Source: Polyangiaceae bacterium (lineage in GTDB: Bacteria > Myxococcota_A > Polyangia > Polyangiales > Polyangiaceae). Taken from it: a stretch of 64,000 nt of DNA. A program made the position numbers and the translations under genes. The stretch lies in NCBI GenBank assembly GCA_029261965.1, contig JAJDAH010000039.1, positions 62,001 to 126,000 of the forward strand, in the 5' to 3' direction. Below the pieces are notes generated by a model. It was not told where the DNA came from. It saw only the letters and a list, made by a program, of their open reading frames with translations, and searched no databases. This document shows, one piece after another, positions 1-64,000 of this stretch (the stretch's first letter is position 1; each line of letters opens with the position of its first letter).

Positions 1-594
1 ACCGTCCCCCTTCGCGCGCTTCGGCGCTTGGAGGTGGAGGTCTCGCTCGGAGCCGGCGTCGTGCCCGTCGACGACGCTCAGGGCCCGGGCAGCTTCCTAG
101 CGCTCAGCGCCGCCGCGCCCATTTCCGGTCAAGTGGCGTTTGGCGTGGGAGAATCCGATTGCGTCGACGTCAGCGGTGGTCGCACCGACGTCATCTCCGG
201 AGTCGTCATCGGAGAAGGTCCGTACTTTCTGTTCTCGGCGCTGGACGACTTCCGCATCGGCGGCCTTCCCGCCCCGGGCGCGATCGTCACCCTCGACCTC
301 GACGATGCGGGCGCGGGCTCCGTCCCGAGCGCCAACCGTTTCTCGGTACCCGTGGGAGCCTACGAGCACCGGTTGAATGTCGAATACAACCGCGCGATGG
401 CGCTGGGAGATGCCGGCGCTCCCCCGTCGTTTTCGTGCGGCCCGAACGACGGAGGTAGCTTCGACGGCTCCCCGCCGGACGGAGGCGCTGACGCCGACGG
501 CGACTCGTCGTCTGCGGACGCTTCTGCCGACGGCTCCATCGACGCGAGCCCCGACGGTCCTGGGGACGGCTCGATCGACGTCGGACTCGATTGA
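1..594 (+). CDS. Hypothetical protein with acidic Asp/Ser/Gly-rich tail (5' truncated)
   Basis: The reading frame is open from the first base of the window, so the true start lies upstream; 197 codons are visible before TGA. The N-terminal two thirds reads as a beta-rich domain (segments such as VAFGVGESDCVDVSGG and GAIVTLDLDDAGAGSVP). The last 50 or so residues are low complexity, rich in Asp, Gly, Ser and Ala (for example DASADGSIDASPDG). Such tails are common in secreted or surface lipoproteins of this kind of genome, but the export signal would be outside the window. I do not recognise a family. The gene ends 10 bases before the likely GTG start of lipB, so the two may be co-transcribed. 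Confidence 0.6.
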   Translation, partial: TVPLRALRRLEVEVSLGAGVVPVDDAQGPGSFLALSAAAPISGQVAFGVGESDCVDVSGGRTDVISGVVIGEGPYFLFSALDDFRIGGLPAPGAIVTLDLDDAGAGSVPSANRFSVPVGAYEHRLNVEYNRAMALGDAGAPPSFSCGPNDGGSFDGSPPDGGADADGDSSSADASADGSIDASPDGPGDGSIDVGLD

Positions 595-604
595 GGCAAA
601 GCGC

Positions 605-1324
605 GTGGCGCGAAGACGGCAGTTGCACGGCGTCTGGCTCGGGCGCCGCGCCTACGAACCCGTTCACCAGATGCAGCAAGAACTCGTCGAACGCCGTCGG
701 CGTGGCGAGGCGAACGACACGGTGCTTTTCGTCGAGCACGAACCAGTCGTGACGCTCGGCCGCGGCGCCCACGCCGAAAACCTCCTCGTCCCCAAGGCGG
801 CGCTGAGAGAGCGCGGGATCGACGTCGTGGACACCGGCCGAGGCGGCGACGTGACGCTCCACGCGCCGGGACAGCTCGTGGCATATCCGATTTTGGATCT
901 GGCCCCGGATCGCTGCGACGTGCGCCGCTACGTCGGCGATCTGACCGAAACGATGCGCCGCCTGGTTCGCGAATGGGACATCGACGCGGGCCCCATCGAC
1001 GGGCTCATCGGCCTGTGGACGGACCGGCGCCGACCGGCGGTCTGGTCCGGCCGAGACGACGCCACCGAAGTCGCGAAGATTGGCGCCATTGGGGTTCGGA
1101 TCTCGAGGTGGATCACGATGCACGGCTTCGCCCTCAATTTGACGACGGACCTCGACCAGTTCGGGCTCATCGTCCCCTGCGGGATCCGCCAGTTCGGCGT
1201 CACGTCGGTGTCGGCGCTGACTGGCCAGTCTCCCGGAGTGGAGGCCACGGCGGAGCGCGCGCTCAGCGTGCTCGCCGACGTTCTCGACGCCGAGGCCGTC
1301 GGCTTCGAACGCCAAAGCACCTGA
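605..1324 (+). CDS. lipB: Lipoyl(octanoyl) transferase LipB
   Basis: LipB moves an octanoyl group from acyl carrier protein to the lipoyl domains of 2-oxoacid dehydrogenases and the glycine cleavage H protein, the first step of lipoate synthesis in the cytoplasm. The family signatures are clear: RGGDVTLHAPGQ (residues 79-90), the lysine in EVAKIGAIGVRISR (K158), and the catalytic cysteine in IVPCGI (C192). I chose GTG 605, giving 239 aa, the usual family length; the frame stays open much further upstream but that stretch lies inside the previous gene, and TTG 623 is an alternative start. No lipA is adjacent. The gene converges on the TPR gene with only four bases between stop codons. Confidence 0.95.
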   Translation: MARRRQLHGVWLGRRAYEPVHQMQQELVERRRRGEANDTVLFVEHEPVVTLGRGAHAENLLVPKAALRERGIDVVDTGRGGDVTLHAPGQLVAYPILDLAPDRCDVRRYVGDLTETMRRLVREWDIDAGPIDGLIGLWTDRRRPAVWSGRDDATEVAKIGAIGVRISRWITMHGFALNLTTDLDQFGLIVPCGIRQFGVTSVSALTGQSPGVEATAERALSVLADVLDAEAVGFERQST

Positions 1325-1328
1325 CGGA

Positions 1329-2060
1329 CTACGCCTGAGGCGGTATCGACGCCTTGTCCTTCTGGGCCTTGGCGATTCGGGTGTACATCTGCGCGCTCTT
1401 GTTCTCGGGGTCGAGCTCGAGCACTTCCTGCCATTCGCCGATGGCTCGGTCGATGGCCCCGGACGTCAAGAGCAGCACCCCCAGCATCACGCGAGCATGG
1501 ACGTATTTCGGGTTGGCGTTTTTCGCTTCCTCGAATTGCTCGAGGGCACGACCGACGTCGCCCGCGTCACGGTAGAGAACGCCGAGCCTCGTCCGGAGGT
1601 CGGCAAACGCGGGGCAGAGCGCTACGGCTTTTTCGAGCTCTCCAATCGCCTCCGGCGTCATGCCGATGTCCTGATACGCTTGGCTCGTCTCGGCGTGCAT
1701 GTTCGCGATTTTTCCCTTCGCGAACGGGTCCATCTGACTCGTGCCCGCTCCGCCTCGGCTTCGGATCTCGGAGTAAATTCGGCGGGCCGCATCGTATTTC
1801 CCGAGGTCGTTGTAGGTGACCATCAAGTTGAGCTGAGCTTCGGTGTAGTTCGGGTTCAAACCCACCGCGCGCTCGAAGTACGCCTCGGCGGTGGTGAAAT
1901 CCCCCTTGCCGTGGGCAATGACACCGAGCATGTCGTACACGTCGGCGAATCGCTCGGTCTTCTCGAGAACCTGCTTGAGCAGGTACTCGGCCTTTTCGAG
2001 CTCCCGCTTCTCGAAATGCTCGCGTCCCAAGAGCAGCAGCTGCTTGGTGTGGTCGTCCAT
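1329..2060 (-). CDS. TPR-repeat protein
   Basis: A 243-aa protein made almost entirely of tetratricopeptide repeats, with about five to six 34-residue units. Consensus positions are visible in ADVYDMLGVIAHGKGDFTTA, AEAYFERAVGLNPNYTEA and ARVMLGVLLLTSGAIDRA. It has no signal peptide or membrane segment, so it should be a cytoplasmic protein-protein interaction scaffold. It ends in TAG, and is transcribed divergently from the M23 peptidase gene, with about 140 bases to that gene's probable GTG start. TPR proteins of this type are frequent in myxobacterial motility and envelope complexes, but nothing here names a partner. Confidence 0.85.
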   Translation of the reverse strand: MDDHTKQLLLLGREHFEKRELEKAEYLLKQVLEKTERFADVYDMLGVIAHGKGDFTTAEAYFERAVGLNPNYTEAQLNLMVTYNDLGKYDAARRIYSEIRSRGGAGTSQMDPFAKGKIANMHAETSQAYQDIGMTPEAIGELEKAVALCPAFADLRTRLGVLYRDAGDVGRALEQFEEAKNANPKYVHARVMLGVLLLTSGAIDRAIGEWQEVLELDPENKSAQMYTRIAKAQKDKASIPPQA

Positions 2061-2202
2061 GACTGAACAGTCTCATCGAAACCGAGCGCGTGGCCAAGCC
2101 CGCCGCGGCCCCTCGCCATACTGAACGGGCTTGCATAACCACCCGCTGGGGCCCCGGGTTGGCGCCCTTGCCGGGATAACTCCCTGCTGCTACTCCGAGC
2201 CC

Positions 2203-4140
2203 GTGGCGTCTTCACCCGGCGCAGGTCCTCGCCACATCGGCCGGGTCGTCGACCCGCTCGTGCGCGAAGACGGCGAGAGCGAGCCCGAGCTTCAGCTCGA
2301 GGCGCCAGTTCGCGCGGAACCGGAAGGCACTAGCGAGCAGAGCGAACCGCTCGACGTTACAAAGGAATCGGGGCCTGCTCCCCGCGGGCAAGCGATGCGG
2401 GACCATCTGCTATCCCGGGCCGCCGAGGCTCGCCGCGGCACGGCCCCTTCGCCCCAGCCCGTGGCGGATCCACTGCAAGACGAGCTCGACTCGATCGCTC
2501 CGTCGGGTCGGCCGCCGTCGGCGCCGATGCGAAACCGCAATCGACCGACGCTTTCACCGACGTTGGTTGCGGTTTTCGGCACGCTTTTGGGACTGGCCAC
2601 CGTGGCTTCGCTCATCGCGGTGCTGATTCAGCTGGATCCACGCCACAACCCGCCGCCCCCGGAGACCAGCGAACCCGAAGCGAGCGAGCCCACGGCACCG
2701 AAGTTCGAACCACCACCCGCGGTCGAACGCCGGCGCAAGAAGGTGCCCGGACCGTGGCGTGTCGCCGATGCGAAGGGCGATCCCGGGGCGCGCGTCGTCG
2801 AGGGCAGGATTGGCCGCGAGCCGTTTCTCAAAGTCGTGCAAGCCAAAGGGATCAAGAAGGCCGAGGCGTACCGCGTCCTCACGGCCTTCAAGGGAGTCAA
2901 AGACCTCGACAAGTGCGCCCCCAAAGATCGCTTCGTCGCTCGGATCGACCGGGCCTCGTCGCGAGTCACGGCATTCGAATACATCGTCAGCAAGGAGAAC
3001 GTCCTTCAGGCCAAAGAGGGCGCCGACGGGCTCCTCAAGGCGAAGAAACTCGACCTCGCCGTCAAACAAGAGCGCTTCGCCGGAGCCTTCATGGTCGAGG
3101 ACGGCGACTTCGAAGCCTCGGCGAAACGCGGCGGGTTCGAAAAGGGCATTCGGCGGGCGCTCACCAAAGCCCTCGACGGCTTCACCAGCGTGTCGATGAT
3201 GAAGCGCGGCGACCGGCTACGGGTCGTCGCCCAAGAGGTGACGGTGCTCGGCGAGTTCGCACGTTACGCCGGGATCGAAGCCGTGGAGTACCTGCCGGTC
3301 GATCCGACCGACGACCCGCTGCGTATCTACTGGTTCCGTGGATCGAGCTCGAAGGGCTACTACAACCAGAAGGGGCAATCGCTCAACGAGGGCGGTTGGC
3401 GCAAGCCGATCAAAGGCGCGCCGATCACCTCCCGATACAACCCGAAGCGCATGCATCCCGTGCTCAAGAAAGTCATGCCGCACAACGGCACCGACTTCGG
3501 AGCGCCATCCGGTACGCCAATCCACGCGTCCTCGTTCGGGACCATCAAGTTCATGGGTTACAGCGGCGCGAGCGGAAACCTCGTGCTCATCGACCACGCC
3601 GGTGACATCCAAACGGGTTACGCCCATTGCTCGCGCTTCGAGTCGGGACTCAAAGTCGGAGATCGCGTGAAGCGCTACCAGACGATCGCCTACGTCGGCT
3701 CGACGGGTCGCTCGACCGGACCCCACCTCCACTTCTCAGCCAAGAAGAACGGCAAGTTCATCGATGCGGAGTCCTTGAACCTGGACGGCATGAGGGTCTT
3801 GCCGCGGTCCGAGCGTGCCCGTTTCGACGAGCACCGCGAGAAGTACGACGCCACCCTCGATGCCATCGCCCTGCCGAAACCGCTTCCGGTCGACACCACC
3901 CCCGCGCCCGCCGAGGATGACCCCGACGACGCGGAGGATGAATCCGAAGACGAGGAGCCCGCGGTCGCCGCGGTCAACGCACCGCCAGCAGCCGAACCCC
4001 CGACCAACCCGGGTGCCGCCGAACAGCCGAGCGCCCCGGCCGAGCCGGCGAAACCGGGAACGGCAAGCGCCGTATTCCTGACCGACGAGGAACTCCTGAA
4101 GATGCAACCGCTCGATGATGATGGAGAAGTGGAGGAATAA
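2203..4140 (+). CDS. Membrane-anchored M23 family metallopeptidase
   Basis: This is probably a zinc endopeptidase of the LytM/M23 family that cuts peptidoglycan cross-links in the periplasm. From GTG 2203 the protein is 645 aa: an N-terminal cytoplasmic low-complexity region, one membrane helix near residues 121-144 (LVAVFGTLLGLATVASLIAVL), a periplasmic middle region, the M23 domain, and an acidic Asp/Glu/Pro/Ala tail. The zinc ligands are HNGTD (H427, D431) and the HLHF motif (H510). Both M23 signature motifs are intact, so it should be active rather than a degenerate EnvC/NlpD-like regulator. A TTG at 2131 would add 24 residues, including two cysteines, with no better ribosome site, so I prefer GTG 2203. 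The stop codon TAA overlaps the ribosome-binding region of the next gene, implying co-translation. Confidence 0.88.
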   Translation: MASSPGAGPRHIGRVVDPLVREDGESEPELQLEAPVRAEPEGTSEQSEPLDVTKESGPAPRGQAMRDHLLSRAAEARRGTAPSPQPVADPLQDELDSIAPSGRPPSAPMRNRNRPTLSPTLVAVFGTLLGLATVASLIAVLIQLDPRHNPPPPETSEPEASEPTAPKFEPPPAVERRRKKVPGPWRVADAKGDPGARVVEGRIGREPFLKVVQAKGIKKAEAYRVLTAFKGVKDLDKCAPKDRFVARIDRASSRVTAFEYIVSKENVLQAKEGADGLLKAKKLDLAVKQERFAGAFMVEDGDFEASAKRGGFEKGIRRALTKALDGFTSVSMMKRGDRLRVVAQEVTVLGEFARYAGIEAVEYLPVDPTDDPLRIYWFRGSSSKGYYNQKGQSLNEGGWRKPIKGAPITSRYNPKRMHPVLKKVMPHNGTDFGAPSGTPIHASSFGTIKFMGYSGASGNLVLIDHAGDIQTGYAHCSRFESGLKVGDRVKRYQTIAYVGSTGRSTGPHLHFSAKKNGKFIDAESLNLDGMRVLPRSERARFDEHREKYDATLDAIALPKPLPVDTTPAPAEDDPDDAEDESEDEEPAVAAVNAPPAAEPPTNPGAAEQPSAPAEPAKPGTASAVFLTDEELLKMQPLDDDGEVEE

Positions 4141-4144
4141 AATG
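4131..4144 (+). promoter_or_regulatory. Strong Shine-Dalgarno site that fixes the downstream start
   Basis: GGAGG at 4131-4135 lies six bases before ATG 4142. This fixes the start of the Cys-rich lipoprotein at 4142 rather than at the in-frame ATG codons at 4115-4121. The site sits inside the last codons of the M23 gene, so the two are probably translated from one messenger. Confidence 0.8.
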
Positions 4145-4822
4145 TTCAGGCGCTTGGTAATTTCTACTTTTACGCTGGCGCTGGCCGGCGCAGCCGTGGG
4201 CTGCTCGGACAGCAAGAGTGACGACGGCGGGGCGGCCGGGACTTCCGGCACGAGCGGGGCACCCGGCAGCGGAGGCACTACTGGCTCCGGTGGCAGCGGC
4301 ACGGGTGGCAGCGCCGGCGTGGCGACGGGGGGAACGTCTGGAACTGGCGGAGCCGGAACGGGTGGCGCTGGAACCGGCGGCACCGGAACCGGCGGCACCG
4401 CGGGCGCACCAGGTACTGGCGGCGGCGCGGGTTCGAGTGGCACGGCAGGTGCCGCCGGCAGCGCGGGTTCGAGCGGCGCAGCTGGCGCCGGCGGATCCGG
4501 AGCCTGCAGCGGCACCGCCACAGCCTGCGATCAACTGAGCATCGGCGAATGTGCCACCGCCCAGGGCTGCAGCCGCTGCTCGGGCACCCCGTCGGATTGC
4601 GTGACTTCGGTGGGTTCGACCGTCGAATGCCAGATGCGCCCCGGATGCATCTATGCGCCGGGTAGCTGCACGGGCGTACCCCAAGCCTGCGACGTCGTCA
4701 TGGCCGAAGGCATCTGCACGAGCCACGGCTGCACGTGGAACACCCCGTGCGGCGGAACGGCAGCGCCATGCTCGTCGCTCGACACCGCCAGCTGCGCGTC
4801 TCAGCCGGGTTGCTCGCTCTGA
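4142..4822 (+). CDS. Gly/Ser/Thr-rich lipoprotein with Cys-rich C-terminal repeats
   Basis: A 226-aa predicted outer-surface lipoprotein. It has a signal peptide and lipobox (LAGAAVGC), then roughly 100 residues of Gly/Ser/Thr/Ala low complexity (TGTGGTAGAPGTGGG type). The C-terminal domain of about 105 residues has a repeated cysteine pattern: blocks such as CDQLSIGECATAQGCSRC, CQMRPGCIYAPGSC and CSSLDTASCASQPGC, suggesting three to four small disulfide-bonded modules. The start is set by the GGAGG site at 4131. It follows the M23 peptidase in the same transcription unit and is closed by two strong hairpins. The function is unknown; a surface spacer presenting a disulfide-knot domain is an inference. 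Confidence 0.85.
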   Translation: MFRRLVISTFTLALAGAAVGCSDSKSDDGGAAGTSGTSGAPGSGGTTGSGGSGTGGSAGVATGGTSGTGGAGTGGAGTGGTGTGGTAGAPGTGGGAGSSGTAGAAGSAGSSGAAGAGGSGACSGTATACDQLSIGECATAQGCSRCSGTPSDCVTSVGSTVECQMRPGCIYAPGSCTGVPQACDVVMAEGICTSHGCTWNTPCGGTAAPCSSLDTASCASQPGCSL

Positions 4823-4867
4823 AGCGCGAAACCCGCGGCCGAACAAAGCGAGCGAAATAAAAATGAA

Positions 4868-4891
4868 GGCGCGGGGCCGTAGCCCCGCGCC
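4868..4891 (+). terminator. Perfect 10-bp hairpin, probable terminator
   Basis: The arms GGCGCGGGGC (4868-4877) and GCCCCGCGCC (4882-4891) pair perfectly over a four-base loop. There is no long T run after it. It lies between two convergent genes and is followed at once by a second hairpin, so the pair may stop transcription from both directions. Confidence 0.7.
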
Positions 4892-4909
4892 CTCACGGCT
4901 CGCGGAGAG

Positions 4910-4937
4910 AGGGCGCTGGCCTGTCAACCAGCGCCCT
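4910..4937 (-). terminator. Second perfect 10-bp hairpin, probable bidirectional terminator
   Basis: AGGGCGCTGG (4910-4919) pairs with CCAGCGCCCT (4928-4937) over an eight-base loop. It lies 15 bases before the stop codon end of the minus-strand copper monooxygenase-like gene and directly after the previous hairpin. On the plus strand it is followed by a T-rich stretch (tctttct). Confidence 0.65.
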
Positions 4938-4951
4938 AAGTCTTTCTGACG

Positions 4952-6100
4952 TCAGAACCCGAGGGCGCAGGAGATCGAACGACCGTCTCCACCTTCGGTG
5001 TAGTAAGTGCCGGCGAAGATGCACATCTCGTTGAACTGCGCCGAGTCACCGAAAGTGAGCGTTTGGGCGCTGTGGTTGTTGTACTGGCAGCTGTAGTCGA
5101 TGCGAGTTCCAGCGCCGAGGAAGAGCGGCGGGTCGAACGCGCGCGGCGTCGGCTCGTTCCATTCCGTGCCCTGGTAGAGCTCGACTCCCGTGTTCGTGTT
5201 CGCGATGAAGTGCGTACCGTACTGGTGCATGTGACTCACGCCACCCAACAGGAACACGTCCATCGGGACGCCGCAGGATCCGCCCGCGGATCCGGGTGAC
5301 CGCGGCGGCACGTTGATGAACGGCTGGTTCGCGAAGACCGAGCCGGCAACGCCGGTGATCGAGCCCGGCGGCACGTAGTCGAACGTCACGTTGATTTCCA
5401 TCGTCTGCGTCGTCGGTGTGGTGTTCAGGTAGTGCACCAACACGCGGAGCCCCTGAGAGCCGACGATGCGACGGCCCACGCCGTCGGGGTAGTCGTTGAT
5501 CTGCTGCGGGCGGGCTGCCGAGTGAATGGTCTGGCCGAACTCGAGACCACTGCAGTCCTCGACTCCACCGTTGAAGCTGTTGTCCTGATAGAAGACGAAC
5601 ATGTGGTGAGAGCCAGTGGTCATGAACGACTCGCTGCGGAGAATCTCGACGTCGGTGAACCCGAAGGGGTTCTCGAAGTTCTGGCACTTGAAAATCTCTC
5701 CCCCGGGCGCCACCTGCGTCGGGGTGAAGCTAATGGTCGCCGTCTGGAACGCCGGCTCGACCGGAGGCGGCGGCATGCCGGGAGGGGGCGGGTTGCCCGG
5801 AGGGGGCGGCGTGCCAGGAGGAGGTGGGGTTCCAGGAGGAGGCGGCGTTCCCGTGGGCGGGGTTGCCGGAGGCGTCGACGAGCTACACGCCGGCACGCAG
5901 GCGCTGAAGTCGCCCGTGCCGCACATGCACCTCTCGATGCACGTGCCGCATCCTCCGCAGTCCGGCGCGGTGGAGCAGCCGACCGGTCCGGCAGTGCCCG
6001 GCGACGCCGTCCCCTCGGAAGTCTCTGGCTGGGAGCCACCGCAGGCCGTCAATGCGAGTCCCAAGATCGCAGGAATGAGGAATCGGAATTGCACTGTCAT
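4952..6100 (-). CDS. Secreted copper type II monooxygenase-like lipoprotein (PHM/DBM fold)
   Basis: A 382-aa protein that resembles the catalytic core of peptidylglycine alpha-hydroxylating monooxygenase and dopamine beta-monooxygenase. Layout: signal peptide and lipobox (LALTAC, C20); a small Cys-rich module (residues 42-72); a Pro/Gly linker (75-113) of repeated PPPPG units; and the copper core (about 118-382). All six copper ligands of the family can be placed: HH at 165-166 (SHHMFVFY) and H223 (LVHY) for the first site, and H290/H292 (SHMHQYG) plus M359 (NEMC) for the second. Spacings are close to those known for PHM (about 57, 67 and 67 residues). It should therefore bind two coppers and hydroxylate an aliphatic C-H, substrate unknown, outside the inner membrane. 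No maturation genes are adjacent. Confidence 0.85.
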   Translation of the reverse strand: MTVQFRFLIPAILGLALTACGGSQPETSEGTASPGTAGPVGCSTAPDCGGCGTCIERCMCGTGDFSACVPACSSSTPPATPPTGTPPPPGTPPPPGTPPPPGNPPPPGMPPPPVEPAFQTATISFTPTQVAPGGEIFKCQNFENPFGFTDVEILRSESFMTTGSHHMFVFYQDNSFNGGVEDCSGLEFGQTIHSAARPQQINDYPDGVGRRIVGSQGLRVLVHYLNTTPTTQTMEINVTFDYVPPGSITGVAGSVFANQPFINVPPRSPGSAGGSCGVPMDVFLLGGVSHMHQYGTHFIANTNTGVELYQGTEWNEPTPRAFDPPLFLGAGTRIDYSCQYNNHSAQTLTFGDSAQFNEMCIFAGTYYTEGGDGRSISCALGF

Positions 6101-6369
6101 GGGGGAGCCTCCGGGTTACGGCCGCGCTGTCTGATCTATGTTTCGTACGAGGAAACCGCTGCGTCAAAGCTGGTCCATCGAAATGTCGGTGTTTTCTAGC
6201 TCAGCCGAAATGTTCCGGACCGACTTCAGCCTCACGCCGGTGGAGGCGGATTTTTCCGCGAGAAAGGTGGCCGCCGCGTCAGGAAAGTCGGCCTCGTTTC
6301 GGCGACACGAGTGTGTCACGCCGGCGCCCGGCGCCCGGCGCCCACCCGTTCTCCGCTACGCTCGAATCG

Positions 6370-7080
6370 ATGACGCCCTCACCCGCATCCGGCCCGCGAA
6401 CGCTCGCCATCGATATCGGGGGCACGGGCATCAAAATGCTGGTCCTCGACCCATCGGGCGAAGCCATCAGTGAACGCACGCGTGAGCTCACACCGAAACC
6501 AGCGGATCCCGACGGCGTCATCGGCGTCATCGAGTCGATGCTGAAGACGCAACCCGCCTTCGACCGGATCTCCGTCGGGTTTCCGGGAGTCGTCGTCGGA
6601 GGCATCGTCGAGACCGCGCCGAACCTTTCCGACGAAGCCTGGGCGAAAATCGAACTCCAAGCCCAGCTCGAAAAGCTCACCGGCATGCCGGCTCGCGTGC
6701 TCAACGATGCCGACATCGCCGGTTACGGCGCGATCGCCGGCAACGGTCTCGAAATGGTGCTCACGTTGGGCACAGGCATGGGCTCCGCCCTCTTCATCGA
6801 CGGTCGACTCGTTCCCAACCTCGAGCTCGGACATCACCCGTTCCGAAAGAAGGCGACCTACGAGGATCGCGTCAGCAACGTTGCTCGCAAGAAACTCGGC
6901 AACAAACGTTGGTCGCGCCGTGTGCAGCAAGTCGTCGACCAGCTTCGACCGATCTTCAACTTCGACCTGCTCTACCTCGGCGGCGGTAATTCGCGTCGCC
7001 TCCAGCTCGAGCCGAACCCCACGGTGAAGATCGTCCCCAACTCCGTGGGGCTGCTCGGCGGCATCAAGCTCTGGCAGTGA
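6370..7080 (+). CDS. ppgK: ROK-family polyphosphate glucokinase-like kinase
   Basis: A 236-aa kinase of the ROK/hexokinase superfamily, most like polyphosphate/ATP glucokinases that make glucose 6-phosphate. It shows the phosphate-binding motif AIDIGGTGIKMLVLD, the substrate region SVGFPGVV, the catalytic-Asp segment LNDADIAGYG, the second phosphate motif LTLGTGMGSALF, and LELGHH in place of the usual ExGH motif. The zinc-binding CxCGxxGC motif of ROK repressors and many sugar kinases is absent, as in PPGK. ATG 6370 is chosen because the upstream extension is GC-rich and has no domain. It converges on egtB with six bases between them, where there is a short GCGCGC/GCGCGC hairpin (7081-7095). 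Polyphosphate use is inferred from family resemblance only. Confidence 0.8.
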   Translation: MTPSPASGPRTLAIDIGGTGIKMLVLDPSGEAISERTRELTPKPADPDGVIGVIESMLKTQPAFDRISVGFPGVVVGGIVETAPNLSDEAWAKIELQAQLEKLTGMPARVLNDADIAGYGAIAGNGLEMVLTLGTGMGSALFIDGRLVPNLELGHHPFRKKATYEDRVSNVARKKLGNKRWSRRVQQVVDQLRPIFNFDLLYLGGGNSRRLQLEPNPTVKIVPNSVGLLGGIKLWQ

Positions 7081-7086
7081 GCGCGC

Positions 7087-8361
7087 TCAGCGCGCGTCGC
7101 GGGCGAGACGGATCCCGGAAAATTGCCACCGCGCCGCGGGGTAGAAGAAGTTGCGGTAAGTCCGCCGCGCGTGAGTGCGGCTCGTCGCGCACGACGCACC
7201 GCGGAGCACGTACTGGCCGCACATGAACTTGCCGTTGTACTCGCCGAGAGCTCCGTCGAGTGGTTTGTAGCCCGGATAGGCACCGTAGGAGCTGCTCGTC
7301 CATTGCCAGACCTCCCCGAAGGCTTGCCGGATGCCCGTTGTGCCGGCGTCCGGACCGGGGTGTAGACGGTCGCCTTCGAGAAATCCGCCGTCCGACGATC
7401 CCGCCTGGCACGCACTCTCCCACTCGGCTTCTGTCGGAAGCCGTGCTCCGGCCCAACGGGCGAACGCGTCCGCCTCGAAGTAGCTCACGTGGCACACGGG
7501 GTCGTGCGGCTCGAGCTCGCGAACTCCGCGAAGCGTGAACTCTCGCCTCGAACCGTCCTCCAAGAGCCAATAAGAAGGACTCCGCCAGCCCTCGCGTCGA
7601 ACGGTTGCCCAGCCCTCGTCGAGCCACAGCTCGGGACGCTCGTAGCCCCCATCTTCGACGAACGCGAGGTATTCACCGTTGGTGATCAATCGGTCCGCCA
7701 GCTCGAAGGCTTGGAGGAACACGCGATGTGACGGAACTTCGTTGTCGAAGAAAAATCCATCGCCGGGGTGACCGATCCGGCGGATGCCCTCGCTGACACC
7801 AACCCAAACGATCTCGCCCGGCGCGCCGCTCGGCAGAGGCAACGGGCCGCGATACGTCGGATGCATCGAGCTCTGCGCGAACAAATGCTTCAGGTCGGTG
7901 AGCAGTAGCTCTTGATGCTGCTGCTCGTGGTGACAGCCGATCTCCGCGATTCGCACGATTTCCGCGCGGTGCGCCGACGGGGGAGACCGCAACAGCTCGA
8001 TCACGCGCGCGTCGACGTGCCGCCGGTACGACACGACCTCGTCGAGGGTCGGACGAGTGAGCATTCCGCGCCGCGGACGCGGGTGCATCTCGCCGACGGC
8101 GTTGTAGTACGAGTTGAACAGATACTTGAACCGCTCGTGAAACGGCGCGTAGTCGGCGTCGAACTGCTCGAGCAAGAAGGTCTCGAAGAACCACGTCGTG
8201 TGCGCCATGTGCCACTTGGTCGGACTCGCGTCGTTCATCGATTGAACGACGGTGTCCTCGGGGGCGAGCGGCTCGACCAGGCGCATCGTCTGATCGCGGA
8301 CGACTTCGTACTGCTCGAGGCAATGCTCCGGCTCGACGACGAGCGCGCTGGACGAGTTCAT
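7087..8361 (-). CDS. egtB: Hercynine oxygenase EgtB (ergothioneine biosynthesis)
   Basis: EgtB is a non-haem iron enzyme that joins trimethylhistidine (hercynine) to a thiol donor, forming the C-S bond of ergothioneine. This 424-aa protein has the DinB-like N-terminal bundle and the C-terminal formylglycine-generating-enzyme-like fold. The iron-binding histidines are visible: KWHMAH (H51) and HHEQQHQE (H145, H149). C-terminal landmarks include CHVSYFEADAFARWAG, LPTEAEWE and WQWTSSSY. AAGGAG sits nine bases before ATG 8361. egtD and the other pathway genes are not in the window, so hercynine must come from elsewhere. It follows a minus-strand series of sensory genes (GAF protein, histidine kinase, coiled-coil protein), which may mean co-transcription. 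Confidence 0.93.
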   Translation of the reverse strand: MNSSSALVVEPEHCLEQYEVVRDQTMRLVEPLAPEDTVVQSMNDASPTKWHMAHTTWFFETFLLEQFDADYAPFHERFKYLFNSYYNAVGEMHPRPRRGMLTRPTLDEVVSYRRHVDARVIELLRSPPSAHRAEIVRIAEIGCHHEQQHQELLLTDLKHLFAQSSMHPTYRGPLPLPSGAPGEIVWVGVSEGIRRIGHPGDGFFFDNEVPSHRVFLQAFELADRLITNGEYLAFVEDGGYERPELWLDEGWATVRREGWRSPSYWLLEDGSRREFTLRGVRELEPHDPVCHVSYFEADAFARWAGARLPTEAEWESACQAGSSDGGFLEGDRLHPGPDAGTTGIRQAFGEVWQWTSSSYGAYPGYKPLDGALGEYNGKFMCGQYVLRGASCATSRTHARRTYRNFFYPAARWQFSGIRLARDAR

Positions 8362-8388
8362 GGGCCAGACTCCTTACCGGTCGAGCGC

Positions 8389-8784
8389 TCAGCGGCCGAG
8401 CAGTGCAAAAATCAGAACGGTCAGTGCTAGGGCACTCAAGACTACGGCTATCACGATGACTTGCCAGCGCCCAATGGCCTCGCCTCGCAGCCGCTCGAGG
8501 TCCTCTTTTCGGGCCGCCGCGCGCTCGATTTCTTCGAGCCGTCGGTCGAGGTCTCGTCGAGCCCGTTCCAGCTGCGAAACCCTTTCCTCGATGTCCTCTT
8601 CGTAGCGCTCGGCCGGCGTCGGGGCCGACAAGAGCGTCTGATCTCCCGAGTCGGGCTTGCTGGAGACCCGACTCTTCGGCCCGGAAGCCGCGTCGCTCGG
8701 AGCGTCGGATTTCGTCGTTCGGCGCTCCGCGCTCGGAGCGGTATCGGGCGACGAGGACGCCGGGGTGGATCGCTGTTGGGTCAT
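8389..8784 (-). CDS. Small coiled-coil tail-anchored membrane protein
   Basis: A 131-aa protein from ATG 8784. The first half is Ser/Ala/Pro/Thr-rich and probably disordered. A heptad-patterned, highly charged helix follows (EERVSQLERARRDLDRRLEE), then a single C-terminal hydrophobic segment (WQVIVIAVVLSALALTVLIF) ending at the C-terminus, which looks like a tail anchor. The start is 10 bases after the histidine kinase stop and the gene ends 27 bases before egtB, so it is probably in one transcript with both. The frame is open upstream into the kinase gene, but the ATG at 8784 is the natural start. Function unknown; an accessory to the kinase is an inference. Confidence 0.7.
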   Translation of the reverse strand: MTQQRSTPASSSPDTAPSAERRTTKSDAPSDAASGPKSRVSSKPDSGDQTLLSAPTPAERYEEDIEERVSQLERARRDLDRRLEEIERAAARKEDLERLRGEAIGRWQVIVIAVVLSALALTVLIFALLGR

Positions 8785-8794
8785 CTTCGAATTC

Positions 8795-10399
8795 TCAGGC
8801 GACGGCTTCGGACTCACTCTGGCTGACACTCGGGTCGGGTTGCCGAACCGCTTTGCTCCGCACGGTGAAGACGAACACGCTTCCTTGCGGCTCCGCGGAT
8901 TCTACCCACACCGCCCCACCGTGCGCTTCCGCGATGTTCTTGACCATGGCGAGCCCGATTCCGCTACCGCGCACCCTCTGCTGCTTCGCTTCCCCGCCCC
9001 GAACGAACCGGTCGAAAATCCTCTTGCGCTCGTCCGGGGGAATTCCCGGGCCGTGGTCGGTGACCCGGATCTCGACGCGACGGTCGGTAGCCGCCACCGC
9101 CACCCAGACCTGTCCACCCATCGAAGCATACTTGATGGCATTGTCGACGAGGTTGATGACGGCAATCTCGATCGCCCGTTCGTCGATCCAAGTCGGCGGG
9201 AGATGCGACGCGATGTCGAGCTGGATGGACAGGCTCCCTCTATCGGCGCGCTCGCGACAGACGTCGACCGCGCGGGCCACGACGTCGCCGACGTCGCCCT
9301 CGGCAAACTCGTACGCGGTTTTGCCTTTCTCCAGCCGAGCGAAGTCGAGCACGTTTTCGATCAACGCGCCAAGCCGCTCGCTCTCGTTGACGATGATCTG
9401 AATGTACTGACGTCGCTTGGCGTCGCTTTCCACCCGCCCGCTCTGCAAGAGCTCTCCGAACATGCGCACGAGGGAGAGCGGCGTCTTCAGCTCGTGCGAG
9501 ACGTTGGCCACGAATTCACTCTTGAGGTTCGCCAGTTTCCGTTCGCGCCCGGCCGCGACGAGAATCACGAGGATCCCGGCGACTATGACGAGCATCGACA
9601 AGCCGACGAGCGCGATTTCCAGCGCGCGGCGGCGCTCGACGTTCTCGGCGAGCTCCTGAGCCGAGCTCAGGGTCACGTTCAACCGCCACTTGTAGAGCGT
9701 CGTTTGAAACGGTCGGCCGATCGTGAACTCTCCGGCGCTGAGCGGCGGCCCGAACACAATCAGGCCGTCCTCGTCGACCACGTTCACGCGGCTCTGGTCC
9801 TCTCGCTCGCCGTAGAGCTTCGGCATCAAGCTGTGCACGATGCGGGAGACGTCCTGCCAAGCGACGACGAGAAACTGGTTGTTGTTGTGATCCCGCTGCC
9901 AGTAGCTCAAGAGGAAGTTCTGACCCTCGTAGCTTCCGTGCAAGTGCCGTAGCTGTGCTCGCGGATAAGCCTCGAGCTCCATGGTCGGCAACATGTCGTA
10001 GACCAGAAGCCGACGGAAACGCTCGTCCTCGGGTCCGGGCACCCGCGACCCGAACGCCACGACCTCGTTGGCCCCGTCGGTCACGTTGACGACCAACACC
10101 CCCCGCACCGTCGGCGTCTGGCGGCCCGCAACCCTGAGCCAACGCTCCACCGACGCGCGGTAGTCGGAAACGTCGATTTCCGACGCCACAGCGTCATCCT
10201 GCTCGATGATCATCTTGTCGAGGCGGTCCGCCTTCTCGTTCGCGAGCGACAGAGTCGCCTCGACGACGGACTGCTCGCGAAGCTTCTCGAGCTGAAAGCT
10301 CGTGCGAAACGTGAACCACGCGATGACCCCAACGGCGACGATCATCGCGGGGATCAGGTAGAACGCCAGCGAGCGCTCACGGCGCGCCCCGTCAGCCAT
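8795..10399 (-). CDS. Sensor histidine kinase (orphan, no adjacent response regulator)
   Basis: A 534-aa class I histidine kinase in the inner membrane. It has two membrane helices (about 11-29 and 261-283) bounding a periplasmic sensor domain of roughly 230 residues, then a HisKA domain with the phospho-acceptor in FVANVSHELKTP (H302). The catalytic ATPase domain carries the N box NLVDNAIKY and the G boxes DHGPGIP and GSGIGLAMV. All catalytic motifs are intact. The sensor domain has no recognisable ligand site by eye. No response regulator lies beside it; the flanking genes are a GAF protein upstream and a coiled-coil membrane protein downstream. Confidence 0.92.
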   Translation of the reverse strand: MADGARRERSLAFYLIPAMIVAVGVIAWFTFRTSFQLEKLREQSVVEATLSLANEKADRLDKMIIEQDDAVASEIDVSDYRASVERWLRVAGRQTPTVRGVLVVNVTDGANEVVAFGSRVPGPEDERFRRLLVYDMLPTMELEAYPRAQLRHLHGSYEGQNFLLSYWQRDHNNNQFLVVAWQDVSRIVHSLMPKLYGEREDQSRVNVVDEDGLIVFGPPLSAGEFTIGRPFQTTLYKWRLNVTLSSAQELAENVERRRALEIALVGLSMLVIVAGILVILVAAGRERKLANLKSEFVANVSHELKTPLSLVRMFGELLQSGRVESDAKRRQYIQIIVNESERLGALIENVLDFARLEKGKTAYEFAEGDVGDVVARAVDVCRERADRGSLSIQLDIASHLPPTWIDERAIEIAVINLVDNAIKYASMGGQVWVAVAATDRRVEIRVTDHGPGIPPDERKRIFDRFVRGGEAKQQRVRGSGIGLAMVKNIAEAHGGAVWVESAEPQGSVFVFTVRSKAVRQPDPSVSQSESEAVA

Positions 10400-10473
10400 C
10401 GGTTCTCGAAGTTAACCCGCCAAGCCCAGCGAAACCAATTCGGCGCCGCGTGGGCGCCCGATCGGTTTCAACC

Positions 10474-12147
10474 TCAGCTCGGTAGAACGCTCTCAGCGTC
10501 CACGACGATCGGCCGATTCGCGAGGAATTCCGCGAACTGTTCGCAGATGTATTCGACGGCGTTCGCCTCGCTGTCGGAGAACGGGGTGTCGCCTGCGGGG
10601 TTCGCCAGCTCGACCACGCCCAGGTAGCGGCCCCCTTGGACTGCGGGCCCAATCATCGAGCTCGTGGCGGTCACGCCGAGCTTCTTCCACGCGCCCTCGC
10701 TGAAGTGACTCGGCAGGTCACCCTCGTAGTGGCGCGCCCGCGACGCTCGCATGGACTTTCGCATGAATGCGTCTTCGTCCGGGGTGCGATGCATGAGCAC
10801 GTCGGCGTGCGAAGGGCCGTGGGCTCGCACCACGATGAAGTCGCGCGAGTCGATGTCGAAAACCTGAACGATTATCCCTTCGCAAGGGATGTTCGCGCCG
10901 AGCACGTTGAGCACGAAGTCACAGCCCGCGACGACGTCGGGCATGAAGTGCAGCTCGTGCATGGCTTCGAAGAGCTCGAGGATGAGGTCCTCGCCGCGCC
11001 GACGCGCTGGCTGATGCTCAGCCATCTTTGCGTCGGTCTTTTTCTTCTTTTTCTTGTCGGCCTTCTTCTCGGCTTTCGACTTCTTGGCCTTGGCGGGCTC
11101 GGCTTTGGCGGGCTCGGCTTTGGTGGGCTCGGTCTGGGCCGGCGCGGCCTCGGAGCTGAGCTTCCTCGCAGCCGCGCTCATCGCGGGCTCGTCCGACGGC
11201 GTCGTGACCGAGCTCGGCGGCGCTTCGTCCGAGCCCTTCTTCCGGAACTTGACGACCGGGTTACCGCGCCAGTCCTTCCACGCGAGCGTCGCGATCGGCG
11301 GCCTCTCCGGTTTGCCCTCGAACTTGTGGTCGAAAACAGCGAGCTGAACGAATTTGCCCGCGGGCTTTTCGTCGAGCTTGGCGGCGACGTCGTTGAACTG
11401 CATCCAGAGTAGGATTTCGACCGACGCCTTCAACGTCCCCGGAGCGACGCTGTAGGCGATCTCGCGGTAGGTGATTGGACTCGCCTCGCTACGCTCCTCG
11501 CTGCGCTGCCGAACGATTTCGAACTCTGGCAGGCTTGCCTTCTCGCCCTCTGCGGGCTCCGCTTTTGCAGGCTCCGCTTTCGCGGGCTCCGCTTTGGTGG
11601 GCTCGGCTTTTGCTGCGTCCGGCTTCTTCGGATCGGCAGCGGCAACCGGCTCGGCCGGGCTCGGCTTCGCCTTTTCGGACTTGCCCGCGTCGCCGGCTGG
11701 AGGAGGGACCGCGTCGTCGGGGATCTTGATGGGCGAGCTCGCTTTGCTCGCCGCCGAGACCGCTGCGAGCGCGCCGCTCGACTGAGACGCGCCGTTGCCA
11801 CCGGGTGGAGGCTGGCTCGGCGACGGCCTCGGGGGGAACGACTGGGGTCGAACGGACCCCTTGTCCGGCGGCGCCGTCGACGGCGAGTTCTTCCGAACCT
11901 CGGCTTCGTCGCTCAGGGCCGCGTCCTGCGGCGCGCGATTGACCACGTACCGAAGCCGGGCGGCCGGATCCACCGCGCGGTAGCCGTTATCCAGAAGCTC
12001 GATCGAAAATCGAGAGAGTGGGCCAGACTCGCCCTTGAGTCGGCGAGCCTCTTGTAGCGCGGCCTGCCATTGCTTTGCCTCGACGCAGAGCTTCTGGGCG
12101 GCGGCCACGTCCCCGCCCACGCGGGAGACTTCAACGTACCAGCGCAT
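10474..12147 (-). CDS. GAF-domain protein with long Ala/Lys/Glu/Pro repeat linker
   Basis: A 557-aa protein from ATG 12147 (MRWYVEVSRVGGD), with a small N-terminal domain, long low-complexity linkers, a middle beta-rich domain (about SVAPGTLKASVEILLWMQFN) and a C-terminal GAF domain of about 160 residues (LILELFEAMHELHFM to EYICEQFAEFLANR). The linkers hold repeated AEPAK/AEPTK pentapeptides at two separate places and a Lys-rich block just before the GAF domain. GAF domains bind small ligands or redox groups; no haem or iron-sulfur ligand pattern stands out. An upstream in-frame extension exists, but ATG 12147 matches the start of the folded domain. It is 74 bases upstream of the histidine kinase on the same strand. 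Confidence 0.75.
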   Translation of the reverse strand: MRWYVEVSRVGGDVAAAQKLCVEAKQWQAALQEARRLKGESGPLSRFSIELLDNGYRAVDPAARLRYVVNRAPQDAALSDEAEVRKNSPSTAPPDKGSVRPQSFPPRPSPSQPPPGGNGASQSSGALAAVSAASKASSPIKIPDDAVPPPAGDAGKSEKAKPSPAEPVAAADPKKPDAAKAEPTKAEPAKAEPAKAEPAEGEKASLPEFEIVRQRSEERSEASPITYREIAYSVAPGTLKASVEILLWMQFNDVAAKLDEKPAGKFVQLAVFDHKFEGKPERPPIATLAWKDWRGNPVVKFRKKGSDEAPPSSVTTPSDEPAMSAAARKLSSEAAPAQTEPTKAEPAKAEPAKAKKSKAEKKADKKKKKKTDAKMAEHQPARRRGEDLILELFEAMHELHFMPDVVAGCDFVLNVLGANIPCEGIIVQVFDIDSRDFIVVRAHGPSHADVLMHRTPDEDAFMRKSMRASRARHYEGDLPSHFSEGAWKKLGVTATSSMIGPAVQGGRYLGVVELANPAGDTPFSDSEANAVEYICEQFAEFLANRPIVVDAESVLPS

Positions 12148-12324
12148 TTCTATGAGAGTTCCGCCGAGAACGGGGGACCGGTAGTAGAACGCCTCCATGC
12201 CCGCCGAGCAAGGGGCTTTGCAGGAAAATTTAATGATTCCCGAACCCCTCGCGGTGAACGGACGTGCGGTCGTCCTGCTCGAAGGTGCTTGCGCGGGCCC
12301 CAGCCCCTCGCTAGGCGGGGCGAG

Positions 12325-14493
12325 ATGACGACGACGCACGAAATGCGCCGGGTCGGGCTCGCCGCACGTCTCGAGCCGGCACTTTTCGCACTCGTCGCCG
12401 GCGGCGTCACCCTCGCCATTGCTTGCATCTTCTATTCATCGATCCGCCTGCAGACGCACTTTGGTTCGCTATCGCTTCGACCCGAGGGCTGGGATGCCGC
12501 GGTCTCCGGCGCACTCCTCGGCGAGTGGTCCGCGCCACTCGACGACGTCTTCATTCACTTCGACTTCGCTCGAGCCGCCGCGCGCGGGTATCCGTTTCAG
12601 TGGTCCGAGGGCAACGGGTACTCGAGCGGAGGCACGAGTCTGCTCTACCCCTCGGTGCTGGCGTTCGGCTACTGGATCGGTTTCCGTCAGCTGCACCTGA
12701 TGGTCTGGGCGGGCATCGTCGCCTGCGTCTGCGTCTTCGCCACCTTGCTGGCGAGCCGTCGAATGTTCGGCGCCCTGCCCCGGTGGACCAGCTACCTCGC
12801 CCCGCCGATCTTCCTGGGGGTCGGTGCGCTGAGTTGGTCGCTCTTCAGCGGGATGGAGGTGGCGCTGCTCATCGCCATTTGGGCCGGCGCCTTGATCGCT
12901 TGGGACGACCTCCTGCGCGTGCCCGAGGCGGGCGAAGTGTCTCGGCCACAACTCGGCGCGCTCGTGCTCGGAATTTGGGGCGCGCTCCTGGTCGCCACGA
13001 GACCCGAAGCCGCGACGACCGTGGCGCTGTTTTCCCTCTCCGCGGCCGCAGCTTTCTGGAAGCGCCGTGGAGCTGGTGCCGCGACCCGCGTGCTCTTGCT
13101 TTCGGCGCTTCCCGGCGTCGCGGTGCTCGTCGTTCAAGCGTTCGCCAACTGGGCATTGACCGGCGACACGTCGGCGGCGGGCGCCTTGGCGAAACTCGAG
13201 CTCCACCACCCTCACCTGTCCGGGCAACAAGTGTGGGACGCTTGGAAGTTTCACGTCGGCTACCAAGTCATGCGCGTCACGCACTATCACCTCTCTCTGG
13301 TGCCGGGGTATGGCTGGGCGCTCTGGGCGCTCGCCGTGGTGCCCCTCGCGACGAAGAAGACGCGTCGCTACGCCGCGTTGCTCTGGGGCAGTGCCGCACT
13401 CTGGATCCTCACGGTGGCGCTAAACGGCCAAGTTCGCTGGCAGAACGAGCGCTACACGATGCCGGCCGTCGCCTGGCTGTTGCTCGCTGCGGCGCTCGGC
13501 GTGGCCGTGCTTTTGACTCACGCTTACGCCCGAGGCCGCCGCGGCACGTTCTTTCGCGCGGCGAGCATCGTCGTCGCCGTAGGCGCGGTGGGTGTGCTCG
13601 CGTGGCAGCAGCTACCGCGCTACCGCGAGCAGGTTTGGTTCTTCGGACGGGCCTCGCGAAACATCAGAGACCAGCACGTGCTCACCGGTCGCCTCTTGCG
13701 CCGAATCAACCCTCGGCCGAGCCGCGTCCTGGTGGGCGACGCCGGGGCGATCCCCTACATGGCGGACATTCCCGCCCTCGACATCATCGGGCTCGGCGGC
13801 TACCGACAAATGCCCTTCGCTCGGGCGACCCGATGGGGCATCGCTGGTGCCATCGAGCTCATCGAGCGCATCCCGCCGCGCGAGCGCCCCGACGTGCTCG
13901 CGATCTACCCGTCGTGGTGGGGCGACATGCCGCTCTGGTTCGGCGACCGCGTGCTGGATGTGCCGGTCCGCGGCAACGTGATTTGTGGTGGTCCGACGAA
14001 GGTCGTGTACGAACCGCGTTGGGGGCCCCTCGACGGCAGCGCCCAGCCGTTCTCCACCCAGCCGGACGAAGTCGTCGTGGACGAGCTCGACTTCGCCGAC
14101 ATGGTGAGCGAACGCGAGCACCGCTACGAGATCTCGCGGCCCGTCACCGGCTTTCTCGCGATGAAAATGTTGCCGCATCCTGGCCGACCGGCTCGGGACC
14201 TCTGGGACGGCGGCCGGATCATTCCTCCGGGCGTGAGTGAAACGTTCGAGCTCGGGGGCTTCACGGCGGGTAAACCCGTCAGGCTCGTCGTGCGCACGGC
14301 CGCACCGCAGCCGTCACGCATCGACGTCATCGCCGACGGAAAACCCGTGGCGACGATCGACATCGAAGCCACCGACGGCTGGAGCGAAAAATCGATCGAT
14401 CTCGGCGAGGTCGGCGACCGCATCGAGATCCGACTCGACGCTCGAGAACACGAACACACGCTCTATCACCTCTGGGCAGTGCAACCTCGGTGA
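12325..14493 (+). CDS. Polytopic membrane protein, GT-C glycosyltransferase-like
   Basis: A 722-aa membrane protein with about ten hydrophobic segments in the first 500 residues and a soluble beta-rich C-terminal domain. Early in the protein, between the first two helices, is the sequence DDVFIHFDFARAAARGYPF followed by GGTSLLYP. That acidic pair in the first external loop, with the aromatic and GxxSxLxP region after it, is the hallmark of GT-C transferases (ArnT, PMT and AftB-like), which use polyprenyl-phosphate sugars and act on the periplasmic face. ATG 12325 follows a GC-rich AGGCGGGGCGAG stretch and is preferred over upstream in-frame starts. The stop codon overlaps the GTG start of the next gene, so the two are translationally coupled. 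Acceptor and sugar are unknown. Confidence 0.75.
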   Translation: MTTTHEMRRVGLAARLEPALFALVAGGVTLAIACIFYSSIRLQTHFGSLSLRPEGWDAAVSGALLGEWSAPLDDVFIHFDFARAAARGYPFQWSEGNGYSSGGTSLLYPSVLAFGYWIGFRQLHLMVWAGIVACVCVFATLLASRRMFGALPRWTSYLAPPIFLGVGALSWSLFSGMEVALLIAIWAGALIAWDDLLRVPEAGEVSRPQLGALVLGIWGALLVATRPEAATTVALFSLSAAAAFWKRRGAGAATRVLLLSALPGVAVLVVQAFANWALTGDTSAAGALAKLELHHPHLSGQQVWDAWKFHVGYQVMRVTHYHLSLVPGYGWALWALAVVPLATKKTRRYAALLWGSAALWILTVALNGQVRWQNERYTMPAVAWLLLAAALGVAVLLTHAYARGRRGTFFRAASIVVAVGAVGVLAWQQLPRYREQVWFFGRASRNIRDQHVLTGRLLRRINPRPSRVLVGDAGAIPYMADIPALDIIGLGGYRQMPFARATRWGIAGAIELIERIPPRERPDVLAIYPSWWGDMPLWFGDRVLDVPVRGNVICGGPTKVVYEPRWGPLDGSAQPFSTQPDEVVVDELDFADMVSEREHRYEISRPVTGFLAMKMLPHPGRPARDLWDGGRIIPPGVSETFELGGFTAGKPVRLVVRTAAPQPSRIDVIADGKPVATIDIEATDGWSEKSIDLGEVGDRIEIRLDAREHEHTLYHLWAVQPR

Positions 14494-16541
14494 CGACCCC
14501 CCTCGGGACGTTTGGCGCGCCGCCGGACACGGTCGCGTGGGTCGCCCTGATGGCCGCAGTCCTCACCCTGAGCGCCGGCTTCCTTTTTCGCGACCAACTT
14601 CGTCGTGTTCCGAACAACACCATCGTTGCCGGCCTGGCCCTCGGCGCCGCGCTCTTGTCGATCGGCTACGTCGCCTACTACCTCCGTGGCGGCCCGCGAA
14701 TCATCGACGCCACGAGCTATTGGCTCGAAGCCCGAGCGTTGGCCACCGGGCAATTGGCGCTCGACGTGCCGGATCCCGGAGCCGCGTTCCGAGGCCGATT
14801 CCTCGTGCCGACGCCCGACGGCCGTTTGAGCGTCATCTTCCCGCCGGGCTACCCGGCAGCCCTCGCGCTCGGTTTCGTGGCGGGGGTGCCCATGCTCGTC
14901 GGTCCCGCGATCGCCGCGGCTTTGGTGGTCGCCACTCATTGGCTCGCCCGTCAGATCTTCGACCGCGAAGTCGCGCTGGTGGCCGCGACGCTGTCGATGT
15001 TTTGCGCCGCGCTCCGCTACCACACCGCCGACACCATGTCGCACGGGTGGGCGGCGCTACTTTTGACGCTCACGCTGGCTAGCGCGATGCGCGGGACGCG
15101 AGGTTGGGCGCTGGTGTCGGGGCTCGCGCTCGGCTGGCTCGTCGCCACCCGACCAGTCACCGGCGTCGTCGTCGCTTTCATCGCGGCTTGGTTGGCGCTC
15201 CGCCACGCAGAGGGACGCCGCCTACGCCTTCTGCTCTTCGCCGGGGCGACGATCCCCGGCGTTTTGCTGCTCGTCGCGCACCAGAGCGCGGCGACGGGCT
15301 CGATCACCGGCTCGAGTCAGCTTCTGTACTATTCGCTGGCCGACGGTCCGCCGGGTTGCTTCAAGTGGGGAGTCGGGGCGGGCATCGGGTGCTTGCACGA
15401 GCACGGCGACTTCGTGCGCTCGCACCTCCCCGACGGCTACGGCCCGAAAGAGCTCGTTCTGACCACGGTTCGACGGCTCCGATACCACTGGCTCGACATC
15501 GCCAACGCCGAGCCTCTAGCCCTGCTCGTGCCCTTCGCCGCGGTCGCTACGTGGCGGGTGGCGCGCGCCAGAGCGCTATCGCTCGTCGCCATCGGGGTGG
15601 TGGTCGCCTATGCGCCGTTCTACTTCGACGGAAACTACCCCGGTGGAGGTGCGCGCATGCTCGCGGACGCGCTTCCCGTCGAGCACGTGCTCTTGGCCTG
15701 GGCCATTCACCGTTTCAGCCTCGCCAGGTACCTAATCCCCGCGTCGCTCGTCGGGTTTGCCCTTCACGCCGCCTACGACCACCTCGACTTGCAGGCGCGA
15801 GAAGGGGGCCGGCCGATGTTCGAGCCCCACGTGCTCGCCGACGCCGGCGTTCGCTCCGGCATCGTGCTGGTCGACACGGACCACGGCTTCAACCTCGGTT
15901 TCGACCCGGGTGCTGGGCTCGTCGTCGCTCGCTACTCTGGCGACGCACACGCCGCTCTGTTGTGGAACGGGCTCGGTCGCCCCGAAGTCCACCGGTACCT
16001 CTACGACTTCGATGGTCGTCCGCCGCGGGTCGAAGCGTACGAGCCACCGGACATCGCTGGCCTCGAGGCTTTGCGCTTCGAGGCCGAGGCCTTGTGGCCC
16101 CCCCTCTCGGTGTCCGGGGGATGGGTGCATCCAGCGTTCGTGGCGACGCGCTGCGAGTCGAACGGACGCGGGCTTCGTCTTCGAGCTTCACGAGGATCCG
16201 CCGTGGAAGTCTGGGTCGACATCCATGCGCCTTCGCCCGGCATGTACGTCGTCGAAGCCGTGTGGCTTCCAGCCGAACAGAGCGAGCCCTACCAAGCCGA
16301 GGTCACCGCCGTGACGGCGAGCGGCCACGGACCGCCGATTCCCGACCCTCGCGCAAGGCAGAGCGGAGCGTCGAGCAGCGCGATCCCGGGCGGCCAGACT
16401 ACGGAGATGGATGCTTGTCGGGTGTGGGCCTCGGCCCCCATCGCACTGGAGGGGCAGGTCTCGGTGCGGCTCGACTCGAAGGGGGAAAACGCAGTGCTCG
16501 ACGCCCTGCGGGTGGTCCCAGCGGCCCAGCGGCCCGAGTGA
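14490..16541 (+). CDS. Second GT-C-like polytopic membrane protein
   Basis: A 683-aa membrane protein starting at GTG 14490, which overlaps the previous gene's TGA by four bases. The first 420 residues carry about nine to eleven hydrophobic helices. Near the N-terminus is YLRGGPRIIDATSYWLEARA followed by FPPGYPAALALG, which fits the first-loop acidic motif and aromatic/Pro region of GT-C enzymes. The C-terminal 250 residues are soluble and beta-rich, perhaps a carbohydrate-binding module. Together with its partner it probably modifies an envelope glycan or lipid. No polyprenyl-phosphate sugar synthase lies nearby, so the donor must be made elsewhere. Confidence 0.7.
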   Translation: MTTPLGTFGAPPDTVAWVALMAAVLTLSAGFLFRDQLRRVPNNTIVAGLALGAALLSIGYVAYYLRGGPRIIDATSYWLEARALATGQLALDVPDPGAAFRGRFLVPTPDGRLSVIFPPGYPAALALGFVAGVPMLVGPAIAAALVVATHWLARQIFDREVALVAATLSMFCAALRYHTADTMSHGWAALLLTLTLASAMRGTRGWALVSGLALGWLVATRPVTGVVVAFIAAWLALRHAEGRRLRLLLFAGATIPGVLLLVAHQSAATGSITGSSQLLYYSLADGPPGCFKWGVGAGIGCLHEHGDFVRSHLPDGYGPKELVLTTVRRLRYHWLDIANAEPLALLVPFAAVATWRVARARALSLVAIGVVVAYAPFYFDGNYPGGGARMLADALPVEHVLLAWAIHRFSLARYLIPASLVGFALHAAYDHLDLQAREGGRPMFEPHVLADAGVRSGIVLVDTDHGFNLGFDPGAGLVVARYSGDAHAALLWNGLGRPEVHRYLYDFDGRPPRVEAYEPPDIAGLEALRFEAEALWPPLSVSGGWVHPAFVATRCESNGRGLRLRASRGSAVEVWVDIHAPSPGMYVVEAVWLPAEQSEPYQAEVTAVTASGHGPPIPDPRARQSGASSSAIPGGQTTEMDACRVWASAPIALEGQVSVRLDSKGENAVLDALRVVPAAQRPE

Positions 16542-16568
16542 CCGTGAAGCCCAAGCCCTGGAAAGACA

Positions 16569-16599
16569 TTGACATTTCAGGTGTTTGGAGAAAACATTT
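16569..16599 (+). promoter_or_regulatory. Candidate sigma-70 promoter for the IHF-like gene
   Basis: A perfect TTGACA (16569-16574) is followed 17-19 bases on by an A/T-rich AAACATTTT stretch that could serve as a weak -10 element. It lies in the 86-base gap between the second GT-C gene and ATG 16628, giving a leader of about 20-25 bases. The -10 match is poor, so this is a candidate only. Confidence 0.4.
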
Positions 16600-16627
16600 T
16601 CCCCTGGCGGGAGCGGGACTTGAGCCA

Positions 16628-16966
<339 letters not shown>

Positions 16967-17161
16967 CTCGGTTAGCCGGCGCGTAAGCACATTCGATCAC
17001 TGACGAAATCGCGTTGCTAGTGTCGCGTCTCGAAAGTCGCGAAGCGAATTCGCGCGGCGCGTATTCTCGTAAAGCTCGGGATTTCGGCCGGAGACGCGGC
17101 ACTCGCGGTGCGAAGCAGCGCAAGGAAACAGGGGAAGGGGCTGTCTAGAGCAGTGGCGACC

Positions 17162-17207
17162 CGTAACCGCTGGCGGCCCTCACCCCGGGGGGCCGCCGGC
17201 GGTTACG
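17162..17207 (+). terminator. Intrinsic terminator after the IHF-like gene
   Basis: A 17-bp stem with a single T-G wobble (arms 17162-17178 and 17191-17207) encloses a 12-base loop, and is followed by a T-rich run (attgttactttt). It sits between the IHF-like gene and tyrS, so tyrS probably has its own promoter downstream or relies on read-through. No T-box-like structure is visible in the remaining 36 bases. Confidence 0.8.
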
Positions 17208-17243
17208 ATTGTTACTTTTGAGACAGACCACTAGCTTCGGCGC

Positions 17244-18464
17244 GTGACCTCGGTGGACGAGCAGTTGGCGTTGCTGACGCGCGGCGTGGTCGAGCTGCAC
17301 CAAGAGGACGAGCTGCGCGACCGGCTCGCCCAGGGCCGACCGCTACGCGTGAAGGCCGGTTTCGATCCCACGAGGCCGGACCTGCACGTCGGCCACACCG
17401 TGCTGATGCAAAAGATGCGGCAGTTCCAAGAGCTTGGACATCAGGTCATCTTTCTCATCGGCGATTTCACGGCGATGGTCGGCGACCCGACGGGCCAGAA
17501 CGAGATGAGGCCCCGGTTGACCCCCGAGGACGTGAGCACCGCCGCCACCACCTACAAGGAGCAGGCGTTCAAAATCCTCGACGAGGGCGACACCGTGGTT
17601 CGCTACAACAGCGAATGGCTGGGGAAAATGCCCCTGACCGAGGTCATCGGGCTGGCAGCGAAGCGCACGGTCGCCCGCACGCTGGAGCGCCGAGACTTCC
17701 GGGACCGGTTCGAGCAGCAGAAGGACATCTATATCCACGAGCTCTTGTACCCGCTGCTGCAGGCCTACGACTCGGTCGCTCTCGAAGCGGACATCGAGCT
17801 CGGGGGCACCGACCAGCTCTTCAACCTGATGGTCGGTCGCGACCTCATGTCGCGCTACGACCTGCGCCCTCAAATCGTCATGACCACGCCGATCCTCGAG
17901 GGAACGGATGCCCGAATCGAGGACGGCGCCATCGTTGGCAAGAAGATGAGCAAGTCCGCCGACAACTACATCGGCCTGACCGATCCGCCGCTCGAGATGT
18001 TCCGCAAATGCATGCAGGTAGGCGACGACGTCATCTGGCGATTCTTCGAGCTGCTCTCGAGTCGATCGAACGAAGAGATCCAGACCCTTCGCCGAGCGGG
18101 AGACGCCCTGGCGAGCAAGTCGGCTTTTGCGTTCGAAATGGTCGAGCGGTACCACAGCACCGACCACGCGAAGTCGGCGCAGTCGACGTTCCGCGCTACC
18201 TACATGAACGACGGTGCGCCGGACGACACCCCCGAGGTCGAGCTCGAAGCCAGCGGCGATGCCCTGCTCTTGTCCAAGGCACTCTCGGGAGCCAAGCTGG
18301 TCTCGTCGACGAGCGAAGGTCGACGAATGATCGAGCAGGGCGGCGTCGAGGTCGACGGGGAGCGCGTGCGTGACGGTAAGTTCGTACTCGATCGAGGGGG
18401 CCGATACCTCGTCCGCGTGGGTTCGAAACGCCGGCGTTTCTGCTACGTGCGCGTGGCGCGCTGA
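17244..18464 (+). CDS. tyrS: Tyrosyl-tRNA synthetase
   Basis: This class I aminoacyl-tRNA synthetase charges tRNA-Tyr in the cytoplasm. The 406-aa protein has the HIGH-type motif as LHVGHTV (residues 46-52), the tyrosine-pocket region GDFTAMVGDPTGQ, ELGGTDQLFNLMVGRD, and the KMSKS loop as GKKMSKSADN near residues 232-241. The C-terminal S4 RNA-binding domain is present (SEGRRMIEQGGVEVDGERV). It starts at GTG 17244. The compact form and the position of KMSKS match the bacterial TyrZ-like subgroup. It is followed four bases later by a lipoprotein gene. Confidence 0.96.
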   Translation: MTSVDEQLALLTRGVVELHQEDELRDRLAQGRPLRVKAGFDPTRPDLHVGHTVLMQKMRQFQELGHQVIFLIGDFTAMVGDPTGQNEMRPRLTPEDVSTAATTYKEQAFKILDEGDTVVRYNSEWLGKMPLTEVIGLAAKRTVARTLERRDFRDRFEQQKDIYIHELLYPLLQAYDSVALEADIELGGTDQLFNLMVGRDLMSRYDLRPQIVMTTPILEGTDARIEDGAIVGKKMSKSADNYIGLTDPPLEMFRKCMQVGDDVIWRFFELLSSRSNEEIQTLRRAGDALASKSAFAFEMVERYHSTDHAKSAQSTFRATYMNDGAPDDTPEVELEASGDALLLSKALSGAKLVSSTSEGRRMIEQGGVEVDGERVRDGKFVLDRGGRYLVRVGSKRRRFCYVRVAR

Positions 18465-18468
18465 GACG

Positions 18469-19515
18469 GTGCGAGCCCTCTTCTTCGCCGTCGCCATCTT
18501 GCTGACCGCCTGCGGTGGCGCGCCGGCCCCCGCACCAGTCGCCGCTCCGCCCCCCAAAAAGGCCGCCCCTCTGCACGAAGGTCCCCTGCCGGACTACGTC
18601 GTCGCGGCCGGCCTGCGCTGGATGCTCTTGGGTCGACCGAACGAGCTGGCCAAAAAACCTCGCGTGGTCCAGTTGCTCTCGGGCCTTCTCCCACCCGAAC
18701 GCATCGACGCCTACTCCGACGCCACCGGTGTGGATCTCCGCAACACGCCGAACGCGCTCATTGCCGGCTACGACTACGGCACCCTGTACATGGCCGAAGT
18801 CTCAGGCCCGACGACGAGCGTTCAGGACGCGTTCGTCGAACGTCTCCTGACCGACCCGAAGGAAAAACGTCCGCATCCGCGCATCCGCGAGGTCACCGGA
18901 ATCGTCGGTGCCACGCCGGAGACACTCGTCTCCATCGAGAATCGACTCGTCGCCGTCGCCGTCGGCGATCCGTTGCCGGCCCGCATCGTGTCGCTCTTCG
19001 CAACGAAGAAACTGAAGAAGTCTCCACCGGCGCTGCGCGGAGCGTCGTTGTCGACGCTCGATCTCGGCGACGAAGGCGCGCTAGCACGGTTCTACGCCAC
19101 CGGTCCGTTCGAAGGCGAGTGGGGCCGCGCCGCGCGAGGCTTGCTCCGCGACGCCACCGCCGCCGCGATCACCGCGGAGCCCACGGAAGAGGCCATCGCG
19201 GTGACCATTTCTCTCGCCGGGGACTGGCGAGCCGTCGGTCCCGACGCGAGCGCGCGTCTGCTCGGCGCGTGGGAGGATCTCGCGTCGAACCCAACGGGCC
19301 GCCTACTCGGGTTCGATCGTCCGAGAGCCGCCCCGGTGCTCGGCGGGTCGGCCCAGATGCTCGAGCTCCGGGTCGAGCTCGAGGGCGCGCCGATCGTGCA
19401 GGGCCTGCGCGCCGCCGTCGTGGCCGACGTGTGGGAGATCCTGAGTGTTTCGCCGAGCACCTCCTCTCCACCATCTATCCCCAGGGACGCGGCCCCCACC
19501 GAGAAAGCGCCGTGA
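18469..19515 (+). CDS. Predicted lipoprotein of unknown function
   Basis: A 348-aa protein starting at GTG 18469, four bases after tyrS. It has a short signal peptide and lipobox (ILLTAC), a Pro/Ala linker, and then a folded domain of about 300 residues with no family I recognise. The sequence alternates helices and strands, with phrases such as VVAAGLRWMLLGRPNEL, PNALIAGYDYGTLYMAEV and GASLSTLDLGDEGALARFYA. A longer in-frame version would start inside tyrS; GTG 18469 directly precedes the signal peptide and is preferred. Co-transcription with tyrS is likely from spacing, but a functional link is not evident. Confidence 0.75.
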   Translation: MRALFFAVAILLTACGGAPAPAPVAAPPPKKAAPLHEGPLPDYVVAAGLRWMLLGRPNELAKKPRVVQLLSGLLPPERIDAYSDATGVDLRNTPNALIAGYDYGTLYMAEVSGPTTSVQDAFVERLLTDPKEKRPHPRIREVTGIVGATPETLVSIENRLVAVAVGDPLPARIVSLFATKKLKKSPPALRGASLSTLDLGDEGALARFYATGPFEGEWGRAARGLLRDATAAAITAEPTEEAIAVTISLAGDWRAVGPDASARLLGAWEDLASNPTGRLLGFDRPRAAPVLGGSAQMLELRVELEGAPIVQGLRAAVVADVWEILSVSPSTSSPPSIPRDAAPTEKAP

Positions 19516-19603
19516 TTTTCGTCACATAACCGCCATTGTTGGAAGTAGTGCGATTGACCCAGCGACCGGGCCGGTGCTAGACGGGCGGACCCCGGAGGGA
19601 CCC

Positions 19604-20140
19604 ATGACGATTACTGGCGGCGAAATCCCCACCGTACCGAAACGCGGCAAGGCACGGAGCTTCAAGCCCGGCGACCGCGCGGTTCATCCCGCCCACGGTG
19701 TCGGCGAGATCGACCGGGTCGAAAACCGAGAGGTGGGCGGCCAGGAGAGCATCTTCTACGTGATGAAGTTCGTCGATAGTGGCCTCAAGGTGATGGTCCC
19801 CCAAGAGGCCGCCGCTCGCGTCGGCCTGCGACCGGTGATGAAAAAGAAAGAGGCGTTGAAGATCCTCGACGTGCTCCGTGCGCCCGAGGTAGCGGTCGAT
19901 TTGCAGCCGTGGAACCGACGTTTTCGCGCCTACACCGAGATGCTCAAGAGCGGCCTGCCCGCAGAGATCGCCAAAGTCCTGCGCGATATGTACCGACTGA
20001 AGTTCGACAAGGACCTGTCCTTTGGCGAACGACGGCTGCTCGATCAGGCGAGGAATCTGCTCATCCAAGAGCTCGCCCTGGCCAAGAAGGTCAAGCCCCA
20101 GTCGATCGAGACCGAGATCGAACAGATCTTCTCGGTCTGA
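19604..20140 (+). CDS. cdnL: CarD/CdnL-family transcription regulator
   Basis: CdnL/CarD proteins bind the RNA polymerase beta subunit and stabilise open complexes, mainly at growth and rRNA promoters; CdnL is essential in Myxococcus. This 178-aa protein has the RNA-polymerase-interacting domain (FKPGDRAVHPAHGVGEIDRV and FYVMKFVDSGLKVMVP) and the all-helical C-terminal domain (RFRAYTEMLKSGLPAEIAKV, LSFGERRLLDQARNLLIQEL). ATG 19604 is set by GGAGGGA a few bases upstream. It lacks the HMGA-like tail of full CarD, so it is of CdnL type. It stands alone, in its own unit. Confidence 0.92.
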   Translation: MTITGGEIPTVPKRGKARSFKPGDRAVHPAHGVGEIDRVENREVGGQESIFYVMKFVDSGLKVMVPQEAAARVGLRPVMKKKEALKILDVLRAPEVAVDLQPWNRRFRAYTEMLKSGLPAEIAKVLRDMYRLKFDKDLSFGERRLLDQARNLLIQELALAKKVKPQSIETEIEQIFSV

Positions 20141-20229
20141 GGCTTTTCCACTGACGCGGCGCGGCGGAGAGAGCGCCACCGCTAGCCGGGCTCAAGGCTG
20201 AGAGCGGGCGACCGTTCACGCTTGTAAGC

Positions 20230-21366
20230 ATGCTCTCCGCACCCATCGAACAGACCGCGCCCACGAAACAGCCCGCTCCCCGGCGAGTGGGCGCCCTCGG
20301 CAACTTCCGCCGAGACCAGCGCGCGGGACTGCTCGTCTCCGCCGAAGACGCGGGCTTCGAGCTCGACGCCTTCGGGAGCGTCGCGGAGACCGTCGGGTGG
20401 CTCGACGGGGTCAGACCCGACGCCCTGCTCGTCGACACCACCGTGCAGGACGCCGAGTCCCTGTGCATCGAAGCGCGCTCACAGGCGCGGCTCGCGCGTG
20501 TCCCGATCCTGGTGCTGGCCCGCGAGGTGAGCGACCTCTCGTTTGCGGAAGCCTACGGCTGGGGTGCGGACGACGTGCTGCCGCTCGGCGCGGTGCGACC
20601 GCTGGTCGCGCGTCTTCGAGCGTTGCCCAAAGGCGACTCCTGCGCGCCCCACGAGGCGCGCGGCATCGCCGTCGTCGCCAACCCGGACCGATCGACGCGC
20701 GTCGTTCTCGGCCGAGTGCTCAGGAACGCTGGCTTCGATGTTCGCTTCGCCGTCGACAAGGACGACGCCTGGGAGCAATCGACGGGGGGCTCCGTCGAGC
20801 TCGTCGTCGCGAGCTCGGAGCTCGACGAGCCAGCCACTCTCGTCAAACAAGCGCGCATTCGGGAAAGCTCGGCAACCTGGATCGTCACCTGTCGCCCACG
20901 AGATCTCGGAAAGCACCGCCGGTCGCTCGACAGCATGAGCAACGCGACGGTGACCGACGGATACGCGCCGCCCGAAAACGTCTTGTTCCTCTCGAACGAG
21001 CTGGCCCGACAGCGCGGGACGGACAACCGAGCCAGCGCGCGCCTGCTGTACGGCACCACCGTCGGTTTCCGCGGAGCAGGTCGCGACACCGACGAACATG
21101 GCTTCACCTACAACGTGAGCCGCGGCGGCTTGTACGTGCGGACGCTCAACCCGCCAAAGGACGACGACGTCTGGGTCGAGCTGGTGCCCCCGCGGAGCGA
21201 GCGCCGAGTGCGCCTCGTCGGTCGGGTAGCGTGGCGCCGGCCGCTCGGCCCGAACGGCAACGCGACGGTGCCGGCGGGTTTCGGCGTCCAAATCGTCGAC
21301 GGAGCCGCTTCGGACCTCGACGCCTGGCGCGAGGGCTACAAGAGATTCGGCGCCGCCCTCGGCTGA
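20230..21366 (+). CDS. PilZ-domain protein with degenerate receiver-like domains
   Basis: A 378-aa protein with two weak receiver-like folds (about residues 18-130 and 143-250) and a C-terminal PilZ domain (about 265-370). The first receiver-like part has a candidate phospho-acceptor region (RPDALLVDTTV), but the acidic pocket is poor, so it may be a pseudo-receiver. The PilZ part shows the RxxxR-like start (RASARLLYG) and the NVSRGGLYVRT motif (DN/NxSxxG) for cyclic di-GMP binding. Myxobacteria use such proteins in motility and envelope control. It is followed by pduO and def in the same direction. Confidence 0.8.
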   Translation: MLSAPIEQTAPTKQPAPRRVGALGNFRRDQRAGLLVSAEDAGFELDAFGSVAETVGWLDGVRPDALLVDTTVQDAESLCIEARSQARLARVPILVLAREVSDLSFAEAYGWGADDVLPLGAVRPLVARLRALPKGDSCAPHEARGIAVVANPDRSTRVVLGRVLRNAGFDVRFAVDKDDAWEQSTGGSVELVVASSELDEPATLVKQARIRESSATWIVTCRPRDLGKHRRSLDSMSNATVTDGYAPPENVLFLSNELARQRGTDNRASARLLYGTTVGFRGAGRDTDEHGFTYNVSRGGLYVRTLNPPKDDDVWVELVPPRSERRVRLVGRVAWRRPLGPNGNATVPAGFGVQIVDGAASDLDAWREGYKRFGAALG

Positions 21367-21432
21367 ACGAGAAAAACCGGCTCCACGCGAATCACGAGTG
21401 CGCGCTCGGCCGGGCCCGCTACGCTCGGGCCG

Positions 21433-21984
21433 ATGAAGATTTACACGAAGACCGGCGACGACGGCACGACTGGCCTCTTCGGCGGCGGCCGCGTCTCGAA
21501 AGACGACGCGCGAGTCGAAGCCTACGGCACGGTCGACGAAACGAACGCCGTCATCGGCGTCGCGCGCGCCGCGGGTCTGGCGAGCGCCGTCGACGCCGTC
21601 ATGGCCAAGGTGCAAGAGCATCTCTTCGTTCTCGGTGCCGAGCTCGCCTGTGTGCCGGGCAAAGAGGACAAGCTGAGCATCGCACCGCTCACCGAGACGG
21701 AAATCGCCGAGCTCGAACGGGCGATCGACGAAGCAGAGTCATCGCTCCCTCCGCTCAAGACGTTCATTCTGCCCGGCGGCTCGGCCGGCGGGGCGGCCCT
21801 GCACCTGGCGAGAACCGTGTGTCGACGAGCCGAACGGCGGACTCGGAGCGCGGGTCGGGAAGCCCCGATTCGAGAGCAGGTGCTCGTCTACCTGAACCGA
21901 CTGAGCGACCTGCTTTTTGTGCTGGCGCGACACGCCAATCAACACGCTGGCGTCGAAGATGTTCCGTGGAATCCGCGCGGTTGA
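21433..21984 (+). CDS. pduO: PduO-type cob(I)alamin adenosyltransferase
   Basis: This enzyme transfers adenosine from ATP to cob(I)alamin to give coenzyme B12, used by mutases such as methylmalonyl-CoA mutase. The 183-aa protein shows the N-terminal ATP site KIYTKTGDDGTTGLFGG, then DETNAVIGVA, FILPGGSAGGAALHLART, and CRRAERRT with LNRLSDLLFVLAR, all typical of the PduO fold. ATG 21433 is the only sensible start. The 66-base leader is too short for a cobalamin riboswitch and shows no B12 box. No corrin biosynthesis genes are near. Confidence 0.94.
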   Translation: MKIYTKTGDDGTTGLFGGGRVSKDDARVEAYGTVDETNAVIGVARAAGLASAVDAVMAKVQEHLFVLGAELACVPGKEDKLSIAPLTETEIAELERAIDEAESSLPPLKTFILPGGSAGGAALHLARTVCRRAERRTRSAGREAPIREQVLVYLNRLSDLLFVLARHANQHAGVEDVPWNPRG

Positions 21985-22005
21985 GTTCGCTGCTACATTG
22001 ACGCC

Positions 22006-22563
22006 ATGAGCATTCGGAAGATCGCCCAAATGGGCGAACCGGTCCTTCGACGTCGCGCGGAGGAAGTCCCACCCGCCGAGATCGGCTCGGCGCGCGTGCA
22101 ATCGCTCATCGACGACATGATCGAGACCATGCGCGACGCCGATGGCGCCGGCATTGCGGCGCCTCAGGTGTACGAGAGCGTGCGCATCTGCGTCATCGAA
22201 GTCGACGCGAACCCGCGTTACCCGGACTTCGACGCCATTCCGCTCGTCACCCTCGTCAATCCGATCGTGACGCCGGTCCAAGGGGAGACCGGCGTCGTCG
22301 AAATGTACGAAGGGTGTCTGTCGGTGACCGGGATCCGCGGGCGCGTCCGTCGCCCGAGGCGCGTCAGCGTGACCGCGCTCGACCGCGAGGGGAAACCCGT
22401 GGCGTTCGAGTGGGCCGGAGTCCCGGCAGCGGTCGTGCAGCACGAAACCGACCACCTCGACGGCGTCTTATTCGTCGATCGCGCGGACACTCGGTCGCTC
22501 GCGTTCCTGCGCGAGTACGGGCGCTACGTGCCCTTCGAAGAGAGGATTGCCGACGGCGGCTGA
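22006..22563 (+). CDS. def: Peptide deformylase
   Basis: This enzyme removes the formyl group from the starting methionine of new proteins. The 185-aa protein has the three metal-site motifs: GIAAPQV, EGCLS, and HETDHLDG (metal ligands Cys and two His, catalytic Glu). Motif two carries the metal-binding Cys, so it should be active. The start is ATG 22006, 21 bases after pduO. The kinase gene follows eight bases after the stop. The usual partner fmt is not adjacent. Confidence 0.95.
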   Translation: MSIRKIAQMGEPVLRRRAEEVPPAEIGSARVQSLIDDMIETMRDADGAGIAAPQVYESVRICVIEVDANPRYPDFDAIPLVTLVNPIVTPVQGETGVVEMYEGCLSVTGIRGRVRRPRRVSVTALDREGKPVAFEWAGVPAAVVQHETDHLDGVLFVDRADTRSLAFLREYGRYVPFEERIADGG

Positions 22564-22571
22564 GCGAGCGC

Positions 22572-24173
22572 ATGAAACTCGAGCCCGGCACCGTCATCGG
22601 TGGCAAGTACCGCATCACGCGCCTCATCGGCGACGGCGGCATGGGTGCGGTCTACGAAGCACGGCACGAGGTGCTCGGAACGCAGGTGGCGCTCAAGTTC
22701 CTGCACCAAGAGCTGGCCGAGCGCCAAGGCTTGGTGACTCGTTTCATGCGCGAGGCGCGAGTGTCGGCGAGCATCCAGAGCTTGCACGTCACCCGCGTGA
22801 CCGACGTCGACCAGATAGACGGATCGGCGTTCATCGTCATGGAGCTGCTCGAAGGCGAGTCGCTTCAGCAACTGCTCGATCGCCGCATCAAGCTCGAACG
22901 CGATCTCGCCATCGACATCGCGTTGCAAATGTTGATGGGCCTGGAAGCCGCCCACGCTCTCGGCGTGGTGCACCGCGACCTCAAACCGGACAACGTTTTC
23001 ATCACCCCGTCCCCCGGCGGCCCCCTCGTCAAGCTCTTGGACTTCGGAATCGCGAAAGTGCGCGATTCGAACGAGTACAAGAAGGGGCTGACGCGACCAG
23101 GGATCCTCATGGGCACGCCCGAGTACATGGCCCCGGAGCAAGCGTTCGCCGCCGATCAGGTCGACTACCGCGCGGACATCTACTCGCTCGGCGCCATTCT
23201 CTACGAAATGCTCACCGGCGAGCGACCGGCCTACGGCGAAACCGCGCGCGAAATCGTCGACCAAGTATCCGCAGGCAGCGTCAGGAGAATCACCGAGCAC
23301 GACGGCGCGCTTCCAGAAGAGCTCGCCGACGTCGTGCACCGCGCCCTCGACCCCGTCTACAACCGTCGCTACTCGAGCGCCGGGGAGATGCGGCTGGCCC
23401 TCGCCCCGTTCGTCAACGAGCTGAGCCACGCCGGCAAGCTCGCCGCGACTGCACCCTCCACCCCACCGGTCGGGGCCAGGGCCGATGACGCGCCCCAAGG
23501 CTCGGGCACGATCGACGAGCCTCCGCTGGCGACGCGTCGAGACGGTGTGCCCAAGACGTTGCCGCCCGAAGACGACCCGCAGGTCGCCCTCGAGAAGGGG
23601 GAGACGCAGGAAGCCCCAAAACAGTTCATCGGCGCTCCGAGCACGTACACGCCGCACGCACCGGCTGGCACGCCTTCACCCTTCGTCGCGACCCCGCCTC
23701 CCTACGGAGCGTATTCCCCCCCGGCGCCGCGACGCGGTCGACCGCTCGGCGCCGTCTTCGCGCTTCTGCTCGGTGTCGTGGTGGCCGGCGGGGCCATCGC
23801 CTACTTCGTTCACCAAAGACCCTTCAGTCCGGACGAGCCGCCGCCACCCCTGAGCCAGCCGACGCCCACCACGATATCTCCGGACACTCCCCCCGAGTCA
23901 CCGCCTCTGTCGCCTTCACCGAGCCCGCAGCCAAGACCATTGCCTCCTCCCTCACCCGGTACGCGACCGGGCACACCCACTCCGCGCCCAACGACGACGG
24001 CTCGAACCGATGCTGGACGGCCCCCTCGAGCGGACGCGGGCTCGCGACCTCAGGTCCCGTTCCCGTTCCCGACGTCCGTCCCATCCACCATCGCGTTTCC
24101 TCCGGGGTTTCCGACGACCCTGCCATTCCCGAACCCGTTTCAGCCTCCGCCCGCGGCCTCGGTGAAACCCTGA
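22572..24173 (+). CDS. Membrane-anchored Ser/Thr protein kinase with Pro-rich extracellular tail
   Basis: A 533-aa Hanks-type kinase. The catalytic domain (about residues 12-280) has the glycine loop IGDGGMGAVYEA, the lysine in VALKFL, HRDLKPDN, the metal-binding DFGIAKV, the GTPEYMAPEQ activation segment end and DIYSLGAILYEMLTGERP. A linker of about 110 residues leads to one membrane helix (about 393-414) and a tail of about 110 residues dominated by Pro, Thr and Ser. The tail has no folded sensor domain, so it may bind or cross the cell wall. The gene starts eight bases after def; a shared transcript is likely, but that need not mean a shared role. Confidence 0.92.
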   Translation: MKLEPGTVIGGKYRITRLIGDGGMGAVYEARHEVLGTQVALKFLHQELAERQGLVTRFMREARVSASIQSLHVTRVTDVDQIDGSAFIVMELLEGESLQQLLDRRIKLERDLAIDIALQMLMGLEAAHALGVVHRDLKPDNVFITPSPGGPLVKLLDFGIAKVRDSNEYKKGLTRPGILMGTPEYMAPEQAFAADQVDYRADIYSLGAILYEMLTGERPAYGETAREIVDQVSAGSVRRITEHDGALPEELADVVHRALDPVYNRRYSSAGEMRLALAPFVNELSHAGKLAATAPSTPPVGARADDAPQGSGTIDEPPLATRRDGVPKTLPPEDDPQVALEKGETQEAPKQFIGAPSTYTPHAPAGTPSPFVATPPPYGAYSPPAPRRGRPLGAVFALLLGVVVAGGAIAYFVHQRPFSPDEPPPPLSQPTPTTISPDTPPESPPLSPSPSPQPRPLPPPSPGTRPGTPTPRPTTTARTDAGRPPRADAGSRPQVPFPFPTSVPSTIAFPPGFPTTLPFPNPFQPPPAASVKP

Positions 24174-24223
24174 GCGGGAGTCGCTCCGTGACGTATCCCG
24201 CCGAGCGATTGTCGAAAATGCCG

Positions 24224-24274
24224 CCGGAAACACCGCGAGAAGTCCTCCCGGAAACACCGCGGGAAACACCCCCG
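24224..24274 (+). repeat. Short direct repeats of a CCGGAAACACCGCG motif
   Basis: CCGGAAACACCGCG occurs at 24224-24237 and again at 24248-24261, followed by the variant GCGGGAAACACCCCCG at 24259-24274. They sit in the 130-base gap before the ACT-domain gene, starts 24 bases apart. They could be regulator sites or a decaying minisatellite; nothing else in the gap is recognised. Confidence 0.5.
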
Positions 24275-24303
24275 CAACTCCGCGGGAGTAGAGAGGGGGG
24301 GCC

Positions 24304-25056
24304 ATGAGCCCGTCGGCGGCCCGCCACATTCGCCAGTTCGCGAGCACCCTGCCGGCAACGTATCGAGATCGATACGACGACGATGCGGTGGCGCAACACG
24401 CTCGGACCGCGGAAGAACGAGGCGCCGCCTCCGTGAAGATCGGTACCTGGAGCGGTAGCCCGCGCGCCGGGCGCGCCGTCTGCGTCGTTGCCGAAGATCG
24501 CCCTGGGCTCCTCGCGCTCATCACTCGCGCCTTCATCACCGAGGGTCTCGACGTCGTCGACGCCGACGCCTTCACCCGTACCCCTCCCCACGGACCAACC
24601 GAAGCGGTCGATCTGTTCTGGCTCCGACCCGCGACCAGCGACGATGCGGTCACCGACGAGCTCGTCGCCCGCGCCGAAACGACGCTGCTCCGCTCGCTCG
24701 ACGACGACGAATCGAGCTTGGGGGTGTCGCCGCGGGACCGAGTCGACCACCTCGAGGGCGAAACCGTGGTTCGTTTCGTCGACGACGAAGGCGGCGGGCT
24801 CGCGGTGCTCGAAGTCGAAACCACCGATCGCTCCGGTTTGCTGCACGCGCTCACCACGGCGCTGTTCGAAGCGCGCACTCAGATTCTTCGTTCGGAGGTC
24901 AAGACTTCGGGCCGCCGAGTTCGCGACCGATTCCACATCGTCGAGCTCGACGGCAGGCCCATCCGCGACGAGCGACGCCTCGAGCTGCAGGTAGCGATTC
25001 TGAAGAGCGTGGACGCCGAGCAGACGCCAGCTTCTCCGGAAGCTGACGTGAGCTGA
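24304..25056 (+). CDS. Tandem ACT-domain protein, GlnD C-terminus-like
   Basis: A 250-aa protein with a helical N-terminus (about residues 1-50) and two ACT domains (about 58-130 and 163-235). The first reads VCVVAEDRPGLLALITRAF and the second LAVLEVETTDRSGLLHALTTAL; these are the amino-acid-sensing halves seen at the C-terminus of the uridylyltransferase GlnD. The nucleotidyltransferase and HD domains of GlnD are absent, so this is a free-standing sensor. It may bind glutamine or another small ligand. The start is ATG 24304, preceded by the purine-rich GAGAGGGGGG. Confidence 0.8.
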   Translation: MSPSAARHIRQFASTLPATYRDRYDDDAVAQHARTAEERGAASVKIGTWSGSPRAGRAVCVVAEDRPGLLALITRAFITEGLDVVDADAFTRTPPHGPTEAVDLFWLRPATSDDAVTDELVARAETTLLRSLDDDESSLGVSPRDRVDHLEGETVVRFVDDEGGGLAVLEVETTDRSGLLHALTTALFEARTQILRSEVKTSGRRVRDRFHIVELDGRPIRDERRLELQVAILKSVDAEQTPASPEADVS

Positions 25057-25059
25057 GAT

Positions 25060-26136
25060 TCAGCGCTTCCGCGACGGCAGTCGCACCGGCCGGCGCCGCG
25101 GCGGTGGGCTGACCACCGGAGGCGAAGCGGGCGGCGACGCCGTGGCGGGTGGCGCCGGTGGCGGCCGTTCGCTCGTGGGCGGTGGCGTGCCGGTCGGCGG
25201 GCTCGGGGGCGGCGTTGCCGGAGGCGGCGCGGCCGTTGCCGGCGGCGGCGTGGCGACCGGCGGCGCCGTGGCGGGAGTCGTCGCCGTCGGTTTTGGTGTG
25301 GCGACCGGCGGCTGGCGAAATACGCTCTTGGGTCGCGGTGTCGTCGCGGGCGGCTCGTCGGCCACCGGCGGCTCGGGCGACTCGGGTTGAACGACGACCG
25401 GCGTGGACTCGATCGGAGCCAACTGGCCTGGTGGCTCTTCGGTCTGGTCGGCCTGGAGGTAGAGCACGATGCCGACCGCCCCCACCAGCACGCCAGCCAA
25501 ACCCACGAGCCCGCCAATCAGGAGCGGGGTCTTCGACGCCGGAGGTGGTGCCGGCGCATAGGCGCCGGGCGAGTACGGCGCCGCCATCTGGGCGGCGACG
25601 ACCGGCGGCACGTTCGCCATCGCCACATTGAGCGGCCCTCCGACCGCACCCACCGGCGGATCGCCGCCGACCACCGTCGAACCGGCGGCGGGATGGGGGG
25701 TCGGTCCGGGTGCCAAACCTGCGACGCCAGGCGAAACCGGCACGTCATCGATTGCCGATCCATCGAGCAGCGGAGGTTCCCCGGGTACCGTCTGACCCTT
25801 CCGCGCCCACGGCGGTGGCTCGGCAGGCGGCGGCTCGGGTTCTGCGGGGAGCTCGCCTTCAGGCGGCGACTCGGGTTCTGCGGGGAGCTCGGGTACCGGT
25901 GGCTCGAGCGGCGCCATCGGCTCGGCCGCCGTGGCAGGTGGAGCGAGATCTGCGGGATCCAGTGCTACCTGATCTGGAATCGTCGGTGCGACGGGCGGCT
26001 TCTGAATCGCCGAGTTCGCGCGCTCGCCTTCACCTGGAGCCGGAAAAGCTCCAGGCTCGCCCGGAGCCTGCCCCGCCGACTGCCCCTCCACCCCTGGAGC
26101 AGGCGCTTCGGGGGATCCGTCACCCGTTTGAGTCAC
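25060..26136 (-). CDS. Pro/Ala-rich single-pass membrane protein
   Basis: A 358-aa protein made of two long Pro/Ala/Thr/Glu-rich arms on either side of one membrane helix (LLIGGLVGLAGVLVGAVGIV, about residues 206-226). The N-terminal arm has repeated AEPE/PPPAEPP units and should be cytoplasmic; the C-terminal arm (TPPPATAAPPPATPPP type, ending RRRPVRLPSRKR) should be outside. It resembles the linker-helix-tail part of the neighbouring kinases but has no kinase domain. Function unknown. It converges on the ACT gene with three bases between stops. Low-complexity composition makes the exact start uncertain. Confidence 0.65.
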   Translation of the reverse strand: MTQTGDGSPEAPAPGVEGQSAGQAPGEPGAFPAPGEGERANSAIQKPPVAPTIPDQVALDPADLAPPATAAEPMAPLEPPVPELPAEPESPPEGELPAEPEPPPAEPPPWARKGQTVPGEPPLLDGSAIDDVPVSPGVAGLAPGPTPHPAAGSTVVGGDPPVGAVGGPLNVAMANVPPVVAAQMAAPYSPGAYAPAPPPASKTPLLIGGLVGLAGVLVGAVGIVLYLQADQTEEPPGQLAPIESTPVVVQPESPEPPVADEPPATTPRPKSVFRQPPVATPKPTATTPATAPPVATPPPATAAPPPATPPPSPPTGTPPPTSERPPPAPPATASPPASPPVVSPPPRRRPVRLPSRKR

Positions 26137-26373
26137 GACGGCTTTTCCACTGGGAATGTCCTAACGAAATCACGACGGCCGCGCCACCTCCAGAAGGGAG
26201 ACGACCCACCACATGGAATACGCCAATTCTCGCGCTCTCAGGGCGTCTTTATCTCTGCGGGATTGACTCGTGGCCAGCATTGATTCGAAATGGGAGGGTT
26301 CTTCGTCCAACGCGGGAAGGATCGGTTCCGAGCTCGCGTATCGGTTTCTTGCGTCGTGGCTTTAGGAGGTTGC

Positions 26374-28218
26374 ATGCGCTTTATCCATGGGCTGTTGATG
26401 ACGGGGATGGTCGCGAGCCTAGGGGCTTGCGCGACCGACGAAGCCGACGGCGGCGGCAGCGGAGGAACCGGTGGATCGGCCGGCGGCAGCGCAGGCACGC
26501 CTGGGACGGGCGGATCGGCCGGCGCGGCGGGAGCCGCGGGCGCAGCCGGAGCCGCCGGAAGCGCGGGAGCGGCCGGAGCGGCCGGAGCCGCGGGCGCGTC
26601 GAACGACCCCTGCATGGGGATTCCGACCACCGGCACCTGCGCGGACGCGACCACGGTGCGCACCTGCATCGTCTCGGCGGACTTCAACGAGCCGCCAGAA
26701 ATCACCGACATCACGTGCAAAGCGAACGACGGCTGCGTCGAATCCGCCAACGGCGCACAGTGCGAGCCAACTGGCGAGTGCCGCACCGGTGAAACCGAGT
26801 GCCTCGACTCCGACACCCTTCGGAGCTGCGACGCGACGGGCTCCTGGGTGCAGACCGCCTGCGGCACCAACAACTGCCTCCAGCAGCCGGGCCTGGGCGC
26901 TCAGTGCGTGACGAGCGCGCCCACCGGCGGCACGGGCATCTTCGTCCGGGGCTCTCTCTTCTACGAGTTCCGCCGCCCGAACGATCCGGTGACCCCGAGC
27001 TCCTACTCCACCACGACGGAGACCGAAGGCGCGGGCGACATGTTCATCACCGTCTTCGACAACAACGAGCTCATCGGCACCGAGCTCACCAAAGCGGGCC
27101 TCAACGCGGGTGAGGCCAAGGGCGACTTCGCCGTGGAGCTCGACCGCATGCCCACGACCAACACCTTCATCTTCTTCTGGCCGATGCTCTTCGACCAGCA
27201 AGGAGACCCATTCATCGCGATGGCCAAAGCTCAGAGCGATCAAGCGTCCGCCCTCACCTCGACCGAATACTGGTCCTGGGGCTTCGACGTATGCCCGACC
27301 GCAGGCGACTGCACCACCAACGACACGGATGTCGGCGGCTTGCTCATCGACGATGCGAGCGGCGCCGGTGGCGCGCACGTCTACGACTGGCTGGTCTTCA
27401 ACTTCTTCCGCATGACCGGCATGACCGAGCTCGACGGTGGCGATCCGCTCTCGCTGGTGACCTACTGGCAAAACGGCCCGGCCACGCCGATGGGAATGGA
27501 GCCCGCCGGCATCAAATTCAACTGCGGCAACTGCTTCATTCCGGGCGGCGGCGAGGTCATCTTCGACGACACGACGACGCCCGTTGCCAAGGACACCTAC
27601 CGGTCGGCGATGAACATCAGCGGCCGCGGCTTCAACGACTACGATTCGCACTGGTCGAGGAGCACCATCAACCACGAAGCCGGCCACTGGGTCATGTCGT
27701 CGTTCAGCGTGTCGCCGGGCGAAGGCGGACCGCACTTCGTGGACGCCGCGTCGCTACCGGGGCTGTCGTACAGCGAAGCCTTCGCGACCTTCATCGCGCA
27801 GAGCAACATGAGCGGCGGCGACCCTGCCGCACCCAACCCGGTGTACTTCACCGTACAGAACGGCACCGGCTTCTGGATCAACCTCGAGAGCCAGGAGTGG
27901 ACCAACGGCGCGCTCGACAAACCGAACCCCAACGGTGCGGTCGACCAGCTCGTCAACGAGAACGTGGTCGCCTCGATGTTCTGGTCGTTCTGGTCGACTT
28001 CGAACGCGATGAACCCGCAGGCCTTGGGCGACTCGCCGGTCTTCGGCGGGCTCCGCACCGAGCGGCTTCTGCAACGCAACCGCGGCTACTTCCGAACGGA
28101 CTTCATCGACTACCTCGATGGTCTGAGCTGCGACAACCTCGCGACGGACGCACAAATCGCGGCTGTCGCCGACCCGGCGGGCTACCCATGGCGCGCCTCT
28201 GAAGTCGAGTGCAACTGA
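26374..28218 (+). CDS. Secreted lipoprotein with zincin-like HEAGH metalloprotease domain
   Basis: A 614-aa predicted lipoprotein. The start ATG 26374 has AGGAGG at 26364-26369. Signal peptide and lipobox (ASLGAC) are followed by a Gly/Ala/Ser linker of about 50 residues (GAAGAAGAAG type) and a short Cys-rich region. A large domain then carries NHEAGHWVMSSF (H434, E435, H438) and, 30 residues on, YSEAFATF (E468). HExxH plus a downstream Glu within a helix is the gluzincin pattern, so this is a likely zinc metalloprotease, substrate unknown. No known peptidase family is obvious. It is followed in the same unit by a small lipoprotein whose start lies 15 bases after its stop. Confidence 0.75.
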   Translation: MRFIHGLLMTGMVASLGACATDEADGGGSGGTGGSAGGSAGTPGTGGSAGAAGAAGAAGAAGSAGAAGAAGAAGASNDPCMGIPTTGTCADATTVRTCIVSADFNEPPEITDITCKANDGCVESANGAQCEPTGECRTGETECLDSDTLRSCDATGSWVQTACGTNNCLQQPGLGAQCVTSAPTGGTGIFVRGSLFYEFRRPNDPVTPSSYSTTTETEGAGDMFITVFDNNELIGTELTKAGLNAGEAKGDFAVELDRMPTTNTFIFFWPMLFDQQGDPFIAMAKAQSDQASALTSTEYWSWGFDVCPTAGDCTTNDTDVGGLLIDDASGAGGAHVYDWLVFNFFRMTGMTELDGGDPLSLVTYWQNGPATPMGMEPAGIKFNCGNCFIPGGGEVIFDDTTTPVAKDTYRSAMNISGRGFNDYDSHWSRSTINHEAGHWVMSSFSVSPGEGGPHFVDAASLPGLSYSEAFATFIAQSNMSGGDPAAPNPVYFTVQNGTGFWINLESQEWTNGALDKPNPNGAVDQLVNENVVASMFWSFWSTSNAMNPQALGDSPVFGGLRTERLLQRNRGYFRTDFIDYLDGLSCDNLATDAQIAAVADPAGYPWRASEVECN

Positions 28219-28233
28219 GAAGGAATGAAAGCC

Positions 28234-28881
28234 ATGCAATCGAACCAATGGATTCCGCTTTCGATGGTTGCCGCACTCGCTACGTCCCTCGTGGCTTGCC
28301 AATCGAAAACCACCGAGCCCGAGCCCACGGCGCCCGCGCCGAAGATGGAGGCCCCGAAAAACGCCGAACCGGTGATGCGCATGCATGACCACGCCGAGAC
28401 GCCGACGAGCGCACCGTTCGTCGTCAAGCTCTCGAAGGCCGAGGGCAACGCCAACCCGGGCGAGCTTCTGCTCACCGCCACGATCTACGTGCCGCGGGAG
28501 TTCAAGGCTCCGACCACCATCGACGTCGAGCTGCCTCCGGGCGGTGAGCTGCTCGATGGCGAGACGCACGAGAGCTTCCCGACGCTGCCAGCGGGCACCA
28601 TGATCCGAAACTACCGAGTCAAAGTCGGCCAGGAGCCGACCGAAGCGATTCCGGTGAAGGTGCGCGTTGCCGGCGCGAGCCCGGGCGGCGCCTTCGGGGC
28701 TTCGGCCGAGCGCCACTACCCCGAGAGAATTGTGCAATCGCGGCACCCTTACAGCGGGAAGGTCCCGCCGCCGCCCATCGCTCGCCCGATGAACGGTTAT
28801 CCCGCGAGGATGCCCAAGCCGGTCGGCATTCCGAGTCTGCCGCAAGGGCCGGGCAGCTCAGCCGCGCTCCCCAAGAAGTAG
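28234..28881 (+). CDS. Predicted lipoprotein with beta-sandwich-like domain
   Basis: A 215-aa lipoprotein with lipobox ATSLVAC, a charged Pro linker containing MHDH, and a domain of about 90 residues (ELLLTATIYVPREFKAPTTI and TMIRNYRVKVGQEPTEAIPV) that looks like a beta-sandwich, then a Pro-rich C-terminus. I prefer ATG 28234 over ATG 28225: AAGGA at 28220-28224 abuts the first ATG with no spacing but is nine bases from the second. It follows the HEAGH lipoprotein closely and may be its partner, for example a chaperone or inhibitor; that is inference. Confidence 0.75.
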   Translation: MQSNQWIPLSMVAALATSLVACQSKTTEPEPTAPAPKMEAPKNAEPVMRMHDHAETPTSAPFVVKLSKAEGNANPGELLLTATIYVPREFKAPTTIDVELPPGGELLDGETHESFPTLPAGTMIRNYRVKVGQEPTEAIPVKVRVAGASPGGAFGASAERHYPERIVQSRHPYSGKVPPPPIARPMNGYPARMPKPVGIPSLPQGPGSSAALPKK

Positions 28882-28922
28882 CGGGCCAGAGCAGGTTTCG
28901 GCCCGCCCACTTACAGGTGGGC
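28881..28922 (+). terminator. Two overlapping hairpins after the lipoprotein pair
   Basis: GCGGGCC (28881-28887) pairs with GGCCCGC (28900-28906), and GCCCAC (28905-28910) pairs with GTGGGC (28917-28922). The arms overlap by two bases, so the hairpins compete. No T run follows. The position directly at the stop codon and 30 bases before the next gene suits a terminator or attenuator. Confidence 0.5.
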
Positions 28923-28950
28923 CTGTGCGGAACTACGCTTCTTCGCGTAA

Positions 28951-30246
28951 ATGAGCCTCAAGGAAAAAGCCAAAGGAGCCGTCATCAACGCCCTTTTGGG
29001 CGAACGCACGCTCTCGCTCCGGCGCAAGCTCGACTCGATCCGCAACCGCACCCACCGAGTCACCTTCTACTACCAGGCGGACGACCCCTACAGCCACGTG
29101 CTCGCGCAGCTGATGCCCGAGCTGGTGGCGCGCTACCCGATCGATCTCGACGCCGTCGTCGTGCCCTCGCCGACGGCGGAGGCGAACCCCGAGCCCGAGC
29201 TTAGAACCTCGTTTGCCGCTCGCGACGCCCGCGAGCTCGCGCGCTACTACGAGATCGAGTTCCCCGCGGGCGCCGAGACTCCGGACGCCTCACACGTCGA
29301 TCTGGCGAACCGAGTATTGCTCCACAAACGGGCGCTGCCCGAGCAACTCACGGCGATGCAGGAAGTCGGAGACGCACTCTGGAGCGGGGACCAACGGCGC
29401 CTCGAAGAGCTACAGAGCGGACTCGGCGGCGTCGCACCACCCGAAGTCGAAGCCGCGCTCGACGAAAGCTCGGCCAAGCTCCGTTCCTCCGGCCACTACC
29501 AAGGCGGCATGCTGCAGTACGGCACCGAGTGGTACTGGGGCCTCGACCGCGTGCACTACCTCGAAAAGCGCCTCGAAGCGGAAGACCTCGGCACGGCCGA
29601 ATCGGTCGTCCGACGCCGCGACATCACCCCGCGCGACGAGCTCCGCGAGGAGAATGGCAAGATCCCGCTCGATTTCTACTACAGCTTCCGGAGCCCGTAT
29701 TCGCACATCGCCGTCGGGCGAATGATCCGCCTTCGAGATCGCTACCCGATCGACCTCCGCGTCAAACCCGTGCTCCCGATGGTGATGCGCGGTTTGCCGG
29801 TGCCGAGGGCCAAACAGCTGTACATCATCCAAGACGTCAAACGCGAAGCGAAACGACTCGGCGTGCCCTTCGGCCGCGTGTGCGATCCCGTCGGGCTCGG
29901 CGTCGAACGCGCCTTCTCGATTTTTCCCTACGCCGTCCGTGAAGGCAGAGCCGCCGAGTTCCTCGAATCCGCCGGCACTGGGTGCTGGGCCGAAGCACTC
30001 GATCTCGCCGCGGACGCCGACCTGCGCGGGGTCGTCGAACGGGTCGGCCTCGACTGGGCCGAAGCCGAGCGCAGCATGAAAGACGACAGCTGGCGCAAGC
30101 TCGCCGAAGAGAACCGCGAAGCGCTCTTCGGCATCGGCCTCTGGGGCGTGCCCTCGTTCAAGCTCGGCGACTACACCACCTGGGGCCAGGACCGCATCTG
30201 GATCCTCGAAGACAAGCTTCGCCGATTCGGCAACCCGACCTCCTGA
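28951..30246 (+). CDS. Tandem HCCA-isomerase/DsbA-like thioredoxin-fold protein
   Basis: A 431-aa cytoplasmic protein with two thioredoxin-fold domains of the DsbA/2-hydroxychromene-2-carboxylate isomerase/GST-kappa group. The first opens at VTFYYQADDPYSHVLAQLM (about residue 37) and the second at LDFYYSFRSPYSHIAVGRM (about residue 241). The family's active site SPYS replaces CxxC in both, so this is not a disulfide oxidase; a glutathione-dependent isomerase or transferase is likely. The second domain ends with the family phrase GLWGVPSFKLG. The first domain has DDPYSH, a less usual variant, and may have lost activity. A two-domain form is not the common one. Confidence 0.8.
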   Translation: MSLKEKAKGAVINALLGERTLSLRRKLDSIRNRTHRVTFYYQADDPYSHVLAQLMPELVARYPIDLDAVVVPSPTAEANPEPELRTSFAARDARELARYYEIEFPAGAETPDASHVDLANRVLLHKRALPEQLTAMQEVGDALWSGDQRRLEELQSGLGGVAPPEVEAALDESSAKLRSSGHYQGGMLQYGTEWYWGLDRVHYLEKRLEAEDLGTAESVVRRRDITPRDELREENGKIPLDFYYSFRSPYSHIAVGRMIRLRDRYPIDLRVKPVLPMVMRGLPVPRAKQLYIIQDVKREAKRLGVPFGRVCDPVGLGVERAFSIFPYAVREGRAAEFLESAGTGCWAEALDLAADADLRGVVERVGLDWAEAERSMKDDSWRKLAEENREALFGIGLWGVPSFKLGDYTTWGQDRIWILEDKLRRFGNPTS

Positions 30247-30300
30247 CCAGCTGGGCAGCGACTAGATTTCTAGGCGCGCCCTTGAGACCCTCGACCTAGC

Positions 30301-32037
30301 ATGTCCGACGCACGCGCGGACGCCGTCGTTGGCTCGGGAGACACGGCGGACTCGGGAGATACGGCGGACTCGGAGACGGCCGACGTCGTCGGGGTGGATC
30401 CGTCCGCGCTCGACCGGCAAGCGGCGCTCGACCGCGAAGAGCACGTGGCCAACGTGCTGCGCCTTCGGATCGCGATCGGCGTGGGCGCGCTCTTGTGGCC
30501 GGCCTTCGCCGTCGTCGACACGATAGTCGCGAAGGTCATCGGGGTCGGCGACCTCGGCACCTACCTCACGGTGCGCTTCGCCATTTGGCCGATCATTCTC
30601 GTGGGCTACTTCCTGCTTCGTCGCAAGCCGCCGCCATCGCCCGCTGTGGCGCGCGCGACGGATCTCGTGGTTTTTGGCAGCGCGGCCTACGGCATCGCGA
30701 TCATGTGCGTGATGTTCGAGGGATTCTCGAGCCCGTACTACGGCGGCCTCGTGTGTGTGCTCGTGTGCCGCGGAGCCTACGTCATCGAGCCGTGGAGACG
30801 CGCCATCGTACCCGCGGCGCTCATCGTCACGAGCTTTCCCGTCGCGCTCGTCGTGGGCACCTTCGCGGTGCCGGGTCTCGCGGACCAGCTCGACGAGGGG
30901 CGTTCGCTCGGCTTGTTTCTCATCACGATCTGTTTTCTGTCGGCCGTCGCGACCTTCATCGTCGTCGCCACCCACTCGTCCTGGGTCATGCGGCGCCAGG
31001 TGTTCGAGAGCCGCAGCATCGGTCGCTACCGACTCAAGCGCCGTATCGGCGCCGGCGGCATGGGCGAGGTGTGGGCCGCCTATCACTCCGGCCTCAAGCG
31101 CGACGTCGCGCTCAAGATCCTGCGACCGGACGCCGAGCAGGGCACGTCCCAGGTCCGCCGCTTCGAAACCGAAGTCAAAGCTTCCACCGAGCTCACTCAC
31201 CCGAACGCCGTGCACGTCTTCGACTACGGCGTGACGGAAGACGGCATCTGGTACTACGCCATGGAGCTCTTGGACGGGCAGGATCTCGCGCGCACGGTGC
31301 GCACGAACGGTCCGCTCAATCCCCACCGTGCCGCCCGCATCGTCTGGCAGGCCGCCCGCGCCCTGAGCGAAGCCCACCAGAAGGGCATTCTGCACCGGGA
31401 CATCAAACCCGAAAACGTTTTCCTCACCCAGGTCGCCGGCGAAGGCGACTTCGTCAAGGTACTCGATTTCGGCATCGCCAAGCTCACCCAAGGCGAGGGC
31501 AACGCCCAGCTGACCGCAACGGGCGTCATCTTCGGCACGCCGGCGTACATGTCGCCGGAGGTGGCCGGGGGAAAAGAAGTCGGGCCTTCTTCCGACGTCT
31601 ACTCCCTCGGGTGCCTGCTGTACTTTCTTCTGACCGGCTCCCCACCCTTCGAAGACGAAAACCCCGGCGCGCTCTTGCTCGCCCACACCTCGATCGTTCC
31701 CGAGTCGCCGAGCAAACGGCTGGGCACCCCGATACCCCAGGACATCGAGCGCGTGGTGCTCCGCGCGCTCGAAAAAGAACCCGCCGACCGCTTCGGGGAC
31801 GCCGCGGCTTTCTCCGCCGCCATCGCCAAGACGATAGGCGCTCCCGAGCTCTGGGTCGCCCCCGCTACGCCGAACGAGACTACCGCGCTCGAACCGACGC
31901 ACTCCCCCGAGGCGCAAACCCTCGAAGCGCGACCCGTGACGAGCGCCACCGACGACGAGAACCGCGCCGCGGCGGACACGGTTTCGAAGCGCGAGCTCGA
32001 AATCGCACCGACCGGCAAAGTTTCCGGCGAACCCTGA
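30301..32037 (+). CDS. Ser/Thr kinase with N-terminal polytopic membrane domain
   Basis: A 578-aa protein in which about six membrane helices (residues 55-230) precede a complete Hanks-type kinase domain (about 241-510), the reverse of the usual order. Kinase motifs: IGAGGMGEVWAAY, VALKIL, HRDIKPENVF, DFGIAKL, GTPAYMSPE and DVYSLGCLLYFLLTGSPPF. The N-terminal 30 residues hold a short GDTADS repeat from a DNA repeat. The membrane part resembles the 6-TM sensor modules of other bacterial signalling proteins, and no large external domain is present, so the signal may be in the membrane. A C-terminal tail of about 70 residues is acidic and disordered. Confidence 0.9.
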   Translation: MSDARADAVVGSGDTADSGDTADSETADVVGVDPSALDRQAALDREEHVANVLRLRIAIGVGALLWPAFAVVDTIVAKVIGVGDLGTYLTVRFAIWPIILVGYFLLRRKPPPSPAVARATDLVVFGSAAYGIAIMCVMFEGFSSPYYGGLVCVLVCRGAYVIEPWRRAIVPAALIVTSFPVALVVGTFAVPGLADQLDEGRSLGLFLITICFLSAVATFIVVATHSSWVMRRQVFESRSIGRYRLKRRIGAGGMGEVWAAYHSGLKRDVALKILRPDAEQGTSQVRRFETEVKASTELTHPNAVHVFDYGVTEDGIWYYAMELLDGQDLARTVRTNGPLNPHRAARIVWQAARALSEAHQKGILHRDIKPENVFLTQVAGEGDFVKVLDFGIAKLTQGEGNAQLTATGVIFGTPAYMSPEVAGGKEVGPSSDVYSLGCLLYFLLTGSPPFEDENPGALLLAHTSIVPESPSKRLGTPIPQDIERVVLRALEKEPADRFGDAAAFSAAIAKTIGAPELWVAPATPNETTALEPTHSPEAQTLEARPVTSATDDENRAAADTVSKRELEIAPTGKVSGEP

Positions 32038-32040
32038 GTC

Positions 32041-32090
32041 AGGCGGGCTCTATGAATCAGGCGGGCTCTATGAATCAGGCGGCTCTATGA
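32041..32090 (+). repeat. 18-bp tandem repeat between convergent genes
   Basis: The unit AGGCGGGCTCTATGAATC occurs at 32041-32058 and 32059-32076, with a shortened third copy at 32077-32090. It lies between the kinase stop and the stop codon of the next minus-strand gene. Directly after it, TAGAGC and GCTCTA (32093-32105) form an odd-length palindrome that overlaps the neighbour's TAA stop. Confidence 0.75.
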
Positions 32091-32091
32091 G

Positions 32092-33072
32092 TTAGAGCGG
32101 CTCTATCGAGATCACCGACTCGATCTTGGCGGCGACGGGGACCAACATTTCGTCCACGGTAGTCAGCTGCCCCGTCGGCAGCACCGCATCGAACCGATAG
32201 GTGAGCTCGCCCTCGCTCCCCGTACGACCGCCACCGACCGCGCTCCCCTCCGATCGCACGACCTTCACGCGCACCCCGTCCTTCGAGGCGAAGACGAGCT
32301 CGTAGGCGGTCGCTCGAAGCACACGGCCGCCGTCGAGGATCCGAGTCGTGATCCACTTTGCGCCGACGCCGACGGCCTCCGACGGAAATGGGTCGCCGAG
32401 CTCTAGCAGCGAGCCGGCGATGAGCGGCGACTCGAACTCGGCATCGGGATCGCCACCGGACAAAGCCGTCACTCGGACGCTCCCCGAAACCGTCGCTCGG
32501 GCAGTGCCCTTCCCGGTCGCCGCAGCGGGCGGCTCCGCGGGCTTCGACTCACCGCCGGTCGCCTTCCGGTACGGCCCCGCCCGAAAGTCGACCAGCGCAT
32601 TGCCGACGTCGATTCCCTCCGACTCGACGCTCGTCACCTTCAGCACGAGCGGCCCCTCGAAGCCGATCGTTTTTTTCTCCCCGCCCCTCGGCGTCAGCTC
32701 GGTCCGCGATCGCACGCGATACCGCTCTTCCGATCCGGCCGTGTAGCGGTGACCGAAGATGCGCCGCGGCTCCGCTCCAACACTCGACACCTCGATCTTC
32801 GTCGGTTCGACACGAGCATTCGCCGAGGCATCCGCCGACGGTGACCCGTCCGGGGCGCCTGGCGGCGCGGACGCATCGACCGCCGGCGCGGGCGGCGAGG
32901 GGGCCGGAGGTACGCTCGGCGGAACGGGCGATGCCGGCGCCCCGCAAGCCACGACCGCGACCAGCGCCACCAGCGCCGACATGACGAGGATCGTCCACGC
33001 CCGTTGGGCTCGCCGCGGGGCGACCCGCGCGCTGTGCCTCTCTCGCCGGCCACCTGCCCTCACACGGCCCAC
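32092..33072 (-). CDS. Predicted lipoprotein of unknown function
   Basis: A protein of up to 326 aa with an Arg-rich N-terminus, a hydrophobic stretch and lipobox (ALVAVVAC), a Pro/Ala/Asp linker, and then a beta-rich domain of about 230 residues (KIEVSSVGAEPRRIFGH, GPLVLKVTSVESEGIDVG, LTYRFDAVLPTGQLTTVDEM). The domain reads as alternating strands with no catalytic motif I can see. The start is uncertain: ATG 33072 gives a long basic n-region, GTG 33063 is close, and ATG 32982 sits just before the hydrophobic core but leaves no positive residues. It lies 39 bases downstream of smpB on the same strand. Confidence 0.7.
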   Translation of the reverse strand: MGRVRAGGRRERHSARVAPRRAQRAWTILVMSALVALVAVVACGAPASPVPPSVPPAPSPPAPAVDASAPPGAPDGSPSADASANARVEPTKIEVSSVGAEPRRIFGHRYTAGSEERYRVRSRTELTPRGGEKKTIGFEGPLVLKVTSVESEGIDVGNALVDFRAGPYRKATGGESKPAEPPAAATGKGTARATVSGSVRVTALSGGDPDAEFESPLIAGSLLELGDPFPSEAVGVGAKWITTRILDGGRVLRATAYELVFASKDGVRVKVVRSEGSAVGGGRTGSEGELTYRFDAVLPTGQLTTVDEMLVPVAAKIESVISIEPL

Positions 33073-33111
33073 CTTACCGCCATCACCGTCCCGCGGGGCT
33101 TCATCGGCTCG

Positions 33112-33615
33112 TCAGCGGTTTCGCCGCGTCGCCGCCGCCGCCTCACGATCGAGCTCTCTCGTCTTCACGGCCATGCGTTTGTCGTGTTTCTTCTTGCCCC
33201 GGGCGATCGCGATCTCGATCTTCCCGCGGTTGTTCTTGAAGTAGCACTTGGTCACTACCAGCGTCATGCCGTCACGCCCGACGGCGTTTTTCATCCGCTC
33301 GATCTCGTACTGATGGAGCAGCAGCTTGCGTTTGCGCTTCTCTTCGTGCGCAAACGCGGCGTGGTGGAGCGCCGGGATGCGCATCTGCTTGACCCAGGCG
33401 TCCTCGCGCTCGTCGATGTCGACCCAGGCATCGCTCAGGTCCGGCCCGTGCACGCGCAAGCTGCGCACTTCGCTGCCGATGAGGACGAGCCCCGCCTCGA
33501 ACGTGTCGAACAGCTCGTAGTTGAAGCGCGCACGTCGGTTGTTCGCCACCAGGCGATCGCCGAACTCCTGCTTCTTTTCCTTCTCTTTGGCCACGAGCGG
33601 GGCAGCACTATGCAC
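33112..33615 (-). CDS. smpB: SsrA-binding protein SmpB
   Basis: SmpB binds tmRNA and delivers it to stalled ribosomes in trans-translation. The 167-aa protein has the family core NNRRARFNYELFDTFEAGLV, the LIGSEVRSLR motif, the ALHHAAFAHEEKRKRKLLLH region and the basic C-terminal tail ending ATRRNR. The first seven residues before VAKEKEKK may not be used; GTG 33594 is an alternative start. Length agrees with the family (about 150-165). The ssrA RNA gene was not found nearby. Confidence 0.95.
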   Translation of the reverse strand: MHSAAPLVAKEKEKKQEFGDRLVANNRRARFNYELFDTFEAGLVLIGSEVRSLRVHGPDLSDAWVDIDEREDAWVKQMRIPALHHAAFAHEEKRKRKLLLHQYEIERMKNAVGRDGMTLVVTKCYFKNNRGKIEIAIARGKKKHDKRMAVKTRELDREAAAATRRNR

Positions 33616-33723
33616 GCCGGCGCTGGCCGCGCAATGCCCGGTTGGTCAGCTAGCCAATTGTTGCTACGCCTGTTGCGTGGCTGGAAAGCGGCTGGAAAAG
33701 CGGCCGGGAAAACCGGGGGAAAA

Positions 33724-34767
33724 ATGATTGGAAAAATCGCCTTGGCCCGAGGGTGTCTGCCGCTCTTGGTCGTGTCCCTCACCTGGGGGTGCGGCGACTC
33801 CTCCTCCGCCGACGGAAATGGCGGCTCCGCGGGCGCCGCCGGCGCCCCAAACAACACCGCAGCCCCCGATCCCGCCCAGACCGGCTCGTTTCTGGTCGGC
33901 GCCACTCGATTCACCGTCGATCACACCGGCGTCGGCGGCGTCGCGCGTCCGCTCGACGTGGTGGTCTGGTACCCGACCGCCGACAAGAAGGGCGCCGACG
34001 AGACCCTCGGCGGCGCGCTCGACGTGTCGGTCGCCGGCGGCGGCTACCCGCTCATCGCGTTTTCTCACGGCCTCGGAGGGATCCCGGAGCAGTCGACGTT
34101 CTTCACGACCTTCATGGCGAGCCACGGCTACGTCGTCGTGGCCATGTCCCACCCCGGCAGCACCATCTCCGATCCAATCATGGGAGAAGGCGTCGCCGCG
34201 GCATTCGTGAACCGCCCCGGAGACGTGCTCGCGGCGGTCGACGCGGTGGTCGCACGCTCGGACGACAACGGCGATCTCTTGTCCGGCAGCGTGGATCCCT
34301 CGCGAATGGGCGTGAGCGGTCATTCCTTCGGTGCGTGGACGACGCTCGCCGTGATGGCGCTCGACGACCACCCGTTTTTGGCCGGCATCCCCATGGCGCC
34401 GCCGAGCCCGGAGATCACCCCCGTGGAGATCGCGAACATCGGCCAAGAGGTGATGATCATGGGCGCCACCGAAGACAGCCTCGCGGTTTACCCAGGCGCG
34501 GTGCTCGCTTTCGAGCGGCTGTCTCCAGACAAACGTTGGCTGCTCACCTTCCCCGGGGCGGACCACTTCGCCTATTCGGATCCCTGCCTCGCCGGTTGCG
34601 AAGGGTACGACCAGGACACCGCTCACCGGATGATCAACACCTACGGCGCCGCATTCCTGATGAAGTTCGTCGGCGGGGAAGACGGCCTCGACACCTACCT
34701 CGAAACCGACACGAACATCGAAGACGGCGCCGGGATCCTCGAAGCCGGAACCCACACGCCGCTCTGA
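33724..34767 (+). CDS. Alpha/beta-hydrolase lipoprotein (PAF-acetylhydrolase/cutinase-like)
   Basis: A 347-aa lipoprotein with lipobox SLTWGC, a Gly/Ala linker and an alpha/beta-hydrolase fold. Motifs: the oxyanion region AFSHGLGG, SHGYVVVAMSHPGS, the nucleophile elbow GVSGHSFGAWTT (S201), and the terminal PGADHFAYSDPC with the catalytic His. The layout resembles platelet-activating-factor acetylhydrolase/dienelactone-type esterases and the bacterial polyester hydrolases. The catalytic Asp is not certain by eye. ATG 33724 follows a GGGGG stretch. The upstream 45 bases hold repeated GGAAA blocks. A lipid or ester substrate outside the cell is likely. Confidence 0.82.
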   Translation: MIGKIALARGCLPLLVVSLTWGCGDSSSADGNGGSAGAAGAPNNTAAPDPAQTGSFLVGATRFTVDHTGVGGVARPLDVVVWYPTADKKGADETLGGALDVSVAGGGYPLIAFSHGLGGIPEQSTFFTTFMASHGYVVVAMSHPGSTISDPIMGEGVAAAFVNRPGDVLAAVDAVVARSDDNGDLLSGSVDPSRMGVSGHSFGAWTTLAVMALDDHPFLAGIPMAPPSPEITPVEIANIGQEVMIMGATEDSLAVYPGAVLAFERLSPDKRWLLTFPGADHFAYSDPCLAGCEGYDQDTAHRMINTYGAAFLMKFVGGEDGLDTYLETDTNIEDGAGILEAGTHTPL

Positions 34768-34809
34768 GGAGTCTCGTCGGGGCGAATCCTCCGGCCGAAT
34801 TCCCCTGGA

Positions 34810-34839
34810 TTGATTATTTTTAACCCTTAAATTTAATAC
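34810..34839 (+). promoter_or_regulatory. A/T-rich promoter and candidate ROK operator
   Basis: TTGATT (34810-34815) and TAATAC (34834-34839) are spaced by 18 bases, a plausible sigma-70 promoter about 45 bases before ATG 34883. Between them TTAAATTTAA (34827-34836) is a perfect palindrome overlapping the -10 region, a natural operator position. This 48-base A/T-rich island is strikingly unlike the GC-rich surroundings. Confidence 0.5.
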
Positions 34840-34882
34840 TTGAACTTAATAGTTCCCCGGGGTACCTTCTTCGAACCTCGCG

Positions 34883-36112
34883 ATGAGCCTCGCCGCCCCC
34901 AAAACCCCCGGCCCCTCGGATCCCGCCATGGCGCGTCGCATGAACCGCCAGCTCGTCATCGGCGCGCTGCGCCGGCAGCGGGAGATCTCCCGCGCCGCGG
35001 TCGCGGAAGAAACCGGCCTCACCCCGGCCACGGTCTCCTCCATCGTCGGCGAGCTGCTCGACGAGGGCATCGCGCGGGAAATCGGCCTGGCCAGCAGCAC
35101 CAAGACCCGCGGCCGTCCCGCGATGCTCGTCCAAATGGTCGAGAGCCACCGCTACGTCGCGGGCGTGCAGATCGGCCGGTGGAAAACTCGCATGGCCATC
35201 GCCGACGCCATCGGCCAAGTCATCCGAGTGGAAGAGGTCGACACCCTGCCGCTCGACGTCAAAGGCTCCGCGCGCGCTCTCGCCGGTCAGCTCCAACGTG
35301 TGCTCGGCCTCGCCGGGGCAGCCAAATCCAAGCTCTCGTCGATCGTCGTCGCGCTGCCAGGCACCGTCGAGACTCGCTCGGGCCGATCGGTCGACGTGCC
35401 CGCGCTCGGATGGGGCGCCATCGACATCGCCGGACCACTGACCAAAAAGCTCGGTTGCCCCGTCGTTGTGGTCGAGGATACGCAGGCCGCGGCCACCGGT
35501 GAGCTGCTCGACGGCGCGGCCCGCGACGCGAAGAACGTGCTCGTGGTCAACCTCGGCGAGCAACTTTCGGCGGCCCTGGTCATCGACGGTCGGCTCCACG
35601 AAGGCGCGACCGGCGTCGCTGGCGCGCTCGGACACGTGCGAGTGACCGACCGACCGCTCGCGTGCGGGTGCGGCCGCACCGGCTGCCTCGACACCGTCGC
35701 CACCCCCGACGCGATCGTCACCGAGCACCGCCGCCGGCTCGGCAAACCCCGGCGCCGACGGACCACCGCCTCCCGAGACCCGTTCCTCGACGTCGTGCGC
35801 GCCGCGCAAAACGACGACGAGCACGCCGCCGCCGTGCTTTCGGAAGCGGGCGAAGGCATCGCCCGCGCGCTCGCCGCCGCCGTCAACCTGCTCAACCCCG
35901 AGCTCATCGTCATGACCGGCGGCGTCGAGTACCTGCCAGAGCCCATCTTCGAGACCATCGCCCAGCGCGTGCTCGACAGCGCGCACCCCGACGCGGCGGC
36001 GGCACTCCGAGTGGTACGCTCGGAGCACGGTATGAGCGGCTGGGCCCGCGGCGCCGCGCTGCTGGCCCTGCATCACGCCGCCGAAGACCTCACCGATTTG
36101 ATTGCTGCCTGA
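34883..36112 (+). CDS. ROK-family transcriptional regulator
   Basis: A 409-aa protein with an N-terminal winged helix (RQREISRAAVAEETGLTPAT then SSIVGELLDEGIAREIG) and a C-terminal ROK domain. The zinc motif CGCGRTGCLD is intact except that the usual final Glu is Asp, and LGHVR takes the place of the EGH-like motif. ROK repressors bind a sugar or sugar phosphate and release the operator. Whether the kinase activity remains is doubtful because the phosphate-binding motif reads VAGVQIGRWKTRMAI. Its promoter region contains a palindrome, suggesting self-control. The gene downstream is a 2OG-oxygenase-like protein. Confidence 0.88.
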   Translation: MSLAAPKTPGPSDPAMARRMNRQLVIGALRRQREISRAAVAEETGLTPATVSSIVGELLDEGIAREIGLASSTKTRGRPAMLVQMVESHRYVAGVQIGRWKTRMAIADAIGQVIRVEEVDTLPLDVKGSARALAGQLQRVLGLAGAAKSKLSSIVVALPGTVETRSGRSVDVPALGWGAIDIAGPLTKKLGCPVVVVEDTQAAATGELLDGAARDAKNVLVVNLGEQLSAALVIDGRLHEGATGVAGALGHVRVTDRPLACGCGRTGCLDTVATPDAIVTEHRRRLGKPRRRRTTASRDPFLDVVRAAQNDDEHAAAVLSEAGEGIARALAAAVNLLNPELIVMTGGVEYLPEPIFETIAQRVLDSAHPDAAAALRVVRSEHGMSGWARGAALLALHHAAEDLTDLIAA

Positions 36113-36173
36113 CCCCAGATCCGAAAAGCCCGCTTCTTCATTCCGAGACCACGAGACGCCACGGAGACTTCAG

Positions 36174-37196
36174 ATGACCCACACCTACCGCCAGTTCGAT
36201 CCCCTGCTCACCGACGACGAAGCCCGAGGCATCCTCGAGCTCTGCCGCGCGTTCGGCCCCCACGGCATGTATTCGGAGGAGGGGCTCAACGAGGGCATCG
36301 GCGAGGGGCTTCCCCAGCGCTACGACTCGGTCCGAAACTTCGTGATGACCGGCGGCGAGCGCGGCAGCAAAGGCGTCGACATGCTCCAGCTGCTCGCCCG
36401 CACGAACTACTTCCGCGAAACCTACGCCTACGGCCCGGACGTGCGCGCTCCTGGCATCGAGCCGTTCCTCCACCACGAAGGTTTCGTCGAAGCCGCGCGC
36501 GAAATCCACGGCCGGCCCGTCGTCGAGCCGGCGATCGTGTTCGCCAACATGTACGTGCCGGGCCAAGAGCTCGCATTCCACACCGACGTGCCGGAGTTCC
36601 GCGGCGCCAACCGCAAAGTTCTGCCCCAGTGGCTGCTCGTGGTGATGCTGCATTCCCGGCTCTTCGAGACGTGGCGCATGCCCATCGCCACCGCCGTCTC
36701 TTGGTGGACCGAAAGCGCCGGCGGCAACTTCGTCTTCTACCCGGACGGCCCCACGGCCCCCGCCAAAGAGATCGCCGCCAAGTACAACACCAGCGTCATC
36801 ATCGACACGGACGAGGTCTTCCACGGCGTCGACCCCGTCTCGAAGGAAGCCGGCGACTGCAGCGCGCTCCGCCCCGGCATGACGCTCAGTGCCCTCGACG
36901 CTAGAACGTGGCTCGTTCGCGACGGCGAGGACGAAGTCGCGCGTTTCGACTGGTCCGATCTCCGCTTCTCGGTTTCGTGGAAGGCGTACTGCTTCCGCGA
37001 CGAGGTCGAGCGCAAAACCTGGCGCGAGCACTCCGACGACCTTTCCGCCGAGTTCATCCTCGACAAGCTCGAAGCCGACTTGCGAAAACGCGGCCGCCTC
37101 GAAGGCCCTCGCCCCCCCGCGAGCGATCTCGCCGAGATGCTCGTCGAAACCTACATCCCGTTCCCCAAACGCGGCGCCACGGCGAGCGCCGCCTGA
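36174..37196 (+). CDS. 2-oxoglutarate/Fe(II) oxygenase-like protein
   Basis: A 340-aa protein of no family I can name firmly. It has a possible jelly-roll iron site: FHTDVPEF gives HxD (H136, D138) and EVFHGVD gives a distal His (H217), with RPGMTL about 20 residues on as the candidate 2-oxoglutarate Arg region. SWWTESAGGNFVFYPDGP matches the central strands of 2OG oxygenases. ATG 36174 follows a CGGAGA stretch. It begins 61 bases after the ROK regulator on the same strand, so the regulator may control it. Substrate unknown. Confidence 0.6.
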   Translation: MTHTYRQFDPLLTDDEARGILELCRAFGPHGMYSEEGLNEGIGEGLPQRYDSVRNFVMTGGERGSKGVDMLQLLARTNYFRETYAYGPDVRAPGIEPFLHHEGFVEAAREIHGRPVVEPAIVFANMYVPGQELAFHTDVPEFRGANRKVLPQWLLVVMLHSRLFETWRMPIATAVSWWTESAGGNFVFYPDGPTAPAKEIAAKYNTSVIIDTDEVFHGVDPVSKEAGDCSALRPGMTLSALDARTWLVRDGEDEVARFDWSDLRFSVSWKAYCFRDEVERKTWREHSDDLSAEFILDKLEADLRKRGRLEGPRPPASDLAEMLVETYIPFPKRGATASAA

Positions 37197-37226
37197 CCGG
37201 GCAGCGCCGCCGAGGGCTTCCGGCTC

Positions 37227-40200
37227 CTACGCCCTAACCCGCGGCTTGCGTCGAGCACTCGGACCATCCACTTCCGCGAACACCTCACGCAGCACCTTCG
37301 CCGTCGCCGTCTTCTTTTTGGCGACGCTTCGCGCCGATCCCGCGGCCACGACCTTGCCGCCGCGCTCGCCGCCGCCGGGGCCGAGCTCGATCACGTGGTC
37401 CGCACCCGCAATCACCAACGGGTGGTGCTCGATGACAACCAGCGTGTCTCCGCGTTCGACCAGTCGACCCAGCACCTCCATCAACCGCGACACGTCCGCC
37501 AAGTGCAGCCCCGTCGTCGGCTCGTCCAGCACGTAGAGCGTCGGCTCGTGGCGAACGGTGGCGGTGAGCTCGGCGGCCAGCTTGAGCCGCTGGGCTTCGC
37601 CGCCCGACAGCGTGTTCGACCCTTGACCGAGGGCGATGTAGCCCGCGCCCAAGTCGACCAAGGTATCGAGCGGCCTGGCGATCTTCGGATGGTTCTTGAA
37701 GATATCGGCGGCTTCGCTCGCCGTGAGCTGCAGCACGTCGCCGATGGAGAGCCCCGCGTACTTCACGTCGAGGGTGCGCGGCTCGAAGCGTTTGCCGCCG
37801 CAGGTGGGGCACTCTGTGACCACATCCGGCAGAAAGCTCATCTCGTGCGTGATCGAGCCCTGCCCGTCGCACGCTTCGCATCGGCCCCCGGCGGTGTTGA
37901 ACGAAAACCGTGACGCGGCGAACCCCGCGACCATCGCGTCCGGGGTGATGGCGTAGAGCTTTCGGATCTGGTCCCAGATCCCCAAAAACGTCGCCGGCAC
38001 CGAGCGCGGCGTCCGGCCGATGGGAGACTGGTCGACACTCACCGCGCGCTCGAGCGCGCGATGGCCCCGTATCTGCCGGTGCACGCCCGGTTCGTCCGCG
38101 ACGAGGTCGAGCTTTTTTCGAAGCGCGGGCAGCAGCACCTGACGAACCAGCGTGCTCTTGCCCGAGCCGCTGACGCCGGCGACGACCGTGAAGCGACCGA
38201 TGGGAATTTCGATGTCGACGTCGTCGAGGTTGTTTTCGCCAGCGCCGAGCAGCGAGAGGCACTCGGCGCCTTTTTTCGTCGGCAGCGGCGTGCGCACGAT
38301 CGGCGGCTGACAGAACGCGCGCGCCGTCGGAGAAACCGTCGTCGCGAGCACGCGCTTCGGCGGCCCCTCCGCCATGACTCGGCCGCCACTCGAGCCGCCC
38401 CCCGGGCCGAGATCCACCAAGTGGTCCGCGGCGCGGATCGTGTCGGCGTCGTGCTCGACGACGACGACGGTGGAGCCGATCGCGACGAGCTGGCGCAAGT
38501 TGTCGAGCAGCCGCCCGGTGTCGCTCGGATGAAGGCCAATCGTCGGCTCGTCCAGCACGTAGAGCGCACCGGTCAGCCCCGCACCGAGCTGCGCCGCCAA
38601 TCGAAGCCGCTGCATTTCTCCACCGGAAAGCGTGCGCGCGGCTCGGTCGAGCGACAGGTAATCGAGCCCCACGCGTTCGAGAAACTCGAGCCGCCGCCGA
38701 AGCTCGCCCACGACGGGACCGGCGACGAGCGCGCGATCGCCGCTGAACTTCCACTTCACGAGCGCCGCGAGCGCCGCGGCGACCGACCGCTGGGTGAGCT
38801 CCGGGTAGCTCATCCCCTCGAACCGCACCGCCCGCGGAATCGGCGCGAGCCGTGCGCCGTCGCACTCCGGGCACGGCACGTATTCGTTCGTCTTCACCTT
38901 GCGCCGACGCCGCCGTCGACGACCGCGGATCTTGTAGAGCGTCGTCTTCGGGTTCTCTTCGATGATGCCGTTGCCCTCGCAAGTGGCGCAGCGCCCCTGA
39001 GCGGTGTTGAACGAGAACCACCGCGGATCGAGATCCGGCGCCGAAAAATCGCACTTCGGGCAAGAGCCGCGGGTCGAAAACAGCTGCTCGCTCGCCTTGC
39101 CCTTCGCCACGAGCCGGAGCTTCACCGCGCCGTTACCCCACCGGATCGCCCGGTCGAACACCGCGCGGTCGAGCTTCTTCGGCTCGATGGGATCACCGAT
39201 CACCAGATCGATCGTGTGCTCTTTCGTCTTGGCAAGCCGCGGCGGGTTGTCGGTGCCGACGAGCACCCCGTCCGCGATAGCGAGCCCAATCCCGGCGCGC
39301 GCCGCCGCCGTGAACACGTCGAGGTACTTGCCCTTGCGCGCTTTCACGACGGGGGCGAGCAGCTGGTGCTTGCCGCGCACCCGGCGGAGCGTTCGAAACA
39401 CCGCGTCCGCGTTCGTGACCTCACACGGCTCGCCGTGATCGGGGCAGTGCGCCAATCCGAGCTTCGCGTAGAGCAGCCGCAGGTAGTGCGACACCTCGGT
39501 CACCGTCGCAACGGTCGACTTGGGCCCGGCGCGGGTCGAACGCTGCTCGAGCGCAATGGACGGCGGCACGCCAGTCACCGCGTCCACATCCGGCCGCGGC
39601 ATCGTCGGCAAAAACTGCCGCGCGTACGGGGTCAGAGTTTCCAGAAACCGGCGCTGCCCTTCGGCGAACACGACGTCGAACGCCAGCGTGCTCTTGCCGG
39701 AGCCACTCGGACCGGTCACCACCGTCAGCGCCCCATGAGGGATGGACACCGAAATCTCGTCGAGGTTGTGCTCGCGCGCACGAGTGACGTCGAGAGTCGC
39801 GCCAAGGTTCGCCGCGCCGTTCTCGTTCTTCTTGGCCGCGCCGTTCGACGTCCGCCGAGGCGTTACCTCGGGGGCATGCGCGGCACTGCGGGTCTTTTTG
39901 CCGCCCACTTTGGGACTCTTGGCGCTCACGCGGTTGGACCCGTGCCCGTTACCGCGGGTGCCCCCCAACCTGTCCGCGAGGGCCCGACCCGTGCGAGTGG
40001 CGGTCTTGGCGATCTCCGCCGGCGTGCCCGTCGCCACGATCTTTCCGCCCTTGGCTCCTGCGTCCGGGCCGAGATCGACGACGTAGTCCGCCGCGCTGAT
40101 GACATCCAGATCGTGCTCGACGACCACCACGCTGCCGCCGGCGTCGACGATGAGATCGAGCGCGTCGAGCAGCTTCGCCACTTCGTCGGCGTGCAAGCCG

Positions 40201-42737
40201 GCGCTCGGTTCGTCGAGAATCAACAGCGCGCCTTCGTGTTTTTCGCTCAGCGCACGGGCGAGCTTGAGCCGCTGCGCCTCCCCGCCAGACAGCGTCGTGA
40301 GCGGCTGGCCGAGGCGCAAATACCCGAGCCCAAGTCGAGTGAGCGGGCCGAGCGAGCGATTGACCGCCGCTTCGTCGCTGAAGAGGGCGAGGGTTTCGTC
40401 GACGGTCGCGTCGAGCAAATCGGCGACGGTCACGCCGCGGTAAGTGACGCGCAGCACCTCTTCCTTGAAGCGCTTGCCCTTGCACACCGCGCACACCAGA
40501 TGCACGTCGGCGAGGAACTGCATCTCGACGGTCTCCCAACCTTCACCCGAGCAAGCGTCACAGCGGCCGCCATCCACGTTGAACGAAAAATGAGAAGGCG
40601 TGAGCCCGTGAGCTTGCGCCTCGGCCACCCCCGCGAAGCGCTTGCGCACGGTGTCCCAGGCTTTGGTGTAGGTCGCCGCGTTGCCGCGAGAGGTGCGCCC
40701 GAGCGGCGATTGGTCGACGAGGTTGACCCGACTTACCGCCTCGTGCCCGGACAGCTTCCGATGCGCGCCGGGCATTCCGACGTCGAAGTTGCCCGTAGCG
40801 CGAGCGAGCGCTCGGTACACGATGTCGACGGCGAGCGTGCTCTTGCCCGATCCGCTCGGCCCCGTCACGGCGCAGAGAACACCGAGCGGGATGTACGCGT
40901 CGACGTCGTCGAGATTATTCGCCGTCGCTCCCACCACACGAAGCGTCCCGGTCGCTTTACGCGGAACCCGCCCGGCGCGGGACGCCGCGGTCAGCGCACG
41001 CGCCGTCGCGCCGCCCGTTTTCGCCAGCGCTGCCGGCGTTCCATCCCCCACCAGCCGGCCGCCCTCGATGCCCGCGCCCGGGCCCATTTCCAGAACGCGG
41101 TCGGCGGTGCGAATCACCGCCGGATCGTGCTCGACCACCAACACCGCGCTGCCGCGCGACGCGAGCTCGTGAATCATCGTCGAAAGCGGCTCGATGTCCG
41201 TCGGGTGAAGCCCCACCGTCGGCTCGTCCAGAACGAAAAGCGCATTGTGAAGCGACGTGCCGAGCGCCGCGGTCAGCGTCACCCGTTGCGCCTCGCCCCC
41301 GGACAGCGTTCGCGCTTGCCGGTCGAGGGTCAAGTAACCGAGACCCACGCGGTCGAGGTAGCTCAGCCGAGACGAAAGCTCCGTGCGCGCGAGCTCCCCT
41401 TGGCCCGTCGACGTCTTCAGCGACTCGAGGGCGCGCACGGCATCACGAACTTCGAGCCCGTTCCACTCCGCCAGGTTCCGCCCGCCGACTCGATACCGGA
41501 GAGAAGCCTCGTTCAGGCGCTGCCCATGACAAACGGGGCACGCATCGTAGGACCGGTACCGCGCCAGGAACACGCGCACGTGCATCTTGTAGGTGCGCGT
41601 CTCCAGCCACTCGAACCACCCCGCAATGCCGGGAAACTTCCCCTTGCGCCAAGAGCCATCGCCTTCCACGAGCACACGCTTCTGCTCGCGAGTCAGTTTT
41701 GCCCAGGGCACGTCCGTCGGCACACCGTGCCGTTCGCACAGCTTCTTGATCTGCCCGCGCTCCCAAGTCGCGCTCTTCCCGCTGAACGCCCGAATCGCCC
41801 CCTTGGCGATCGTCTTCGAGTGATCGGGGATCACCTTCTCGAGATCGATCCCGATCACGCGACCGAACCCCCGACAGTTGTCGCAAGCCCCCAGCGGCGA
41901 ATCGTAAGAGAAGAGCCCCGCCATCGGCGGCTCGAACGGGCGCGCGCAAGTCGGGCAATTGAGCCCCGCGCGCAACCGATGCCTTTCGGCGTCGACCGTC
42001 AAGTGAGCGAGCTGATGGCCGCGCCGCCAAGCATCTTCGATCCCCGCGGCCAACCGCTTCTCGTCGATCGCTTTCGAGCTGCCGATCGTGAACCGGTCGA
42101 CGATGACGTCGATGATGCCGTCGTTCGCCCGGAGCGCCTCGGTGGGTTTTACCCCGTCGATGTCGCGAGGCTCGCCCTTCATCAAGAGCCGTCGGTAGCC
42201 ATCCTTCGCGAGCACCTCGCGCACCACGAGGTAACCGTCAGTGTCGCCGTCATCCAGACGGATCGGATAAGTCAGGTACAGTTTATCCGCGCGCTTCTTC
42301 GCCTTCTTCGAGAACTCCGCCGCGGCGCCCGCAGCAGCCTGCGCGTCCACCTCGACGGCGGCCACCTCGTGCTCGGGGCAAAACGGAGCCGCCTCCCGAG
42401 TGAACAGCGCCGATAGGTACGGCCCCAAATCCGCCATCGTCGCCACCGTCGACCGCGAGCTCTTGACGGGCGCCCGACGGTCCACCGCGATGCCCGCCGG
42501 CACCGGCTCCAGCCGATCCATCGGCGGCCGCTCCAGCCGTTCCAGAAACTGCCGAGCGTACGGACTGAACGACTCCACGAACCGCCGCTGCCCCTCCGCG
42601 TACAACGTGTCCACCGCCAGCGAGCTCTTCCCCGACCCGCTGACCCCCGTGATCACCACCACCTCGCCCGGGCGGATGTCGACATCCACGCCTCGCAGAT
42701 TGTGAGTGCGCGCGCCGCGAAGGGCGGTGGGCAGCAT
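37227..42737 (-). CDS. uvrA: Double-length UvrA (two fused UvrA proteins)
   Basis: An 1,836-aa protein made of two complete UvrA-like halves (about residues 1-925 and 978-1836) joined by a basic linker (about 925-978). Ordinary UvrA is about 940 aa. All four Walker A motifs are intact (31-39, 626-634, 1009-1017, 1521-1529), as are the LSGGE signature motifs (starting about 478, 816, 1370 and in the last 100 residues) and Walker B motifs (LDEPTVGLHP, LDEPSAGLHA, LDEPTIGLHP, LDEPTTGLHL). Zinc-site cysteines are also in both halves (CDACSG-VCAVC; CEACDG-ECPTC). UvrA normally works as a dimer that finds bulky DNA damage; here one polypeptide could supply both subunits. An Arg patch lies at about 1271-1280. 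It may supplement a normal UvrA elsewhere in the genome. An antisense ORF is a shadow. Confidence 0.92.
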   Translation of the reverse strand: MLPTALRGARTHNLRGVDVDIRPGEVVVITGVSGSGKSSLAVDTLYAEGQRRFVESFSPYARQFLERLERPPMDRLEPVPAGIAVDRRAPVKSSRSTVATMADLGPYLSALFTREAAPFCPEHEVAAVEVDAQAAAGAAAEFSKKAKKRADKLYLTYPIRLDDGDTDGYLVVREVLAKDGYRRLLMKGEPRDIDGVKPTEALRANDGIIDVIVDRFTIGSSKAIDEKRLAAGIEDAWRRGHQLAHLTVDAERHRLRAGLNCPTCARPFEPPMAGLFSYDSPLGACDNCRGFGRVIGIDLEKVIPDHSKTIAKGAIRAFSGKSATWERGQIKKLCERHGVPTDVPWAKLTREQKRVLVEGDGSWRKGKFPGIAGWFEWLETRTYKMHVRVFLARYRSYDACPVCHGQRLNEASLRYRVGGRNLAEWNGLEVRDAVRALESLKTSTGQGELARTELSSRLSYLDRVGLGYLTLDRQARTLSGGEAQRVTLTAALGTSLHNALFVLDEPTVGLHPTDIEPLSTMIHELASRGSAVLVVEHDPAVIRTADRVLEMGPGAGIEGGRLVGDGTPAALAKTGGATARALTAASRAGRVPRKATGTLRVVGATANNLDDVDAYIPLGVLCAVTGPSGSGKSTLAVDIVYRALARATGNFDVGMPGAHRKLSGHEAVSRVNLVDQSPLGRTSRGNAATYTKAWDTVRKRFAGVAEAQAHGLTPSHFSFNVDGGRCDACSGEGWETVEMQFLADVHLVCAVCKGKRFKEEVLRVTYRGVTVADLLDATVDETLALFSDEAAVNRSLGPLTRLGLGYLRLGQPLTTLSGGEAQRLKLARALSEKHEGALLILDEPSAGLHADEVAKLLDALDLIVDAGGSVVVVEHDLDVISAADYVVDLGPDAGAKGGKIVATGTPAEIAKTATRTGRALADRLGGTRGNGHGSNRVSAKSPKVGGKKTRSAAHAPEVTPRRTSNGAAKKNENGAANLGATLDVTRAREHNLDEISVSIPHGALTVVTGPSGSGKSTLAFDVVFAEGQRRFLETLTPYARQFLPTMPRPDVDAVTGVPPSIALEQRSTRAGPKSTVATVTEVSHYLRLLYAKLGLAHCPDHGEPCEVTNADAVFRTLRRVRGKHQLLAPVVKARKGKYLDVFTAAARAGIGLAIADGVLVGTDNPPRLAKTKEHTIDLVIGDPIEPKKLDRAVFDRAIRWGNGAVKLRLVAKGKASEQLFSTRGSCPKCDFSAPDLDPRWFSFNTAQGRCATCEGNGIIEENPKTTLYKIRGRRRRRRRKVKTNEYVPCPECDGARLAPIPRAVRFEGMSYPELTQRSVAAALAALVKWKFSGDRALVAGPVVGELRRRLEFLERVGLDYLSLDRAARTLSGGEMQRLRLAAQLGAGLTGALYVLDEPTIGLHPSDTGRLLDNLRQLVAIGSTVVVVEHDADTIRAADHLVDLGPGGGSSGGRVMAEGPPKRVLATTVSPTARAFCQPPIVRTPLPTKKGAECLSLLGAGENNLDDVDIEIPIGRFTVVAGVSGSGKSTLVRQVLLPALRKKLDLVADEPGVHRQIRGHRALERAVSVDQSPIGRTPRSVPATFLGIWDQIRKLYAITPDAMVAGFAASRFSFNTAGGRCEACDGQGSITHEMSFLPDVVTECPTCGGKRFEPRTLDVKYAGLSIGDVLQLTASEAADIFKNHPKIARPLDTLVDLGAGYIALGQGSNTLSGGEAQRLKLAAELTATVRHEPTLYVLDEPTTGLHLADVSRLMEVLGRLVERGDTLVVIEHHPLVIAGADHVIELGPGGGERGGKVVAAGSARSVAKKKTATAKVLREVFAEVDGPSARRKPRVRA

Positions 42738-42953
42738 GGGGGACAGTTAGGCCTTCGCAGACTCCCCGGCAAGGGGCGAACGCACTCGCAGCACCCATCC
42801 CCACGAGGCAACGCCCGCCGCGTCGTCAGCAGAGATCGCTCGCCCAAAAGATGAGGCTTGATTTTCCCGACGAGCGCTCAGCTGAAACGAGCACGGCCCC
42901 GATCGCCGCGCGCGACGCGTGCGCACACGCGGACAGCACACCGGCCGCGCGGG

Positions 42954-43026
42954 GCACGCGAACGCGCGGGGCACGCGAACGCGCGGGACGTCCGGCCCAA
43001 GATTACGAACATTTTGACGGGCATAC
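42954..43026 (+). repeat. Repeat element copy A: two 17-bp units plus the right end of the 98-bp element
   Basis: Two copies of GCACGCGAACGCGCGGG (42954-42970, 42971-42987) are followed by ACGTCCGGCCC and then the right-hand 26 bases of the 98-bp element (43001-43026, identical at 25 of 26 positions to copy B). The left 72 bases of the element are missing, with the junction directly after the conserved flank. The rest of the gap from uvrA to the next gene (42738-43131) shows no gene. Confidence 0.8.
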
Positions 43027-43131
43027 TTTCGCAAGCTGATTCATGAACCACCGGCGCAGGCAGATCGCGCCGTCCCAACTTCTTCTCTACCCGTCAACCG
43101 ACGCTACACCGCCTCCGAGCGACCGCGAGCC

Positions 43132-43491
43132 TCACGCACACCCGGACCACGTGAATCCGCTCACGCAGCGGGTTCTGCCGTTGCAGTCGGAGTCGTTGTT
43201 GCACACTCGTGTGCATCGCCCCGCGTCACAACCCACGTCACACGCACCATCGGCAACGTCGCCGTTCGTCGTGTCCATGGGGCAACCGCAATCCTCGTGC
43301 GCATCACACTCTACCGAGCAGAACTCCTGGCCCGTGCAGAAGCCCATGCCGCCGCACTGCTTGTCGTCACTGCAGTCGATCCCAATTTTGCTGACCGCGC
43401 TCCCGCTGCCACAGCCAGAAGCCATGCCCAGCGCAGCGGTCGCCACGATGAGCACGACCCTCCCCAGTTTCATCTTCCGTAACTTTTTCAC
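43132..43491 (-). CDS. Small Cys-rich lipoprotein
   Basis: A 119-aa lipoprotein starting at GTG 43491, with AAGGAG five bases upstream. A basic n-region (MKKLRKMKLGR) and hydrophobic core lead to lipobox GMASGC. The mature part has about 15 cysteines with spacing such as CDAHEDCGC, CDVGCDAGRC and CNNDSDCNGRTRC, resembling small EGF- or TIL-like disulfide modules. Function unknown. It is surrounded by repeat elements on both sides, in a gene-poor region. Confidence 0.8.
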   Translation of the reverse strand: MKKLRKMKLGRVVLIVATAALGMASGCGSGSAVSKIGIDCSDDKQCGGMGFCTGQEFCSVECDAHEDCGCPMDTTNGDVADGACDVGCDAGRCTRVCNNDSDCNGRTRCVSGFTWSGCA

Positions 43492-43719
43492 GACGACTCC
43501 TTATCCAACGCGAAACGAGTTCGACGGCTCAGGCCTACGATATAGCGTAGATGCGACGCCGCAATGTTTGTTTACTGTTTCTTCTCCTAAGATTTCGAGG
43601 GCATGGTTTCACCGGCTCGCTCGAGAGACCGAGCAAGTCGGCAAGTCGACGCTCGTTTGTTGCTGGGGACCACGGATGACAAGAAGGCCGCGCTCGTCGA
43701 AAACGTGCGGACGCGCGGA

Positions 43720-43926
43720 GCACGCGAACGCGCGGGACGTCCGGCCCCCGCCCCGGTGGGAGGGCACGCGAGCACGCGGGGCACGCGAGCGCGCGGGGCA
43801 CGCGAACGCGCGCGACGTCCGGCCCAAAGCATCCCCTCCAGAATGTTCGTAGCCCGAACATTTCGACCGGGATAGTCGTCTATGCCCCCCAAAATGTTCG
43901 GATTACGAACATTTTGACGGACATAC
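43720..43926 (+). repeat. Repeat element copy B: 17-bp tandem units plus a complete 98-bp two-hairpin element
   Basis: 17-bp units lie at 43720-43736, 43764-43780, 43781-43797 and 43798-43814; ACGTCCGGCCC follows the first and last. The 98-bp element spans 43829-43926. Its first hairpin pairs AATGTTCG (43842-43849) with CGAACATT (43855-43862); the outer ATCCC pairs with GGGAT. Its second pairs AAAATGTTCG (43891-43900) with CGAACATTTT (43906-43915), a perfect 10-bp stem with a 5-base loop, inside an outer TATGCCC/GGACATA. The surrounding gap 43492-43957 shows no gene. Confidence 0.85.
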
Positions 43927-43937
43927 TCCCAAGATTC

Positions 43938-43993
43938 GCTCCGTCACCGCCGCTCCGTCACCGCCGCTCCGTGACCACCGCTCCGTCAGCTGC
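43938..43993 (+). repeat. 14-bp tandem repeat, four units
   Basis: GCTCCGTCACCGCC and variants repeat four times head to tail (43938, 43952, 43966, 43980). The last units encode the C-terminus of the small minus-strand membrane protein. The repeat begins 12 bases after element B. Confidence 0.75.
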
Positions 43994-44278
43994 TTTCTGT
44001 GCGCGGAACTTGGCTAGATCTTCGTCGGCGGCGGCCAGTTGACGCCGAGCAATGAAATGTGAGGGCCCGAAGAACGCGAACGCGAAAATCGTGGGGAGAA
44101 GCGCCGAGCTGAAGGCTATGTGCGTCTCGAGGTCCTTCGGAGGGTCCAAGGAAATCCAAATGAGCAGAGCGACCGTCATCAATGCTCCGCCGATGACGAC
44201 CATGCGAGCGAGACGGATTTTCTTGGCGGCGTCGCGGCGCTTCTCTTCGAGCTCGGCTCCGTACCCCACGTATCCCAT
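43958..44278 (-). CDS. Small two-helix membrane protein
   Basis: A 106-aa protein with a charged N-terminus (ELEEKRRDAAKKIRLAR), two hydrophobic segments (MVVIGGALMTVALLIWISL and IAFSSALLPTIFAFAFFG) and a charged helical C-terminus (RRQLAAADEDLAKFRAQKAA). Its amino-acid use is natural for a gene and unlike the repeats around it. The C-terminal end lies within a tandem repeat, so its tail length may vary. Function unknown. Confidence 0.65.
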   Translation of the reverse strand: MGYVGYGAELEEKRRDAAKKIRLARMVVIGGALMTVALLIWISLDPPKDLETHIAFSSALLPTIFAFAFFGPSHFIARRQLAAADEDLAKFRAQKAADGAVVTERR

Positions 44279-44454
44279 CGCGCGATTCTACCACGCCCAG
44301 GCACCGCGGTAGCACCGGCCGCTCGAGACTCGCGTGCATCGGTCGAGTCATGACGAGGCCGCTCCTGCCGTCGGGTCGACTCCGTTCTCGGCTTCGCCAG
44401 CCCGTCGTCCGACGCGTGCGATCCGCGCGACGGCACAGCCCGCGCATTGCGCGA

Positions 44455-44551
44455 GTATCCCCCCAAAATGTTCGCAATCCGAACATTTCGACCGGGATAG
44501 TCGACTATGCCGCCCAAAATGTTGCGTCTACGAACATTGCGACGGGCATGG
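44455..44551 (+). repeat. Repeat element copy C (97 bp, two hairpins)
   Basis: TATCCC (44456-44461) pairs with GGGATA (44494-44499) around AAATGTTCG (44466-44474) and CGAACATTT (44480-44488), nine perfect inner pairs with a five-base loop. The second hairpin uses AATGTT/AACATT inside ATGCC (44507-44511) and GGCAT (44545-44549). The two hairpins are separated by the palindrome TAGTCGACTA (44497-44506). No 17-bp units sit beside this copy. Confidence 0.85.
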
Positions 44552-44680
44552 TTGTCGCGGGCCGCGCCCCAACGCCGAGTGCCGATTTTTCGGGGGCGCC
44601 CCACTGAAACGGGCACGGTTCCTATCGCGGCCCGCCACGAGCGCAGAAACTCAACGCGCAACAACCCACGAGAGTCGCGC

Positions 44681-44716
44681 CTGCGCACACAGAAACGCCT
44701 GCGCACACAGAAACGC
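44681..44716 (+). repeat. 18-bp direct repeat, two perfect copies
   Basis: CTGCGCACACAGAAACGC occurs at 44681-44698 and again at 44699-44716, followed by the start of a third copy. It lies between elements C and D, in the same gene-poor stretch (44279-45122), where no convincing coding sequence is seen. Confidence 0.8.
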
Positions 44717-44764
44717 CTGCGCGCCCTTCCATCCCACCAACACGCGCGGAACGCCCCGCCCCAA

Positions 44765-44862
44765 GCATCCCCCCCGAAATGTCGCTCATCGACACATTTC
44801 GACCCACATAGACGCCCATGCCCCCCGAAATGTTGCGCCTGACAACATTTTGATGGGCATGC
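44765..44862 (+). repeat. Repeat element copy D (98 bp, two hairpins with changed stems)
   Basis: The first hairpin pairs GAAATGT (44776-44782) with ACATTTC (44794-44800). The second pairs AAATGTTG (44828-44835) with CAACATTT (44843-44850) over a seven-base loop, inside CATGCCC (44817-44823) and GGGCATG (44855-44861). Compared with copy B, both arms of the inner and outer stems changed together (TTCG/CGAA to TTG/CAA; TATG/CATA to CATG/CATG), keeping the pairing. CGCCCCAA precedes it, much as in copy B. Confidence 0.85.
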
Positions 44863-44880
44863 CTGCCCGCACCCCGCAGT

Positions 44881-45070
44881 ACCGCCCGTCAGCGCACCGC
44901 CCGCGCTGCACCGCCCGTCAGCGCACCGCCCGTCAGCGCACCGCCCGTCAGCGCACCGCCCGTCAGCGCACCGCCCGTCAGCGCACCGCCCGTCAGCGCA
45001 CCGCCCGACAGCGCACCGCCCGTCAGCGCACCGCCCGCGCTGCACCGCCCGTCAGCGCACCGCCCGCAGC
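44881..45070 (+). repeat. 15-bp minisatellite, 12 units, before the FrnE-like gene
   Basis: The unit ACCGCCCGTCAGCGC repeats 12 times, with a partial thirteenth. Two units (second and eleventh, 44896 and 45030) are the same 14-base variant ACCGCCCGCGCTGC, and one (45000) differs by one base. Identical variants at symmetrical places suggest block duplication. The array ends 52 bases before the FrnE start, so it may affect that gene's promoter. All six frames are open over much of it, which produces repeat-protein ORFs that are not genes. Confidence 0.95.
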
Positions 45071-45122
45071 TTCGCCCCACCCCGGCTTTGCACTTCGCCT
45101 CCGCTGCCCTAAGTGTTCCTCC

Positions 45123-45821
45123 ATGACCCAGCTCGACGTCCACATCTGGTCCGACATCGCCTGCCCATGGTGCTACGTCGGCAAACGCCGCTTCGAGCAA
45201 GCGGTCGCCGGCCTGCCTCCGGACAAGACAATCTCCGTCGAGTGGCACGCCTACGAGCTCGACCAGTCCGCTCCGGCGGTGGTGGACACCCGCGTGCCCT
45301 ATATCGATCGCTTGGCGCGGAAGTACGGCGCGACGCCGGCCCAAGCGCAGGCGATGGTCGAGCGCATGGTGGGCGTGGCGGCGGACGCCGGTATCGAGAT
45401 GGATTTCGAAAACATCCAGCCCAGCAATACGTTCGACGCGCATCGTTTGCTTCGCCTCGCCAAGGAGCGCGGGCTCTCGGACGCTCTCGAGGAGCGACTG
45501 TTTCGGGCTTACCTCTGCGAGGGTGCGCGCATGAGTGACCACGACGCGCTGCTGCGGCTCGCCGAAGACGTGGGCATCGAGGTCGACGACGCGGCGGCAG
45601 TTCTCGGCTCGACGGATTTCTCGGACGAAGTGCGCGCCGACGAGCTTCAAGCCGCCAAGATGGGCGTCACCGGCGTGCCCTTTTTCATGATCGGGCGCTA
45701 TGGCATCCCCGGCGCCCAAGAGCAGAACGTGTTCACGCAGGTCATCGAGAAGGCGTTCGCGGATCTTTCTTCAGAGCCGAGCTTGGACGAAGGCGCGGCG
45801 TGTGGCCCGGATGGCTGTTGA
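45123..45821 (+). CDS. DsbA-family protein, FrnE-like, with CPWC active site
   Basis: A 232-aa thioredoxin-fold protein with SDIACPWCYVGKRRFE (CPWC at residues 14-17) near the N-terminus and no signal peptide, so it is cytoplasmic. The helical insertion carries ARKYGATPAQAQAM and FENIQPSNTFDAHRLLRLAK, and the cis-proline region is GVTGVPFFMIGRYGIPGAQ, all typical of the FrnE group of oxidoreductases. It ends ACGPDGC, which adds a second cysteine pair. FrnE proteins act as disulfide oxidase/isomerases and in oxidative stress resistance. The minisatellite lies directly upstream, with no clear promoter between. Confidence 0.9.
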   Translation: MTQLDVHIWSDIACPWCYVGKRRFEQAVAGLPPDKTISVEWHAYELDQSAPAVVDTRVPYIDRLARKYGATPAQAQAMVERMVGVAADAGIEMDFENIQPSNTFDAHRLLRLAKERGLSDALEERLFRAYLCEGARMSDHDALLRLAEDVGIEVDDAAAVLGSTDFSDEVRADELQAAKMGVTGVPFFMIGRYGIPGAQEQNVFTQVIEKAFADLSSEPSLDEGAACGPDGC

Positions 45822-45865
45822 CCCCGAGTGATGTGCGCGCGAACGCGCGGCTCCCCGCCGGACGA

Positions 45866-47764
45866 CTATCCAGCTTCGTCCGCCCCGATGTCGACGGCGC
45901 TTCCCTGAGGCCGCGTCTCTCCATCCAGATCCAGCGCCGGCGCTTCGGTCGCCGTGCCGGCGTTGATCGCGGGCGAGCCAGCTCCGACGTGTCCCATAGA
46001 GCCCAGCATCGGATCACCCTCTATGTTCGCAGCGACCGGACCGCTTTGAGGGATCGTCATGCCGTTTACCGCGCCGAGCATCGTGTGCAGCGTTGCCGAC
46101 GACCCGTCCCATTCGCGGTAGAGAGCGTCGTTGCCCGCCGGACCGCCTGCGAGGAACAGCAGATTGTTCTCGAAGGCTTCGGGCTCTTGGGTGCGCGATG
46201 GGGGCGCGTCTTCGTAGACGGCAAATCTCGTGGAGGCGTCGCCACCGACGAGGATGTTGTTTCGGATGCGACCGATGCGCGCATTGAACCCGCACGTGCC
46301 GCAATCCCCGATGCGCAGCACCAGCGCTGCGCTCCTACTGCCTCCACCCGGTGAGCCCGTAGGTGGACTGCCGCCGATGGTATTGCCATTGAGAATGATC
46401 GCGCCCGCCGGCATCTCGGCTTCGAAGAGCATTACGCCGGTACTGTTCGGCGCGTCAGCGCCCTGGATCACGTTGTTGTAGATGTCCGCGGTCGCGCTGA
46501 AGCTCGCAATGCCCCCGCACCAGTTCTGCTGGCCATTTCCGCAAGAGCCGACGCGATTGGCGTCGACGTTGATGCGGTTCGTGTCGATGGTCATGACGCC
46601 TTCGATCGCCATACCGAAGGAGGTCCCCGAACCTGCTGGGCCGCCAGCGATGTCGTTGTTCACGAACATGGTGCCAGCTGTCGTTCCGAACGCGGCCACT
46701 CCGTTCGAATTTCGACCCTGACCGCCTCGGAGGCGGTTGTTCCGAACGACGGCGACGAGGTTTCCCGTGACGCCCTGAGCCCGGTCCATCATCAGACCGA
46801 TGCTGCTGTTGCCGCCCGACATGCCGCCGGTGATTTCGTTCGATTCGATGAGCGCCCCAGCCGGATCCGCGGTTGGCGCGAGGACTATCAGCCCTTGAGA
46901 GCGCCCAGAACGGAAGTTGCCACCCGTGACGTCGGGGCCGTTGATGACGTTGTTCGAAATCGTCGGGCTACCTCCGTCGAGCGTGACCGCCGCTCGCCCT
47001 TGCCCCGCGCCACCACCGTCGTTGCCCTCGATGGTGAACCCATCGAGTCGTGTCGCGCGCGTGATCGAGTCGTCCGCCAAGACCCCGTCGGCATCGGTAT
47101 TCTGAATCGTGCTCGGCGTCGCGCTGGCGCCGCGCGTCCACGAGCACGAGCTCGTGTCGCATTGGTGGTCACCGATGATGCTGATGCCCTCGACGAGGGT
47201 GACATCCTCGTTGTACGTGCCTTCGGCGACGAAGACGTCGACCCCACCGCCGATGGTCTGCGCGTTGACGATGCCCTGGTTAATCGTCTGAACAGGCATC
47301 GCTTGGGTACCGGGGTTCATGTCGTTGCCGGTCAGCTCCGAGACGAAAGTTCCGAGCCCTCCGCAGTTTTCGTCAGCCGTCGCGTCGCAATTGTTGTCCG
47401 CGTTGTCGCCGCACACCTCGGTGTTGCCGGAGAAGTTGTTGGGGTCGGTGTCGTCGCAGTCGCCCGCGCACACCGTCTCGCCATCGCCGTCGTCGTCGGG
47501 ACAGGCGTTGCCTCCCGCTCCGGCGCTGCCGCCGGCGGATCCGCCGGTTCCAGAGCCCGCAGCGCCTCCCGTCGCTCCGCCGGCACCGGTCATGGTACCG
47601 CCGGTTCCGGCAGTGCCGCTACCAGCCGAGCCAGCCGAACCGTCGCTGAAGATCCCGTCGCTGTCCGCGCCACCGCACGAGACGGCCGCGAGTGGCAACC
47701 CAGCCAAGATTCCAATCAACGCCGCGATGCGCGGCTCAACGGGGATTCGCGTTCGAGAGCCCAT
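45866..47764 (-). CDS. Large lipoprotein: MopE-like metal-binding motif plus right-handed beta-helix
   Basis: A 632-aa lipoprotein from ATG 47764, with GGAGGG upstream. Lipobox PLAAVSC, a Gly/Ala/Ser/Thr linker, then a MopE-type metal-binding module (DDDGDGETVCAGDCDDTDPN and CGDNADNNCDATADENC) where cysteines and acidic residues can bind calcium or copper. A long region follows of short beta-strand units with turning Asn/Gly (SNNVINGPDVTGGNF, FVNNDIAGGPAG), a right-handed parallel beta-helix. The end SPAINAGTATEAPALDLDGE is the choice-of-anchor-Q type terminal motif. Such proteins bind or cut polysaccharide or act as surface adhesins; no catalytic triad is certain. Confidence 0.82.
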   Translation of the reverse strand: MGSRTRIPVEPRIAALIGILAGLPLAAVSCGGADSDGIFSDGSAGSAGSGTAGTGGTMTGAGGATGGAAGSGTGGSAGGSAGAGGNACPDDDGDGETVCAGDCDDTDPNNFSGNTEVCGDNADNNCDATADENCGGLGTFVSELTGNDMNPGTQAMPVQTINQGIVNAQTIGGGVDVFVAEGTYNEDVTLVEGISIIGDHQCDTSSCSWTRGASATPSTIQNTDADGVLADDSITRATRLDGFTIEGNDGGGAGQGRAAVTLDGGSPTISNNVINGPDVTGGNFRSGRSQGLIVLAPTADPAGALIESNEITGGMSGGNSSIGLMMDRAQGVTGNLVAVVRNNRLRGGQGRNSNGVAAFGTTAGTMFVNNDIAGGPAGSGTSFGMAIEGVMTIDTNRINVDANRVGSCGNGQQNWCGGIASFSATADIYNNVIQGADAPNSTGVMLFEAEMPAGAIILNGNTIGGSPPTGSPGGGSRSAALVLRIGDCGTCGFNARIGRIRNNILVGGDASTRFAVYEDAPPSRTQEPEAFENNLLFLAGGPAGNDALYREWDGSSATLHTMLGAVNGMTIPQSGPVAANIEGDPMLGSMGHVGAGSPAINAGTATEAPALDLDGETRPQGSAVDIGADEAG

Positions 47765-47892
47765 AGTAACCCTCCATGTAGGTAAGCAAGAACGCTTCCA
47801 TGGTGAAGGGATCGCACCGACTTGTCTAGCGCGCCGGGGCGCCCTCCCTTCCCGCTTCGATTGCGCGATGCGCCGTGCCAAACGCTGCGAAA

Positions 47893-49881
47893 ATGATAAC
47901 TCTCCACAGGGTGCGGAGACTTGGCATGGGAACGGTGGCGCTCGCACTCGTGGCGGTCGCGTGCGGCGGTGATGACGAAGGCGGTGGCAATCCTGGCGCC
48001 GGCGGGCAGGACGGTGGCGGGCAGGACGGTGGCGGTGGTCCTGTTCCCATCTGTACCGACGGCACGCGCTGGGCGGCTGGCACGCCGGTGTTCACCGAAT
48101 CGGCGGCAAGACGCGGGCTCGCCGGCGTCCTTGGAACACGCCTGACGGCGGTCGACTTCGATGGCGATGGTTGGCCCGATCTGTTGGTGCGACGCGCGGG
48201 CGATGTGGCCGACGATCTTTCCGAGGGCGGTGCGCGACGCACTTGGCTGATGCGGAACAAGGGCGATGGCACCTTCGAGGACGTCACGCCGTCGAGCGGG
48301 CTTCTACAGAATCGTACCGAGACGAATCCCGATCTCGGACGACCAGGCACGGTCTACGCCTTCGGCGATGTCGACAACGACGGTGACCTCGACGCCTACG
48401 TTGGCAAGAGCGACGACCCCAGTGCCATGCCCGCGAGCCCGGAGACGAGCGAGCTGCTGGTCAACGATGGAGACGGGACGTTTTCGCTGGGACCTGCAGA
48501 CTCGGCGCTGCGCGTCTCGAGGGGTGACTCGCCCGCCGGCGCCGCGTTCGCCGACGTCGACCGCAACGGCACGCTGGATCTCTGGGTGACCCGATCGATC
48601 AATCTGCAGCCCCGCCAAGACGCGCTCTACGTCGGCGACGGGGCCGGGGGCTTCGTGGACGTGACGACGCCCGCCGGGCTGAACACGAGACCGTGGACGC
48701 CCGACGACCTCAACCGTGCCGCATCGCACACCGTCGCGTGGGGCGCGTTGGCGTGCGATCTGAACGACGACGGCAACCTCGAGCTCCTGTCGTCGTCGTA
48801 CGGGCGCGCGCCCAACCATCTTTGGCAAGCGGTCGGCACTGTCGACGATCAAAAGTACGCCAACATCTCGATCGCCTCGGGTTATGCGTTCGACGCACGC
48901 GTCGACTGGGCCGACAACGAGTCGGCGCGCTGTCACTGCCAGCTCAACCCGATGGATGCAGATTGCGCCGGCGTGCCAGGGCCCGCGTTCATTCAATGCG
49001 TCACCCAGGCAGACGCGTTCCGTTGGAACCACGCGCAAGATCGCAATCCGTTTCGCCTCGGCGGCAACAGCGGCGCGACGATGTGCGGCGACGTCGACAA
49101 CGACGGCGACATGGATCTGCTCACCTCCGAGATCGTGCATTGGGATGTGGGCACATCGTCCGATCCGAGCGAGCTACTGCTCAACACCGGGGCCGCGGAC
49201 ATCGCGTTCGAGCGACCCGGAAACTCCGTGACGGGTTTGACGCGCGACTACGACATCGTGTCGTGGAACGACGGCGACATCACCGGTGCGATCTTCGACT
49301 TCGACAACGACGGTTGGCCGGACATCTACATCGGCTCCACCGACTATCCCGAAGCGAAAGGCTGGCTGTACCATCAAGTCAGCTCAGGCGTGTTCGAGCC
49401 GGTCCCCATCGCCGAAGGCATCGACCAGCACCGCAGCCACGGCATCGCCATCGCCGACTTCGACCGCGACGGCGATCTCGACGCCGTCGTCGGGCACTCG
49501 CGCGCTCGCTGCAGTGGCGCCGGCGGAGCAGACTGCTACCCGGACGAGCAGGTCCGCTTTTTCGAGAACACCTACGCGCAGGCGGGCAACTGGTTTCAGG
49601 TCGAGCTCGCGGGCGTCGGCACGAGCAACCGCGCGGCCATCGGCGCGCGCGTGACCGTCGTTGCAGAAGACGGCACTACCCAGACGCAAGAGATCGGCGG
49701 CGGCCATGGCCACTACGGCGCCCAGCACGATCTGACGCTGCACTTCGGGCTGGGCACCGCGTGTCGCGCGCAGGTCACCGTGCGTTGGCCCGACGCCGAG
49801 CTCACGACGGAAACCCACGACCTCGTCAGCGGCTACCGCTATCAGTGGATGCAATTCGAAACGCCCACAGTGGCTCCGTAG
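47893..49881 (+). CDS. Lipoprotein with FG-GAP/VCBS repeats and ASPIC/UnbV C-terminal domain
   Basis: A 662-aa lipoprotein with lipobox ALVAVAC, a Gly linker, and a beta-propeller of FG-GAP/VCBS repeats. Calcium loops of the DxDxDGxxD type are frequent: DFDGDGWPDLL, DVDNDGDLDAYVG, DLNDDGNLELL, DVDNDGDMDLL, DFDNDGWPDIY and DFDRDGDLDAVVG. The C-terminal part (GTSNRAAIGARVTVVAEDG to VRWPDAELTTETHDL) is the ASPIC/UnbV domain, so it belongs to the CRTAC1-like family. It is probably exported and calcium-stabilised. It is divergent from the MopE lipoprotein, sharing a 128-base intergenic region. Start ATG 47893 is chosen over the nearby ATG codons by position before the signal peptide. Confidence 0.85.
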   Translation: MITLHRVRRLGMGTVALALVAVACGGDDEGGGNPGAGGQDGGGQDGGGGPVPICTDGTRWAAGTPVFTESAARRGLAGVLGTRLTAVDFDGDGWPDLLVRRAGDVADDLSEGGARRTWLMRNKGDGTFEDVTPSSGLLQNRTETNPDLGRPGTVYAFGDVDNDGDLDAYVGKSDDPSAMPASPETSELLVNDGDGTFSLGPADSALRVSRGDSPAGAAFADVDRNGTLDLWVTRSINLQPRQDALYVGDGAGGFVDVTTPAGLNTRPWTPDDLNRAASHTVAWGALACDLNDDGNLELLSSSYGRAPNHLWQAVGTVDDQKYANISIASGYAFDARVDWADNESARCHCQLNPMDADCAGVPGPAFIQCVTQADAFRWNHAQDRNPFRLGGNSGATMCGDVDNDGDMDLLTSEIVHWDVGTSSDPSELLLNTGAADIAFERPGNSVTGLTRDYDIVSWNDGDITGAIFDFDNDGWPDIYIGSTDYPEAKGWLYHQVSSGVFEPVPIAEGIDQHRSHGIAIADFDRDGDLDAVVGHSRARCSGAGGADCYPDEQVRFFENTYAQAGNWFQVELAGVGTSNRAAIGARVTVVAEDGTTQTQEIGGGHGHYGAQHDLTLHFGLGTACRAQVTVRWPDAELTTETHDLVSGYRYQWMQFETPTVAP

Positions 49882-50264
49882 TCAGTCGCGATTCTTTGAT
49901 GCCCACACCTACCTCCTGAGCTGTGCTCGCCCGGACGCAGCGTCCGCTCACTTGGGCAACCAGGATAGACAGACTCCTCCGTGGAGAGACTGTCGGGCTC
50001 CGCGCAGCAGGAGGAGGTCTGGTCCGTCCGGAACCGGCGACGCTGGCTCGCGCATCCGGACGCTACGCCAGAACCGACCGGGTGGCGTAGCGACGCGTTG
50101 TCGCCATGGAGCCTGTGCGGCGTGTCCTCGACGACGCGCAGAATCCAAATCGATGACGAACGCGGATTCCAGATCGATCGAAAGTCATCTTCCTGGGCAC
50201 ATGTACTCACGCGTGATCGCTGCCGGCGGGTGACAACGATCGCCAGTTGGCGTATTCGGATGAT
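49882..50264 (+). other. Intergenic stretch with a 9-bp perfect hairpin
   Basis: No gene is convincing in this 383-base gap. CGCTACGCC (50061-50069) pairs perfectly with GGCGTAGCG (50084-50092) over a 14-base loop, and a smaller CGGACG/CGTCCG hairpin lies at 49932-49946. The minus-strand ORFs that run through are rich in Arg and have no domain. A short RNA or terminator is possible. Confidence 0.4.
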
Positions 50265-51683
50265 GTGTTGCGTCGTCGAGCGGGGTCTGCCGCGGCCGTC
50301 CTGGCGGGTGTCGGGTTGTTCACGGCCCTGGCTACCTCGTCTTGTGGCGGCGGCGGTGGCGTCGACCTCGAATGCGCCGACGCTTGTCCCGCTGGCACCA
50401 GGCTCGCGAAGGTGGACATCGACTCCATCGAGGCCCAACAGGGCGCGCTCGATGGAGAGTTTTTTTTCGTGGCAACCGAAAGCTGCGAGGCGCTCTGCGA
50501 GACGGAGCAGCCCTGCCGTCCTCCCAACGTTCCAGTCATCACCGGCGATGCTTCGGGCAGCACCACATACGCGTGTGAACCCCTCGAAGGTTTTGCCGAC
50601 ATCCCTTCCGACAACGAGGTGGATCTGGCGTTCGGAGAAGAGTGGGACCCCGGCTACACGTTCGAACGAGCCAGGATAGATCTGGCCGGCGGTAGTCGAG
50701 GCATGGCCGCCGGCGACTTCGATGGCGACGGCCTCGTCGATCTCGTGATGCTCGGGGCCACGAGGATCGATTTCGTTCGCGTGACCCAGGGCGCGGATGG
50801 GCTCGTGTTCGAAGCGGTGTCGAATCAGTCACTCACCAACGTCGGAGAGACGGCGCGAATGACGATGATACCGGGCGACCCGGACAGTGTCGTCGTCGTT
50901 GCACCAGCGGAAACTTTCATCGCCGAGGTCGACGCCAGCGGCCAGATCAGCACGAGGCCTTGGTCAGCGCCCCACGATTCTGCGCGGCACATCATTTCGA
51001 AAAGGATCGGCGACGTCACGGCGACCGTCGAGTGGCGCGCGACGCCAATGCCCGTGCTCGACGGTGTCGAGCTTCCTTCGAGTATTTGCCCGCTCGAGAA
51101 TCCAGCGGACTGTCCAGGCTACGTGCAGTGGCTCGACATCGGTGATTTCGATGGGGATGGCTTGGTGGACGTCGCCCTGCTCTACGGTGGCGGGCTTCAA
51201 CTGGTGAGGAACGACGGGGGGGGATTCACCGTTCTCGCCGAGGTCGCCGTCTCGGGAGCGCCACGTGTCGTCGGCGTCGGCGACGTCACCAATGACGGCA
51301 CTGCCGACGTCGTCCTGGTCGGGGACACGATCGACATTTACGCCGCGGATGGGGCCGGAGGGTTTGCGTGGGAGCTTCCCGCGCCGTTCGCGCCCATCTC
51401 GGCAAGCGGACAGGTGGCGATCGCAGACTTCGATGGCGACGGCAGGAACGATGTGGCTGCCGCAGGCACCACGACAGCGGGTTTGGAGCTCGATCCGTTC
51501 TACAACCCCTCCGCTCTGGGCGTGGCACTCCAGGAAGAGAGCGGGTGGGCCACCCCACAATCGTTCGAGCTCCGAACGTCGACCGGCGGCTACGGCGTTG
51601 CCGACGTCGACGGTGACGGCTTCACCGATCTGGCGCTCAACTCGTCGGGATTTCCAGCGGTCTTGCTTGGGGGACCGCGATGA
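50265..51683 (+). CDS. Lipoprotein with VCBS/FG-GAP repeats
   Basis: A 472-aa lipoprotein with a signal peptide (AAAVLAGVGLFTALATSSC) and glycine run, a Cys-rich N-terminal module of about 90 residues (CADACPAGTR, CEALCETEQPC), and then VCBS-type beta-propeller repeats. The calcium loops are DFDGDGLVDLVML, DFDGDGLVDVALL, DVTNDGTADVVLV, DFDGDGRNDVAAAG and DVDGDGFTDLALN. The start is uncertain (TTG 50247 or GTG 50265); GTG is the commoner codon. It overlaps the next gene by four bases, so the two are translationally coupled. Confidence 0.8.
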   Translation: MLRRRAGSAAAVLAGVGLFTALATSSCGGGGGVDLECADACPAGTRLAKVDIDSIEAQQGALDGEFFFVATESCEALCETEQPCRPPNVPVITGDASGSTTYACEPLEGFADIPSDNEVDLAFGEEWDPGYTFERARIDLAGGSRGMAAGDFDGDGLVDLVMLGATRIDFVRVTQGADGLVFEAVSNQSLTNVGETARMTMIPGDPDSVVVVAPAETFIAEVDASGQISTRPWSAPHDSARHIISKRIGDVTATVEWRATPMPVLDGVELPSSICPLENPADCPGYVQWLDIGDFDGDGLVDVALLYGGGLQLVRNDGGGFTVLAEVAVSGAPRVVGVGDVTNDGTADVVLVGDTIDIYAADGAGGFAWELPAPFAPISASGQVAIADFDGDGRNDVAAAGTTTAGLELDPFYNPSALGVALQEESGWATPQSFELRTSTGGYGVADVDGDGFTDLALNSSGFPAVLLGGPR

Positions 51684-54517
51684 GTCGGTTGGCTCGCCAG
51701 CTGGCGGTGCTGCCGATCGCGATCGCGACCGGATGCGGCAGCGGCGGCGGCGGCTCGGACGCGGCGCGGGCGATCGATCCGAACGACACGGAATTCCGAA
51801 TCGATTGCGTGGGAATGCTCCCGTCCCAGTTCATCCGGAACCACTACTCGATGACCACGCCAGTGCGCGTGTACGGAGACGATCGACTGACGCTCTCGGG
51901 CTGCAGCGGCGTCCTCCCCTCTCTTCTCGACGGCCCCCTCGAGCTCAGCGTGGATCCCACGATCGACAATCTCGACAGTCAGAGCAGCGGGAGCCTGAGT
52001 CTTCGATTCAACGGGGAATGGTGGACTGGCGAGAGCGGCTCGATCAAGATCGACAGTCGAAGCGATTGGAAAGGTGAGGGCACCTACGAGATGCAGGTGT
52101 TCTCGGACTTCGACCGGAACCGCAAAGCGACGGCGCGGGGCCGGTTCTCCTACTGTGAGTACTCGCGAGCGGATGACTGCCCGATTCGCCCCGCGGCGAC
52201 CAGCCTCAGCAAACGCGTGTCGATTCACGTTCCCGACGTGATCCGGGGCGAGGGGGAGCCAGTCGTGTGTCGCGCGCTTCACGATCCCGGTACGGGTGCA
52301 CTCCAGGTGGACATGGAGCTCGGCACGTGGTTGGGAGAGCGCGTGACCGACCTCTACCAGGAGTCCTGTCCTGGCGGCGGCGGTTTCTTCGAGTTTCCTT
52401 TCGATTTCAGGTTCCGTGCGGGCGGCGTGTCGGGGCCGGGCGAGTACGGTCCCCAAAGAGTCACCGAGTCGAACGGCACCCGGCTGCCCGAGGTTCGGAT
52501 GAACTTGCCGCACGTGCTGCTTCCAGGATCAGCTGACATCGGTGACTTGGTCTGCGGCATCCTCGGCGATCGAATCCAGTACCAAGAGGTCTACGACACT
52601 CAATGCAGCTTCGGCCTCACCAACGACCACTTCTCGCTCGTGTGCGATCCGACCTTCGGGCGCGACCCACGCGGAATCGTGAGCTTCGCGTCGACGCGAC
52701 CACTGTTCATCGACGCCGACTGCGACTACCGAGAGGTCGATCCAACGGCGGCAGCCGGCCGCCCCCTCTTGACCGGCTCGTTGCCCACGTCAGTCAACGC
52801 CGGCGAGACGTACTCCGTCGATCTCGACACCATCTTCCAACCCGCTGACGGCACGCCGCTCTGGTACGAGTGGAGCATCGACGCGACGATCCCTTGGGGC
52901 GGACCGAACCCCGAGGACGTCACCTTCACCGTCGCCGACACCGGGGCGCCCGGCGGGCCGAGGGCCAACCTACTCTCGCTCGTGATCCCCGCGGCAACCC
53001 CACCCCAGAACCCCGGACGACTCGCCATCGACGTCACCGCACACGGGCCTTCGGCGGTCACCACCATTTCCGGCTCGGTCAGCGTATTGGCCGAACCCGC
53101 CGTGGGCGCCGAAGCGCTTCATCCCTTTTCGTTCACTGCCATTCCTGCAGGCACCACGTTTCTGTTGAACCCCGCGTGGCGCCAGACGCCGCCTATGGCG
53201 CCGTTTCGGATCGAGTGCGCGGCGTCCAACCCGAACTGCGGCGTCACCGTCGCCAAAGCGGCGGGCGAGCCGCGGTTCACGATTCCCGACGCCGCTCCCG
53301 CCGGCACACGGCTGGCGCTCGAGATCGGCTCAGCAGGTGGCTCGGTGTGGACTCTCGTGCACGAGTTCGACGTCGCCGCCCCGGTCGTCGTGCCGACACC
53401 GAGCCTCGGCGCGCCCACGATAGTGTGGTCGAAGACGTCGAGCGCCCAGGCCTGCAGCGTGGTTGCCGCCGCCAACTTCGCGGGATCGAACCACCCGGAC
53501 CTGCTCATCCATTGTTTTGGTGTCGTCGGCATCGCCCTCGGTGACGGCACGAGCTTCGCCCCGCTCGTCGAAGTGGTTCGAACACGCGGCGGCGGCCCCC
53601 CCGATGGATCGGTGTTCCCCATCGGCCTGAGCGGCGGCCGCTACGGTTTCGTTCATGCGAGCTCCGACACGGGCCGGCAACCCGTGTTCGTAGCGTACCA
53701 AGCGACGCTGAATGCCGATCTCGACGGCGATGGGGTTCCCAACACCACCGACGGCTGCATCCTCACCCCCGATCCGCTCCAGCCGGACGCGGACGGCGAC
53801 GGCGTGACCGACGCCTGCGACATCGTGGGCTATCCGATCGATCTTCCGCGAGACAACACATTGCTGGTGCAAAGTGCCCCTTCGAACCCAGCGCTCGCGA
53901 TCACGAGCCTCGCTCCGCCTGGGGTGCTGGTCGCCACGCTGCCGGGCCTGGCCCCCACCGGCACCCTCGTCGATCCGACGCTCGAGCTTCTCGCCGACTT
54001 CGGGAACGATGGAGATCTAGATGCCGTCACTTCCACGGGCCTGCGAAAGCTCGTGGGCGGGACGCTCATGGACGTGTCGTCGTCTGCGGCGGTGAGCTCG
54101 CTCGTGACCCCCGACTGGCGCGTCGCCTCCGCAGGCGCCGGTGAGGCCAACGTCGTTCTCACTGGCAACCCCGCCTTCCCTAGCTTGCACTGGCGCCCAG
54201 CAGACGCCCAAGTGGACGGCTGGTTCGAGCTCACGGTGATCCCCGAGCCCCCGTGCCCGAGTGCCTGCGTTCCGCGTAGCTTTGCAGACACCGACGGAGA
54301 CGGAGCCCTAGAGGCGGCACACTTCTGCGTGAGCAATCGCACCGAGGTTTGCGTCCTGGAGTTTTCGCCGGACGGGATCCCCTCGGACGCCAGGATGGTG
54401 CCCAACGGCGGGGCCGGGCTCGTGGTATTCACCGACTACGTCGACCTCGACCTCGACGGAAAACTCGACACCATCGCCGCGACCCAAGCCGACGCGACGG
54501 CACAGTTCGGACAATAG
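51680..54517 (+). CDS. Very large surface lipoprotein with thrombospondin type 3-like calcium repeats
   Basis: A 945-aa lipoprotein; ATG 51680 overlaps the upstream gene by four bases. Signal peptide and lipobox-like AIATGC are followed by a Gly/Ser run, then long beta-rich domains of unknown family (about residues 30-640). Near residues 675-715 lies a thrombospondin-3-like calcium block (DLDGDGVPNTTDGC and DADGDGVTDACD), and near the end DTDGDGALEAAHF and DLDLDGKLDT. Cysteines occur in pairs throughout, so disulfides are likely. Coupling with the VCBS lipoprotein suggests one complex at the cell surface. Confidence 0.8.
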   Translation: MSRLARQLAVLPIAIATGCGSGGGGSDAARAIDPNDTEFRIDCVGMLPSQFIRNHYSMTTPVRVYGDDRLTLSGCSGVLPSLLDGPLELSVDPTIDNLDSQSSGSLSLRFNGEWWTGESGSIKIDSRSDWKGEGTYEMQVFSDFDRNRKATARGRFSYCEYSRADDCPIRPAATSLSKRVSIHVPDVIRGEGEPVVCRALHDPGTGALQVDMELGTWLGERVTDLYQESCPGGGGFFEFPFDFRFRAGGVSGPGEYGPQRVTESNGTRLPEVRMNLPHVLLPGSADIGDLVCGILGDRIQYQEVYDTQCSFGLTNDHFSLVCDPTFGRDPRGIVSFASTRPLFIDADCDYREVDPTAAAGRPLLTGSLPTSVNAGETYSVDLDTIFQPADGTPLWYEWSIDATIPWGGPNPEDVTFTVADTGAPGGPRANLLSLVIPAATPPQNPGRLAIDVTAHGPSAVTTISGSVSVLAEPAVGAEALHPFSFTAIPAGTTFLLNPAWRQTPPMAPFRIECAASNPNCGVTVAKAAGEPRFTIPDAAPAGTRLALEIGSAGGSVWTLVHEFDVAAPVVVPTPSLGAPTIVWSKTSSAQACSVVAAANFAGSNHPDLLIHCFGVVGIALGDGTSFAPLVEVVRTRGGGPPDGSVFPIGLSGGRYGFVHASSDTGRQPVFVAYQATLNADLDGDGVPNTTDGCILTPDPLQPDADGDGVTDACDIVGYPIDLPRDNTLLVQSAPSNPALAITSLAPPGVLVATLPGLAPTGTLVDPTLELLADFGNDGDLDAVTSTGLRKLVGGTLMDVSSSAAVSSLVTPDWRVASAGAGEANVVLTGNPAFPSLHWRPADAQVDGWFELTVIPEPPCPSACVPRSFADTDGDGALEAAHFCVSNRTEVCVLEFSPDGIPSDARMVPNGGAGLVVFTDYVDLDLDGKLDTIAATQADATAQFGQ

Positions 54518-54783
54518 ACGTCTGCCGCTCCCTTCGACGCGACCCGCTGGGCGCGGTCGTGACGGTCGCGCGAGCGCCGCGGGGAGCGTGACGAGGCCAC
54601 GTGAGCACCGCGCTCGACTCGGCGATGGCGCCGGAGGCGGTGTAGCCCGACCCTGGGGGCATCTCCGGCAAACCCATGAAATCAGCCCACTTATCTGAAG
54701 TTTGGGGATCAACCGTAGGAAAAGCCTCACGAGCGGCGTCGAACCCTCAGAGCCCAAAAGCGGGCCCGAAGGAGATTATCGAG

Positions 54784-55833
54784 ATGCGAAATCGCACCAT
54801 CAGTTACACGGTCGTGGCCATTGCACTTTTGGGCGTCGGCTGCGCTACCGGCTCTGACGGAAAACAGCCCGTCGAGCAGCCCGAGGTCAAGCAGGAGGCG
54901 CAACTGGCAGAGCCCTCCGCCCAGCCGGATCGCGGCAAGCGCCACGGCAAAAACGGCAAGCACGGCAAGCAGCACGGTAAGCGTGGCGCCGACCTCATTG
55001 GCGGAGCGCTCGAGTTCGTCGACCTGAGCGACGAGCAGCGCACCAAGATCGAGGCGCTGCGCAACGGCCTGCGCGGTGACCCCGCCGCGCGCCACGAGGC
55101 GCACAAAGAACACAAGGCCAAGCTCATCGCCGCCATCCGTTCGGGCAACCTCGCGGACCTCGAGATCGACAAGGCCGCGATGGAAAAACGCATGAGCGAG
55201 AAGACGACGAAGATCGTCAGCGCGTTGAACGAGCTCCACCAAACGCTCGACGCCAGTCAGCGCGAGACGCTGGTCGACACGCTCCGGGCCAAACACGAAG
55301 CGCGATCGAAGCGCCGGGCAGAACGAAAAGGCGCCAAGGGTGACGGCGAGAAAATGCGTCGGCACGAAGGCAAGGCCAAGGGCAAACACATGCGCGGCGG
55401 TTTTGGTCGGTTCATGAAGGATCTCGACCTCACCGAAGAGCAGCGCGCGAAGCTCGACGCCGCTCGCCCCACCGACAGACCCAGTCGTGGCGAGTGGAAG
55501 GCCAAGCGCGAGGCCCGGGCGAAGAAGATGACCGAGACGCTCACGGCGTTCGCGAAGGCCGACTTCGACGCCGCCCGTCTCGATCTCGGCGCACGGTTCT
55601 CCGAGCACATGGCCCACGGAATGAACCGCGGAATGAAGCACTTCGAGACGCTTCTGCCCATTCTGACGCCGGCGCAGCGGACGAAGCTCGCCGACAAGAT
55701 GCAGCTACGGTTCGAGCAAATGAAGGACCGAAAGCTCGATCGACCGGGGCATGGCGGCATGCTCGACATGCAAAACCCGGCGGACGAGCCCCCTACGGAA
55801 GAAATCGTGGAGCCCGAGGCTCTCGAGCTCTAA
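54784..55833 (+). CDS. Spy/CpxP-like periplasmic lipoprotein with LTxxQ repeats
   Basis: A 349-aa lipoprotein with lipobox LLGVGC and a Lys/Gly/His-rich segment (GKRHGKNGKHGKQHGKRG) that could bind metal or anionic surfaces. The helical body has three LTxxQ-like motifs: LSDEQRTKIEAL, LTEEQRAKLDAA and LTPAQRTKLADK, as in Spy and CpxP chaperone-sensors. AAGGAG lies 8-13 bases before ATG 54784. It heads a cluster with the ECF sigma gene, a putative anti-sigma protein and a CnrX-like sensor. It may be the effector or a sensor of envelope or metal stress. Confidence 0.85.
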   Translation: MRNRTISYTVVAIALLGVGCATGSDGKQPVEQPEVKQEAQLAEPSAQPDRGKRHGKNGKHGKQHGKRGADLIGGALEFVDLSDEQRTKIEALRNGLRGDPAARHEAHKEHKAKLIAAIRSGNLADLEIDKAAMEKRMSEKTTKIVSALNELHQTLDASQRETLVDTLRAKHEARSKRRAERKGAKGDGEKMRRHEGKAKGKHMRGGFGRFMKDLDLTEEQRAKLDAARPTDRPSRGEWKAKREARAKKMTETLTAFAKADFDAARLDLGARFSEHMAHGMNRGMKHFETLLPILTPAQRTKLADKMQLRFEQMKDRKLDRPGHGGMLDMQNPADEPPTEEIVEPEALEL

Positions 55834-55930
55834 ACCACCCCGTGGGCGGCGAGCGTCGTGTCCCCCGCGCGATGCCTCGCCGCCCCATCTCCCCCCCGAT
55901 GATGACCCGCCGTGAAGAAAGCCCCAAAGC

Positions 55931-56488
55931 GTGAGCGCCGACCTGAAGCTGATGGCCGCGAGAGCGGCGGACGGCGACCAGCCGGCGTTTCGCGCGATCG
56001 TGGCGCACACCCAAGACCGTCTCTACCGTCTGGCTGCGCGCATCATGGGAAACACCGCGGACGCGGAGGACGTGCTGCAAGACGCCTACATCAAAGCGCA
56101 TCGCGCGCTCACCGGCGGGCGGTTCGAATCGCGAGCGGACGTGTCCACGTGGCTTCATCGCATCGTGACCAACCGTGCCATCGACTCGTTGCGCGCCCGA
56201 GACCGACGCAAAGAGGACGGACCAACGGACGAGCCATCGTCGTAGGCGCCCGCCATCGCACGATTCGACCAGCACGTGACTCAAGACGTGTAGTTGGCGC
56301 TCGAGGAGCTCGGCGAGTGGCTCGACGCGCTGCCGCCGCAACAGCGGGCGGCGATCGTTCTCAAGGCCGTGGAAGGCTACACGACGGCGGAAACCGCGGA
56401 GATTCTCGAGCTGACTGCCGGCGCGGTCGAGCAGCTGTTGGTCCGCGCGCGCTCGACGCTTCGGCTCCGGAGGGCGAGCGGTGAGTGA
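55931..56488 (+). pseudogene. ECF sigma factor interrupted by two in-frame TAG codons
   Basis: The frame from GTG 55931 encodes sigma region 2 (AFRAIVAHTQDRLYRLAARI, NTADAEDVLQDAYIKAHRAL, VSTWLHRIVTNRAIDSLRAR), then TAG at 56243. The same frame continues as a plausible linker (APAIARFDQHVTQDV), meets a second TAG at 56291, and then gives region 4 (LDALPPQQRAAIVLKAVEGY, TTAETAEILELTAGAVEQLL, VRARSTLRL) up to TGA 56486. Read through, it would be about 185 residues, the normal ECF length, with both domains intact and no frameshift. It may be a young pseudogene, two split polypeptides, or a read-through gene. A TTG at 56294 follows the second TAG but has no clear ribosome site. Confidence 0.75.
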
Positions 56489-56852
56489 CCAGCACGAAGA
56501 CCGGCTGAAGGAGCTCGCCGCCGAGACCGCGGAGCTTCGACCGAACGACGACTTTGCCGACGCCGTCGTCGAAGCCGCATTCGACGACGACGTGAATCGC
56601 CGGCTCGAAGCCTTCGCCAAGGCGACCGCAGATCTTCGCCCGACCAACGAGCTCCCGGACGCCGTGCTCGCCAAGCTCGGTGACCGGCCGGCACCAGAGG
56701 CCCTCGGCTCGGACATCTGGAGGACGGGCCGCGTCGTCGTCGCGGGCTTCGCCGCGGCCGCCGCCGCCTGCATCGTGTGGGCCGCCCAGGCCGAGAACGC
56801 CGTCGACGAACAAGTCATTGCCACCTTCGACGTCGTGGAGCTCGAGCAATGA
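56481..56852 (+). CDS. Putative single-pass anti-sigma protein
   Basis: A 123-aa protein starting at GTG 56481, overlapping the sigma gene by eight bases. The first 75 residues are helical and acidic, with a repeated motif (ETAELRPNDDFADAVVEAAF and ATADLRPTNELPDAVLAKLG); one membrane helix (TGRVVVAGFAAAAAACIVWA) precedes a short outer end. This is the layout of an anti-sigma factor that holds sigma at the membrane, comparable in place to CnrY. It has no zinc anti-sigma HxxxCxxC motif. The stop overlaps the next start. Confidence 0.65.
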   Translation: MSDQHEDRLKELAAETAELRPNDDFADAVVEAAFDDDVNRRLEAFAKATADLRPTNELPDAVLAKLGDRPAPEALGSDIWRTGRVVVAGFAAAAAACIVWAAQAENAVDEQVIATFDVVELEQ

Positions 56853-57235
56853 AAGGTTTCTCCTGGAAAGCCGGTGTCGTCTTGCTCGTCACCTTCGTGC
56901 TCGGCGGCGTCGCCGGCGGTTTTGCGATGCGCGCCACCCACCACAAACGCTTCGGCCGCCACTTCGGCGGACCGCCCCACGAAGCCCGCGAAAAGTTCCT
57001 GGTCGAAGCCATGTCGCGTCGCCTGGATCTCGACGACGGGCAGCGCGACAAGATCCGCACGATCATCGAGTCTCATCGAGACGAACGCCGAGCAATCTCC
57101 GAGAAGTGCCGACCCGAGCACGACGCCCTGCGAGACAAGGTCGACGCCGAAGTCGCCGCCGTGCTCACCCCCGAACAAAAGAAGCTGCACGAGGAGCTAC
57201 GAGAGCGCCGCGCAAAACGCCGCAAGCGACACTAA
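56849..57235 (+). CDS. CnrX-like periplasmic metal-sensor/LTxxQ protein
   Basis: A 128-aa protein with an N-terminal membrane anchor (AGVVLLVTFVLGGVAGGFAM), a His/Arg-rich stretch (THHKRFGRHFGG), and a helical hairpin with LDDGQRDKIRTII and LTPEQKKLHEELR, matching the heavy-metal-resistance (CnrX/NccX-like) and Spy fold. The His residues near the membrane could bind a metal ion. ATG 56849 overlaps the previous stop by four bases. With sigma and anti-sigma-like genes upstream it completes a CnrYXH-like set. Metal specificity is not determinable. Confidence 0.75.
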   Translation: MKGFSWKAGVVLLVTFVLGGVAGGFAMRATHHKRFGRHFGGPPHEAREKFLVEAMSRRLDLDDGQRDKIRTIIESHRDERRAISEKCRPEHDALRDKVDAEVAAVLTPEQKKLHEELRERRAKRRKRH

Positions 57236-57512
57236 AGCGCCGCCCCCCCCCTCCGAAGCATCCACCCGAAAATGAAAGCGAACGTCACATTCCCGGGCAC
57301 ATGCCTACCCATGCCTCTCGAAACGTAACGTTCTCTCTCATTTCGACCGGGATGCTTCCCGCGCCGCCCCCCCCTCCGAAGCATCCACCCGAAGCATCCA
57401 CCCGAAAATGAAAGCGAACGTCACATTCCCGGGCACATGCCTACCCATGCCCCTCGAAATGTAACGTTCTCTCTCATTTCGACCGGGATGCTTCCCGCGC
57501 CGCCACAGAGCG
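57236..57512 (+). repeat. Repeat element copies E1 and E2 (two 98-bp elements, direct repeat of 136 bp)
   Basis: Two near-identical 98-bp elements lie at 57258-57355 and 57394-57491, 136 bases apart, each bounded by GCATCC and GGATGC. In E2, TCGAAATG (in 57455-57462) pairs with CATTTCGA (57476-57483). E2 has a 15-base duplication (GAAGCATCCACCCGA) before it. Flanks (CCGCCCCCCCCTCCGAA) are shared. Length and architecture match copies B-D, but the inner sequence has diverged. The gap 57236-57719 holds no gene. Confidence 0.85.
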
Positions 57513-57513
57513 A

Positions 57514-57547
57514 CGTCATCCCTCGGAACACGTCATCCCTCGGAACA
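57514..57547 (+). repeat. 17-bp tandem repeat, two copies, beside element E2
   Basis: CGTCATCCCTCGGAACA occurs at 57514-57530 and 57531-57547, followed by a diverged third copy. Like the repeats beside elements A and B, it is a short tandem repeat next to the 98-bp element, with an unrelated sequence. Confidence 0.7.
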
Positions 57548-57719
57548 CGTCACCCGTCGAGGAACGTCAGCCGTAGTGACACGGCGACCCAGGCAGCGCG
57601 CGACTCGGCGACCCGCGTGGGAGCTTTCTATGGGCCCACGAACGCGCCTGCCCCAGCAGGCCGAACAAACAACGGTCTACTACGTGCTCAACGGCACCAG
57701 CGGCGGAGTCGGCGGGCGA

Positions 57720-58109
57720 TCAGTCCGAGCCGAAGGATGCCGTGGCGCTGTAGCTGAGCACTCGTTCGCACGAGCCGGTTCCGGCTTCGCCGTAGCAGAT
57801 GTCGGTACCGTCGAACTTGGTCGACGCGGCGTGTAGCGCACGCATCACGACGAGGGTGATGTCGTGCCCGCCGTTCGTGCAGTTGGACCCGCCGCACGGA
57901 ATCAAGAACAGCGCGGGCGCCGTTGCGACCATGACGTGGCGGACGTACCCCGGCTCGGCGACTCCGTACCCGCCGGCTTCATGCTGGATCTGAAACTTCA
58001 AGGTTTCGAGCGTCGGGATGATGTCCTTCAACCTGTCGGCCGAGTCCTCGGCTTCTTTTCTGTCGTTGTAGCGTGCCGCCGCTGCGCGGGCCTTCGAGTT
58101 TTGAAACAT
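57720..58109 (-). CDS. Hypothetical protein, Cys-containing
   Basis: A 129-aa protein with a basic N-terminal helix (MFQNSKARAAAARYNDRKEA) and a C-terminal part with CGGSNCTNGGHDITLVVMRA and CYGEAGTGSCERVLSYSA. I do not recognise a family. The amino-acid pattern is natural and unlike the neighbouring repeats. No signal peptide is clear. It starts 12 bases after the stop of the small gene upstream on the same strand, so the two are probably coupled. Confidence 0.6.
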   Translation of the reverse strand: MFQNSKARAAAARYNDRKEAEDSADRLKDIIPTLETLKFQIQHEAGGYGVAEPGYVRHVMVATAPALFLIPCGGSNCTNGGHDITLVVMRALHAASTKFDGTDICYGEAGTGSCERVLSYSATASFGSD

Positions 58110-58121
58110 CGGTCTGGCTCG

Positions 58122-58379
58122 CTACCTTCCGGCGAGACGATTCACGGCGAATCGAACCCGTGACCCAGGTCGCGTCTTCGAGGCCCGTGACCGCGCGACG
58201 CTCGAGGCAGTCACGAACATGACGTTGCCCGTTTCCTCGTCGCGTTTCGAATCGTGCTCTCGAAGCTCGAAGGTGTCGCCGACGGCAACGTCCCCATCGG
58301 GGAGCGTGCAGGACGGATGTAGGGTTCCGAGCGCGCGCCGATAGGCACGCACCGGAAGACGATAGAACAGTTTTTTCAT
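58122..58379 (-). CDS. Small basic hypothetical protein
   Basis: An 85-aa protein from ATG 58379 (MKKLFYRLPVRAYRRALG). A central part (DGDVAVGDTFELREHDSKRD) and the end SRASKTRPGSRVRFAVNRL suggest a small beta-barrel or PilZ-like module, but there is no clear motif. A longer in-frame extension to 58457 is GC-biased and unlikely. It is placed before the 129-aa gene on the same strand. Confidence rests on the start and spacing. Confidence 0.5.
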   Translation of the reverse strand: MKKLFYRLPVRAYRRALGTLHPSCTLPDGDVAVGDTFELREHDSKRDEETGNVMFVTASSVARSRASKTRPGSRVRFAVNRLAGR

Positions 58380-58532
58380 GGCGTGGCTCGTTGGCGCTCG
58401 GGGTACTGCGAACACGCTTCGGCCAGCGCGCCGCCTCATTCTTGTCGATCCGCGCACGCGGCTTGAGGCCGTGCGGGAGCACCTTCACTATAGTCCGAAT
58501 CGACGATTAGGCCAGCTAAGAGCGAAAAGCGA

Positions 58533-58565
58533 CGAGTAAGGAGCGGCGCGCCGCTCGTTTACTCG
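58533..58565 (+). promoter_or_regulatory. Near-perfect 14-bp inverted repeat upstream of the ECF sigma gene
   Basis: CGAGTAA (58533-58539) pairs with TTACTCG (58559-58565), and GAGCGGC (58541-58547) with GCCGCTC (58550-58556). A one-base/two-base internal loop separates them and the centre is GC. The repeat ends about 38 bases before the sigma start, in a position for an operator or for a hairpin in the leader. Confidence 0.55.
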
Positions 58566-58603
58566 CGCGTCATTGCGCCCAAGGAACCGCCGTCTCCGGT
58601 ATC

Positions 58604-59221
58604 GTGCGAGGCGTGCAGGACGTGCCGAGCGACGCTGAGCTGCTCGAGGTGTGGCGCGGCGGCGACGCGCCCGCGGGAGAGGCGCTGCTCGGGCGTCACT
58701 TCGACGCGATCTATCGATTTTTTTCCCACAAGACCGGAGAAGACGTCTCGGATCTCGTGCAGCGCACCTTCCTCGGACTCGTCGAGGCACGCGAGCGCTT
58801 CCGCGCCGAAGCTAGCGTGAGAACGTACCTCTTTGCGATCGCGCGAAACGTGCTGAAGAAGCACTTCGAAGACCGACGCAAGGAGTCGGTCAACTTCGAG
58901 CTCTCGACGCTCGAAGACCTCGCGCCATCACCGAGCTCGCTCGTGCGACACCGGCGGACCGAGGCGCTTTTGGTGAGCGCCCTCCGAAAAATCCCCCTCG
59001 ACCAGCAGATCGCGCTCGAGCTCCACTACTGGGAAGGTTTGAGCGGATCGGAGGTCTCGACCGTGCTCGACATTCCCGAAGCCACCGTGCGCAGTCGTCT
59101 GCGCATCGGCATCGAGAAGCTGCGCTCGCACCTCGAGAGCGTGGATGCCGGAGATCTTTCGTTCGACGACGACGAGTCTTTCGAGACGTGGGCGAAGTCC
59201 GTCCAGCCGTACTCGCGCTGA
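58604..59221 (+). CDS. ECF-type RNA polymerase sigma factor
   Basis: A 205-aa sigma factor with region 2 (FDAIYRFFSHKTGEDVSDLV, QRTFLGLVEARERFRAEASV, RTYLFAIARNVLKKHF) and region 4 (LVSALRKIPLDQQIALELHY, SGSEVSTVLDIPEATVRSRL, RIGIEKLRSHL). An acidic C-terminal tail (DAGDLSFDDDESFETWAKSV) of about 30 residues extends past region 4 and could control it. GTG 58604 is used; GTG 58613 and 58622 are alternatives. It converges on a large kinase-TPR gene with five bases between. No anti-sigma gene is adjacent. Confidence 0.93.
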   Translation: MRGVQDVPSDAELLEVWRGGDAPAGEALLGRHFDAIYRFFSHKTGEDVSDLVQRTFLGLVEARERFRAEASVRTYLFAIARNVLKKHFEDRRKESVNFELSTLEDLAPSPSSLVRHRRTEALLVSALRKIPLDQQIALELHYWEGLSGSEVSTVLDIPEATVRSRLRIGIEKLRSHLESVDAGDLSFDDDESFETWAKSVQPYSR

Positions 59222-59226
59222 GCCGA

Positions 59227-62067
59227 TCAAAAGCGGGTGTGCCAGACGTCCGGCCACGGCCGCGAATTCTTCGGGTGAGCTCGGGTCGAGAGCGACGGCG
59301 CGTCGAGCCAGGCGGTGACTTCGCCACGCTGTGCTTTCGCGAGCGGCTCGTCCGCCGACAGCGCGGCGAGCGCGTCGCGGGCCAGCGCTTCGGCGCGCTC
59401 TCGTTCGCCCGACTCGTAGAGCACGCGCGCCAGCGCGAACGAGAGCAGCGCGCTCGTGGGCGTTTCGACCTTCTTCGAAGCTCCCGTCGACATGGCGTGG
59501 GCGCGTTCGAGGGGCCCCCGCGCGGCGTTCGTTCTTCCGGCCGCCAAGTGGGTGAGGCCGAGGCCCATCAGAGAAAACATGAGCCGATGCGCGCCAGGAT
59601 CGCTACGCGCCTCGCCGATCTCGATCGCGCGACGGTAGACTCGTTCCGCGTCTTCGAGCCGGTCGAGTGCACGGAGCGCGTTGCCGAGCTGGAACAACAC
59701 CACCTCCATCGACGGATGTTGCTCCGGGATCGCGGCCTCGTAGATTTTCTTGGCTCGCTCGAACGATTTTTTCGCAGCCTCGAAGTCGCCTTTTCGGTAG
59801 AGCACTTGCCCCTCGCCGGCCACGGCGGCACCTCGCTGGTGCTCGTGGCCGGCCGCCGCATAGGCGCGCTCGGCGCAACGGTAGAGCTCTATGGCTCGCG
59901 GGTAGTCGCCATGCTGCATCTTGAACCACGCAAAGTTGTTGCAGATGCGCGCGGTCTCCCGGTGCTCGGGTCCAAAATCCCGGCCCGCGATGCTCAACGC
60001 CTTTTCGTACAGCGACGCGGCGTTCTCGAACTGCTTTTTGGAGGCAGCGCAAATCGCCAGGCGGTCGTAAGAGTTGACGAAGTCCGGATGGTCGGGGCCG
60101 AGCGTGCTTTTTCGAATTTCGTAGGCTTCTTCGTGGTGCTCGCACTCGGAGCCGAGCCCCGCCTTGCCAGCGGCGACGCCGACGCGGGACAGCACCGTCG
60201 CGACCTGAGGATGGTTGCTTCGATACGCCGCCCGAGTCTCGTCCAGAGCGCCGCGAAGCACCCGGAGCGCCTGCTCGTGGTCCCCGGCGCGCGTCAGCAT
60301 CCAACCGTGAGTCGCGTGCACCTCGGCAAGTAAACGTGGAGATGGCGACGCCGTTTCTAGTGCCGCGTCGGCGATATGAGTCCACTTCAACGCGTCGTCG
60401 TAGCGCCCACGGGCGACCCCCAGAGTCTGCGCCAGTCCGAGCGCAGAGCGCACGGCACCGACCTCGTTCGACGAGGCGACGCTCGCGATGTACGCATCGA
60501 ACAGCAGCGTTTCCGACCGTTCGTTCTTCCCGACGCCGCGGGCCATGTCGCCGGCCAGACGCAACGCTTCGGCTTCGAGCGGGCGCCATCCGATTTCTTT
60601 CGCCTGGGTCACCAGCGTTTCGGCCGCCTCGAACGCGTTCTTGTACCGCCCGGCGCTACCGAGCACCGTGACTCGTGTCAGCTCGCTCCGCACGGACTTG
60701 GCGCGGTCTTGCACGGCCGCCGGCGGAAGAAGAAGCCTCGCGGGGCGTCTGCATGCACTCGGTTGGGGCAACTCGTCCACGATGCGCTCGGCGCGCGCGA
60801 CGACGTCGTGCTCGGGGACGCTGAGCAATCGCAGCGCTTCGTCTGCCGCCGAGAGGGACTCTTTTAGGCAGTCCATCCGGACATCGAGGCGGGCTGCGGA
60901 TTGCTCGTGGCGCTCACTGGTGGCCTCACACGCATCGACGTACTCGTCGGACCAGTTCTTCGTGAACCGGTCGAGCGCCAGAGTGGCGAGCTCGAGCGAA
61001 CGAGTAGCGTAGGTCGCTTTGGACTCGCGGAACGCCAGAGCGACCTCTTTCCGCCGCACGTCGTTCCAAACGGCCTGCCAATGCTCGTCCCCCGTAGAGC
61101 AAGCGGGGTCGAGCGACGACGCCACTGCGCCGATGCCGACGGCAGCCGTAGCTGCAAACGCCAGGCCCGCGACGATCCGACGACGACGTGGCGCGGAGTG
61201 GAGATTTTGCACGAGAGCATCCATCGACGGGAAGCGCGCTCGGGGATCGGGATCGAGCGCTCGGTCGATGGCGCTTCGGAGCCACCTCGGGACCTTCTGG
61301 GACAGCGGCCTCTTTTGCCCCGCGAGAAGCGAATCGCGGAGCACCGCGGCGTCGCCAACCCCAAAGGGGCGACAGCCTTCGAGCGCCTCGTACAGCACCA
61401 CGGCAAACGCGAACTGATCACTGGGCGCGCCGGCGGCTTCACCTCGCCAAAGCTCCGGGGCCATGTAGGCGGGGGTGCCGCGGAGACCCGTCGACGATGA
61501 CGGTGACGTGCTCACCTCGCCTTCGACTCCCACCGCGAGACCGAAATCGACGACTCGTGCGACGCCATCGGAGTCCAGGATCACGTTCTCGGGCTTGAAG
61601 TCTCGGTGGATCAACCCGCTTCGATGGGCGGCGGCCAGGCCGCGGCCGGCGCCGAGCAAGACCCTCAGCACCTCGCGTTGGCTTCTGCGCTCGGCATCGA
61701 GCCAGGCGCGCAGCGTGGTCCCCTCCACCAACTCCATCGCCAAGAACAAGACGCCCTCTTCCTCACCGATGTCGTGAACCGCGACGACGTTCGGGTGCGA
61801 AAGCTTGGCGAGCGCACGACCCTCCTCCTCGATTCGACGCCCAGCGGCGGCCGCAACCGCGCCGAGGGGCGGCGTGAGCAGCTTCAGCGCGACTGGGCGC
61901 TCGAGACGCGGATCGAAGGCGCGGTAGACGACGCCGCTCGCGCCCTCGCCGAGCCGAGCCCGCACCTCGAACCTTCCGAGAAATCGAGACTCGACGGGGG
62001 CGCCGAACAGCCCCTCGCGCACGGCGTCCAGGACACGGTCCCGTTCGAAGTCGAACGCCTCGTTCAC
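59227..62067 (-). CDS. Ser/Thr protein kinase with membrane helix and long TPR tail
   Basis: A 946-aa protein. The kinase domain (about residues 30-290) has LGEGASGVVYRAFDP, VALKLL, HRDFKPENVILD (HRDF in place of HRDL), DFGLAVG, GTPAYMAPE and SDQFAFAVVLYEALEGCRPF. One membrane helix follows (VAGLAFAATAAVGIGAVASS, about 305-325). The outer 600 residues are TPR-like helical repeats, for example YEKALSIAGRDFGPEHRETA and RAIELYRCAERAYAAAGHEH, of the NB-ARC/kinesin-light-chain-like class. This kinase-TPR design is common in Polyangia, often beside a sigma factor as here. GTG start 62067. Confidence 0.92.
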   Translation of the reverse strand: MNEAFDFERDRVLDAVREGLFGAPVESRFLGRFEVRARLGEGASGVVYRAFDPRLERPVALKLLTPPLGAVAAAAGRRIEEEGRALAKLSHPNVVAVHDIGEEEGVLFLAMELVEGTTLRAWLDAERRSQREVLRVLLGAGRGLAAAHRSGLIHRDFKPENVILDSDGVARVVDFGLAVGVEGEVSTSPSSSTGLRGTPAYMAPELWRGEAAGAPSDQFAFAVVLYEALEGCRPFGVGDAAVLRDSLLAGQKRPLSQKVPRWLRSAIDRALDPDPRARFPSMDALVQNLHSAPRRRRIVAGLAFAATAAVGIGAVASSLDPACSTGDEHWQAVWNDVRRKEVALAFRESKATYATRSLELATLALDRFTKNWSDEYVDACEATSERHEQSAARLDVRMDCLKESLSAADEALRLLSVPEHDVVARAERIVDELPQPSACRRPARLLLPPAAVQDRAKSVRSELTRVTVLGSAGRYKNAFEAAETLVTQAKEIGWRPLEAEALRLAGDMARGVGKNERSETLLFDAYIASVASSNEVGAVRSALGLAQTLGVARGRYDDALKWTHIADAALETASPSPRLLAEVHATHGWMLTRAGDHEQALRVLRGALDETRAAYRSNHPQVATVLSRVGVAAGKAGLGSECEHHEEAYEIRKSTLGPDHPDFVNSYDRLAICAASKKQFENAASLYEKALSIAGRDFGPEHRETARICNNFAWFKMQHGDYPRAIELYRCAERAYAAAGHEHQRGAAVAGEGQVLYRKGDFEAAKKSFERAKKIYEAAIPEQHPSMEVVLFQLGNALRALDRLEDAERVYRRAIEIGEARSDPGAHRLMFSLMGLGLTHLAAGRTNAARGPLERAHAMSTGASKKVETPTSALLSFALARVLYESGERERAEALARDALAALSADEPLAKAQRGEVTAWLDAPSLSTRAHPKNSRPWPDVWHTRF

Positions 62068-62202
62068 GGCACCAGGAGGTTAGCCCTCGGTGGCGGCCCG
62101 GCCTGAAGTCTTTTTTTTCGGCCAGCGTGATCGAACCGACCCCTTTTCGGACAAACACCCCGACGACCCTCGCCGAGGACGGTGGGGCGCCAACGACTCC
62201 GC

Positions 62203-62844
62203 ATGGATCCCTTCGAGAAAGCCTCGCGCGACGATCTCGCCCACGCGCTCGATCGACTCGATTTCGGGATAGTGCTCGCCACCCCCGACGGAACCATCCG
62301 ATTCACCAACGAGGTCGCCCGCCGACTGCTGGCCAAGATCAACCCGGAAACGCCCCCCGACGAGCCCGACTGGTCCGCGACCTACGACGGCTGCCTCACC
62401 CTCCGAACGCTCGTCCGTCGAGCCACCCGAAGCTCGCGCGGCAAACGCGAGCCCCGTGGGGGGTCGATGCGGGTCTCTGACGCCGACGGCTGCTTCTACG
62501 CAATCCACATCGGCCCGCTGGCCGCCGCCCGCGCCTCACGGGCGGCCACCGAGACGCTCACCATGATCGTGATCGCTCCCCTCGACGCGTCGCCAGAGCC
62601 CGAAACGACGGCGCTCGCATCGGTGTTCGATCTCACCGGAGCTCAATCACGACTCGCCGCGGCCCTCGCGTCCGGCGTCGCCCCGAACAGCTACGCCCGA
62701 GGACTCGGCATCAGCCACAACACGGTTCGAACCCACCTCGCCCAACTGAGAGAGCGAGTAAACGCCAAGACCCAAGCCGGAGTCGTGGCAAAGATCCTTC
62801 GGGCAGTCCCACCCGTGCTCGGTTGGCGCGCGGGTCCGACCTGA
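62203..62844 (+). CDS. PAS-like/LuxR-type transcription regulator
   Basis: A 213-aa protein from ATG 62203. The N-terminal 120 residues resemble a PAS-type sensor (LDRLDFGIVLATPDGTIRFT then NEVARRLLA; MRVSDADGCFYAIHI). The C-terminal HTH of the LuxR type reads LTGAQSRLAAALASGVAPNS, YARGLGISHNTVRTHLAQLR and ERVNAKTQAGVV. It has no receiver aspartate, so it responds directly to a ligand or a partner. It is divergent from the kinase-TPR gene, with a 135-base gap. Confidence 0.85.
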   Translation: MDPFEKASRDDLAHALDRLDFGIVLATPDGTIRFTNEVARRLLAKINPETPPDEPDWSATYDGCLTLRTLVRRATRSSRGKREPRGGSMRVSDADGCFYAIHIGPLAAARASRAATETLTMIVIAPLDASPEPETTALASVFDLTGAQSRLAAALASGVAPNSYARGLGISHNTVRTHLAQLRERVNAKTQAGVVAKILRAVPPVLGWRAGPT

Positions 62845-62979
62845 CGTTCCGCCGTCACGCCGTGACGAAGCCCCGCGTTCCTGTCTAGCTGGTCGGCGCG
62901 CGGGCGCGAGTGTTTGTTCAACTTCAGCAGGAAACCTCTTACACTGTGGTGCAAGGGGCCAGGACCAGGGGGGATGTAG

Positions 62980-64000
62980 TTGCAGCAGCCGCCCGTTCCC
63001 GATTCAGAAGCGGCGGCAGCGTTGGCGGCGACCGAGCCCACTCCACCCCCCGAGGTGGCGAACGGCCAGGCGTTCTACGACGCTCTCTTCCCGCACGCGC
63101 TCGAACGGTTTCTGGAGGAAGACCGAAAGTCGAGAAACGCCGGGGCCTGGCTCGTGGGCAGCGCCGTGCTGTTCGTCGTCTTCGGGCTCGGCGAGTTCGA
63201 CTGGCGCACGCTCATCGTGCTGATGGGCGTGCTCGTGTTTCACGAGCTCGGTCACCTCTTGGCGATGTGGCTCTTCGGCTATCGCGACCTGAAGGTGTTT
63301 TTCATCCCCATGCTCGGCGCTGCGGCGTCGGGCAAGTCGCGCGGCGTCGCCCCTTGGAAAAAGGCCGTCGTTCTGCTTGCGGGACCGCTGCCCGGGATCG
63401 TCGCGGCGTATCCAATTCTTTTCTTCGCCGCCTTCCTGCCCGGCGAGCCCGAGTGGCTCTTTTCGGTCGCCACGATGCTGCTCTTGCTCAACGGGTTCAA
63501 TCTCTTGCCGTTCGTGCCGCTCGACGGGGGGCGCCTGGTTTCTCTCGCGCTTTTTTCACGCAGCCCGCGGCTCGAAACCTGGTTCACCGTGATCAGCGCC
63601 AGCGGTTTGGTCGCTCTGTCCGTCGCTCTCGAAGCGTGGCTGCTCGCCGGCGTAGGCGTGTTTCTGGCGTTCGGCGCTTTCGTTCGTTCCGGCCTCGTCC
63701 ACCGCGCTCACGACCTCCGGACGGGCCTCGCCGGTGCCGCGCAAGAACCCGCCGACCTCACCGAGCAAGAACGCCGACTGCTCTACGACGCAGCCGCGAG
63801 CTACTACGCGTCGTCGCTCCCCAAGAGCTCGCTCCCCGATCCGCAAGCTGCGGCCAAGATGATCGGCAGCCACATGAGAGTGATGCACGAACGCGCCATC
63901 ACCCCGCCCCCGAGGGTCGTGGCAACTGTGGTGATACTGCTCGTCTACGTGGCTTCGTTCATTTCGCTCGCGCCGATCGCAATGATGGCGCTCTGGGGAT
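62980..64000 (+). CDS. M50 site-2-protease-like membrane metalloprotease (3' truncated)
   Basis: The frame runs from TTG 62980 to the window edge (340 codons) without a stop. It has several membrane helices, the zinc motif HELGH (residues 88-92) and the third ligand motif LNGFNLLPFVPLDGGR (D182). These define a site-2 protease, which cuts membrane segments of other proteins, for example anti-sigma factors. GGGGG lies just before the start, and the in-frame TAG at 62977 limits the start to 62980. A short Pro/Ala-rich N-terminus precedes the helices. Confidence 0.88.
   Translation, partial: MQQPPVPDSEAAAALAATEPTPPPEVANGQAFYDALFPHALERFLEEDRKSRNAGAWLVGSAVLFVVFGLGEFDWRTLIVLMGVLVFHELGHLLAMWLFGYRDLKVFFIPMLGAAASGKSRGVAPWKKAVVLLAGPLPGIVAAYPILFFAAFLPGEPEWLFSVATMLLLLNGFNLLPFVPLDGGRLVSLALFSRSPRLETWFTVISASGLVALSVALEAWLLAGVGVFLAFGAFVRSGLVHRAHDLRTGLAGAAQEPADLTEQERRLLYDAAASYYASSLPKSSLPDPQAAAKMIGSHMRVMHERAITPPPRVVATVVILLVYVASFISLAPIAMMALWG

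Follow-up and report, generated by a model that had tools for sequence, protein, structure and literature searches.

A dispersed 104-bp nested palindrome with tandem repeats enriched at its boundaries in a Polyangiaceae genome

A conserved nested palindrome of 104 bp is dispersed in 31 copies through the 9.59-Mb draft genome of a Polyangiaceae bacterium, and tandem repeats (TRs) are enriched at its boundaries. We lean, with reserve, toward a reading in two joined parts: that a REPIN-like, non-autonomous mobile element, palindromic in form, has spread across intergenic DNA, and that its ends are sites of recurrent replication or repair trouble at which local duplications are seeded. The starting point was a stretch of 64,000 nucleotides of contig C313 (hereafter the window), in which coordinates equal those of the contig minus 62000.

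The element and its copies

Covariance-model searches with two models, one built from 11 copies and the other from 26, returned the identical 31 places; a hit on contig C336 (E 0.86) was excluded from this number. The sequence-only reading of the window had described a 98-bp element. The element proved real but longer than proposed, since every copy except the truncated C463a measures 104 bp or, in three cases, 103 bp. Twenty-six copies align without a gap across 104 columns, the alignment omitting the three 103-bp copies, the truncated C463a, and the duplicate C313d. The unit has terminal inverted repeats and is built as a whole-length dyad with a smaller palindrome in each half. In the 26-copy alignment, 71.8% of cells are paired along the whole-element dyad (149 cells altered on both sides) and 72.1% along the half-element palindromes (115 cells altered on both sides), whereas 26.7–41.3% were paired in a control in which the partners were slid by 1–3 columns. 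Compensatory changes are present on both dyad axes. The copies diverge strongly in sequence and form at least three subfamilies, with the symmetry kept at two levels, and 27 of the 31 have no overlap with predicted coding sequence. Because some pairs from the same subfamily have no homology outside the 104 bp, the unit has sharp ends; between C282 and C45a, for example, homology is limited to element positions 2 to 103.

The subfamilies differ in their surroundings. On one side, subfamily C has a nearly fixed boundary; on the other, the length of homologous flank varies between 0 and about 390 bp. We also observed members of subfamilies B and C paired about 50 bp apart at loci L047, L050, L037, and L043 (contigs C45, C437, C466, and C187), the B member being partly decayed in C466 and C187. 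Such a pair is followed by a conserved non-coding tail and then by GGTGAN-like repeats, which together make up a larger composite repeat.

Element matches were found in three of 183 genomes of the order, namely the source genome, G023, and G047. The copies in G023 and G047 have the same architecture with different stem sequences. A second double-palindrome type was noticed in G023 (L169, contig C340:627-732), which carries CGATCG near its ends and GAATCACAC stems and has no tandem repeats.

The locus between the UvrA and DsbA-like genes

The window holds two clusters of the element, the first of which lies in the 2385-bp gap between the edge of the UvrA ORF at 42737 and the DsbA-like ORF at 45123. 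All TRs listed for the window by the sequence-only reading were recovered by Tandem Repeats Finder (TRF), and full elements do lie among the arrays as it had stated, with three complete copies and one remnant detected by covariance model and BLAST. At the left of the gap, a 17-bp array (42946..42987, 2.5 units, 100%) lies left of the remnant (42996..43030, plus strand), a right-hand end alone that was found as a BLAST match to the last 27 bp of the query. A second 17-bp array (43762..43812, 3.0 units) stands 13 bp left of copy C313a, a 104-bp nested palindrome (43826..43929, plus strand, 110.8 bits), and a 14-bp array (43937..43988, 3.7 units) stands 7 bp to its right. Copy C313b (44452..44554, plus strand, 103 bp) has no array within 100 bp. 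Copy C313c (44762..44865, plus strand, 104 bp), identified like C313b by the covariance model, has an 18-bp array (44678..44722, 2.5 units) 39 bp to its left and a 15-bp array (44881..45070, 12.9 units) 15 bp to its right, the latter stopping 52 bp short of the DsbA-like ORF. The several repeat families were held to be unrelated; the arrays are not all independent of one another, since the 17-bp array with its ACGTCCGGCCC tail recurs locally, up to three times in all (at 42946, about 43712, and 43762), and the 14-bp array has a homologue at C199. The second cluster consists of C313d (57255..57358) and C313e (57391..57494), both on the plus strand, which form the first and second halves of a 136-bp tandem duplication. 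TRF placed a 17-bp array (57513..57552, 2.4 units) 18 bp right of C313e, in agreement with the 17-bp repeat reported there from the sequence alone.

The UvrA/DsbA-like gap also contains two small predicted minus-strand ORFs that the sequence-only reading had missed. One, called by a codon-usage gene finder at 43132..43491, lies outside the element and is predicted to encode a small Cys-rich protein with a lipoprotein-like start; it has no Pfam match. The other (43958..44278), predicted from the same finder and its translation, is membrane-protein-like. Its 3' end lies within the 14-bp array (43958-43988), so changes in the array would alter its last residues. Regarding the neighboring genes, the UvrA ORF (37227-42737, minus strand) is of double length, with two UvrA modules in one ORF of 1836 aa; three stretches of it match the 1-943 UvrA model, and a match to the 1809-position double UvrA model NF001885 falls below the cut-off. 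The DsbA-like protein has its best matches, at about 52% identity, in metagenome-assembled genomes of Polyangiaceae and Sandaracinaceae.

Tandem repeats at element boundaries

With a TR defined as a TRF hit with a score of at least 50 and a period up to 100, a TR was found within 25, 50, 100, and 200 bp of the element boundary in 13, 14, 17, and 21 of the 31 copies, respectively. Random 104-bp placements gave 2.7, 4.4, 7.3, and 12.6% at the same distances; they were made in 385 element-free intergenic regions (128 kb) from a sample of 1.39 Mb of the 9.59 Mb, chiefly the first 20 kb of contigs, with genes as predicted by the codon-usage finder built in this analysis. The P value for the enrichment within 25 bp was about 5e-13 when copies were treated as independent and about 8e-12 when one homologous array was removed (12/30). 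Stricter thresholds gave 10 of 31 copies against a background of 1.7% (score at least 70) and 8 of 31 against 0.7% (score at least 90). In two of the 13 copies, C52b and C233, the TR is a two-unit duplication overlapping the end of the element, and the other 18 of the 31 have no TR within 25 bp. Both the source genome and G047 are fragmented drafts and several element copies sit near contig ends, so the array lengths are uncertain.

Elements and arrays might simply share a habitat, both gathering in loosely constrained intergenic DNA. TRs indeed occupy 10.4% of bases in element-bearing intergenic regions versus 2.2% in the others, and other dispersed repeats in element-free intergenic DNA show a mild rate (3/31 near a TR, P 0.008 against the elements). 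However, when each element was moved within its own intergenic region, 6.4 copies with a TR within 25 bp were expected and 13 were seen (P about 0.0008), and in element-free regions of at least 1 kb TRs were not more frequent (3.6% within 25 bp), which makes this explanation of the association an unlikely one. Taken together, the within-region test and the difference in TR content indicate that a good part of the effect belongs to TR-rich regions and the rest to proximity to the boundary.

We also compared the element with ordinary hairpins, taken as intergenic perfect palindromes with arms of at least 8 bp and a loop of 3–12. Three of 72 had a TR within 25 bp, which is no enrichment (Fisher P 6e-6 against the elements); two further hairpins were set aside because they overlapped a TR. 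Judged by these and by the dispersed repeats above, neither ordinary hairpins nor ordinary repeats show as strong an effect as the element. The element is, however, far larger than the control hairpins, of which just four have arms of at least 12 bp, and generic instability of any 100-bp palindrome may be the cause. The small hairpins do not attract TRs, and structure alone may therefore not suffice.

A second genus gave a similar picture. At the element loci of G047, a TR with a period of 14 to 51 bp was found within 25 bp at seven of nine, compared with 3.5% in the background (88 intergenic regions, 24.8 kb); the element ends were taken from BLAST matches and may be some bases off. Of 38 matches listed, 13 were read and nine loci counted: the C310 and C103 matches, short and with E above 0.01, were left out, the three copies in C236 were treated as one locus, and the remaining matches were on the opposite strand of counted loci or weak and short. 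The five loci of G023 (C16, C104, C204, C520, and C340) had no flanking TR, and at C104 TRF reported nothing but the element's own halves. The boundary-TR property therefore differs between lineages. The regular association of element and TRs that had been proposed from the window is thus supported genome-wide, inside the same intergenic regions, and in G047; a search for enrichment near the elements across the genome had been suggested as the means of refuting it, and the enrichment was there.

Relation to known elements

The element shares its general plan with REPINs, which are doublets of REP sequences that form hairpins (PMC3116915). It has two inverted palindromic units at fixed spacing, with dyad axes at the center and in each half, and its 31 copies are dispersed and extragenic with unrelated flanks. 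As far as the consulted part of PMC3116915 describes them, REPINs are likewise about 100 bp long, consist of two palindromic halves in inverted orientation that can fold separately or together into a single long hairpin, show compensatory changes, and are extragenic, dispersed, and sometimes in tandem together with flanking sequence. Unlike the REPINs of that account, the present element has only 31 copies, no adjoining RAYT gene, and no evident constant tag of GTAG type, and arrays of short, mutually unrelated units at the boundary, as seen here, do not appear in the same part of that paper.

Candidate transposases were sought in the source genome, which has three Y1 transposase genes. Their products, which are partial, reached at best 36 bits of the 80 needed against the REP transposase model, and no element was found within the three Y1 loci (best E 1.2). 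We therefore rejected the idea that the element flanks RAYT genes. Y1 genes occurred in 17 of 39 genomes searched, with too few element-bearing genomes for a correlation. At the center of the element, 32 sequences gave the tetranucleotide CGTC in 13 cases, GTAG in four, GGAG in three, and none of these in 12. Because no Y1 gene stands beside the element and no constant tag emerged from the sequences read, we call it REPIN-like and not a REPIN. Separately, two of the Y1 transposase ORFs are paralogous, and the start of one of them is immediately preceded by a 10-bp tandem array (L025:1176-1330, contig C8).

Other comparisons were made with sources seen in excerpt, all from open-licence PMC text. 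GTAG and CGTC REP dimers (PMC3733652) are also inverted dimers with the tags inside (tail-tail), and CGTC repeats also lack a linked transposase; in those dimers the stems measure 5 to 13 bp and the tag is part of the definition, whereas here CGTC, GTAG, or GGAG stands at the center of only 20 of 32 sequences. As stated in the same excerpt, the majority of REPs show no association with other repeats. BIMEs (PMC2817692) resemble the present case in that REPs in alternating orientation build composite repeats, and differ from it in that the element keeps to a single unit length and layout and is bordered by minisatellites. The TRs of Borgs (PMC9879509) likewise comprise numerous arrays that arose recently and independently and whose units are unrelated, but a palindromic border element is not mentioned for Borgs in the excerpt of that paper.

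Several further possibilities were rejected. No target-site duplication, a feature of a MITE of a DDE transposon, was detected, the boundary direct-repeat lengths resembling those of swapped flanks. There was no match to an Rfam RNA family at gathering score within the window. A plasmid or phage origin was likewise set aside, the window copy having no match in plasmids or phages; the subfamily C stem pattern had no match in viral contigs or genome contigs.

Order of events at the boundaries

We asked which came first, the element or the array. The element could prefer as its target the edge of existing arrays, themselves stall sites with single-stranded DNA; arrays do start 0 to 18 bp from the boundaries in many copies, and elements of the IS200/IS605 type use single-stranded lagging-strand DNA (PMC6006769, in excerpt). 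Under this explanation, however, a matching unit on both sides should often be seen. Fourteen copies have an array within 50 bp; in none of them did the unit of the array clearly recur in the opposite flank, C187 alone being a marginal case, and insertion inside pre-existing arrays was rejected accordingly. Three copies moreover carry two different arrays, one per side, with units of 17/14, 18/15, and 17/7 bp. Because units differ between copies and between sides, the elements did not land inside ready-made arrays.

Some copies show local amplification after insertion. At C187 a 12-bp unit is repeated about 10 times, whereas the paralogous flanks of C466, C45a, and C437a each have a single related segment. 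In C313e the first 13 bp are doubled, whereas C313d, its tandem partner at 98% identity, has them once. At both C187 and C313e the amplification took place with the element already in place, which together with the lack of a target-site duplication makes a target preference an improbable origin of the association. Homologous 14-bp arrays differ in length, with 3.7 units at C313a and 7.6 at C199, and duplications that include part or all of the element occur at C52b, at C313d/e, and at C236 of G047. Of the explanation first offered for the window, repair slippage at a structured element, the local amplification is shown (C187 and C313e), but slippage driven by structure as such finds no support in the control hairpins or in G023. 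A CGTCA motif common to right-hand arrays was also considered and dropped, as it was seen by eye in few independent flanks and was near the GC-rich expectation.

That the arrays are cargo of a longer element, copied together with the palindrome, is very unlikely: homology between C313a and C199 does cover the element and continues through the right-hand 14-bp array as far as +163, and copies of subfamily C have in common a right-hand tail, 0 to about 390 bp long, that leads into GGTGAN-like repeats, but the units are unrelated in most arrays and C294, C277, and C187, members of subfamily C with a left-end array, carry three different units.

Proposed mechanism

These observations suggest that the palindrome makes neighboring DNA unstable. 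The fragility of long palindromes is established knowledge (reviewed in PMC7999016, consulted in part). In the reading that we favor, boundary trouble at a mobile palindrome, either a replication fork would stall where the element is folded, or the foot of the element would suffer a nick or break; repair would then copy a short adjoining stretch twice, and ordinary slippage would expand the duplicated pair into a minisatellite. At times the duplicated piece would take in part or all of the element. The unit would be whatever flank was present, and units would consequently be unrelated between copies and between sides. We infer that the element is the cause of the stall or break; candidate steps would be fork stalling, a structure-specific nuclease, or an element-specific enzyme.

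A more specific and rather doubtful version is that the palindrome is the recognition site of a strand-nicking enzyme, in which case one-ended copying would move the element and repeated nicking at its foot would give birth to the minisatellite. The feature behind one-ended copying is the near-fixed boundary of subfamily C opposite its variable side. Since plain decay of a longer element could give the same boundaries, we keep this pattern for the nicking version only.

Significance

The founding duplication of a bacterial minisatellite is rarely caught, which makes it difficult to study how such arrays are born. In the present case the site is marked by a defined 104-bp element, and two genera together supply at least a dozen examples with differing units. 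Paralogues with and without amplification can be compared, and a third genome has elements without arrays. Whether a mobile palindrome seeds tandem repeats, and which host or element factor decides this, thereby becomes a testable question. Expression or protein termini could also be altered where an array ends 52 bp before a gene start or reaches into a gene's 3' end. If the nicking version were true, these elements would be natural generators of variable arrays beside genes.

Follow-up and report, generated by a model that had tools for sequence, protein, structure and literature searches.

Two in-frame amber codons in the linker of an ECF sigma gene: a probable young nonsense pseudogene in a conserved stress operon

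We describe an ECF sigma gene of a Polyangiaceae bacterium that is interrupted by two in-frame TAG codons. It is probably a null allele, a nonsense pseudogene of young age; the sigma would be autoregulated, and its conserved operon would respond to envelope or metal stress. Among the observations that favour this reading, the stops are private to this genome, set against uninterrupted genes in 45/45 orthologues; there is no general read-through; no tRNA with a CUA anticodon was found in the survey of the assembly; the TAG sites are variable positions; sigma4 shows mild decay at most; and three other ECFs that had been cut at the linker lost their function. The window is the whole stretch of DNA that was analysed (64,000 nucleotides), and positions refer to it unless a contig is named.

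The sigma frame and its operon

The sigma frame occupies 55931–56488 (+), gives 185 residues on translation and ends in TGA. TAG interrupts it at codon 105 (56243–56245; TAG1) and at codon 121 (56291–56293; TAG2). The operon runs LTXXQ lipoprotein, sigma, anti-sigma, CnrX/Spy-like gene, and only sigma is interrupted. Its features are:

54714–54740 (+): CGTAGG-N17-CGTC ahead of the operon, a putative ECF promoter for autoregulation (bipartite word search)
54784–55833 (+): first operon gene, LTXXQ/CpxP-like lipoprotein, intact (Pfam LTXXQ, 6.8e-14)
55931–56245 (+): 5' part of the ECF sigma gene, with the sigma2 domain, ending at TAG1 (Pfam Sigma70_r2, E=1.5e-17)
56246–56293 (+): linker codons from just after TAG1 up to and including TAG2 (coding-like codon usage; aligns to the orthologues' linker)
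56294–56488 (+): 3' part of the ECF sigma gene, with the sigma4 domain (Pfam Sigma70_r4_2, E=2.8e-16, profile 2–54/54)
56481–56852 (+): membrane anti-sigma gene, intact, carrying a short motif twice (same-place orthologues; motif HMM)
56849–57235 (+): CnrX/Spy-like periplasmic sensor gene, intact (LTXXQ 3.6e-6, Metal_resist 4.6e-6)

A sequence-only reading of this DNA had described regions 2 and 4 as complete and in one frame across the two TAGs. Translation and Pfam bear this out—sigma2 lies wholly 5' of TAG1 and sigma4 wholly 3' of TAG2—and, as that reading also held, no frameshift is present in 55931–56488. The stop-interrupted frame is more than chance, since the 15 codons that separate the stops score as coding, as do both flanking domains. 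As expected of an ECF sigma, the frame holds sigma2 and sigma4 only, joined by a linker of fewer than 50 residues, and it has an adjoining anti-sigma gene (with orthologues that are also adjacent) and a conserved putative promoter; it departs from the definition in lacking a single uninterrupted reading frame, given the TAGs at 56243 and 56291.

Both stops are located in the linker, which at 27 residues in the read-through frame is the longest among 23 compared. In the orthologue alignment TAG1 falls within an insertion that is absent from most relatives, and the TAG2 column is filled in relatives by Arg, Gln, Trp, His or Ile codons. The linker holds about 12% of the gene's single-step TAG opportunities, which puts the chance of both stops falling there at about 1.5%, a post hoc figure.

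About 600 codons of the neighbouring operon genes are intact. The earlier statement that the anti-sigma-like and CnrX-like neighbours are intact and overlap sigma is right on both genes being intact and on the anti-sigma frame, which shares 8 nt with the end of sigma; the overlap of the CnrX-like gene, however, is with the anti-sigma gene and not with sigma. A matching gene order surrounds many orthologous sigma genes, many of which likewise have an LTXXQ/CpxP-like gene upstream. In Pfam the sensor scores over the cut-off for LTXXQ and under it for Metal_resist (27.2 bits, cut-off 29.2), and its best PDB match is Spy, a weak one (E=0.006).

The anti-sigma is a short protein with a single TM helix, and it has no family match in Pfam or NCBIfam. 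A motif, RLaxLAxaTaxLxPxxxFxdxVMxaV, precedes the membrane helix in one, two or three copies depending on the locus—by motif HMM, one at L070 and L212, two here and at L074, and about three at L079—and also occurs at L209, L213 and other loci. These copies are possibly repeated sigma-binding helices.

Just 3' of the operon, a segment of about 120 bp is directly duplicated (57230–57500 of the window); each copy starts with GAAGCATCCACCCGAAAATGAAAGCGAACGTCACATTCCCGGG and ends with its near reverse complement, CATTTCGACCGGGATGCTTCC. Further on are a second, intact ECF-type sigma gene (58604–59221, +) and a convergent protein-kinase gene (59227–62067, −).

Putative promoter and proposed circuit

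The word GTAGG-N17-CGTC is found upstream of the first gene in 8/8 independent groups, this genome included, with the longer CGTAGG in 7/8; in the control for this bipartite word search, shuffles reach at most 4 groups. CGTAGG-N17-CGTC stands at the operon in eight of nine genomes scanned, in one of them directly before sigma. It shows no genome-wide enrichment in these nine genomes, and a regulon outside the operon was rejected on counts of the pattern that are no higher than those of a reversed-pattern control in nearly all genomes scanned. Conservation of the site suggests that CGTAGG-N17-CGTC is probably an autoregulatory promoter, with the operon as its main target. Expression of the operon would be compatible with its intact neighbours and conserved promoter.

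The operon is homologous to those around the orthologous sigma genes, and it retains both sigma domains and the promoter site in conserved form; to these observations we add a proposed mechanism, in which three elements are inferred: that a signal acts, that sigma regulates itself and that function has been lost. In the normal state, the membrane anti-sigma would hold sigma until a signal passing through the periplasmic LTXXQ/CnrX-like proteins frees it, and the freed sigma would then drive transcription of the operon that encodes it, starting at CGTAGG-N17-CGTC. In this genome, translation would halt after sigma2, so that no sigma4 would be made and the loop would be off.

Orthologues and age of the damage

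Among 184 genomes of the same order, searched at E<=1e-30, 46 carry the sigma gene. It is uninterrupted in 45 of these (identity 41–57%), with neither TAG present in any of the 45; the stops are exclusive to this genome. Intact orthologues combined with private stops are the pattern of a nonsense pseudogene. The sequence-only reading had named, as one refuting outcome, orthologues with a normal uninterrupted gene together with no protein made here; the first half of this is what the 45 orthologues show. A general database scan with the sigma found distant ECFs only.

The remainder of the gene has changed little. Its sigma4 is the least consensus-like of 35 compared, though not dramatically; 3 of 24 strongly conserved positions are altered, including Arg169 to Leu, and from the sequence these changes suggest mild decay at most. 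The ratio of the sigma4 to the sigma2 tip branch is 1.31, within the range of the intact orthologues, and any relaxation of constraint downstream of the stops is slight, again inside the range of intact genes. GC3 and codon bias hold through the linker and sigma4, past both stops. With the domains conserved, the codon bias and branch length as described, and the operon and promoter intact, either the damage is recent or the sigma gene is still functional in an unusual way.

These features also count against the pseudogene—sigma4 is well conserved, codon bias continues past the stops, and promoter and neighbours are intact—as does the location of both stops in the linker, and a second stop acquired by neutral drift would usually be accompanied by more surrounding damage. 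The earlier argument, that decay in most cases brings frameshifts too, carries little weight against a young pseudogene. We consider a functional sigma gene, whether a natural two-chain ECF or one whose level is set by double amber suppression via a mobile-element tRNA-Leu (UUA), to be unlikely.

A two-chain sigma

For the gene to work as two chains, sigma2 would end at TAG1, sigma4 would be reinitiated at TTG 56294, and the chains would cooperate like those of SigO-RsoA, a natural two-subunit sigma of Bacillus (PMC8103513). This known split sigma is a point in favour, as are two complete and conserved domains with the stops in the linker and a TTG immediately 3' of TAG2, which is the only plausible sigma4 restart. 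The Shine-Dalgarno sequence before this TTG is, however, not distinctive (38% of random internal GTG/TTG codons equal or exceed its score), the restart lies 48 nt past TAG1 with a second in-frame stop between, and the split is found in none of the 45 intact orthologues. In addition, three other ECFs that were cut at the linker in published work lost their function (PMC7090010). The two-chain sigma is disfavoured on the ordinary Shine-Dalgarno and this loss of activity, and we regard it as quite improbable.

Recoding, suppression and sequence error

The assembly comprises 9.59 Mb in 480 contigs, is 96.4% complete and is probably of metagenome origin. Internal stops are absent from its 42 other ECF matches, its 54 ABC domains and the roughly 150 kinase matches listed, and TAG is the terminator of 245 of 854 well-scored ORFs (~29%). 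Genome-wide recoding was rejected on these two results, and pyrrolysine on PylS, which has no match above the cut-off in the genome; release factor 1 is intact. Taken together, these results leave the two stops unexplained by recoding throughout the genome, and likewise by widespread sequence error. A coding-potential scan of 1.46 Mb of the genome, of low sensitivity, returned few and weak stop-interrupted candidates.

A further rival reading is an artefact of sequencing or assembly, or a minority strain variant in a metagenome-type assembly. Fragmentation and the probable metagenome origin make room for it, but some 245 homology-checked domains of the same genome have no internal stop, which makes two errors 48 nt apart, each yielding TAG, very unlikely; strain variation may still account for them. 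We give either origin little probability. Of the four options that the sequence-only reading had listed (young pseudogene, split sigma, amber read-through, sequencing error), the pseudogene ranks first, and sequencing error is unlikely.

A survey of the genome for amber suppressor tRNAs had been proposed. Among 65 tRNA matches none has a CUA anticodon, in a tRNA set that is probably incomplete, and the classical CUA amber suppressor was set aside on this survey. The set is probably incomplete because TTA codons are present in 156 of 897 ORFs, yet a normal Leu-UAA tRNA was not found in the assembly. Some 30 tRNA genes, many with low scores, stand in a dense array at C287:24576–30441 of this assembly (G000; L147), and a relative (G003; L182) has a similar array.

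The survey did return one Leu-type tRNA with the anticodon UUA (loop CUUUAAA), at C57:2269–2357 (G000; L156, L189). A suppressor of this kind might read both TAGs inefficiently and yield a little full-length sigma. Ochre suppressors of E. coli also read UAG. The C57 tRNA scores 58.6 bits as a tRNA, with acceptor, anticodon and variable stems well paired, and has UUA where the closest Leu tRNAs of relatives read UAA or CAA; the domains 3' of the stops are, moreover, still conserved. Against this, it lacks a conserved D-loop G (TG instead of GG), and it lies on a contig of 9.4 kb and 62% GC that is mobile-element-like, with integrase and DDE transposase genes, and that may be a contaminant. A search for relatives of this tRNA gave none in phages and one weak match in plasmids. 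TAG normally terminates ORFs in this genome, other tested genes lack internal stops, and inefficiency multiplies over two stops in series. Suppression is, in our judgement, quite improbable.

If the sigma gene is dead, as the pseudogene reading has it, the locus captures, very soon after its loss, a stress sigma that regulated itself, while its target promoter and its partners remain in place, and is useful chiefly to annotators. If it is functional, it would be an ECF sigma of a rare natural type, either split or controlled by suppression, and the C57 tRNA would be a candidate natural nonsense suppressor.

Comparison with known systems

In SigO-RsoA of Bacillus subtilis, as would be the case here, sigma2 and sigma4 sit on separate chains; the locus differs in giving no sign of a separate sigma4 start and in having single-chain orthologues. 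The frame shares its sigma2-sigma4 layout with ECF group IV (SigW, RpoE, CnrH), with profile matches of 1.4e-32 to SigW, 1.5e-27 to RpoE and 6.1e-24 to CnrH, and resembles that group in its adjoining anti-sigma gene and in CGTC as a −10-like element. It differs in its two linker TAGs and in a −35-like element, CGTAGG, in place of the usual AAC.

The operon had been called CnrYXH-like, which is apt for gene content and not for gene order. As in CnrYXH of Cupriavidus metallidurans, the ECF sigma gene lies beside genes for a small anti-sigma of the membrane and for a periplasmic protein of Metal_resist/LTXXQ type; here, however, the order is sigma, anti-sigma, sensor, with a lipoprotein gene upstream. 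The anti-sigma differs in having no family match and in carrying one to three motif copies depending on the locus, and is likened to CnrY as a short single-TM protein; the sensor is nearer Spy/CpxP in sequence.
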